Source of the DNA: Bacteroidia bacterium
GTDB taxonomy: Bacteria > Bacteroidota > Bacteroidia > B-17B0 > Aurantibacillaceae
Direction of reading: 5' to 3'
DNA length: 34,160 nt
NCBI GenBank assembly: GCA_025455485.1
Contig: JALOMJ010000026.1
Span: 1 to 34,160 of the forward strand
In this document: positions 1-34,160 of the stretch, one piece after another
How positions within the stretch are numbered: the first letter of the stretch is position 1
How the letters are laid out: the number at the start of each line of letters is the position of its first letter
Notes under the pieces: model-generated
Database searches by the model: none
Seen by the model: the letters and a program-made list of their open reading frames with translations, nothing else
Told to the model about the DNA's origin: nothing
Translations under genes and position numbers: made by a program

Positions 1-195
1 GAAGCGGTTTTGGCAAATAAGGAAAAAACCAGCGGGGTAACGGTGCACTATGTAAACGAGGTGTACGATCAGGGGGAGATCATTTTACAAACCTCCTGTG
101 CTTTGAGTGAAAACGAAACGCTTGACAGTTTGAGTGCGAAAATCCGTCAACTTGAATTTGAAAGCCTGCCAAAGGCCATTGAAAAATTTCTTTGA
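1..195 (+). CDS. purN: Phosphoribosylglycinamide formyltransferase, C-terminal part (5' end outside window)
   Basis: The reading frame is open from the first base and ends with TGA at 193-195, giving the last 64 residues of a protein. The segment SGVTVHYVNEVYDQGEII matches the conserved tail of GAR transformylase, in which a G-x-T-V-H-x-V line is followed by an Asp-x-Gly-x-Ile turn; the closing helices (SLSAKIRQLEFESLPKAI) also fit. The family enzyme transfers a formyl group from 10-formyl-tetrahydrofolate to GAR in purine synthesis, in the cytoplasm. The catalytic N-terminal half lies upstream of the window, so activity cannot be judged. It converges on the ABM gene with one base between the stops. 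Confidence 0.85.
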   Translation, partial: EAVLANKEKTSGVTVHYVNEVYDQGEIILQTSCALSENETLDSLSAKIRQLEFESLPKAIEKFL

Positions 196-196
196 A

Positions 197-487
197 TTAG
201 TCCTTCCATTCCTGAAGCGTCCAGGCTTCGGGTTTGGCATTGAACAAGGCTTTGGTTGCAGCCCATACCCCAGCAAACAAGTCGGAATCTCTGTAGGCGT
301 TTAAGTCAGCTTCCTCATCCCAGATGCTAAACGTAAAAAACAAACAGGGGTTGTTTATATCCTGCAACAATTCAACGTGGTGGCATCCTTTGCGCGCTTT
401 GATTTTAGAGCAAGAGGTTTTAAAGATGAGTTTGAACTCTTCCACTTTATCAGCACGAAATTCCATTTTTACAATACGCTTAATCAT
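197..487 (-). CDS. ABM-domain protein (putative quinol monooxygenase type)
   Basis: A 96-residue protein with the single ferredoxin-like ABM fold: an opening beta strand (MIKRIVKMEFRADKVEEF), a middle segment with CHHVELLQD followed by a phenylalanine-rich strand (CLFFTFSIWDEEADLNAYRDS), and an amphipathic C-terminal helix. Family members are small dimeric cofactor-free monooxygenases or stress-related proteins; the substrate cannot be predicted. The ATG overlaps the end of the upstream DUF62 gene by 8 bases (480-487), so the two are probably translated in a coupled way. No signal peptide is visible, so it is likely cytoplasmic. Confidence 0.8.
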   Translation of the reverse strand: MIKRIVKMEFRADKVEEFKLIFKTSCSKIKARKGCHHVELLQDINNPCLFFTFSIWDEEADLNAYRDSDLFAGVWAATKALFNAKPEAWTLQEWKD

Positions 488-1298
488 GAATTTCTACCAT
501 TATGTTAAAATCAAAGGCCATGCCCAATTCTTTAGGGCATAGTAAACTATAGGCGCTTCCCCCGTTAATGGCCACTTCCAGGTGGTCTGAACTATTAAAG
601 AACACCACAAGAGCGCCGTGTTTCACATCATCGTAGGTTTGGCTGATTTTGGTGATGTGTTTTCCGGGAAAGGTGATGGAGAAGCTTTTTTTACCCACGG
701 CTTTTTCAAACACATCTTTTTTCAGATTGGTGATGAGGTTGCCAAAATCATCCACATAAATGGCTTTGCCTCTCAAAATATTGCCTTGCAGGTAACTTTC
801 AAAACGCGTGGCTTTGTAATACTCTTCCGTTGGGCTGGCAATGTCCTCCAAAGCTTTGTTCTCCAGCAAATGTACCGCGGCGTCAACAAAAACATCTTTC
901 ATAAAAAAATGCCGTTTGTGTTCTCCGCTGTAATAAATCTGATACACTTTTTCTTTGAAGCCCGCATCAATCAGACTGAATAAGCCATTATCGGGACTAA
1001 GAATATATTGGTTTTGATATTTGGTAATCAGGTAACGGGAGTTGTCGATTTCTCTTTGGTTGTTGAGCATGCTTTTTTCCTGAACAAATTTTATACCCAC
1101 CAGGTGAATGCTGTTCTCAGGAAAATGGGGCAGGGCATTTCTCAAAACATAAGCGGCATCTGAAATGTTGTTGTTACGAATCTCACAACTCAAATCAATG
1201 ATTTGCAAATCCTTTACCTTCGAAATCAAACCGGCTTTTACAATGGCCAGATAATGGTCGCGGTAGCCAAGATCAGTGGTAAGGGTAACAATACTCAT
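480..1298 (-). CDS. DUF62 family protein (S-adenosyl-L-methionine hydrolase / hydroxide adenosyltransferase-like), divergent
   Basis: A 272-residue protein opening with MSIVTLTTDLGYRDHYLA, the signature start of the DUF62/SAM hydroxide adenosyltransferase family. Later family landmarks are the LSPDNGLFSLI segment and the IYVDDFGNLITNL segment (near residues 185-200), the latter resembling the D-x-F-G-N-x-x-T-N line at the start of the C-terminal domain. Family members hydrolyse SAM to adenosine and methionine. Here the segment that normally reads VVDPGVG is VGIKFVQEK, and the usual F-H-G-R-D is F-F-M-K-D, so the Asp-Arg-His triad of characterised members seems absent. A TTG lies 9 bases upstream in frame, but it falls inside a -7 promoter box (1305-1312), so ATG at 1298 is preferred. 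The biochemical activity is uncertain. Confidence 0.8.
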   Translation of the reverse strand: MSIVTLTTDLGYRDHYLAIVKAGLISKVKDLQIIDLSCEIRNNNISDAAYVLRNALPHFPENSIHLVGIKFVQEKSMLNNQREIDNSRYLITKYQNQYILSPDNGLFSLIDAGFKEKVYQIYYSGEHKRHFFMKDVFVDAAVHLLENKALEDIASPTEEYYKATRFESYLQGNILRGKAIYVDDFGNLITNLKKDVFEKAVGKKSFSITFPGKHITKISQTYDDVKHGALVVFFNSSDHLEVAINGGSAYSLLCPKELGMAFDFNIMVEIHD

Positions 1299-1304
1299 GC
1301 TGTT

Positions 1305-1312
1305 CAAAAATA
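1305..1312 (-). promoter_or_regulatory. Bacteroidota -7 promoter box for the DUF62/ABM pair
   Basis: On the minus strand this reads TATTTTTG, matching TAnnTTTG. It lies only 6 bases upstream of the ATG at 1298, implying a very short leader or a leaderless transcript. No TTG was found at the usual -33 distance. Confidence 0.4.
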
Positions 1313-1397
1313 AATATTATTTATCCCGTTATTTTTTCTAAACTTCATCATAGATTAACAGGTTTATAAACATTCTTCTTTCTGCGAAAGCCATAAC

Positions 1398-2345
1398 ATG
1401 ACTGAAAAACTCTTTACCCTGGACAGTGTTGATCCGGTGGACATATACGGTATCAACGACGTTAAACTCAACATCATTAAAAAGTACTTTCCTAAACTGA
1501 AGCTGATTGCCCGGGGGTATTCCTTAAAAGTTATGGGGGAAACCAAAGAGATAGAACAGTTTACAAAAAAGCTGGATTTGCTGCTTGAACATTACCATAA
1601 AACCGGTTTACTCACTGACACCGTGATAGAACGTTTGCTGGGCCAAACGGGAGATAACCTGATTGAATCCAAAGAAGAGGCCGGAGGTACGGACATTATT
1701 GTGTTTGGAAACAATGGCCTGGTTATTAAAGCCCGAACTGAGAACCAAAAAAAGATGGTGAGTGCGCTCATCAAAAACGATATGCTGTTTGCCATTGGTC
1801 CTGCAGGAACCGGGAAAACCTATACCGCTGTGGCTTTGGCAGTGAAAGCCCTCAAAAATAAAGAAGTGAAACGCATCATTCTTACACGGCCTGCTGTGGA
1901 AGCCGGAGAAAACCTGGGTTTTTTGCCAGGTGACCTGAAAGAAAAACTGGACCCCTACATGCAGCCGCTTTACGATGCTTTATCGGACATGGTGCCCAAC
2001 GATAAACTTAACCAGTACATCGAGAACCGCGTGATTCAAATTGCCCCTTTGGCGTTTATGAGAGGAAGAACCTTAGACAATGCTTTTGTAATACTGGATG
2101 AAGCACAAAATACTACCGAAAGCCAAATGAAAATGTTTTTGACCCGCATGGGCGCCAACGCCAAGTTTATTGTTACCGGCGACGTAACGCAGGTGGATTT
2201 GCCGAGTAAACAGCCCAGTGGCTTGTTACAAGCGGTGCGCCTGCTCAAAAAAGTAGAGGGTATTGCCATGATAGAACTCGACAATTCTGATGTGATTCGT
2301 CACAAATTGGTGAGAAGCATCATTGAAAAGTACGAAAGCAAATAG
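1398..2345 (+). CDS. phoH: PhoH family ATPase
   Basis: A 315-residue protein with an N-terminal region of about 100 residues that includes a KH-like part (LKLIARGYSLKVMGETKEIE), then the PhoH ATPase domain. Walker A is GPAGTGKT at residues 134-141 and Walker B is ILDEAQ at 232-237; a sensor-like segment FIVTGDVTQVDLPS follows. This is the usual PhoL/YbeZ-type architecture and length. Family members are cytoplasmic NTPases linked to RNA metabolism and ribosome maturation; the exact role here is inferred. It is transcribed divergently from the DUF62 gene, with a 99-base gap in which I saw no clear promoter for phoH. It converges on the next minus-strand gene 30 bases downstream. Confidence 0.93.
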   Translation: MTEKLFTLDSVDPVDIYGINDVKLNIIKKYFPKLKLIARGYSLKVMGETKEIEQFTKKLDLLLEHYHKTGLLTDTVIERLLGQTGDNLIESKEEAGGTDIIVFGNNGLVIKARTENQKKMVSALIKNDMLFAIGPAGTGKTYTAVALAVKALKNKEVKRIILTRPAVEAGENLGFLPGDLKEKLDPYMQPLYDALSDMVPNDKLNQYIENRVIQIAPLAFMRGRTLDNAFVILDEAQNTTESQMKMFLTRMGANAKFIVTGDVTQVDLPSKQPSGLLQAVRLLKKVEGIAMIELDNSDVIRHKLVRSIIEKYESK

Positions 2346-2375
2346 CCGGCCCGGAAAAAGGTACCTTAAGGTAAT

Positions 2376-3368
2376 TTACCAACCCAACACCCAGGCAAAA
2401 ATTAATGGTGCTACAATGGTAGCGTCGCTTTCAACTATAAACTTAGGCGTGTTGATGTCCAACTTACCCCAGGTGATTTTTTCGTTGGGTACAGCGCCAG
2501 AATAAGAGCCGTAAGATGTAGTAGAATCTGAAATTTGGCAGAAGTACGACCAAAACGGAATGTTTTCCATTTCCATGTCCTGATAAAGCATAGGCACTAC
2601 ACAGATTGGAAAATCTCCGGCGATGCCACCACCAATTTGAAAAAAGCCAACTCCTTTTCCGGAGCTGTTTTTTACATACCAATCGGCCAGCCAGGCCATG
2701 TATTCGATGCCACTTTTCATGGTTGTGGCTTTAATTTCATTTTTTATGACGTAAGAAGCAAAGATGTTTCCCATCGTACTGTCTTCCCAGCCCGGAACCA
2801 CAATAGGCAGATTTTTTTCAGCAGCGGCCAGCATCCAACTATCTTTAGGATCAATTTCGTAATACTGTTTTAATTCTCCGCTCAACAATATTTTGTACAT
2901 AAATTCATGCGGAAAAAAACGCTGTCCGGCTGTATCGGCATCCTTCCATATTTTATGAATGTGTTTCTGAAGTCTTCTGAAAGCCTCTTCTTCGGGGATA
3001 CAGGTATCAGTAACACGGTTGTAATGATTTTCCAGTAAATCCCACTCGTCTTGAGGTGAAAGATCGCGGTAATTGGGCACGCGTTTGTAATGGCTGTGCG
3101 CCACCAGATTCATGATGTCTTCTTCAAGATTAGCACCGGTGCAGGAAATAATATCCACTTTGCCCTGGCGAATCATTTCAGCCAGCGACTTACCCAATTC
3201 AGCTGTACTCATGGCACCGGCCAGGGTCACCATCATTTTACCGCCTTCAGTGAGGTGTGTTTCGTAACCCTTTGCGGCATCTACCAGCGCTGCTGCATTA
3301 AAATGTTTGTAATGCTGAGCCACAAAATTTGAAATGGGACCCTTTGTGAGGATAGCGTGAGCTGCCAT
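2376..3368 (-). CDS. Deoxyhypusine synthase-like protein
   Basis: A 330-residue protein of the deoxyhypusine synthase fold. Family marks are the NAD-site-like strand MMVTLAGAMSTAELGKSLAEMI (residues 45-66), the DIISCTGANLEEDI segment (72-85), GFFQIGGGIAGDFP (241-254) and the C-terminal SGAVPNEKITWGK segment. Lys302 in WGK aligns with the lysine that forms the enzyme-substrate imine in eukaryotic DHS (Lys329 in human), so the chemistry of aminobutyl transfer from spermidine may be kept. Bacteria lack eIF5A, so the acceptor is probably another molecule, perhaps a polyamine as in homospermidine synthesis; this is inference. It is a single gene with its own -7 box at 3389-3396 and an approximately 14-base leader. 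Confidence 0.88.
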   Translation of the reverse strand: MAAHAILTKGPISNFVAQHYKHFNAAALVDAAKGYETHLTEGGKMMVTLAGAMSTAELGKSLAEMIRQGKVDIISCTGANLEEDIMNLVAHSHYKRVPNYRDLSPQDEWDLLENHYNRVTDTCIPEEEAFRRLQKHIHKIWKDADTAGQRFFPHEFMYKILLSGELKQYYEIDPKDSWMLAAAEKNLPIVVPGWEDSTMGNIFASYVIKNEIKATTMKSGIEYMAWLADWYVKNSSGKGVGFFQIGGGIAGDFPICVVPMLYQDMEMENIPFWSYFCQISDSTTSYGSYSGAVPNEKITWGKLDINTPKFIVESDATIVAPLIFAWVLGW

Positions 3369-3388
3369 AAATGAAAATTTTTAACGGG

Positions 3389-3396
3389 CAAAGATA
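3389..3396 (-). promoter_or_regulatory. -7 promoter box for the deoxyhypusine synthase-like gene
   Basis: The minus strand reads TATCTTTG followed by CCCG, a textbook Bacteroidota TAnnTTTG box, 20 bases before the ATG at 3368. A -33 TTG at the usual spacing is not evident. Confidence 0.55.
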
Positions 3397-3445
3397 AGTT
3401 TTTTACCGTGTCCGAACATGGTTTTTAGGAATAATGACAGAAGAG

Positions 3446-4156
3446 TTAAATAGCATTGAGTTGCTGAAGGTACTTATGTTTTAATCTGGAAAATCGGATA
3501 TCTTTGAACATGTGATCCAAATCAATGCGGATACCGATAGTGAAATAACCACCATCAATTCCTATGTTGGCATTTCGCTCCCAAACATAGCGGTAACCAC
3601 CGCCAAATTTAAGCCCAAACCAGGCGTGTGCCATGAATATGCACTTAATGCCTACTCCGGTAGGAATCATTGTTGAATGCACTTTTGTTTCAGGGCTTTC
3701 AGTTAAGGAGGCGGAATAACTGCCATAACCCAATTCAACAGGAAGTAAGACATCGAAAACCCTGCCTTTGTAAAGTTTATACTCATAAAACAGAGTGAAA
3801 TAGTTAATCTTATCAAATTGATACACCTTAATTTTGTTGGATTTAAACACAGGGAATTCGTTCAAAATATAATAACCCAAACCAAAAATGTGTTTGCCAT
3901 CGAGGGTAGTGCCGGCCCTGATGCCTACCAGACTTAAAAAGTTCTTAGTAACGTAAGCGTTTCTAAAATCAATGTTCAGATAAGGTTTGTATTTCTTATA
4001 ACGAAATAGCCGTGCACTATCCTGTTCAAATTTGAATGTTAAACTGTCTGAACGATGGTTTTTGGCTTGTGCCTGCAACGCAGAATAAGGTAACACTGAA
4101 ATCAGGAACGTCAGGAGAAATGGCAAGGGCATGAATTTGGAAAAATGCAGCAACAT
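3446..4156 (-). CDS. Secreted hypothetical protein, probable outer-membrane beta-barrel-like
   Basis: I do not recognise the family. About 236 residues. A signal peptide is clear (MPLPFLLTFLISVLPYSALQAQA, with cleavage likely after AQA), reachable from ATG at 4156 or from the internal ATG at 4132. The mature part is rich in alternating aromatic/glycine strands (ILNEFPVF, INYFTLFYEYKLYKG, VLLPVELGYGSYSASL, WFGLKFGGGYRYVW, GIDGGYFTIGIRIDL), which resembles a small beta-barrel or a porin-family-like outer-membrane protein. It lies 21 bases after the tyrosine phosphatase stop on the same strand, so the two are probably cotranscribed. An in-frame TTG at 4177 directly abuts that stop but gives a longer, less typical N-terminus. 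Confidence 0.6.
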   Translation of the reverse strand: MLLHFSKFMPLPFLLTFLISVLPYSALQAQAKNHRSDSLTFKFEQDSARLFRYKKYKPYLNIDFRNAYVTKNFLSLVGIRAGTTLDGKHIFGLGYYILNEFPVFKSNKIKVYQFDKINYFTLFYEYKLYKGRVFDVLLPVELGYGSYSASLTESPETKVHSTMIPTGVGIKCIFMAHAWFGLKFGGGYRYVWERNANIGIDGGYFTIGIRIDLDHMFKDIRFSRLKHKYLQQLNAI

Positions 4157-4177
4157 CAAACTTCGAAAGGTAAGCAA

Positions 4178-4654
4178 TTAATTTATTTTGCTCAATTCTC
4201 GGCACAAGGCGGTAATGCTTTTGTTCAATAATTGAAACACATTTTCAAAGTCTGTCTCTGTTCCAAAATAGGGGTCGGGTATTTCAATGTATTCCCCTTG
4301 TTTTTCGGGATGGGGAAGTAAACTTAATTTGTGCAAATGCTCTGATTTCAAATGGGCTTTTTGAATATCTAAAAGGTTGTTTCGGTCCATGGTAAAAATC
4401 TGGTCAAAGGCCTCAAGATCGTTTGGTTTAAACTGTCTGGCCCTTAAATACGAAATATCAAGTCCGTTTTTTAACGCATTAGCCCGGGTTCGGGCATCGG
4501 GCAGTTCACCATTATGGTAACCCGAGGTGCCTGCCGAGTCGAGTTCAAAATTCAAATTATATTCGGTTTGTATTTGCCTCATGAGCGCTTCTGCCAGAGG
4601 CGAGCGGCAAATGTTGCCTAAACAAACAAAAAGGAGTTTCTTTTTTTCTTTCAT
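4178..4654 (-). CDS. Low-molecular-weight protein-tyrosine phosphatase
   Basis: A 158-residue cytoplasmic enzyme of the usual LMW-PTP length. The phosphate-binding loop CLGNICRS begins at Cys11, with the catalytic C-x5-R motif ending at Arg17; the general-acid loop is DPYFG with Asp127. The family dephosphorylates phosphotyrosine, phosphoarginine or related substrates and often serves polysaccharide export (Wzb) or stress control (YwlE). No kinase partner is nearby, so the substrate is unknown. It starts just 11 bases after a strong hairpin (4665-4691) that ends the degP gene, so how it is transcribed is unclear; no -7 box was seen upstream. The secreted hypothetical at 3446-4156 follows on the same strand. 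Confidence 0.92.
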   Translation of the reverse strand: MKEKKKLLFVCLGNICRSPLAEALMRQIQTEYNLNFELDSAGTSGYHNGELPDARTRANALKNGLDISYLRARQFKPNDLEAFDQIFTMDRNNLLDIQKAHLKSEHLHKLSLLPHPEKQGEYIEIPDPYFGTETDFENVFQLLNKSITALCRELSKIN

Positions 4655-4655
4655 G

Positions 4656-4691
4656 TGAAAAATAAAAGAGCGGGTATTTATCCCGCTCTTT
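4656..4691 (-). terminator. Intrinsic terminator after degP
   Basis: A perfect 10-bp stem, AAAGAGCGGG (4665-4674) with CCCGCTCTTT (4682-4691), and a 7-base loop. On the minus strand the stem is followed by TATTTTTC. It sits 8 bases after the degP stop and 11 bases before the ATG of the phosphatase gene. Confidence 0.85.
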
Positions 4692-4699
4692 GGAGTGAA

Positions 4700-6163
4700 T
4701 TAAAGAATAAAACTGTAAGAGGCTCTGACCCCATTGGCATAATTGCCTTCAATGATAACTGTGCCTCTTTTGTTTTCAAGCGTTTGTTTGGCTTCTTCTG
4801 CCGAGCTCATTTTTTTTCTGTCAATGCTGGTGATTATAAAATTTTCACGGATACCTACCTGTGAAAATTTTCCGGCTTTTAATTTACTCACCCGAACGCC
4901 GTTTTCTAATCTGAATTTTGCGAGTTCTTCCGCTTCCATATCCTGAAACTCAACTCCCAACTCATCAACAGTAAATTTTTTAAGCTCTGACTTTTTTACC
5001 AGCCGCGTTGTGTTGTCGAGGGTTTTTAAGGTTACCGCCAGGCTGAGGTCTTTGTTATTTCTCACAACGTTTACATTAATTTTATCACCCGGCCTGTATC
5101 GACTCAACTGTTCCTGCAATTCGCTTACTGAAGACACAGAAACTTCCTGAACTTTAGTAATCACATCGCCTGCTTTCATGCCTGCGTCTTGTGCACTGCC
5201 ACCTTCGTTTAAACCACTAACGTAAACACCCTTGAGGCGTGAAATGTTTTTCTCGTTGGCAAATTTTGCATCAATGTCCTGAATGCTTACGCCCATGTAC
5301 GCCCTTTGTACGGCGCCAAATTCAACAAGGTCGCTGATAATCTTTTTTACAATGTTTACCGGAATGGCAAAGGAATAACCCTGATAAGCCCCGTTGTTGG
5401 AGGCTATGGCCGTGTTAATGCCTATTAACTCACCTTCGGTATTCACTAATGCGCCACCGCTATTACCGGGATTTACAGCGGCATCGGTTTGGATAAAACT
5501 TTCAATGGGTCTTTTGCTGTTATCCAATATGTTGTTTCTGCCTTTTGCAGAAATGATACCGGCAGTAACCGTACTGTTTAAGTTGAACGGATTGCCCACG
5601 GCTAAAACCCATTCTCCAATTTTTACCGCATCGCTGTTGCCGTAGATTAAAACAGGTAAATCTTTCTCTGAGATTTTAAGTAGGGCAATGTCGGTGCTGG
5701 CATCCGTACCAATGACTTCGGCGATATAAGTTCTTTTATCGTTTAATGTCACTTCTATTTTATCTGCCCCTGTAATAACATGGTTATTGGTAACAATGTA
5801 ACCATCGTCGCTGATAATGACCCCGCTGCCACTGCCCTGCATGATAAAGTTTTGTCCTCGTTTTTGGGGTCCAAAAAACCATTCAGCAAAAGGATCGTAG
5901 GCCAGATTGTTTACCTGCTCAGCAGTGGTTCGTATGTGCACTACCGCCGATAATGATTTTTCGGCTGCCAGGGTAAAATCCAAAAAACCTCCCGGGGAAG
6001 CAGTTGTTTTCTGTCCTGTGAAATGAAAAGTTTGTTGCGTGGAAGGTTTGGTTATTTGTTCAAAAGTGCCTTGTTTGTTATACATGTAATGCGTTGTTGC
6101 AAGAGCTATTAGCCCTCCCAGGAAGGCAATGCCCGCTGTAGAAACTGCTTTTTTCATATCCAT
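4700..6163 (-). CDS. degP: DegP/HtrA family periplasmic serine protease with two PDZ domains
   Basis: A 487-residue S1C protease. Residues 7-24 form a signal anchor or signal peptide. The trypsin-like domain carries His128 (TNNHV), Asp158 (STDIALLKI) and Ser235 in GNSGGA, so the full triad is present. PDZ1 spans about 285-382 and starts with YMGVSIQDID; PDZ2 spans about 398-475 and is more divergent. The length and order are those of Do/DegQ-type proteases, which degrade or refold misfolded envelope proteins. A -7 box at 6191-6198 gives it its own promoter, and a strong terminator follows at 4656-4691, so it looks monocistronic. The exact start base is uncertain by one position from my counting; the reading frame is MDMKKAVS. 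Confidence 0.93.
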   Translation of the reverse strand: MDMKKAVSTAGIAFLGGLIALATTHYMYNKQGTFEQITKPSTQQTFHFTGQKTTASPGGFLDFTLAAEKSLSAVVHIRTTAEQVNNLAYDPFAEWFFGPQKRGQNFIMQGSGSGVIISDDGYIVTNNHVITGADKIEVTLNDKRTYIAEVIGTDASTDIALLKISEKDLPVLIYGNSDAVKIGEWVLAVGNPFNLNSTVTAGIISAKGRNNILDNSKRPIESFIQTDAAVNPGNSGGALVNTEGELIGINTAIASNNGAYQGYSFAIPVNIVKKIISDLVEFGAVQRAYMGVSIQDIDAKFANEKNISRLKGVYVSGLNEGGSAQDAGMKAGDVITKVQEVSVSSVSELQEQLSRYRPGDKINVNVVRNNKDLSLAVTLKTLDNTTRLVKKSELKKFTVDELGVEFQDMEAEELAKFRLENGVRVSKLKAGKFSQVGIRENFIITSIDRKKMSSAEEAKQTLENKRGTVIIEGNYANGVRASYSFIL

Positions 6164-6190
6164 ATCTGTTTGTGTTTACAAGGGTTAACA

Positions 6191-6198
6191 CAAAAATA
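6191..6198 (-). promoter_or_regulatory. -7 promoter box for degP
   Basis: The minus strand reads TATTTTTGTG, matching TAnnTTTG, about 28 bases upstream of the degP start. No -33 TTG at the normal distance. Confidence 0.45.
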
Positions 6199-6277
6199 GT
6201 GCGCTTGTTATTTTGTCAGTTTCTTTTTAACAAAGCTTAACCGCAGCAAAAAATTGACTAAATTTATATTCCTTTTT

Positions 6278-6907
6278 ATGCGCTTCAAAAGAAAAATACC
6301 AAGTTTTATTTTTGGCTTGTCTATCGGATTGCTAGTTGGTCTCAGTTTTTTTGTCTTCAAAGTGAATGAAGTTTTTGACAAACTAAAAGAATCTGCAAAA
6401 GGCCAAATTACTGTCATTCAGCAGCCGGTAAAGAACGTGCCTGAAATTACAGCCAAGAAGCAAAACAATAAAGATCGGTTTAAGGTAAAGTATAAAAAGT
6501 CCGATAACCCCGTTTACCGCGAGGTGGACAGTTTAATTTCAAATGATCCGGATTTAAAGATTGCAAGAGAAGAATTGCAATCGACAAGAAACGTTAAACT
6601 GATTCATCTAGGCGATAGGAGTCAACCCGACACCTTGGCTGCCGCTTTGGCAGGGGTGTCAGAGGATAATGCAGAGATGTATTCTGTTGAGTTTTGGAAA
6701 ACACCATTAAACTCCAAAGGTTACCGCTTCACAAAAAAGAAGATTATGCTGTATGGCTTTTTTGATTTTGATAATGTCTTGGTTTACGAACTCAATGGTT
6801 ACCATTACGTAAAGGCGTCGGGGCTTGTTTACCGAGTTGTTTACAGTAGCGATTTTAAGGCGCTGGAACGCGTTGTTGACTCTGAACTCTTGGCAAAAAT
6901 TAATTAA
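6278..6907 (+). CDS. Membrane-anchored hypothetical protein at head of the dapF-mltG operon
   Basis: I do not recognise the family. From ATG 6278 the protein has 209 residues: a basic start (MRFKRKIPS), one transmembrane segment (FIFGLSIGLLVGLSFFVF), a charged and probably disordered linker, and a C-terminal soluble domain with the strands MYSVEFWKTPLN, KIMLYGFFDFDNVLVYELNGYHYVKASGLVYRV. The topology suggests a single-pass anchor with a periplasmic domain. A TTG 24 bases upstream is in frame but less likely. A near-consensus -7 box (TAAATTTA, 6259-6266) precedes it. dapF follows 4 bases after the stop, so it leads the operon 6278-11265. Confidence 0.65.
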   Translation: MRFKRKIPSFIFGLSIGLLVGLSFFVFKVNEVFDKLKESAKGQITVIQQPVKNVPEITAKKQNNKDRFKVKYKKSDNPVYREVDSLISNDPDLKIAREELQSTRNVKLIHLGDRSQPDTLAAALAGVSEDNAEMYSVEFWKTPLNSKGYRFTKKKIMLYGFFDFDNVLVYELNGYHYVKASGLVYRVVYSSDFKALERVVDSELLAKIN

Positions 6908-6911
6908 CACC

Positions 6912-7709
6912 ATGGTAGTGCAATTTCACAAATTCCAGGGAACCGGCAACGATTTTGTGATGTTGGATAACCGCAAAGGCCAATTACAGCTTACTGAAGC
7001 GCAGCTAAAGTTTTTGTGTTCACGTCGTTTTGGAATTGGGGCGGATGGTTTGATTCTGATTGAATTGGAGCCGGGTGCAGATTTTAAAATGGTTTATTAC
7101 AACAGCAACGGCAAACCCAGCAGCATGTGCGGAAATGGCGGCAGGTGCATTGTGGCTTACGCTAATCAACTTGGTATGATTCAGGATAAAACAAAATTTA
7201 TCGCCACCGATGGGCTGCATGAAGCGGTTTTGCTCCCCGATAACCTGGTTTCCCTGAAAATGGCTGATGTCCGTCTGGTAGAAAAGCACTCTGATTATTA
7301 TTTTCTCAACACCGGTTCTCCGCATGTGGTGAAGTTTACAGATTCACTTGAGCAATTTCCTGTAATTGAAGAAGCCAGAAAAATACGGTACAATGACCGG
7401 TTTACCGAGGCCGGTACCAACGTAAATTTTATCCAAAAGCACAACGATGCTTTGTTTGTTAGAACTTACGAAAGGGGGGTGGAGGACGAAACCTATTCTT
7501 GTGGCACCGGAGTGACTGCAGCGGCACTTGTTGCTTCTCTTGAAGGCTTGGCAACCTCAAAAAATTATTGTGATATTGCCACTCTTGGTGGAAAGCTCAA
7601 AGTGAGTTTCGAAAAAGTTCTGGATCAAAATTTTTACAACATATGGCTTACTGGCCCCGCTGAATTTGTTTTTAGAGGGGAAATAGAATTGCCGAAGCTA
7701 ATTGATTAA
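6912..7709 (+). CDS. dapF: Diaminopimelate epimerase
   Basis: A 265-residue cytoplasmic racemase that converts LL- to meso-diaminopimelate, the precursor of lysine and of peptidoglycan cross-links. The opening FHKFQGTGNDFVMLDNR is the family start. Both catalytic cysteines are present: Cys73 in MCGNGGRC and Cys197 in YSCGTGVTAAAL. The GIGADGL and GSPHVV segments also match. The frame is open further upstream within the previous gene, but ATG at 6912 gives the canonical N-terminus. Gaps of 4 bases on both sides put it firmly in an operon; mltG further down shares the cell-wall theme. Confidence 0.96.
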   Translation: MVVQFHKFQGTGNDFVMLDNRKGQLQLTEAQLKFLCSRRFGIGADGLILIELEPGADFKMVYYNSNGKPSSMCGNGGRCIVAYANQLGMIQDKTKFIATDGLHEAVLLPDNLVSLKMADVRLVEKHSDYYFLNTGSPHVVKFTDSLEQFPVIEEARKIRYNDRFTEAGTNVNFIQKHNDALFVRTYERGVEDETYSCGTGVTAAALVASLEGLATSKNYCDIATLGGKLKVSFEKVLDQNFYNIWLTGPAEFVFRGEIELPKLID

Positions 7710-7713
7710 TACA

Positions 7714-8244
7714 ATGTTTTTAAAAGGCCCCCACATTAGCATTCGAGCACTTGAACCTTCTGATGTTGGCTTATTGTATGAATGGGAAAACGACCGGAGT
7801 ATCTGGGCTGTGAGTTACACCCAAATCCCATTCAGCAAATTTATACTTGAGGAATTTATTAATACAGCTTATCAGGATATTTATACCAGCAAACAATTGC
7901 GTTTGATGATACAAGACAATGCCTCAAAAATTACGATTGGTATTTTAGATCTATTTGATTTTGAACCTCAGCATGCACGTTGTGGCATTGGAATTTATGT
8001 GAAGGACGAACATCGGAATAAGGGTGTGGCGATGGAAACAATAGAACTGGCAAAAAAATATTGTTCTGAAACTTTGTTGCTGAAACAAATTTATGTTCAT
8101 GTGAATGCTACCAATGAGGCCAGTTTAGCCTTGTTTCAAAAAGCCGGATTTGAAAAATCGGGTTTAAAAAGGGCATGGACCCGGAGCGCCTTGAATACCT
8201 ATGACGACGTTTGGTTTTTACAGTTTATTTTTCCGTCTGAATAA
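7714..8244 (+). CDS. GNAT family N-acetyltransferase (RimJ/RimL-like)
   Basis: A 176-residue protein with the GNAT fold. It begins with the typical ISIRALEPSDVGLLYEWEND of the RimJ/RimL branch; the acetyl-CoA pyrophosphate loop is KDEHRNKGVA, with Arg101 to Gly104; and the C-terminal VHVNATNEASLALFQKAGFEKSG strand-helix completes the domain. The substrate is unknown: relatives acetylate protein N-termini, amino sugars or polyamines. ATG at 7714 is chosen over an in-frame TTG at 7702, which would overlap dapF. The following cytochrome gene starts inside its last 44 bases, so the two are translationally linked. Confidence 0.88.
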   Translation: MFLKGPHISIRALEPSDVGLLYEWENDRSIWAVSYTQIPFSKFILEEFINTAYQDIYTSKQLRLMIQDNASKITIGILDLFDFEPQHARCGIGIYVKDEHRNKGVAMETIELAKKYCSETLLLKQIYVHVNATNEASLALFQKAGFEKSGLKRAWTRSALNTYDDVWFLQFIFPSE

Positions 8245-10222
8245 GTTTATTCTCATACCATTTGCCTTTCTGTTATTGAGTTTGTCGGGTTGCGACAGCC
8301 CTAAAGTAACAGTTAAAAAAGAAGAACCGCTTTATCTCAACCACTCCGACACGGCAAAATACATTGGTATGTCTGCCTGCAAACTCTGCCATCAGTCGGT
8401 TTACGATTCCTTTGTTCAAACCGGCATGGGTCGTTCCATTGCTTTAGCAAGTCAAAAACATTCGTCTGCAGATTTTTCAAATGCCACCCTGTACGATGAA
8501 TTAAAACAACTTCATTATAAAGCCTACTGGGAAAAGGATTCAATGTACATGCTTGAATACAGGTTACGGAAAAACGATACGGTGCATGCACATTTAAATA
8601 AAGTCAATTACATCATCGGATCGGGCCAGCACACCAACTCACACCTTCTGCTTTCCGGACAGTACCTGAGCCAAATGCCAATGACGTTCTACACACAAAA
8701 GGGAAAATGGGATTTGCCACCGGGTTTTGAAAATGGGGTGAACACCAGATTTTCTAGAAAAATTGGTCTTGAATGCATGAGTTGCCATAATGCGTATCCT
8801 GATTTTGTGTTGGGTTCTGAAAACAAATACACCTCCATTCCGCAAGGTATCGATTGCGAGCGTTGTCACGGACCGGGCAGTATTCATGTGGCTCAGCGTT
8901 TAACAGGCAGTAAAATAGATACCTCTAAATACATTGATTATTCCATTGTAAATCCGTCTAAACTGCCAATTGATTTGCAGTTCGACATTTGCCAACGCTG
9001 CCATTTGCAAGGCAACACTATTCTGAAGGAAGGCAAATCGTTTTATGATTTTAAGCCTGGGAAAAGACTGAGCGACGTAATGACAGTATTTTTACCGAAG
9101 TACCTGGGGGCAGAAGATGAGTTTATTATGGCCTCGCATGCCGACAGACTAAAACAAAGCGCTTGTTTTATCAAATCTGCAGAGCGTGCAGAAGGCACCA
9201 AGGCATTAAAGCCTTATAAAAATGCACTAACGTGCATTACCTGTCATAACCCTCACATTAGTGTTAAATCTACTCGTTCAGAACTATTTGACCGCGCCTG
9301 TATAAACTGCCACGGACCTGCAGAACAGATGGCCGATAGACACAAACAAATTAAACAGTACAAAGCCGAATCGTGTTACACCTGTCACATGCCGGTTTCA
9401 GGGTCAACAGACATACCGCACGTTACGGTGCACGACCATTACATTCGTGTGCCTATAGGTAAAGAGCAAAAGCAAAAAATAAAACGTTTTATTGGTTTGT
9501 ATGCCGTGAACGAGAAAAATCCTGAGCCTCTTGTGAGGGCCAAGGCTTATCTTAATCAATACGATAAGTTTGAACAAAACTCGCTTTTTCTTGACTCGGC
9601 GGCCTACTGGCTGAAGGCTTCCTCAGAAGGCGCATCAAAATTTCAAGTTGAAGTTCAATTATATTTTACTGAGGGGAGCCATTCTAAATTGCTGCAACGT
9701 GTAAAGAGCATTGGAGAACAAAAAATTTATAACGAGTGGTGCGTTGCGTCATCCTATGATAACGCCTGGGCTTGGACCTCTTATAGAATAGCCGAAGCCT
9801 ATAATCAAAGTAATCAGAATACTGCAGCAGTAAAATGGTTTTCGAAGGCAGTGGAATTGGCCCCCTACCAGTTGGATTTTAGAAATAAACTGGGCAACGC
9901 TTTAGCAAACACGAATCAGATGTCTGAGGCGAAAACACAGTTTAAATTTATCCTGAAAGAAAATCCATCGTTTGTTACAGCATATTCTAATCTGGCTTAT
10001 CTGCTTATGCTCGAATCAAAATTTGCTGAAGCAAAAGCATTACTCAGCACCGGATTGAAACTGGATCCGGATAATGAAAATTTGATGTTAAATTTAGTAA
10101 CCTTGCTCTTGCAATCCAACGATAAAGAGGGTGCAAAAGCCTATCTTAAGCGGGTATTGCAACTTAATAAAAACAACCGTTCGGCACAAATGGCCTTAAA
10201 TCGCCTAGAGAGTGAACCATGA
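8201..10222 (+). CDS. Seven-heme cytochrome c lipoprotein with C-terminal TPR repeats
   Basis: A 673-residue protein. The N-terminus is a lipoprotein signal (FAFLLLSLSGC, lipid Cys31). Seven CXXCH heme sites lie at about residues 60, 192, 219, 264, 345, 367 and 392, in a cytochrome c554/DmsE-like arrangement. After a linker, TPR repeats occupy about 535-665 (NTAAVKWFSKAVELAP, ALANTNQMSEAKTQFKFILKENP and following). It should be exported, carry covalent heme and sit at a membrane surface, facing the periplasm or outside. Electron donor and substrate are unknown. It starts within the GNAT gene (44-base overlap) and overlaps mltG by ATGA, so it belongs to the same transcript. An isolated Cys322 lies between heme sites 4 and 5. 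Confidence 0.87.
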   Translation: MTTFGFYSLFFRLNKFILIPFAFLLLSLSGCDSPKVTVKKEEPLYLNHSDTAKYIGMSACKLCHQSVYDSFVQTGMGRSIALASQKHSSADFSNATLYDELKQLHYKAYWEKDSMYMLEYRLRKNDTVHAHLNKVNYIIGSGQHTNSHLLLSGQYLSQMPMTFYTQKGKWDLPPGFENGVNTRFSRKIGLECMSCHNAYPDFVLGSENKYTSIPQGIDCERCHGPGSIHVAQRLTGSKIDTSKYIDYSIVNPSKLPIDLQFDICQRCHLQGNTILKEGKSFYDFKPGKRLSDVMTVFLPKYLGAEDEFIMASHADRLKQSACFIKSAERAEGTKALKPYKNALTCITCHNPHISVKSTRSELFDRACINCHGPAEQMADRHKQIKQYKAESCYTCHMPVSGSTDIPHVTVHDHYIRVPIGKEQKQKIKRFIGLYAVNEKNPEPLVRAKAYLNQYDKFEQNSLFLDSAAYWLKASSEGASKFQVEVQLYFTEGSHSKLLQRVKSIGEQKIYNEWCVASSYDNAWAWTSYRIAEAYNQSNQNTAAVKWFSKAVELAPYQLDFRNKLGNALANTNQMSEAKTQFKFILKENPSFVTAYSNLAYLLMLESKFAEAKALLSTGLKLDPDNENLMLNLVTLLLQSNDKEGAKAYLKRVLQLNKNNRSAQMALNRLESEP

Positions 10223-11265
10223 GTAAAAAATCCCAAAAAAGAAACGCCTACCTGATTTTGCTCACCATACTTGTGGGGTTTGTTAGCTATTTTGCTTACA
10301 CGTATTTTGTTCTAAATACAGCCAATATTAAAAACAACAACTACGTGTTTTTATACATTGAAAAGAAGGATGGTTATGAAGAGCTCCTGAGTAAAATTGA
10401 AGCTAGTAATGTGATTGAAAACATGGAAGCTTTTGAATGGCTGGCGGCACGAATGGATCTAAGTGAACATGTGTATCCGGGAAAATACCGCATCACCAAC
10501 GGTATGAATGCCCGGCAGATCATCAATCTTCTGAAGTACAAAAAGCAGGAAAAGATAAAACTCAGTTACAATTCCCAAATTCACAATCTTGAAGAATTTG
10601 TGGAGTATACCGATTTGAAATTGGAACTTAGTGCCGATGACATCAACGATTGGCTGGAGGATGAAGATAAACTGGAAACCAATTTCGGTTTAAATCCCGG
10701 CAACGCGTTTGCTTTGGTTGTTCCCGGGGTATATGAGGTCGGCTGGGCCATTACCGCCGATGAGTTATTTAAGTTGTTTAGAGAGAGGTTTAGAAAAATT
10801 TGGAACGACTCCAGAAAAAAGCAGGCAAACGCGCTCGGCTACAGTATCCCTGAAATTATGATCATGGCCTCTATAGTGCAGTCGGAAAGTGGCATTGCCT
10901 CAGAACAGGCTAAAATTGCCGGGGTGTATTTTAACCGGATTAAAAAAAATATGCTATTGCAGGCTGATCCTACCCTTAAATTCGCAAATGAAAATTTTGA
11001 CGCTCAGCGTTTGTTGAATGAAGATAAGGAAATTAATTCCCCTTACAACACCTATAAATACAAAGGTTTACCTCCAGGCCCAATTGCCCTGGTAACAGCG
11101 CAGGCCATCGACGCAACCTTAAATTACAAGCGGCACAATTATTTATTTTTTTGTGCCAAACCAGGTTTAAATGGCTATTCCGATTTTTCGGTGAACTATG
11201 AGCAACACCGTAAATTTGCCTCTGCCTACCAAAAGGCATTAAACGAAAAAGGCATCAACCGCTAA
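10219..11265 (+). CDS. mltG: Endolytic transglycosylase MltG (YceG-like)
   Basis: A 348-residue single-pass inner-membrane protein: basic start, transmembrane segment at about 10-30, a LysM-like part with YPGKYRI, and the YceG catalytic domain. The segment IMIMASIVQSESG carries Glu223, which aligns with the catalytic glutamate of E. coli MltG. Further family lines are IAGVYFNRIKKNMLLQADPT, PYNTYKYKGLPPGPI and FFCAKPGLNGYSDFS. The enzyme cuts nascent glycan strands and sets their length. The start overlaps the cytochrome stop as ATGA (10219-10222). It is the last gene of the run starting at 6278. Confidence 0.93.
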   Translation: MSKKSQKRNAYLILLTILVGFVSYFAYTYFVLNTANIKNNNYVFLYIEKKDGYEELLSKIEASNVIENMEAFEWLAARMDLSEHVYPGKYRITNGMNARQIINLLKYKKQEKIKLSYNSQIHNLEEFVEYTDLKLELSADDINDWLEDEDKLETNFGLNPGNAFALVVPGVYEVGWAITADELFKLFRERFRKIWNDSRKKQANALGYSIPEIMIMASIVQSESGIASEQAKIAGVYFNRIKKNMLLQADPTLKFANENFDAQRLLNEDKEINSPYNTYKYKGLPPGPIALVTAQAIDATLNYKRHNYLFFCAKPGLNGYSDFSVNYEQHRKFASAYQKALNEKGINR

Positions 11266-11271
11266 AAAGTG

Positions 11272-11279
11272 TAACTTTG
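11272..11279 (+). promoter_or_regulatory. -7 promoter box for gldA
   Basis: TAACTTTG matches TAnnTTTG and lies 34 bases before the gldA ATG. A short inverted repeat (GTGTT/AACAC with a 3-base loop, 11286-11298) falls in the predicted leader. No clear -33 TTG. Confidence 0.4.
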
Positions 11280-11313
11280 AAACGCGTGTTGTGAACACCA
11301 AAAAGTAAACTTT

Positions 11314-12216
11314 ATGGCGATTGAAGTAAACGAACTTGATAAATACTACGGCAAACAGGCGGCATTGAAGGGTGTGAGTTTTAAAATTGAAGACAAAGAA
11401 ATTGTTGGATTTTTAGGACCTAATGGGGCAGGGAAAAGCACCATGATGAAAATCCTTACCGGATATATCCCACCAGACAAAGGGTTTGCTGCGATAAATG
11501 GTATTAATGTGGAGGAGGCTTCACTCGAATTGAGAAAACAAATTGGCTATCTGCCCGAACACAACCCACTGTATCATGATATGTATGTACGTGAGTTTCT
11601 TGAATTTGTAAGTTCCATGTACGAAATAAAACACCCTCAGGCCCGAATACGGGAAACCATACACTTAACTGGTTTGGAACTTGAAAAGTCAAAAAAAATA
11701 GGAGCTTTAAGTAAGGGGTACAAACAAAGGGTTGGTTTGGCTCAAGCCATCCTCCACAACCCATCTGTATTGATACTGGATGAGCCCACAACAGGGCTCG
11801 ATCCAAACCAGATCGAAGAGATTCGGCAATTGATTCGCCAACTTGGCAGAGAAAAAACTGTTATGCTCAGCACACACATCATGCAGGAAGTGGAAGCTAT
11901 TTGCGATAGGGTCATCATTATCAAAAAGGGCGCCATCGTGGCCAATGATAAGGCCGAGAATCTGAAACAAAACAGTTTATTGCAGGTTGTGCTGGTGGAA
12001 TTCGATAAAGCAAGTATTGATGAGGTGATTGGGGGATTAAGCCACGATATTCGCGCTGAGAAAGTGTCCGATACCACCTGGTCATTCAGTAGTAGCTCTG
12101 CTAAGGACGTTAGAAAGGTGATTTTTGATTTGGCTGTGAAAAACGGATTGAGCGTACTGTCCATGGTGAAACAAGAGGAGAAGATGGAGGATATTTTCAA
12201 GCGGTACACCAATTAG
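11314..12216 (+). CDS. gldA: Gliding-motility-type ABC transporter ATPase GldA
   Basis: A 300-residue ABC ATPase with Walker A GPNGAGKST (35-43), the signature LSKGYKQR (about 132-139), Walker B LILDEP (153-158) and switch His in STHIMQE. The length, the YYGKQAALKG opening and the extra C-terminal domain of about 90 residues match GldA, which with the GldF and GldG membrane subunits forms a transporter required for gliding in Flavobacterium. gldF/gldG are not in the window; in other Bacteroidota gldA is often apart from them. A related ABC-2 exporter ATPase is the main alternative. It stands alone, with a -7 box upstream and a 172-base gap downstream. Confidence 0.8.
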   Translation: MAIEVNELDKYYGKQAALKGVSFKIEDKEIVGFLGPNGAGKSTMMKILTGYIPPDKGFAAINGINVEEASLELRKQIGYLPEHNPLYHDMYVREFLEFVSSMYEIKHPQARIRETIHLTGLELEKSKKIGALSKGYKQRVGLAQAILHNPSVLILDEPTTGLDPNQIEEIRQLIRQLGREKTVMLSTHIMQEVEAICDRVIIIKKGAIVANDKAENLKQNSLLQVVLVEFDKASIDEVIGGLSHDIRAEKVSDTTWSFSSSSAKDVRKVIFDLAVKNGLSVLSMVKQEEKMEDIFKRYTN

Positions 12217-12357
12217 TCTGAAAGAACAGCCAATCCGAGACCTCAGCCCATTTTTCCACAAAAACAGGCTTCAAAGACAGAATTATAACGCTGATTTACA
12301 GACTAAAAACTTTAATTTACTGTTAATTTTTCCCCTCAGATTCTAATTTCGAAATCT

Positions 12358-12365
12358 TATATTTG
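12358..12365 (+). promoter_or_regulatory. -7 promoter box for the YfiR-TPR-phosphatase-propeller operon
   Basis: TATATTTG is an exact TAnnTTTG box, followed by TAAG. It lies 24 bases before the CTG at 12389 proposed as the first start of the operon. No good -33 TTG. Confidence 0.45.
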
Positions 12366-12388
12366 TAAGATTCATAATCTTCATTTCA

Positions 12389-12919
12389 CTGAAAAAAGGT
12401 TTTACATATTTCCTTGTAATCTTTTGTTTGATTTCGTTTCGATTTCAACAGCCCTCCAGTTATGATACCAATTCCAAACTTAAAGCAGTTTACCTGTACA
12501 ATTTTACTAAGTATTTTGAGTGGCCAGAAAACATGAGGACGGAGAAGTTTATTATTTATGTTGTTGGAAAGAACGATAACCTGGTAACTGAGCTGAAAAC
12601 CCTTGCCGGCAAAAAGAAGGTGGCCAATCAGGATATTGAGATTCGTAACTCAGCCAATTACGATGCCTCGGTATTGCCGAACATTATCTATTTTGGACCT
12701 GATATCATTAAGCCCGTGAGCGCTGCAGCAGCCAAATACAAAAACAAAGGCGCCTTGGTGGTGGCGGAATCAGCCGGAGCCTGTAAATCCGGCGCGAGCA
12801 TAAATTTTGTGACTTTGGAGAGTAAACTAAAGTTTGAATACAATAAATCTGCAGCCATCAAAGCAGGGTTAAAAACAAACGATGACATTAAAGCAATCGC
12901 TGTAAGCAATATAGAATAA
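12389..12919 (+). CDS. YfiR/DUF4154 family periplasmic protein (probable non-ATG start)
   Basis: A protein of about 176 residues matching DUF4154/YfiR: LKAVYLYNFTKYFEWPE at the start of the mature domain, FIIYVVGKND, a central NIIYFGP, GALVVAESAGACKSGASINFV and a KLKFEYNKSAAIKAGLK end. YfiR proteins are periplasmic; in Pseudomonas YfiR represses the membrane diguanylate cyclase YfiN. The first standard start in frame is TTG at 12428, but it would cut the signal peptide in half. The frame is open back to 12347, and CTG AAA AAA at 12389 gives the normal signal peptide KKGFTYFLVIFCLISF. CTG (or ATT at 12383) is therefore the likely start. The TPR gene follows 2 bases after the stop. Confidence 0.75.
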   Translation: MKKGFTYFLVIFCLISFRFQQPSSYDTNSKLKAVYLYNFTKYFEWPENMRTEKFIIYVVGKNDNLVTELKTLAGKKKVANQDIEIRNSANYDASVLPNIIYFGPDIIKPVSAAAAKYKNKGALVVAESAGACKSGASINFVTLESKLKFEYNKSAAIKAGLKTNDDIKAIAVSNIE

Positions 12920-12921
12920 AC

Positions 12922-13854
12922 TTGAGCCACACAAACAACATAGTCAAAATTCTGCTGCTTAGCCTCCTTATAGGTTCTGCCAAGGAACTTAGTGCTCAGT
13001 TTGAAACGCTTGCAAGGGCGCAAACACTGCTAAACACCAAACAGCCCGACAAGATTGACCAGGCAGTTTTGGCTATTGATTCTGCTATTCGTCATAAAGA
13101 TACAAAAGGCGACTTTATCAGCTGGACTACCCGCGCCTTTATTTATTATGAAGTATACAAACGAGCCGATAGATTTAGATTAAATTCTGTACTCCGCGAC
13201 ACCATTATTTCTTCCATACGCACATCCGACAAGCTTAAGCCTGATTCAACCTACCAAGCCTTCAATCAAAAACTTTTGGTTTCTCTGGCCCAAGGTTATT
13301 ATAACATCAACATAAAATTACTGCAAGACTCAGGGGATTCAGAAAAAAGTTTAATTGCCTACAACCGATATAAAAATTTATACAAAGAAATCTATCCAAA
13401 AACAGATTTCAGAGCAAAAGACATAGAATACTATCTGGCGGTTTCCACCGTTTATAACGACAAGTACTCTAAAGACAGCAGTGAAAAAACCATATCAATT
13501 TCCAAAAAAGCTTATGAAAAAGTTCTTGAAATTGACCCTGCTAACCGCTCCGCCAATCTGGGTATTGGATTGCTGAATTACAACGAAGCTACAGTATTAA
13601 TCAGAAAATTAGAATACGAAGTGGAGTTAGATCAAATTGAGGTGGTTCAGGACCATGTAGTGAAATTGGCCAAAGAAAGCGAACAGTATATTCTAAAGGT
13701 ATACAACACCAATCAAAAGGATGCCAAAGCGGTAGAGGCCTTGTATTACGTTTATAGAATGTTGATGGATAAGGTTAAATTCGAAGACTTTAAGAAAAAA
13801 TGCTCTGAATTGGGTATTGTTGTTAATGAGGAAACAACAGCACAGCAAAAGTAA
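12922..13854 (+). CDS. Periplasmic TPR-containing protein, function unknown
   Basis: A 310-residue protein starting with TTG 2 bases after the YfiR-like stop; no ATG or GTG fits, and TTG gives a good signal peptide (IVKILLLSLLIGSAKELSAQ). The mature part is helical with TPR-like units, such as the repeat at about 195-220 (SKKAYEKVLEIDPANRSANLGIG) and a longer helical stretch to the end (EQYILKVYNTNQKDAKAVEALYYVYRML). It probably acts as a periplasmic scaffold. The stop TAA is directly followed by the ATG of the phosphatase gene, so the two are cotranscribed. No enzymatic motif was seen. Confidence 0.75.
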   Translation: MSHTNNIVKILLLSLLIGSAKELSAQFETLARAQTLLNTKQPDKIDQAVLAIDSAIRHKDTKGDFISWTTRAFIYYEVYKRADRFRLNSVLRDTIISSIRTSDKLKPDSTYQAFNQKLLVSLAQGYYNINIKLLQDSGDSEKSLIAYNRYKNLYKEIYPKTDFRAKDIEYYLAVSTVYNDKYSKDSSEKTISISKKAYEKVLEIDPANRSANLGIGLLNYNEATVLIRKLEYEVELDQIEVVQDHVVKLAKESEQYILKVYNTNQKDAKAVEALYYVYRMLMDKVKFEDFKKKCSELGIVVNEETTAQQK

Positions 13855-15636
13855 ATGAAATACAGGTTTACCATAGGGAGAAGAATTGGACTCGGATTTG
13901 CCATTTTGGTATCTTTAACAGTGGTGGCTTTTACACTCACAATTTTTACCATTATTGAAAGTAAAAATAAAACCGAAACCATGGTAGGGCAGGTAACGCC
14001 CAGCGTAACCGAACTGAAAGAACTCAATCTGATGCTTCAGCGGTCCCACACCAACATTTCTAAATGGGTGTATAATAAAAGCATGAACGACATGCAGTTC
14101 AGGGATGCTTTAAGAAACATTATCAGTGTTGAATACCCTCAGAAGCGCAATGTGCTTATTGACTATTCTAAGCATTGGAATGATTCAGAAAAAAATCAAC
14201 TTCAAGTGGTATTTTCTAAAATTGACAGCTTATTCATGAGTTATAAAAATAATATCATGGAACCTTTGAATAGTCTTGAAGATTACAACGATGATGGTGT
14301 TATTTTTCTAGCAGTGAATGATTATGAGGAATCGGAGGCCTACATTAAAACAATCTATTTCAATTTAAGGGAGCTGATAGAATTGAAAAAACAATTTGCC
14401 GAAAACGTAAAAGATGAAATGTTTGAATCGCTTGATTTTCTGAAACGTTCGGTGCAATTTTTAAGTGTTTTGTTAATGCTGGGTGGGGTAATCATAGGTG
14501 TGATGACTACACAATCCATTACCAGGCCGGTTCAGGTGCTTAAAAAAATGCTTCTTTCAATGGGTCTCGGAATCTTACCCGAAGAACGAGTTAGTGCCCG
14601 TAACGACGAAATAGGGGAGATGGGTAACGCTCTTAACGACCTTATCCAATCCATGCATCACACCACAGATTTTGCCAAACAAACCGGTGCCGGCAATTTT
14701 AACGCAACTTACACGCCGTTGAGCAAGGATGATACGCTTGGTCATGCACTGTTGAAGATGCGTGATGATTTGGCTGAAAACGAACGGGTGCTTGAGCAAA
14801 AGGTAATTGAGCGTACGGAAGAAGTTGTTCGTCAAAAGTCAGAAATCGAGCATAAAAACGTTGAGCTGGAAATTTTATACAAACAAGTTACGGATAGCAT
14901 TCACTATGCTAAACGAATTCAAGACGCCATACTTCCCACCAATAACCGAATTAAGGCCTTACTGCCCGATTCTTTTATTCTTTTTAAACCCAAGGATATT
15001 GTTAGCGGCGACTTTTACTGGATTGAACAAAAAGACGATTTGGTTTACTTTGCTGCGGTAGATTGCACCGGACATGGTGTGCCCGGGGCATTCATGAGTT
15101 TGGTAGGGTATAATATTCTCAGAGATATCCTTAAAAATACCCCTGCTTCCCAACCTGCTGAAATTTTGGATAAACTCAGAGACGGTGTAGTAAATGCACT
15201 GCGTTCAGATGAAACCAGCAAACAAGCCAAAGACGGCATGGACATGACCTTGTGTGCCATTAACTACAAAACCATGAGCTTGCAATACGCCGCTGCGTTC
15301 AATCCGCTTTACCTGATTCGCAGAGGAGAGCTGATTTTACATCCTGCCAACAAATTCCCAATTGGCTCTTACATAGGAGAAAAAACCGGATTCGACAATC
15401 ACGAGATACAACTTGAAAAGGGGGATCAAATCTTTATTTGCAGCGATGGCTATGCAGATCAATTTGGCGGCCCAACAGGTAAAAAATTTATGGTCGGCAA
15501 CTTCAGAAAACTGTTACTTAAAATAGCTGAACTTGATTCTCAGCTTCAAAAGGAAGAGCTTAACAAAACCCTGGTATCATGGCAGGGAGAACAGGAACAA
15601 GTGGATGATGTTCTTGTTATCGGCGTTAAGGTCTGA
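13855..15636 (+). CDS. Membrane HAMP-SpoIIE (PP2C-type) serine/threonine phosphatase
   Basis: A 593-residue membrane protein. TM1 is at about 11-33, a helical periplasmic sensor at 34-198 (four-helix-bundle type), TM2 at 200-218, HAMP at about 217-272 (ITRPVQVLKKML, then DEIGEMGNALNDL), a coiled coil at 305-350 and a SpoIIE/PP2C domain at about 375-593. Metal-binding acidic residues are seen in SGDFYW (Asp386), VDCTGHGVPGA (Asp403), GMDMTL (Asp463), CSDGYAD (Asp531) and VDDVLV (Asp584/585), so the catalytic site looks intact. Such phosphatases usually act on phosphorylated STAS anti-anti-sigma proteins or other regulators; none is encoded nearby. Its TGA overlaps the next ATG by one base. Confidence 0.92.
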   Translation: MKYRFTIGRRIGLGFAILVSLTVVAFTLTIFTIIESKNKTETMVGQVTPSVTELKELNLMLQRSHTNISKWVYNKSMNDMQFRDALRNIISVEYPQKRNVLIDYSKHWNDSEKNQLQVVFSKIDSLFMSYKNNIMEPLNSLEDYNDDGVIFLAVNDYEESEAYIKTIYFNLRELIELKKQFAENVKDEMFESLDFLKRSVQFLSVLLMLGGVIIGVMTTQSITRPVQVLKKMLLSMGLGILPEERVSARNDEIGEMGNALNDLIQSMHHTTDFAKQTGAGNFNATYTPLSKDDTLGHALLKMRDDLAENERVLEQKVIERTEEVVRQKSEIEHKNVELEILYKQVTDSIHYAKRIQDAILPTNNRIKALLPDSFILFKPKDIVSGDFYWIEQKDDLVYFAAVDCTGHGVPGAFMSLVGYNILRDILKNTPASQPAEILDKLRDGVVNALRSDETSKQAKDGMDMTLCAINYKTMSLQYAAAFNPLYLIRRGELILHPANKFPIGSYIGEKTGFDNHEIQLEKGDQIFICSDGYADQFGGPTGKKFMVGNFRKLLLKIAELDSQLQKEELNKTLVSWQGEQEQVDDVLVIGVKV

Positions 15637-17180
15637 TGTTCCTTCCTCATAAAATAAAGCGCTGTTTTTTTGCATTTCTGTTGTTGGTTTCAAGTGTAAG
15701 GCCTTGGAAATCGCAAACCGGAAATGAACAGGTTTCAACAGATACTTTAACCTATGGCGTTTCTGCTACTTCTGTGAATGCAATTCACGCAACCGCCCTC
15801 CGATTCGAATATCCGATTCGCGATTATATTTTTGACACAATCAGTAATTTATTTTTTGTTTCAGGAAAACAACAGGGCGATTTATCCGATCAGGTGCTGG
15901 TAAAAGGTTTTTTTGCAGCAGTAAATCAATCCAATAAAATTAAATGGATTGTGGAATCATCTTTGTATGACCTGGAATTTGGGGGCGGTCAGCTGATTGT
16001 AACGAATGAGGAAAGAAGTGTGAAGTTTAACAAACAGGCAGGTTACGATGAACTTAGGCTTTCCGGAAGAGTGGCCCTTATCTTAAATAATGCCGGATTA
16101 GCATTTGTTTACAAAAGCAATAGCAAAGAAGAATTAGAATGTGTGGACCTAAAAACCGGTTCGCGGATTTGGACCACCATATTGCCTGGCGGGGAGGACT
16201 GGGTGGACTATCAACAAATAAATGATTCACTGCTGTTTGTTGCCGCTTCGGGTCTTCATGCCATTCACCTGAAAAAAGGTTTGCTTTGGTCAATTCCCTT
16301 CTCCACAGCAGTTAGCACAGCAAAGGCCTTAACTTATTCTTTGGCCAAACACAGTACCATACAAAACATAAGCCGCGTGATACATACGGATATTGAAGAG
16401 AATTTGGTCACGCAATTAGCATCCAACATTCTGGTAAATAATGGCACTGTGATTTTGGCGTCAAAGGACCGTTGTATGGCTTTCAATTTTCAGGGTCAGG
16501 AATTATGGCATCTTGATCTGAAGAATTATCCCATTTCAAAAATGCTGCTCACCAAAACAGAAACAAACATTTTGCTGGTGAATTTTGGATTGGCCATGCA
16601 TAGCGACCGTTTTGTGAGCTGGGGCAAACCCTTCATTCTTGAGTTGGACCCAAGCAACGGAAGTATTTTACACCAACATGATCTGGGTAAAATTAACAAC
16701 CTGGCTGATTTTGTTCAAAGCGGTAAAGCATTTGTATTCGCAGGCAGAGAAGAGATTTTAAGTGTTGCAACCGGAGCTAATCAATTGCAATCCATGCTGA
16801 CCATTAACCCGGGTACCTATGGAAGGTTTCTTGAATTTGTTGATGGCAACGAACATTATACGTTCAAAGAAGGCTATTGCGTCCCCTTAAATTTTATTAA
16901 CGGTAACCTCATTTATTTTAAAACGGATAACAATAAAATTTATGGCGTGGATGGCGATTATATTCAATATGAATACCATTTCACAGAACTTTTTCGATTG
17001 CTCGGCACCTTCGACAACAAAAAACTGTTGACCAACGGTAAAAAAACGATTTTAATTAGCGAAAATTATGAACTCCTCTATGAGTTGTTTACGGCTGCTC
17101 CTGTTTTGATTTCTAAAGAGAAAATTTATTTTATTGAGGAAAACCGTGTAGTAATTGTTGGTAAGGAGAACCTTCGTTAA
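15636..17180 (+). CDS. Secreted PQQ-like beta-propeller protein
   Basis: A 514-residue protein with a signal peptide (KRCFFAFLLLVSSVRPWKSQ). The mature part has repeated blades of the form strand-aromatic-D-x-x-T/N-G: CVDLKTGSRIWTTILPG, MAFNFQGQELWHLDLKN, ILELDPSNGSILHQHDLGK, all typical of PQQ-like or BamB-type propellers. No PQQ-enzyme motifs or calcium site were recognised, so a binding or scaffold role is more likely than catalysis. It is last in the four-gene operon and overlaps the phosphatase stop by one base (TGATG). Only one base separates it from the convergent thioesterase gene, leaving no room for a separate terminator. Confidence 0.75.
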   Translation: MFLPHKIKRCFFAFLLLVSSVRPWKSQTGNEQVSTDTLTYGVSATSVNAIHATALRFEYPIRDYIFDTISNLFFVSGKQQGDLSDQVLVKGFFAAVNQSNKIKWIVESSLYDLEFGGGQLIVTNEERSVKFNKQAGYDELRLSGRVALILNNAGLAFVYKSNSKEELECVDLKTGSRIWTTILPGGEDWVDYQQINDSLLFVAASGLHAIHLKKGLLWSIPFSTAVSTAKALTYSLAKHSTIQNISRVIHTDIEENLVTQLASNILVNNGTVILASKDRCMAFNFQGQELWHLDLKNYPISKMLLTKTETNILLVNFGLAMHSDRFVSWGKPFILELDPSNGSILHQHDLGKINNLADFVQSGKAFVFAGREEILSVATGANQLQSMLTINPGTYGRFLEFVDGNEHYTFKEGYCVPLNFINGNLIYFKTDNNKIYGVDGDYIQYEYHFTELFRLLGTFDNKKLLTNGKKTILISENYELLYELFTAAPVLISKEKIYFIEENRVVIVGKENLR

Positions 17181-17181
17181 G

Positions 17182-17607
17182 TTATGATTCGAAAGCATTA
17201 ATGCGTTCTCTCCATACAGCAGGAATTTCTATGCTTTGGCTGTTCACATAATCCATTGCAACCAACACCCCTGAAACCATGGCGCACTCGGTCCATTGAC
17301 CGTTATTTTTTTTCAGGATTTCGTTTTTGAGGGAAAGACTTTTACTGCCCAAATAGGTAACCTTGGTAAAACAGTACACTTCATCATTTAAATGTATGGG
17401 TGTGAAATAATCAATTTCACTATGGGCCAGAACAAAGCCTTGTTTATCCCAGTCAATCACTTCACCAAGCACCAGGGAAAAATAGTTTACCCGGCCAAGT
17501 TCACAATAACTCATGTAACAGGCATTGTTAACATGATTAAGCCGGTCGATATCCACAAAGCGAACTTGTATGTTCGTCATGTGTTTGTAATCTTTAAATT
17601 TAATCAT
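17182..17607 (-). CDS. Acyl-CoA thioesterase, 4HBT/YbgC-like
   Basis: A 141-residue hotdog-fold protein. RFVDIDRLNHVNNACYMSYCELGR is the characteristic 4HBT helix start, with an acidic residue (Asp) and His-Val-Asn-Asn as in YbgC/FadM thioesterases; the SEIDYFTPIHLNDEVY strand is also typical. The family hydrolyses fatty acyl-CoA or acyl-ACP in the cytoplasm. Its ATG overlaps the end of the polyprenyl synthase gene by four bases (17604-17607), so the two are translationally coupled and probably belong to a three-gene unit with rfbA. The substrate cannot be read from sequence. Confidence 0.87.
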   Translation of the reverse strand: MIKFKDYKHMTNIQVRFVDIDRLNHVNNACYMSYCELGRVNYFSLVLGEVIDWDKQGFVLAHSEIDYFTPIHLNDEVYCFTKVTYLGSKSLSLKNEILKKNNGQWTECAMVSGVLVAMDYVNSQSIEIPAVWRERINAFES

Positions 17608-18590
17608 ACTTGCCTGTTGAGTAATTGGTTGGCGAATTCATGAAGGTGTTTTTTCTTCCCGGGGTCGGCTTGAATGCCGTTCAATGAAGCTATTGCAGCG
17701 TTGGTGTAAGCGTCGGCACTTTGTTCACAGTATGTTTTTATACCAAGGTCGTTGTAAATTTGTAACATCCGGTTAATTTTTTCATGGCCCGTTTCGCCGG
17801 GAAGTGCAAGGATGGATGCAATCTCTTTTTTCTGTGTTACATTAGCAAGGGCAATTGCCTTTAAAAGTAAAAATGTTTTTTTGTTGGCAAGAATGTCTCC
17901 GCCGGGACGCTTACCAAAGAGCTCCGAATTTTGCGCGAAGGCATCCAGAAGATCATCTAATAATTGAAAAGCAATACCCAAATTAACACCAAACGTGTAA
18001 ATGTCATTTTGTTGCATAGAATTGGCCCTGGCATTGATGGCTCCCATTTTTAAACTGCAACCAAGCAGAACAGCTGTTTTGTATTCTATCATCCGGATGT
18101 ATTCATCGATGGAAACCGAATTTTGTTTTTCAAAATTCATGTCCAGTTGCTGACCTTCACAAACCTGCATGGCAGTTGTGCACATGAGCTCAGACAGTTT
18201 AGACGCTTCCTCTGGCGGATAGGTGTTTAACACCTGAAGGCTCTTTACCAGCAAGGCGTCTCCACTTAAAATTGCTATGTTGCGATTCCATTTTAAATGC
18301 ACCGTGGGTTGGTTGCGTCGCAAAGGGGCCTCGTCGAGTATATCGTCGTGAACGAGTGAGAAGTTATGAAACAGTTCAACCGATAAAGCCGAATCTAAGG
18401 CCTTATTTGGATTTTCGCCGAATAGCTCGCAGGCTACAAGAGCAAGAAGAGGTCGAAGGCGTTTACCGCCAAGAGAAAGGATGTAGTTGCAGGGCTGATA
18501 AAGTTCAGCAGGAGTTTTTACTTCAAGACTTGAATTAAACTTCCGCAGGTGATCTGCAAACAAAACCCCTAAGTGTTCGTAATTTTTCAC
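17604..18590 (-). CDS. Polyprenyl (trans-isoprenyl) diphosphate synthase
   Basis: A 328-residue cytoplasmic prenyl transferase. Both aspartate-rich motifs are present: DDILD at 82-86 and DDLLD at 212-216, plus GGKRLRP at 41-47 and the RRNQPTVH line. It condenses IPP with allylic diphosphates. An aromatic residue (Phe77) five positions before the first motif suggests a short product such as FPP or GGPP, but this is only an indication. It starts with GTG at 18588-18590, 9 bases after the rfbA stop; the thioesterase follows with an ATGA overlap. The product may feed undecaprenyl, quinone or carotenoid synthesis. Confidence 0.92.
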   Translation of the reverse strand: MKNYEHLGVLFADHLRKFNSSLEVKTPAELYQPCNYILSLGGKRLRPLLALVACELFGENPNKALDSALSVELFHNFSLVHDDILDEAPLRRNQPTVHLKWNRNIAILSGDALLVKSLQVLNTYPPEEASKLSELMCTTAMQVCEGQQLDMNFEKQNSVSIDEYIRMIEYKTAVLLGCSLKMGAINARANSMQQNDIYTFGVNLGIAFQLLDDLLDAFAQNSELFGKRPGGDILANKKTFLLLKAIALANVTQKKEIASILALPGETGHEKINRMLQIYNDLGIKTYCEQSADAYTNAAIASLNGIQADPGKKKHLHEFANQLLNRQV

Positions 18591-18599
18591 CGAATTTTT

Positions 18600-19466
18600 C
18601 TAAGCGTTATTCGCAACATCAATAAGGTAATTGCCATACCCGCTTTTGGTAAGTCCTTTCGCGGCCTCAAGAAGCTGTTGTTTGTTTATAAATCCCATGT
18701 TAAACGCTACTTCTTCAATGCACCCGATTTTAAGGCCTTGCCGCTCTTCTATCACCTGCACAAATTGTCCGGCTTGCATTAAGGAGTGAAAAGTGCCGGT
18801 ATCAAGCCAAGCCGTGCCACGATCCATGATAGAAACTTTTAATTTACCGCGTTTTAAGTATTCCTTATTCACATCAGTAATTTCGTATTCTCCTCTTGGG
18901 CTAGGTGCTAATTGCTTCGCAATTTCAACCACTTGGTTATCGTAAAAGTATAAGCCAGGTACTGCATAATTTGACTTAGGTTGATGTGGTTTTTCTTCAA
19001 TGGAAATAACATTATTGTTCTCGTCAAACTCCACTACGCCATAACGTTCCGGATCGCTGACGTGGTAGGCAAACACTACCCCGCCTTCAGGATTATTGAT
19101 TTGTTTTAGTGCACTGCCCAAACCGACGCCATAAAAGATATTATCCCCCAGAATTAGCGCAACTTTATCTTTTCCAATAAACTTTTCACCGATAACAAAG
19201 GCCTGAGCCAAGCCATTGGGAATTTCCTGCACGGCATAACTGAATTCGCAGCCCAGGTGTTTGCCATCTCCCAGCAAGCGTTGAAAATTTGGCAAATCGT
19301 GTGGTGTGGAAATAATCAACACCTCACGAATACCCGACATCATCAATACCGAGAGCGGATAATAAATCATGGGTTTGTCGTACACCGGCATCATCTGTTT
19401 ACTCATGGCCAATGTTAAGGGGTGCAGGCGTGTACCGGAGCCACCGGCAAGTATTATTCCTTTCAT
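18600..19466 (-). CDS. rfbA: Glucose-1-phosphate thymidylyltransferase
   Basis: A 288-residue enzyme, the normal RmlA/RfbA length. The nucleotide loop [13 protein letters not shown], the [20 protein letters not shown] line, the LGDNIFYG segment (Asp is the metal ligand) and the [11 protein letters not shown] and [10 protein letters not shown] segments are all hallmarks. It makes dTDP-glucose, the first step to dTDP-rhamnose for surface polysaccharides. The other rml genes are not in the window. It is the first gene of the minus-strand unit; upstream is a 326-base intergenic region without a clear minus-strand -7 box. Confidence 0.95.
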
Positions 19467-19792
19467 TTAGTAAGCTGATTTATTGTTTAAAGTATTAATT
19501 CGTGTGGCAAAAATGCAAAATTTAAACGATTTAGAACTTTTTGAAATCCGCTTCACGAAATATGACCCTGCAGATTAAGGGCGACGCTTCATTTATGGCA
19601 TAAATCATCGTTTTTAGGTGTTTCAGTACTTTTTACTGAGTAAACGGCAATCTTGAATTAGTGAAAAGTGCTTTGTTTTAAGAGGGCTTTGCCTAAATTT
19701 GTAAGAGATTTGAATCGATGGTACTTGAATTCTAAATCTTTTGCCTCCGTTTTTAATTATTTGGAAGATTTTTCAGAAAGACATTGAAAATT
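19467..19792. other. Divergent intergenic region between rfbA and the T9SS protein gene
   Basis: No coding sequence was seen. It holds a good plus-strand promoter (19673-19701) and, 34 bases before it, an inverted repeat TCAGTA/TACTGA with a 5-base loop (19623-19639) that could be a hairpin or operator half-sites. On the rfbA side only imperfect boxes occur (for example TAAATTTTG on the minus strand, with one extra spacer base). Confidence 0.5.
19673..19701 (+). promoter_or_regulatory. Complete Bacteroidota promoter for the T9SS surface-protein gene
   Basis: TTG at 19673-19675, then 18 bases, then TAAATTTG at 19694-19701. This fits the consensus TTG-N17-23-TAnnTTTG. The predicted start of transcription is near 19706, leaving a leader of about 85 bases. 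Confidence 0.65.
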
Positions 19793-22699
19793 ATGCGAAA
19801 AACCCTTAGATTTAACGCTTGTATGTTTAGGATTCGGTGTATGCATAAAACCCTGGGTGGTTATAGAAGAGCCGTCGCGCTGGTTTTGGTTATTTTGTTG
19901 AGACTTAGTGCTTTAAAGGCTCAGTTGACGGTGCCCGACTACACAGCATGTCCGGGGCAACCTTTGGTGGTGTGTGGAACCTGGAACAACGTAAGTAATA
20001 TTACTTATACCCTAAGTCCGGGTGGTGTGATACAAATTGCTAACTCCTGTTTTACGATTACTACACCCAGCGTTACTACGCAATACACCATGTGTGCGGC
20101 AGGGTCTTCATTGGGTTTACCCACCAATTCCTGCGATCAGTTTATTGTGAACATTACCGCACCGCCGCCATTGAGCATTTCCCATAATATCAACTATTGT
20201 CACGGTCAAAGTGCCATATTAACAGCAGCTGTTGGTGGTGTGTCTTATACGCTTACCGGTCCTCCCGGGGTTGCCAACATTGTTTCGCCTTCCAATGTTA
20301 TTACCATACCGAATTTATCATCTGTTCCGCATACGGGTACCTATACCATTTCGTCGGTTTTGGGAGGGTGTCTTTCCTCAGGCGTAACCCCTTTGAATGT
20401 TGCCCCTAATCACCAAATAGCTATCAATTCACCAAGCACGGTGTGTTTAGGTGAACCCGTTACCCTAACGGCCGCTCTGCTTACTGCAACAGCACCCTTT
20501 GTTTGGACCGGACCTAACAGTTTCAATTCACCCCCGCTTCCCACTAATTTCTTTGCTACCGCGTCAAGCAACGGTATTTATACAGCGTTTAATGATATTG
20601 TATTTAATGGTATAACTTGTCCGCGTACCGCAACCACTTCCATCACAGTTGTGCAAACCAGTCCAGTTAACGCCTCTGCATCGCCGGGAACATTAACCTG
20701 CGAAGGCACCAACATTACTTTAACTGCAGGAACCAGTACAGGGGTGGTTCAGGGATACAGCTGGCTGGGCCCTCAAGGGTACAGTTCTTCTTTACAAAAC
20801 CCGGTGCTCACTGCTGCTGTGCCTAATATGTCCGGCAATTACTCTGTAACGGCTTTGTTTTTCAATTCAGCCAAAACCTGCACAACAACAGCCGTTGTGA
20901 ACATTACTGTGGTTGGTGTTGCGCAACCGGTTGTTGCCGCCACACCCGATCTTTGTCAGGATGGTACCGCCACATTTTCTGTTAATGCCCCCGGCGCCAT
21001 AGGATATAACTGGACAGGACCAAATAATTTCACCTCCTCTCAGTTCTTTTTCACCATTAACAACATGCAACCCAATCAGGCAGGTATTTATTTTGTTACT
21101 GCACTTTTTAACGGAGGAACCTCCTTAAACTGCACCACAACAAAATCAGTGCAGGTGAATGTGGTCACCACAAATTCCGTGTCAGTTATTCCACCCGGTC
21201 AGGTTTGTCAGCCCAACAATGCCAATCTTCAGGCCAATGCCATAGGGGCCAGCAGTTACGTGTGGTATGGGCCAAATGGTTTCGGACCGGTTCCAAGCGC
21301 AAATGCTGTAGTGTATTATCCTACCCCCAGTGCTTCAGGAGTTTATACTGTCATTGCCTATTTTGTGAGTGGCATCACCTGTACCAACTCGGCAACAGCC
21401 TCTCTTACGGTAAACCCTTTGTTGAATTTTACCCTGAGTCCTTATCAAGTTATATGTTACAATTCGCCACTTAATATTTCCGGTCCCGCCGGTGGAACGT
21501 CCTATTCCTGGACCAGTTCCAGTGGTTTTGCCAGCAATGATCAAAACATTAACATACCTTCTGCGCAACCCAATTTAGCCGGAACGTATACCTTAAACGT
21601 GGCATTGGGACCATGTGTAACCACCGGCACTACATTAGTAGACATATTAACGCCAATACAATTTACACTAACGCCCAATGACAGAACCATTTGTTTGGGC
21701 GACACCATATATCTTGAAGGTGGCGTTACAGGTGGAAGTCAAAATTATGCTTATACCTGGATTCCAGGCGTGTATTTAACTTCAAACAACGGGCCCATTC
21801 AAACGGGGGTTCCACTCGGTTCAACATTATACAATCTGGTGGCTTACGATAATGCTTGTCCCAATTATTCTGTAACCCATTCTTTTTCTGTGAATGTTAA
21901 GATGCCACCTGTGCCTGATTTGGATTTGGAAAAAACGGAAGGTTGTACGCCGCTTTGTATGGTATATGACGCAAAAACGCAGAGTGAAGCCGCCATTACG
22001 ACCTATGATTTTGGTGGGTTCGATGTGTTTCAAAGTGATACTGCTTTTTCCAAATGTTTAACGGTACCCGGCACCTATACACTGAATATAATTTCATTGG
22101 GCACCAATGGCTGCACAGGAAAATACACCTATCCATTCCCAATTGTAGTATATCCTAAGCCCGGAACTTCTATTTTCTGGGAGCCTGAATCGCCTACAGT
22201 AACAGATAATATTATTCTGAACACAACAAATGAAGTAGAACCGGTGATGTATACCTGGTTGATTGCAAATTCTAACCTTAGTAGTTACGATACAACCAAT
22301 CTGAAAAATCCAAATGTAACCTATGATGTTGCAGGAAAATATCCTGTTTATGTGGTAACTAAAACAGACAAAGATTGCATGGATACAGTTAATCGTGTTA
22401 TTGAAGTACGTGACAATTATAATGTATACATACCAAACACATTTACACCAAACAATGATGGTTTAAACGATGTGTTTATGGTGGTTGGTTCGGGTTTTAA
22501 AGCAGAAGGGTATGTTATGGAAATTACGGATCGCTGGGGCAAGTTGATTTTTACTTCTAATGATATATTAAAAGGTTGGGATGGAACCATGAACGGTTCT
22601 AAATGTAAAGACGGCACTTACATCTATAAAATTAAGGCTGTTGGATCTAATGGTGAAGGAAGGGAGGAATTTATTGGTTACGTTAATCTCATACAATAA
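19793..22699 (+). CDS. T9SS type B sorting-domain protein with tandem Ig-like domains (CHU_C)
   Basis: About 968 residues from ATG 19793 (other possible starts: TTG 19784, ATG 19823, ATG 19841). An N-terminal signal peptide has the core AVALVLVILLRLSALKAQ. The middle holds about five tandem Ig/PKD-like units of 85-95 residues, each with a Y/F-x-W-x-G-P-x-x-F/Y centre (VWTGPNSF, SWLGPQGY, NWTGPNNF, VWYGPNGF, SWTSSSGF) and paired cysteines; two further PKD-like parts follow. The last 89 residues (IPNTFTPNNDGLNDVF ... DRWGKLIF ... GWDGT ... DGTYIYKI) are the gliding-motility-associated C-terminal domain that directs export by type IX secretion. It is likely a large surface adhesin or secreted protein. 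A good promoter precedes it and a terminator follows. Confidence 0.88.
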   Translation: MRKTLRFNACMFRIRCMHKTLGGYRRAVALVLVILLRLSALKAQLTVPDYTACPGQPLVVCGTWNNVSNITYTLSPGGVIQIANSCFTITTPSVTTQYTMCAAGSSLGLPTNSCDQFIVNITAPPPLSISHNINYCHGQSAILTAAVGGVSYTLTGPPGVANIVSPSNVITIPNLSSVPHTGTYTISSVLGGCLSSGVTPLNVAPNHQIAINSPSTVCLGEPVTLTAALLTATAPFVWTGPNSFNSPPLPTNFFATASSNGIYTAFNDIVFNGITCPRTATTSITVVQTSPVNASASPGTLTCEGTNITLTAGTSTGVVQGYSWLGPQGYSSSLQNPVLTAAVPNMSGNYSVTALFFNSAKTCTTTAVVNITVVGVAQPVVAATPDLCQDGTATFSVNAPGAIGYNWTGPNNFTSSQFFFTINNMQPNQAGIYFVTALFNGGTSLNCTTTKSVQVNVVTTNSVSVIPPGQVCQPNNANLQANAIGASSYVWYGPNGFGPVPSANAVVYYPTPSASGVYTVIAYFVSGITCTNSATASLTVNPLLNFTLSPYQVICYNSPLNISGPAGGTSYSWTSSSGFASNDQNINIPSAQPNLAGTYTLNVALGPCVTTGTTLVDILTPIQFTLTPNDRTICLGDTIYLEGGVTGGSQNYAYTWIPGVYLTSNNGPIQTGVPLGSTLYNLVAYDNACPNYSVTHSFSVNVKMPPVPDLDLEKTEGCTPLCMVYDAKTQSEAAITTYDFGGFDVFQSDTAFSKCLTVPGTYTLNIISLGTNGCTGKYTYPFPIVVYPKPGTSIFWEPESPTVTDNIILNTTNEVEPVMYTWLIANSNLSSYDTTNLKNPNVTYDVAGKYPVYVVTKTDKDCMDTVNRVIEVRDNYNVYIPNTFTPNNDGLNDVFMVVGSGFKAEGYVMEITDRWGKLIFTSNDILKGWDGTMNGSKCKDGTYIYKIKAVGSNGEGREEFIGYVNLIQ

Positions 22700-22719
22700 G
22701 CCTACTTAAAACTTTTTAT

Positions 22720-22753
22720 AAATCCTCCCGCAAAACCAACGGGGGGATTTTTA
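22720..22753 (+). terminator. Intrinsic terminator after the T9SS protein gene
   Basis: Stem AAATCCTCCC (22720-22729) pairs with GGGGGGATTT (22741-22750) through 10 pairs including one G-U, with an 11-base loop and T residues after the stem. Confidence 0.75.
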
Positions 22754-22759
22754 CTTTTA
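22752..22759 (+). promoter_or_regulatory. Near-consensus -7 box for thyA
   Basis: TACTTTTA (consensus TAnnTTTG, last base differs) followed by TC, 25 bases before the thyA ATG. It begins in the tail of the preceding terminator. The same TACTTTTATC string occurs before the CPBP gene. No -33 TTG. Confidence 0.3.
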
Positions 22760-22784
22760 TCATAACCTCATTGGCTGAAACGAC

Positions 22785-23579
22785 ATGAAACAGTACCACG
22801 AACTTATGAAACATGTGCTCGAGCAAGGCACAAAAAAAACCGACCGAACAGGAACCGGAACACTTAGTGTGTTTGGTTATCAAATGCGATTTAATTTGCA
22901 GGATGGTTTTCCCTTGCTGACAACTAAAAAACTGCACACTAAAAGTATCATCCATGAACTTCTTTGGTTTTTAAAAGGAGAAACCAACATCACCTATCTG
23001 AAAGAAAACGGTGTGAGTATATGGGATGAATGGGCAGATGAAAAAGGCAATCTGGGTCCGGTATATGGCCACCAATGGCGGAGTTGGCCAACAGCCGATG
23101 GAAAAAGCATCGATCAGATTTCAAAAGTGGTTGAGATGATTAAAAAGACACCAGATTCCAGACGACTCATTGTGAGTGCCTGGAATGTGGCCGACATTGA
23201 TCAGATGAAGCTGCCGCCTTGCCATGCTTTTTTTCAGTTTTATGTGGCGGATAATAAACTGAGTTGCCAGTTATATCAACGCAGCGCCGACATATTTTTG
23301 GGTGTACCCTTTAACATCGCCTCTTACGCGCTGCTAAATCTAATGATGGCGCAAGTGTGCGAACTTGATCCCGGTGAATTTATACATACGTTGGGCGATG
23401 CGCATTTGTACACCAACCACCTCGAGCAAGCCCGACTTCAGCTTAGCAGAGATTTTAAACCTCTACCAACAATGAAAATTAATCAGCACGTAAAATCTAT
23501 TTTTGATTTTAAATTTGAAGATTTTGAATTGTTGAATTACGATCCTCATCCGCACATTAAAGCACCGGTTGCTGTATAA
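22785..23579 (+). CDS. thyA: Thymidylate synthase
   Basis: A 264-residue ThyA, the same length as the E. coli enzyme. The conserved stretches are [46 protein letters not shown], the catalytic [12 protein letters not shown] with Cys146, and [14 protein letters not shown]. It methylates dUMP to dTMP using methylene-tetrahydrofolate. A folA gene, its frequent partner, is not present here; instead a cyclase-family hydrolase follows after 3 bases, probably on the same mRNA. Confidence 0.97.
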
Positions 23580-23582
23580 CGC

Positions 23583-24335
23583 ATGATTGCTACCATTTTT
23601 CACGCAGGAAAAGAGTACAGGGTTGATTTGTATAAACCCATCGATATTTCTATGCCACTAAGCACCAATGAGAATTCGACCAGGGCCTGGTATCAAAATC
23701 CTATAACTATGGAGCCGGTGCGAATGGGTGATTGGATTGGTGATATTAACGAAGGCGGAAGCGTAAATTTCAGAACCATTACATTCAATCCACACGCCCA
23801 TGGTACGCATACGGAATGCGTTGGCCACATCAGCAAAGAGTTTTATACTGTTAATGCGGGCCTAAAACAATTCTTTTTTATTGCTGAATTGGTTACAATT
23901 TTACCGCTTGCGCTGGAGAACGGCGATTTTGTAATTACTGCTAAACAACTTGAAGCGGCTATGGATAAAGAGTTTAAAACGGAAGCCATCATCATACGCA
24001 CCCTTGGCAATGGTCCCGGAAAATTGCACACCAATTACAGCAACACTAATCCTCCTTATTTATTGAAGGAGGCGGTTGAGTTTTTGAATTCCAGAGGAAT
24101 TCAGCACTTGTTAATTGATATGCCAAGCATAGATCGTGAATCCGATGGTGGTAAATTGGAAGCTCACCACACGTTTTGGAACTACCCTCATCACACAGAT
24201 TTGACTAAAACGATTACTGAAATGATTTACGTACCCAATGAAATTAACGATGGAGTGTACTTATTAAACATTCAGATAGCTCCGTTTGAAAATGATGCCA
24301 GTCCTAGCAAACCAATATTGTATAAAGTTTACTAA
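23583..24335 (+). CDS. Cyclase family protein (kynurenine formamidase-like metal hydrolase)
   Basis: A 250-residue protein of the cyclase/arylformamidase family. The metal motif H-x-G-T-H is present as HAHGTHTECVGH (His73-Gly-Thr-His76), though Glu78 stands where Asp is usual. DISMPLS near the start and the LLIDMPSIDRESDGG and HHTFWNYPHHTD segments are family-like. Members hydrolyse amides or lactones (for instance N-formylkynurenine), but no tryptophan-catabolism gene is nearby and the substrate is unknown. It follows thyA by 3 bases, and its stop overlaps by 3 bases the stop of the convergent peroxidase gene. Confidence 0.85.
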   Translation: MIATIFHAGKEYRVDLYKPIDISMPLSTNENSTRAWYQNPITMEPVRMGDWIGDINEGGSVNFRTITFNPHAHGTHTECVGHISKEFYTVNAGLKQFFFIAELVTILPLALENGDFVITAKQLEAAMDKEFKTEAIIIRTLGNGPGKLHTNYSNTNPPYLLKEAVEFLNSRGIQHLLIDMPSIDRESDGGKLEAHHTFWNYPHHTDLTKTITEMIYVPNEINDGVYLLNIQIAPFENDASPSKPILYKVY

Positions 24336-25282
24336 GGAATTGATTGAAATCGCTCATCACTCAAACTCAACAAAAAATTTTCTAAATCCTTTTTCTCTGT
24401 TTCAGTTAAGCCAAGTGGTTTGCTTAGTAAGGTATCACGGTTGATCGCGTCGGGTATAAACTTGTCGGGTTGATCATAATAATCAATCACTTCCCGTAAA
24501 GTTTTATGCATGCCATTGTGCATGTATGGTGCTGTTTGTGCAATGTTTCTCAATCCGGGTATTTTAAACGCCCCAAGGTCTTTTTTATTACCGGTTATTG
24601 CATACCTGCCTTCGTCGTTCAGGTTTTTGCCATTGTATAAACCAATGTTTTTGAATTGGTCGTTTCCGGTAAAATCAACTCCAAAATGACAATCAAAACA
24701 CTTGGCTTTGTTGTTGAATAGGTTCAGCCCTCTTTTAGCACTGGCAGTAAATTGGGTGGTGTCTGTTTCTTGCATGTATTTATCGAATGCAGATTGGTCT
24801 GTTTCCAAAGTGCGTTCAAAAGCAGCCAAAGCAGCAGCCAGCAGTTCGCGAGAAGGGGCTTTACCATACACATCATAGAAGGCCTGTCGGTAAATGGCAT
24901 GCTCTTTTAAACGACGAATAGCAATGGACAAGGGCAAATCCATTTCTTTGGGGTTCTCAATGGGGCCCAATGCCTGTTCTTCCAAACTTTCGGCCCTTCC
25001 GTCCCAGAAATAAAAATTACGGTCGATTTGGTTCATGGCACTTGGGGTGTTGCGTGTACCTGCTTGATTGTTTACTCCCAGGCTAAGGGCCACGTTATCT
25101 GCAAAGGCAAATTCAGGTTTATGGCATGAGGCGCAAGTGATGGAGTAATCACGTGATAAAATACTGTCGAAAAACAATTTTTTACCAAGTTCAACTTCCG
25201 ATAAAATAATTTCCTCAGGGCCCAAATTACAGCTGAATAACAGCATTAGACTGCAAAGAGCTAAAAAGCAGGACTTTTTCAT
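24332..25282 (-). CDS. Di-heme cytochrome-c peroxidase (CcpA/MauG family) lipoprotein
   Basis: A 316-residue protein. A lipoprotein signal precedes Cys18 (LMLLFSC). Two heme sites are seen: CASCH at 50-54 and CFDCH at 195-199. The family lines LGKKLFFDSILSRD, the RNTPSAMN strand, YFWDGRAESLEEQALGPI and APYMHNGMHKTLREVIDYY are all present, the last containing the distal ligand Met. It should reduce hydrogen peroxide in the periplasm using a cytochrome or other donor, although MauG-like oxidases are an alternative. It is transcribed alone, divergently from the CPBP gene (147 bases apart). Confidence 0.92.
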   Translation of the reverse strand: MKKSCFLALCSLMLLFSCNLGPEEIILSEVELGKKLFFDSILSRDYSITCASCHKPEFAFADNVALSLGVNNQAGTRNTPSAMNQIDRNFYFWDGRAESLEEQALGPIENPKEMDLPLSIAIRRLKEHAIYRQAFYDVYGKAPSRELLAAALAAFERTLETDQSAFDKYMQETDTTQFTASAKRGLNLFNNKAKCFDCHFGVDFTGNDQFKNIGLYNGKNLNDEGRYAITGNKKDLGAFKIPGLRNIAQTAPYMHNGMHKTLREVIDYYDQPDKFIPDAINRDTLLSKPLGLTETEKKDLENFLLSLSDERFQSIP

Positions 25283-25374
25283 AAGTTTTCTTTTTTTAAC
25301 GCACTAAAAGTACTTTTTTTTCAAAGCTTATAAAATATTATCGGTCACTAAGGTTCAATTCAGGAAAAAAATAA

Positions 25375-25382
25375 TACTTTTA
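25375..25382 (+). promoter_or_regulatory. Near-consensus -7 box for the CPBP/M61 genes
   Basis: TACTTTTA followed by TC, 47 bases before the ATG at 25430. It deviates from TAnnTTTG at the last base, and no -33 TTG at normal spacing was found. Confidence 0.3.
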
Positions 25383-25429
25383 TCCATATCAGTACCTGTT
25401 GAGCAATTAGCACGGGTAGAATTAGCCGA

Positions 25430-26404
25430 ATGGAGGAATCAAAAGAGGAAGTAGCCAAACCCGAATTGCCGTTTCAAAACCTTTTTCTTCTTTCAGGTCT
25501 GCTGAATGGCATGAACAAGTTTTGGATGTATGCAGGCACTATACTTTTTTTGGTATTAGGATACATTTTGTTTCAATTTGTAGGCTTTTTTCCACTAATT
25601 AGCCGATTAATCGATAATGGATACAGCAGAAGTGAAATAGAATTAAATCCGGGTTTGTTGTTTGATAGCATAGCACTTGACCTTGATAAAAACATCATCT
25701 TATCTTTGGAACTGGGAATGTTTGTGTTTGCCTTTGTTGGTTTTCTGTTGGGATTAATCTATTTGCATCGAAAAACCTTAACCTCTGTTATTACAGGGTT
25801 CGAAAGATTCAGATTCAATCGTTTTCTTTTTTCATTTCTGCTTTGGGCATTGCTGCTGATTGTGTTTATGATGTGTAATTATGCTATCAATGAGGATGAT
25901 TTTAATTGGAATCCCAATTACCGTGGAATACTTGTTTCTTTCATCATCATGAGTTTAATGATGCCAATTCAAACGGGTTTGGAAGAAATCGTTTTTAGAG
26001 GCTATCTGCTTCAAGGCCTCGCGCTGTTGTTTAAAAACGGAATTATCCCACTCGTTCTCACATCGCTTGTTTTTGGCTTTGCACACATGAGTAACCCCGA
26101 AGTTCAACGTTTTGGTTGGCAAATTATGTTGCCGTACTATGTACTTTTTGCTTTGTTTATGGGCTCCATTACATTGCTTGATGAAGGATTAGAGTTGGCT
26201 TTTGGCATACATTTTGCTAATAATCTTATTAGCAGTCTACTCATCAGCTCGCCAAACTCCGTGATTAAAACCTATTCTTTTTTTGAAATAAGTTCCGAAA
26301 ATCCTCAGCTTGAAATGCTTGTGTGGGGTGTGATGGCAACGCTTGCATTTATTGTTTTCTCTAGAAAGTACGCATGGAAAAATTACAGTTTATTAATCAG
26401 ATAA
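25430..26404 (+). CDS. CPBP family intramembrane glutamic endopeptidase
   Basis: A 324-residue polytopic membrane protein with about seven or eight hydrophobic segments. The CPBP (Rce1-like) motifs are complete: EEIVFR with Glu185, Glu186 and Arg190; FGFAH with His219; and HFANN with His261. Bacterial members are membrane proteases whose substrates are rarely known; some act in immunity against peptides or in regulated proteolysis. The hydrophilic N-terminus of about 30 residues is cytoplasmic by its charge. The M61 peptidase gene begins 5 bases after its stop, so both are probably cotranscribed. Confidence 0.9.
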   Translation: MEESKEEVAKPELPFQNLFLLSGLLNGMNKFWMYAGTILFLVLGYILFQFVGFFPLISRLIDNGYSRSEIELNPGLLFDSIALDLDKNIILSLELGMFVFAFVGFLLGLIYLHRKTLTSVITGFERFRFNRFLFSFLLWALLLIVFMMCNYAINEDDFNWNPNYRGILVSFIIMSLMMPIQTGLEEIVFRGYLLQGLALLFKNGIIPLVLTSLVFGFAHMSNPEVQRFGWQIMLPYYVLFALFMGSITLLDEGLELAFGIHFANNLISSLLISSPNSVIKTYSFFEISSENPQLEMLVWGVMATLAFIVFSRKYAWKNYSLLIR

Positions 26405-26409
26405 ATCCT

Positions 26410-28266
26410 ATGAAACCGATAGTCCTTTTTCTTTCATTATTTTTTATCAATCGTGTTTCTGCCGACGAAAGTTATCGCTATTCGGTTGACCTAACAAAAG
26501 TAGCAAACGATAAAGTATCGGTTACTTTAACTCCGCCTGACATAAAGGAAAATGAAATTTTGTTTAGTTTTCCTGCTATGGTGCCCGGTACCTATGAAGT
26601 GTATAATTTTGGGCGTTTTATTACAAATTTTACTGTAATAGGAAAGGATGGGTCTTCCATTCAGGTTACCAAGGTGGATGTAAACACCTATAAAATTTCA
26701 CCGGCCGGAAAAATTCAAAAAATTACCTATTTGGTTGATGATACGTTTGACAAATGTGATTTACCCGGAACGCAGGAGAAAATTGTTTTTGAGCCTGGCG
26801 GAACCAATTTTGAAGATGGTATTAATTTTAGTCTAAACACCCACACACTTTTTGGCTATTTCAGAGGTTACCTGACCAACTCATTTATCATTGAGTTTCT
26901 GAAGCCTAAAGGGTTTTACCCGGCTACAGGCCTTTCCGAAATTACACTCGGTGAAAAGGCGGATGTGCTTGTGGCCAGGGGCTATCATCACCTGGCCGAT
27001 TCTCCGATACATTATTCACTACCCGATACCTGTTCTGTAAAGGTTGGAAATACGCGGGTATTGGTTTCCTGCTATGCCCCGAATAAAAAAATAAACTCAA
27101 AATTTATTGCAAGAACTTTAGAGGAATTGCTTTATGTTCAAAGTGATTATTTAGGCGGCGAACTGCCGGTAAATAAGTACGCTTTTTTATTTTATTTCAC
27201 TGATAAACCAACATTATCGGGTGCCAGTGGTGCACTAGAGCACTCGTATTCGTCTTTTTATGTGTTGCCTGAAATGGACAGTCTTGACATTCAACAACAA
27301 ATTAGGGATGTGGCCGCTCACGAATTTTTTCATGTGGTGACTCCGCTCACCATTCACTCGAAAGAAATAGGAGAGTTTGATTTTAATGATCCAAAAATGA
27401 GCGAACACTTGTGGCTTTATGAGGGCATGACAGAGTACGCTGCGCATCACGCTCAGGCTATTGGAAATATCACAGATGCGGATGTATTGCTGAACACCAT
27501 GATGGAAAAGTATTCCAACAGTTTAAGGTACTTTAATGATACCATGAGTTTTACCTACATGAGTAAACATGTTCTTGATGAGGAAATTCACAAACAATAT
27601 GGCAACGTTTATGAAAAGGGAGCAGTGATTGGTATGTGCCTGGACATTCTGCTGCTGGATTTGAGTGAAGGAAAATACAGCACCAGAAATTTATTGAAAG
27701 ACCTTGGAAAAAAATATGGCAAGGAAAAATCATTCAATGATGAGGATCTGTTTAACGACATTCAAAAGTTAACGTATCCTGAAGTTGGCGAATTCCTTAA
27801 AAAACACGTGGGAGGAAAGGAACCGCTTCCAATAAAAGATGTGCTGGCAAGAGTGGGTATTAATTTTGAACGCGAGGTGGTTTCTTCAGAATTTACTTTG
27901 GGAGGCGCCGGATTAAATTATAATGAGGTCACCGGCCGTCTTTATGTTGAAAATACAGAAGAAATGAATGAATTCGGCAAAGCCATGGGCTTTAAAAAGG
28001 GAGACGAATGGTCAAAACTGAATGGAAACGAATTACGAATTGAAAACATAAAGAATATTATTTCAGAGTACTACAATACAGTTAAAGAGGGCGATAATGT
28101 GGAGTTTGAAATTTATCGTCCGAAAGGAAAAAAGGGAAAGTACAAAATACTAAACCTTAAGTCAAAGGCTAAAAAGGTACAGGTTATAAGAAAAAATCAA
28201 ATTAACTTGATGCAGAATATTAGTGATCAACAAAGAAATACATTAAAAAACTGGGCCGGAGTTTAA
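26410..28266 (+). CDS. M61 family metallopeptidase (glycyl aminopeptidase-like) with PDZ domain
   Basis: A 618-residue secreted protein from ATG 26410, which gives a clean signal peptide (MKPIVLFLSLFFINRVSA); an in-frame ATG at 26374 lies inside the CPBP gene and is not preferred. The N-terminal beta domain (VSVTLTPPD, FSFPAMVPGTYEVYNFGRF) is followed by the thermolysin-like site HEFFH (304-308) with Glu338 in WLYEGMTEYAA as the third zinc ligand. A PDZ-like region lies at about 485-600. M61 enzymes are aminopeptidases that prefer small residues such as Gly. It should act in the periplasm or at the surface. Confidence 0.92.
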   Translation: MKPIVLFLSLFFINRVSADESYRYSVDLTKVANDKVSVTLTPPDIKENEILFSFPAMVPGTYEVYNFGRFITNFTVIGKDGSSIQVTKVDVNTYKISPAGKIQKITYLVDDTFDKCDLPGTQEKIVFEPGGTNFEDGINFSLNTHTLFGYFRGYLTNSFIIEFLKPKGFYPATGLSEITLGEKADVLVARGYHHLADSPIHYSLPDTCSVKVGNTRVLVSCYAPNKKINSKFIARTLEELLYVQSDYLGGELPVNKYAFLFYFTDKPTLSGASGALEHSYSSFYVLPEMDSLDIQQQIRDVAAHEFFHVVTPLTIHSKEIGEFDFNDPKMSEHLWLYEGMTEYAAHHAQAIGNITDADVLLNTMMEKYSNSLRYFNDTMSFTYMSKHVLDEEIHKQYGNVYEKGAVIGMCLDILLLDLSEGKYSTRNLLKDLGKKYGKEKSFNDEDLFNDIQKLTYPEVGEFLKKHVGGKEPLPIKDVLARVGINFEREVVSSEFTLGGAGLNYNEVTGRLYVENTEEMNEFGKAMGFKKGDEWSKLNGNELRIENIKNIISEYYNTVKEGDNVEFEIYRPKGKKGKYKILNLKSKAKKVQVIRKNQINLMQNISDQQRNTLKNWAGV

Positions 28267-28285
28267 TTAAACAGTCATTTTTAAA

Positions 28286-28319
28286 TTGATAAAACCATAA
28301 GCGCTTGAAATTACCTTTG
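28286..28319 (+). promoter_or_regulatory. Predicted promoter for the PorE-like gene
   Basis: TTG at 28286-28288, 23 bases, then TACCTTTG at 28312-28319, within the TTG-N17-23-TAnnTTTG consensus. Transcription would begin about 28323-28326, that is, at or near the ATG at 28324. If used, it would leave out the TTG at 28305 described in the next feature. Confidence 0.45.
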
Positions 28320-28349
28320 CAATATGTTGTTGTTTTTTTATTAAAATAA
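28305..28349 (+). pseudogene. Possible detached signal-peptide start of the PorE-like gene
   Basis: A short frame from TTG 28305 reads MKLPLQYVVVFLLK and then stops (TAA 28347-28349). It looks like the first half of a signal peptide: Lys at position 2, then a hydrophobic run. The downstream TPR frame continues in the next phase, NKKAIRFLEEG. Skipping one A among 28343-28346 would join the two. This may be a frameshift with partial loss of the signal peptide, or a sequence error. Confidence 0.4.
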
Positions 28350-30222
28350 AAAAGCCATCCGATTTCTCGAGGAGGGCAGAAGAGCGTATGAACTTAAAAA
28401 CGACGAACAAGCTGAAAAAAATTTCAAGAAGGCGCTTGAAACCGACCCTGATTTTATAGAGGCTGCTATTGGTTTGGCAAATTTGTACCAAGTAACCAAC
28501 CACCACGACAAAGCCATTATTTTTTTTAAACGAGCTATTGAAATTAATCCTAAGTTTTTTCCAAACAACTTTTACTTTTTAAGTTTATCGCAATTGGCAC
28601 TGGGAAATTACAGCGATGCTCAGGGCAATCTGGAAACGTATTTAAAGTTTGAGCGCATTAATCCAAATACAAAAGAGAGCGCAGAAAAGCAGTTGAAAAA
28701 TGCACGGTTTGGAGCAGAAGCCATAAAAAATCCTAAGCCGTATCAGTTAATAAATGTGGGAGAAGGCATTAACACAAGCATGAATGAATATTTTCCATCG
28801 GTGACTGTTGACGGCGATTGGTTTTTGTTCACAAGGGGCGTTACAGACCCGCAAATGCCCGGATATGAGAATGAAGACTTCTATATCAGTCACAAACAAA
28901 ATGATGTTTGGCAAACCGCACAACCCATTCGCGAAATAAACAGCATAGGCAATGAGGGCGCACCAACCCTTTCTGCCGATGGAACCATCATGTTTTTTGC
29001 TTCCTGTGCCAACGAGTTTGGCGATTATGGAGCACAGGACAGGAAAGGCTTCGGAAGTTGTGATATTTTTTATGCCCAGAAAGTTAACGGACGGTGGACC
29101 AAACCAAAAAATGCCGGTCCTGCCATCAACACCGCCCATTGGGAAACGCAACCCAGTTTTAGCAGTGATGGAAAATCCCTTTATTTTATTAGGGGAATTA
29201 TAAACAGAGGTGGCATTAAAGATCAGGATATTTATGTCAGTACTATTGATGAGACTGGCAGGTTTTCCCCGGCAATAAAACTTCCCGGCAAGGTGAACAC
29301 AAGTGGTAAGGAAGAATCTGTGTTTATTCATCCCGACAACCAGACTTTGTATTTTAGCAGCGATGGTCACCCGGGCATGGGTGGCCTTGATATTTTTATG
29401 AGTAAACGTCAGGCTAATGGCGAATGGGGAGAGGCCATTAATTTAGGATACCCCTTGAACACGCTTGCCGAAGACAATAGTTTTCTGGTTTATCCGAACG
29501 GAAAGTACGCCTTTAAAGCCAGTGATCAAAAGGGAGGATATGGTGGTTTAGACATTTATCAATTTGAGTTACCGGAGGAACTGAAACCCGAGCGCATGAC
29601 CTATGTGAAAGGCAAAGTTTACAACGCTAAAACAAAAGAAAGTTTGGAATCTAGTTTTGAATTGTATGATTTGGAAACACAATCCCAGGTCACACAATCC
29701 TATTCTCAAAAAAACGGGGAGTTTTTGGTGACTTTAACCGCCAACAAAAACTACATGGTAAATGTGAATAAAAACGGTTATTTATTTTATAGCGATAACT
29801 TTAGTTTAAAAGGAGAAACTGCAAGCATTGATAAACCCTTTCAGCTGGATATTCCGCTGGAGCCATTGGATGTTGGCAGTACGGTGGAATTAAAAAACAT
29901 TTTTTTTGAGGTAAACAAGTGGGAGCTGAAGCCTGAAAGCAGAAGTGAATTAAACAAATTGATTTCTTTCTTAAATCAAAATAAAACAGTTCGAATTGAA
30001 CTTAGCGGACATACTGACAATACAGGCGATAAAAAGCTCAACGAAACCCTCTCTCAAAACAGAGCCAAAGCCGTGTATGATTTTCTTATTATTGAAGGTA
30101 AAGTGGCCCCCGAACGTTTAACATACAAGGGATACGGCGATACTAAGCCCAAAGTACCCAACGATACACCTGAAAATAAAGCCAAAAACAGGCGCACCGA
30201 ATTTAGTATAACGGCTCGCTGA
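28345..30222 (+). CDS. PorE-like TPR / PD40 beta-propeller / CRD / OmpA protein, 5' end disrupted
   Basis: The frame is open from 28345 to TAA at 30220-30222, but the first standard start is TTG at 28474. Clearly coding TPR sequence lies before it (FLEEGRRAYELKNDEQAEKN), so 28474 cannot be the original start. In order: TPRs (to about residue 80 counted from 28474), a WD40/PD40 propeller with repeats such as FPSVTVDGDWFLFTR, APTLSADGTIMFFAS, QPSFSSDGKSLYFIR (85-370), a carboxypeptidase regulatory-like domain (about 375-455) and an OmpA peptidoglycan-binding domain (475-582; SGHTDNTG, NRRTEF). This order equals PorE, a T9SS accessory protein tied to peptidoglycan. No signal peptide is joined in frame. 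Expression as annotated is doubtful. Confidence 0.8.
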   Translation, partial: NKKAIRFLEEGRRAYELKNDEQAEKNFKKALETDPDFIEAAIGLANLYQVTNHHDKAIIFFKRAIEINPKFFPNNFYFLSLSQLALGNYSDAQGNLETYLKFERINPNTKESAEKQLKNARFGAEAIKNPKPYQLINVGEGINTSMNEYFPSVTVDGDWFLFTRGVTDPQMPGYENEDFYISHKQNDVWQTAQPIREINSIGNEGAPTLSADGTIMFFASCANEFGDYGAQDRKGFGSCDIFYAQKVNGRWTKPKNAGPAINTAHWETQPSFSSDGKSLYFIRGIINRGGIKDQDIYVSTIDETGRFSPAIKLPGKVNTSGKEESVFIHPDNQTLYFSSDGHPGMGGLDIFMSKRQANGEWGEAINLGYPLNTLAEDNSFLVYPNGKYAFKASDQKGGYGGLDIYQFELPEELKPERMTYVKGKVYNAKTKESLESSFELYDLETQSQVTQSYSQKNGEFLVTLTANKNYMVNVNKNGYLFYSDNFSLKGETASIDKPFQLDIPLEPLDVGSTVELKNIFFEVNKWELKPESRSELNKLISFLNQNKTVRIELSGHTDNTGDKKLNETLSQNRAKAVYDFLIIEGKVAPERLTYKGYGDTKPKVPNDTPENKAKNRRTEFSITAR

Positions 30223-30227
30223 ACGTA

Positions 30228-32141
30228 TTATGCGGCAAACCTTTTTTTCCATCGGCAGTAGATAAATAACCGAAATAGAAGTTTGTTTTGGTAATCATTA
30301 TCGGAATGAAATTGTTTAATTTTTTCGTTCCGAATAAAATTCAAATCAGATCCAAGAATTTCAGTAATCATTTCTGCTCTTAATTTCTTTAACCATTCTT
30401 TTGATGGGGTTTCAAAACCTTTTTTGTCTTTACGTTCGTATATCTCTCTGGGAAGTTTAGATTTCAAGGCTTCTCTCAGTAAGTACTTTGAAGTGCCTTT
30501 TTGAATTTTCCGGTTGGGGTCGAATGAAAACATCAGGTTAATGAGTTCAACATCATCACTAAAGGGTACACGACTTTCAACAGAATGCCACATACCACAA
30601 CGGTCTTCACATTTCAGGAAAGATTTCAAACGTGTTGTATAGATGTCGTGAACTAATTGTTGATTAAGGTCGTTGAAATATTGACTTGGATTGGAAACAG
30701 GATGCTCTGTGATAAACTCCTTCTTTAAAAGCCCGGATAACTTTTGCGTCTTCACATCAACCATTTGTTTTAGTCTTTCCTTTAAGAAAAACAAAAAAGG
30801 ATGGGGAATACTATCAGAAGCATGTTGAATGTTTTGAAAGGCTGTTTTGAATTTGCCGGTAGAAAAGTAGTGGTTCCAGGTGGCCAAAAAGTGGTGGTGA
30901 TACCCACCGAATAGTTCATCAGCGCCTTGTCCGTCGAGTACAACTTTAATACCTGTTTCTTTAGCCAAAGCCATCACTTTATATTGGGCATAGGTGCTGG
31001 TGTCCCAGATAGGAATATCCTGAGAGTAGATAAGCTCATCCAGTTCGCTTAGAAATCCCTTCAGAGTCGGCTCAATTTTATGGTGTTTTGCTCCTGTTTT
31101 TAAGGCCACTATATCAGCAAAATGTTCTTCATTGATGGACGTGTTACGGAATACAGAGGTAAAGCAATGAAATGGCTGTTGGGTGATGTCTGAGATACTA
31201 ACGGCAATGGCACTGCTGTCTATTCCGCCGCTAAGGCAGGTTCCAACGTCTACGTCGCTTCTTAATCGAATTTCCACCGAACGATGAAAGGCAGAAGCAA
31301 TTTTGGCGATTAATTCTTCATCACTCAGTGCGTTGTTCTCAAGCGTAATGTGATTGTTTAAAGAATAGAAGCAGGTTACATTCAGTGCTTTGCTGTGAAG
31401 ATTGAAAGTAAGGTTGTGTCCGGGCCAAAGCTCCTGAATGTGCTCAAAAAAATTCTGTGTTTCATTCTCAAGTTGTGCGTTAACAAGGTAATTGTGAAGT
31501 GCCTTTTTATTTACTTCTGCTTTAACCAGGCCGGCGCCCACCAAGGCTTTTTGTTCACTTGCAAAAGCAAAAAAAGAGGAGGTGTTGGTGTAGTAAAAAG
31601 GTTTCACTCCAAGTCGGTCTCTTGAGGCAAAGCAGGTATTTTTCTCACTGTCATAAATACAAAAGGCCCACATACCATTAAACTTTTCTACGCATTTTTC
31701 TCCCCAATAGCTGTAGGCATTTATAATTACTTCCGTGTCGCTTTCAGAACTAAATTTGTAACCGACATTTTCTAATTCCTGTCTCAATTCACGGTAATTA
31801 TAGACTTCTCCGTTATAGGTTATCCATAATTTCGAAGTCCTGTTACACATGGGTTGATGGCCCTTCTCGCTCAAATCCAGAATGGACAGTCGGCGATGAA
31901 CAAATCCAAGTGTGCTTGATTGCTCGTTTTCCGGAATTTTTTTTAAAGGAGAATAATTTAAGGCAGAGTGAGCGGCAGGCGGAAATAAATCAAAATAAGG
32001 CGTGCACTTTTTCGAATCTGCCAGCAAAAACCCTTCTCCATCCGGTCCCCTATGCTGCAGGAGTTTGGAAAGCGCCTTTAATTTCGGCACTAGTGAGTCT
32101 CCCGTTGGATTTTTAAGAATGAGTCCTGCAATTCCACACAT
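30228..32141 (-). CDS. asnB: Asparagine synthase (glutamine-hydrolysing)
   Basis: A 637-residue AsnB. The mature N-terminal Cys2 (MCGIAGL) starts the class II glutaminase domain, with RGPDGEG and the RRLSILDLSEKGHQPM and ITYNGEVYNYRELR lines. The synthase domain has the PP-loop SGGIDSS at 304-310 and GQGADELFGGY. It makes asparagine from aspartate, glutamine and ATP, or amidates cell-surface or natural-product precursors as some long AsnB forms do. It follows the TM2 gene by 6 bases on the minus strand, so they likely share a transcript. It converges on the PorE-like gene, 5 bases apart. Confidence 0.93.
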   Translation of the reverse strand: MCGIAGLILKNPTGDSLVPKLKALSKLLQHRGPDGEGFLLADSKKCTPYFDLFPPAAHSALNYSPLKKIPENEQSSTLGFVHRRLSILDLSEKGHQPMCNRTSKLWITYNGEVYNYRELRQELENVGYKFSSESDTEVIINAYSYWGEKCVEKFNGMWAFCIYDSEKNTCFASRDRLGVKPFYYTNTSSFFAFASEQKALVGAGLVKAEVNKKALHNYLVNAQLENETQNFFEHIQELWPGHNLTFNLHSKALNVTCFYSLNNHITLENNALSDEELIAKIASAFHRSVEIRLRSDVDVGTCLSGGIDSSAIAVSISDITQQPFHCFTSVFRNTSINEEHFADIVALKTGAKHHKIEPTLKGFLSELDELIYSQDIPIWDTSTYAQYKVMALAKETGIKVVLDGQGADELFGGYHHHFLATWNHYFSTGKFKTAFQNIQHASDSIPHPFLFFLKERLKQMVDVKTQKLSGLLKKEFITEHPVSNPSQYFNDLNQQLVHDIYTTRLKSFLKCEDRCGMWHSVESRVPFSDDVELINLMFSFDPNRKIQKGTSKYLLREALKSKLPREIYERKDKKGFETPSKEWLKKLRAEMITEILGSDLNFIRNEKIKQFHSDNDYQNKLLFRLFIYCRWKKRFAA

Positions 32142-32147
32142 AGCCTT

Positions 32148-32591
32148 CTAGTTTAGCCACATAAAGACTTTGTTATTGCCTATAAATTGCTCAATGTCTT
32201 TTGTAAAAAGGATGACAAAAAAATCGATAAGTGGAATTAAACCAAAGCCCCCTCCCAAAGTGCCAATATACACAATGGGCACATGTGGTGATGTTCCCAG
32301 ATATATCCGATGCAGACCAACAATGCCAAAAGGGAACGGAAAGGAAAGCAAGGCCGCTATGAGTTTTTTGTTTTTTTGTTTGTTAGCATGAAACAGCTTT
32401 TGGATGAGGTCAGGCGGGGGTAATTTTGTAATATCAGGGACAATAAAATTTTCAGTAACGCCAATGTAAAGGGCAGTAACGTCAATTGTCTCCATGAGGG
32501 CTGCACCTGCTGTGCTGGAATTATCAGCATTGACTTTGCAGGCGAAGAGAAGTAAAAATGCAAAAGTAATGTGCAAACGAGCTGGTAACAT
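32148..32591 (-). CDS. TM2 domain-containing protein with signal peptide
   Basis: A 147-residue protein. The N-terminus is an export signal (FAFLLLFACKVNA); cleavage after NA, or lipid attachment at Cys18, are both possible, though the lipobox is imperfect. After about 55 hydrophilic residues comes the TM2 domain (77-130): two hydrophobic helices joined by a short turn, with FGIVGLHRIYLG and GGGFGLIPLIDFFVIL. TM2 proteins are small membrane proteins of unknown biochemical role. asnB follows 6 bases later. It diverges from glmM, and no minus-strand -7 box was seen. Confidence 0.8.
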   Translation of the reverse strand: MLPARLHITFAFLLLFACKVNADNSSTAGAALMETIDVTALYIGVTENFIVPDITKLPPPDLIQKLFHANKQKNKKLIAALLSFPFPFGIVGLHRIYLGTSPHVPIVYIGTLGGGFGLIPLIDFFVILFTKDIEQFIGNNKVFMWLN

Positions 32592-32680
32592 GAGTGTTCG
32601 TAAATTAAACCCTGAAATTAAATAAAAAACATTGACTGATTTTTTATTTGTTTGTTACACACGCTAAAAGTCGCAATGCC

Positions 32681-32688
32681 TATATTTG
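32681..32688 (+). promoter_or_regulatory. -7 promoter box for glmM, which decides its start
   Basis: TATATTTG followed by CA is a classic box. TTG at 32686-32688 is in frame with the gene but lies inside the box, so transcription would start after it. A TTG at 32652-32654 could serve as -33 element at a slightly long spacing of 26. Confidence 0.55.
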
Positions 32689-32703
32689 CAAAAAACGGCT
32701 ACA

Positions 32704-34095
32704 GTGACATTAATTAAAAGTATTTCAGGAATTCGCGGCACCATTGGAGGGCAGGCCGGGGATGGTTTAACGCCACCCGACATTATTAAATTTGTTTCTG
32801 CTTATGGCAGTTTGCTTCAAGCCAAGTTTCAAAACAAACGGCTGAAAGTGGTTATCGGGAGAGATGCCCGAATAAGTGGCGCTATGGTAAACAATTTAGT
32901 TTCTGCATGTTTATCCGGCATGGGGATAGATGTTATTGATTTAGGATTAAGTACCACACCAACCGTTGAAATGGCCGTGGTAGATTTTGAGGCCAACGGA
33001 GGAATAATTTTAACGGCCAGTCACAATCCAAAACAATGGAATGCTTTAAAATTGCTGGATGCGAAAGGAGAATTTATTTCTGAGGCCATGGGAACAGAAT
33101 TGCTTGAAAAAGCAGAACGCGGTGATTTTGAGTATGCACACGTGGATGATTTGGGGCAAATACGTTCGGAAGAGAATTATCTCGATACCCACATAAAAAA
33201 AATTCTTGCACTTCCTTATGTTGACGTACAAAAAATTAAAAGTGCCGGATTTTCAGTTGTGGTAGATGCCATAAATTCTTCTGGCGCTATTGCGGTACCT
33301 GCTTTGTTAAAGGCGCTGGGCGTTGAACACGTTCAAGTTATCCATGGAGAAATGCATGGCAATTTTGCACACAACCCTGAACCTTTGCCGGAACATTTAA
33401 AAGATTTGAGCAGTGCTGTGGTCACAACAAAATCCGCCCTGGGCATAAGTGTCGACCCTGATGTTGACAGATTAGCTTTTGTATGCGAAAATGGTGAGAT
33501 GTTTGGGGAAGAGTACACGCTTGTGGCGGTTGCTGATTGTGTGTTGGGGTTTCAGAAGGGTAGAAATACAGTGAGCAATTTATCCAGTACACGGGCCTTG
33601 AGAGACGTTACAGAAAAACATGGCGGCAAGTATTCCGCATCCGCCGTAGGAGAAGTAAATGTGGTAAGACAAATGAAAGCCAGCGGGGCGGTGATTGGGG
33701 GGGAAGGCAATGGTGGTGTAATTTTGCCTGAATTGCATTATGGCAGAGATGCCTTGGTTGGCATTGCCATTTTTTTGACGCACCTCGCCAATTTAGGTGT
33801 TAGCACATCAAAACTCAGGGCGACGTACCCTAATTATTTCATATCGAAGAACAAAATTGATTTAACGCCAGGTATAGATGTGGATGGTATTTTAGACAAG
33901 ATGGGCCAAAAATATAGGGATTTGCCTGTAAATAAAGAAGATGGACTCAAAATTGAATTCGAAAAAGAATGGGTGCATTTAAGAAAGAGCAATACCGAAC
34001 CCATCATTCGTATTTATAGTGAAAGTTCAGATGAAGAAAAAGCCAAACAATTGGCTCAGAAAATAATCAATGAAATCAAGGGAATAGTAGGTTAA
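32704..34095 (+). CDS. glmM: Phosphoglucosamine mutase-like phosphohexomutase
   Basis: A 463-residue alpha-D-phosphohexomutase. Domain 1 holds the phosphoserine loop TASHNP with Ser106; domain 2 the metal loop DPDVDR (Asp251, Asp253, Asp255); domain 3 the sugar-binding GEGNGG; domain 4 the phosphate-binding RKSNTEPIIRIYSE. The Bacteroidota GlmM group has this MTLIKSISGIRGTIGG start, given by GTG at 32704; the TTG at 32686 lies within the promoter box. It should convert glucosamine-6-phosphate to glucosamine-1-phosphate for peptidoglycan and LPS. PMM/PGM activity cannot be excluded. Confidence 0.9.
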   Translation: MTLIKSISGIRGTIGGQAGDGLTPPDIIKFVSAYGSLLQAKFQNKRLKVVIGRDARISGAMVNNLVSACLSGMGIDVIDLGLSTTPTVEMAVVDFEANGGIILTASHNPKQWNALKLLDAKGEFISEAMGTELLEKAERGDFEYAHVDDLGQIRSEENYLDTHIKKILALPYVDVQKIKSAGFSVVVDAINSSGAIAVPALLKALGVEHVQVIHGEMHGNFAHNPEPLPEHLKDLSSAVVTTKSALGISVDPDVDRLAFVCENGEMFGEEYTLVAVADCVLGFQKGRNTVSNLSSTRALRDVTEKHGGKYSASAVGEVNVVRQMKASGAVIGGEGNGGVILPELHYGRDALVGIAIFLTHLANLGVSTSKLRATYPNYFISKNKIDLTPGIDVDGILDKMGQKYRDLPVNKEDGLKIEFEKEWVHLRKSNTEPIIRIYSESSDEEKAKQLAQKIINEIKGIVG

Positions 34096-34160
34096 GCTTT
34101 ATCCCTTACTGAATTTATTTTCTTCTCAGATTTTAAATGATTAAAGTCATTTTGTGATTA
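34096..34160. other. Short non-coding tail at the window edge
   Basis: No gene was recognised. A weak inverted repeat, AAATGA (34135-34140) with TCATTT (34147-34152), lies 40 bases after the glmM stop and may be a poor terminator. Confidence 0.3.

Follow-up and report, generated by a model that had tools for sequence, protein, structure and literature searches.

Proteobacterial YfiR is the repressor of a c-di-GMP cyclase. What, then, would a YfiR-like protein control when the signalling gene of its operon encodes a phosphatase? The question is raised by the window, the whole 34,160-nucleotide stretch of a Bacteroidia genome analysed here, in which four open reading frames occupy positions 12389-17180 of the plus strand and encode, in this order, a YfiR-like protein, a TPR protein, a membrane phosphatase and a beta-propeller. 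The intergenic gaps are 2, 0 and -1 nucleotides, so the tight packing described in the initial annotation was recovered with the same four genes. Bacteroidota promoters carry the -7 element TAnnTTTG, and a sequence that fits it (TATATTTG, 12358..12365, plus strand) lies about 31 nucleotides upstream of the first codon of the YfiR gene; of the 52 loci from the window's order, 51 have a box of this type in front of YfiR.

The cassette encodes two exported proteins and a membrane phosphatase

The first gene (12389..12919, plus strand) encodes a periplasmic YfiR-like protein of 176 residues with a signal peptide and a DUF4154 domain (Pfam PF13689, E=5.6e-27). It uses a non-standard CTG start, as no ATG, GTG or TTG was present ahead of the signal peptide. 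Profile alignment with hhalign matched the protein to E. coli YfiR (probability 96, E=4e-9), and the PDB structures that it matched were all YfiR chains (E~0.005). The NCBI YfiR equivalog model gave it 20.6 bits, with a cut-off of 85.

The second gene (12922..13854, plus strand) starts with TTG and encodes a periplasmic TPR-repeat protein of 310 residues, whose signal peptide carries an A-Q cleavage site. The AlphaFold2 model is an all-helical repeat of 12 helices (pLDDT 94), and the PDB structures that it matched are TPR superhelices. The Pfam TPR models hit 43 of 84 orthologues of this protein and matched the window protein weakly.

The third gene (13855..15636, plus strand) encodes a membrane phosphatase of 593 residues with a SpoIIE/PP2C domain (Pfam SpoIIE, E=4.6e-20) and a HAMP domain (E=1.1e-5, just above its cut-off). 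Two transmembrane segments, TM1 (residues 6-37) and TM2 (~195-223), flank a periplasmic part of about 160 residues (~37-198), a four-helix bundle that is all-helical in the AlphaFold2 model and has 4HB_MCP_1/TarH matches. The HAMP domain (219-268), a coiled coil and the PP2C domain (~394-592) follow on the cytosolic side. Seven aspartates (D386, D403, D460, D463, D531, D584 and D585) are invariant across 81 orthologues. The nearest solved structure of the PP2C domain is that of SiaA (6k4e; TM 0.88, 31% identity, profile E=7e-63), and the protein scored 203 bits against the NCBI SiaA model NF038263, whose cut-off is 700; thus, it is SiaA-like, not SiaA.

YfiR, TPR and phosphatase genes form a conserved triad

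The gene order is not peculiar to this genome and proved to be widespread in Bacteroidota. The YfiR-TPR-phosphatase triad, with order, strand and tight spacing kept, was present at every one of the 51 loci inspected from the window's order; at the class level, 38 of 39 inspected genomes had it, and it extends over at least 22 Bacteroidia families. Adjacency of the TPR and phosphatase genes was detected in 110 of 395 sampled Bacteroidia genomes, from 23 families, and the YfiR gene was immediately 5' of this pair in each of the 38 class loci looked at. Since genomes of the order carry many SpoIIE genes, chance adjacency could occur in single cases but would not account for a conserved triad, and the conservation is far above chance expectation. 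A search of a phylum-wide sample with a profile of the sensor matched only 6 of 395 genomes, with one weak match outside the class; a scan of named genomes returned no more than 28 loci, because the single pattern used in it was unspecific.

The fourth gene (15636..17180, plus strand) encodes a secreted, accessory PQQ/BamB-like beta-propeller of 514 residues (PQQ_2, E=5.5e-5, below cut-off). A homologue accompanies the triad at 23 of 52 loci in the order and at none of 51 other loci. The propeller is a clade-specific addition in part of the order, outside the conserved core; of the four-gene cassette initially proposed, the first three genes stand as a unit.

We also analysed co-divergence within the triad. 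Raw mirror-tree correlation reached r 0.76, whereas correlation with the neighbouring, unrelated ECF sigma factor was 0.86-0.89. As the triad values are no higher than those obtained with this neighbour, co-divergence mostly reflects shared phylogeny, and we dropped the mirror-tree result as strong proof of interaction. With the ECF sigma factor and the PP2C domain as controls, residual correlations of 0.35-0.52 were retained among YfiR, the TPR protein and the periplasmic domain, HAMP excepted, which suggests a modest co-evolution signal among YfiR, TPR protein and sensor.

YfiR domains are linked to phosphatases elsewhere

The genome has three DUF4154 genes, and each of them is linked to a SpoIIE phosphatase: in the present cassette as a neighbour, on C102 in a divergent gene pair, and on C30 by fusion. 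The C30 gene encodes YfiR, a coiled coil, a transmembrane segment and PP2C on one chain. Relatives have further YfiR-PP2C fusions, some carrying two YfiR domains. In addition, contigs from Marivirga and Bacteroidales carry a YfiR gene next to the sensor known from the phosphatase, here joined to a HAMP-GAF-PAS output. That YfiR keeps its place beside this sensor also with a GAF-PAS output indicates that it travels with the sensor, not with envelope genes. In the open-access literature we found no paper treating YfiR and SpoIIE together, which does not prove that none exists. A single paper in the open-access literature searched mentions DUF4154.

A model for control of the phosphatase from the periplasm

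We propose, with a probability of roughly two in three, that the first three genes form the core of a signalling unit reporting on the cell envelope, in which YfiR and the TPR protein gate a transmembrane phosphatase that feeds a phospho-switch of the SiaC/STAS type; in this model we infer the complex, the sign of regulation, the signal and the target. The YfiR-like and TPR proteins, once exported to the periplasm, would engage the phosphatase at its four-helix-bundle sensor. Altered binding may then be relayed by TM2, HAMP and coiled coil to the cytosolic PP2C domain and would switch it, as the way in which HAMP proteins and YfiN are built suggests. This domain would dephosphorylate a small phosphoprotein of the SiaC or STAS type, and a kinase of the SiaB or RsbW type, presumably encoded elsewhere in the genome, would counteract it. 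By analogy with YfiN, the YfiR-like protein is more likely to be a repressor that is freed by an envelope signal, and the TPR protein may replace YfiB, either in envelope sensing or in sequestering YfiR. Under this mechanism, the cassette YfiR would work as a control subunit in the periplasm without any tie to c-di-GMP.

Candidate components of such a switch are present in the genome, with five matches to the SiaB family and six to the SiaC family, several of them adjoining other SpoIIE genes, as well as one RsbW-like kinase and one STAS protein. The cassette shares with SiaABCD of P. aeruginosa a membrane HAMP-PP2C phosphatase, the catalytic domain of SiaA being the nearest structure, and SiaB and SiaC families in the genome. 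Unlike SiaABCD, its operon contains YfiR and TPR genes in place of siaB, siaC and siaD, in a genome without GGDEF. With the RsbU/SpoIIE phosphatases of partner-switching sigma regulation it shares the PP2C subfamily and the conserved metal-site aspartates, but it differs from them in its periplasmic sensor and its YfiR and TPR neighbours. Because the cassette operon has no gene for SiaB, SiaC, STAS, RsbW or another kinase, the cytosolic target of the phosphatase is a guess. A linked SiaC target was considered and rejected, as a SiaC gene occurs at only two triad loci (L115 and L125), kilobases away and outside the operon.

Alternatively, the YfiR-like protein might not be a released repressor but a co-activator, or a co-receptor that binds a ligand, and turn the phosphatase on in its loaded state. 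The YfiR fold is similar to a single lobe of the binding domain of ABC transporters, in line with a Dali match of YfiR to the ABC domain from a solute-binding protein (PMC4655355). The cysteine pairs of reference YfiR, Cys71-Cys110 and Cys145-Cys152 (PMC4655355), which serve folding and redox tuning in Pseudomonas, are absent from the cassette protein; the YfiR domain has no or one cysteine in 30 of 39 aligned members, and one in the window protein. The missing pairs imply, on the co-activator reading, that the signal must differ, and the fusions place the YfiR domain itself at the sensor position. We nevertheless consider this alternative somewhat unlikely. To our knowledge, the characterised YfiR proteins are all repressors, and we know of no YfiR ligand.

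As a second alternative, the operon may serve to build or maintain the envelope; YfiR and the TPR protein would then be structural or chaperone-like and the phosphatase, merely co-regulated, would bind a ligand of its own through the four-helix bundle. Bundles of the Tar/4HB_MCP type often bind ligands on their own; a 4HB_MCP_1 match was obtained for 17 of 43 members, and TPR proteins are frequently scaffolds. Against this stand the single-chain YfiR-PP2C fusions, in this genome and in others, and the recurrence of YfiR beside the same sensor with GAF-PAS outputs, and we regard such an operon as unlikely.

The cassette departs from YfiBNR in several parts

The YfiBNR (TpbB) system of P. aeruginosa and its E. 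coli counterpart YfiR-DgcN-YfiB share with the cassette a DUF4154 gene directly 5' of a two-TM HAMP signalling gene and one more exported protein within the operon. The output is PP2C in the cassette and GGDEF in YfiBNR, as had been claimed at the outset and is borne out by the Pfam assignment of HAMP-SpoIIE. No GGDEF gene was found in this genome; across 87 genomes of the order we detected one GGDEF fragment, with an internal stop, whereas DUF4154 was present in 83 of the 87. With GGDEF practically missing from the order, YfiR has no YfiN-type cyclase to serve in it. The sensors differ too: the periplasmic domain of YfiN has a PAS/LapD-like fold (PMC3838380), and hhalign gave no match between the four-helix bundle and E. 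coli YfiN (probability 0.6), which lends homology no support. An OmpA-like lipoprotein such as YfiB, the third protein of YfiBNR, was not found among the cassette genes, and the TPR protein takes that place. The initial idea of a swapped YfiBNR partner therefore captures the tie between YfiR and HAMP-SpoIIE but understates the change, since the sensor fold, YfiB and the cysteine pairs differ as well. A strict YfiBNR system acting via c-di-GMP, for which the DUF4154 homology and the HAMP partner would speak, is extremely improbable given the altered output, sensor and third protein, and in its literal form was rejected for the absence of GGDEF; it could be saved only by a diguanylate cyclase from a family not yet described.

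A possible more general role for YfiR

At even odds, these observations reflect a wider principle, in which YfiR is a general, exchangeable periplasmic control subunit of membrane signalling proteins. In Bacteroidota without c-di-GMP synthesis it would gate PP2C, with a TPR partner or as a fusion, and probably also GAF-PAS and kinase outputs, driving SiaC/STAS phospho-switches from the envelope; YfiBNR would then be one special case. With a conserved operon and fusions on one chain, the YfiR-phosphatase interaction is open to direct test. If the model is true, it would provide a first concrete input for the SpoIIE phosphatases of Bacteroidota, a large set that is for the most part unassigned. 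A YfiR-phosphatase coupling that spans at least 22 families, together with an order practically devoid of GGDEF, would then mean that the ancestral or general role of the YfiR family is periplasmic signal input, and not the control of c-di-GMP.

A YfiR-TPR-phosphatase triad is conserved across Bacteroidia

The window (contig C27) derives from a draft genome of class Bacteroidia (3.05 Mb, 81.7% complete, 234 contigs). ORF coordinates bore out the tight packing of four plus-strand genes at 12389-17180 seen in the initial annotation, with intergenic gaps of 2, 0 and -1 nt: a DUF4154/YfiR-like gene (12389-12919; Pfam DUF4154, E = 5.6e-27), a TPR gene (12922-13854), a HAMP-SpoIIE phosphatase gene (13855-15636; Pfam SpoIIE, 4.6e-20; HAMP, 1.1e-5) and a propeller gene (15636-17180; weak Pfam PQQ propeller match). 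No plus-strand terminator-like site was found within the cassette, the first lying at 17289. The TPR protein itself matched Pfam TPR weakly; its assignment is based on an all-helical AlphaFold2 model (pLDDT 94) whose best PDB matches are TPR superhelices, and on Pfam TPR models matching about half of its orthologues. The triad's periplasmic proteins carry export signals, and the phosphatase crosses the membrane twice (TM segments 6-37 and ~195-223). Its periplasmic part, hereafter the sensor, is predicted to be helical throughout; among 43 relatives, 17 matched 4HB_MCP_1 and six TarH.

The gene order is not unique to this genome. In 87 genomes of the window's order we fetched 51 loci around candidate orthologues; YfiR was followed by TPR in 51/51, and by the phosphatase wherever the contig continues, with gaps mostly of -50 to 30 nt. 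We searched 395 genomes sampled across the class with profiles of the TPR protein and phosphatase; the two matched neighbouring genes in 110 of them, representing 23 families (a manual tally from the tables), with TPR-phosphatase gaps outside the order of up to about 210 nt. Forty such regions from 39 genomes were checked for an upstream YfiR gene, which lay directly upstream in 38 genomes (in four, missed by the ORF caller and detected by six-frame search alone); in the exception, G093, YfiR-TPR and phosphatase lie on different contigs. Among named contigs, the triad is present in, for example, Flavobacteriales NORP67, Salibacteraceae JJ.5 and Crocinitomicaceae MED692. The conserved unit is thus the triad, whereas the propeller, confined to 23/52 order loci and absent from the 51 others, is an addition.

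The window's YfiR gene has no ATG, GTG or TTG available ahead of the signal peptide; a CTG lies exactly 24 codons upstream of the mature domain, an arrangement shared by most relatives of the genus. Across the window and order loci L034-L084, CTG occurs in the start region of 30/52; 19/52 lack any standard start, and three have only ATA/ATT. Sister groups use TTG. A conserved non-standard start codon may limit translation of the first operon gene.

A gene for an ECF sigma factor is divergent from the triad in 43/52 order loci (48/103 overall), usually followed by a gene for a ~400-residue single-TM protein, possibly an anti-sigma factor; this fits an envelope-stress setting. The pair (L038:7100-8918, and equivalently placed in most order loci) shares its upstream region with the triad, recurs in some other families (L114, L115, L117, L154) and is absent from the window's own locus. 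Elsewhere in the window, the gene at 8201-10222 encodes a protein with multihaem cytochrome domains and, C-terminal to them, TPR repeats, immediately upstream of MltG-like and ABC ATPase genes.

YfiR tracks the sensor while the output domain varies

The initial annotation had proposed a YfiBNR-like system with a PP2C output. YfiR homology and the PP2C partner stood: the YfiR profile matches E. coli YfiR (probability 96) and PDB YfiR chains. GGDEF, however, has zero matches in the window's genome. Across the 87 order genomes GGDEF occurs as a single fragment with an internal stop, and DUF4154 in 83. For the periplasmic domain of YfiN a PAS- or LapD-like fold is described (PMC3838380), whereas the sensor is helical and its profile finds no match in E. 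coli YfiN; no OmpA-like YfiB was found among the cassette genes. In P. aeruginosa, YfiR carries two pairs of cysteines, one required for folding and the other redox-responsive (PMC4655355); here 30/39 aligned members have 0 or 1 cysteine. We therefore rejected identity with YfiBNR.

The genome's other two DUF4154 genes are also linked to SpoIIE. On contig C30, a single 591-residue chain joins a signal peptide or TM, YfiR (34-173), a coiled coil, a TM (~284-314) and PP2C (393-591), with neither HAMP nor four-helix bundle. On C102, the DUF4154 gene is divergent from a gene for a 499-residue PP2C protein that matches our sensor profile and lacks a HAMP match. Since the genome contains ten SpoIIE matches, we estimate that roughly 2% of random genes would lie within a few kb of one, so three-of-three linkage is unlikely by chance. 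YfiR-PP2C fusions also occur in about a dozen relatives; those at L091, L092 and L093 (genomes G040, G035 and G023) are single chains of 833-859 residues with two YfiR domains, a TM and SpoIIE.

The same four-helix sensor occurs with HAMP-GAF-PAS, directly downstream of a YfiR gene, in Marivirga atlantica and Bacteroidales contigs; YfiR thus accompanies the sensor, and outputs differ. Six such loci (L158, L161, L163, L164, L167, L185) have no recognisable enzyme output and no TPR gene. In Niastella populi the sensor sits inside a hybrid histidine kinase, and no YfiR gene was recognised on the short contig.

Distance correlations over 56 triads gave r = 0.76 between periplasmic domain and YfiR, vs 0.45 between periplasmic and catalytic domains. 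However, the divergent ECF sigma factor, our control at 46 loci, correlated equally well (sigma-YfiR 0.89, sigma-periplasmic 0.86, YfiR-periplasmic 0.86), which weakens the raw correlation as evidence. After removing sigma and PP2C distances, 0.40 (0.16-0.57) remained for YfiR-periplasmic, 0.52 (0.16-0.70) for TPR-periplasmic, 0.35 (0.05-0.54) for YfiR-TPR and 0.06 for YfiR-HAMP. This residual co-divergence lends only modest support to co-evolution of YfiR, TPR protein and periplasmic domain.

A probable SiaA-like output

The catalytic site is intact, with D386, D403, D460, D463, D531, D584 and D585 kept in 81/81 aligned orthologues, so the phosphatase should be active. The closest structure to its catalytic domain is P. 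aeruginosa SiaA-PP2C (6k4e; TM 0.88, 31% identity; profile match E = 7e-63), although the NCBI SiaA model scores 203 bits across HAMP-PP2C, well short of the 700 set as its cut-off. SiaA removes phosphate from SiaC Thr68, opposing the kinase SiaB (PMC7647112). In the window's genome, six matches fall in the SiaC family and five in the SiaB family, alongside one RsbW-like kinase and one STAS protein. Several SiaB/SiaC matches adjoin other SpoIIE genes, which suggests that several SiaABC-like switches operate side by side in this GGDEF-free genome. On its contigs C187, C49 and C42 (L209, L210, L211) the SpoIIE neighbours are large; one is a 1069-residue two-component-regulator-propeller/Y_Y_Y-SpoIIE protein. 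Given the catalytic domain and these families, a SiaC- or STAS-type target is plausible; no such gene lies inside the operon, so we infer this step.

Our model suggests that YfiR and TPR proteins would bind the four-helix bundle, that the bound state would be relayed through TM2, HAMP and coiled coil, and that PP2C would act on a SiaC/STAS phosphoprotein. By analogy with YfiN, YfiR would be a repressor freed by an envelope signal. A serious rival is that YfiR activates the phosphatase, as the YfiR fold resembles a lobe of a binding protein and the cysteines are missing here. The open-access literature searched held no description of a YfiR-TPR-phosphatase system. The triad is real and conserved, a novel variant on known YfiR and SiaA-type signalling.
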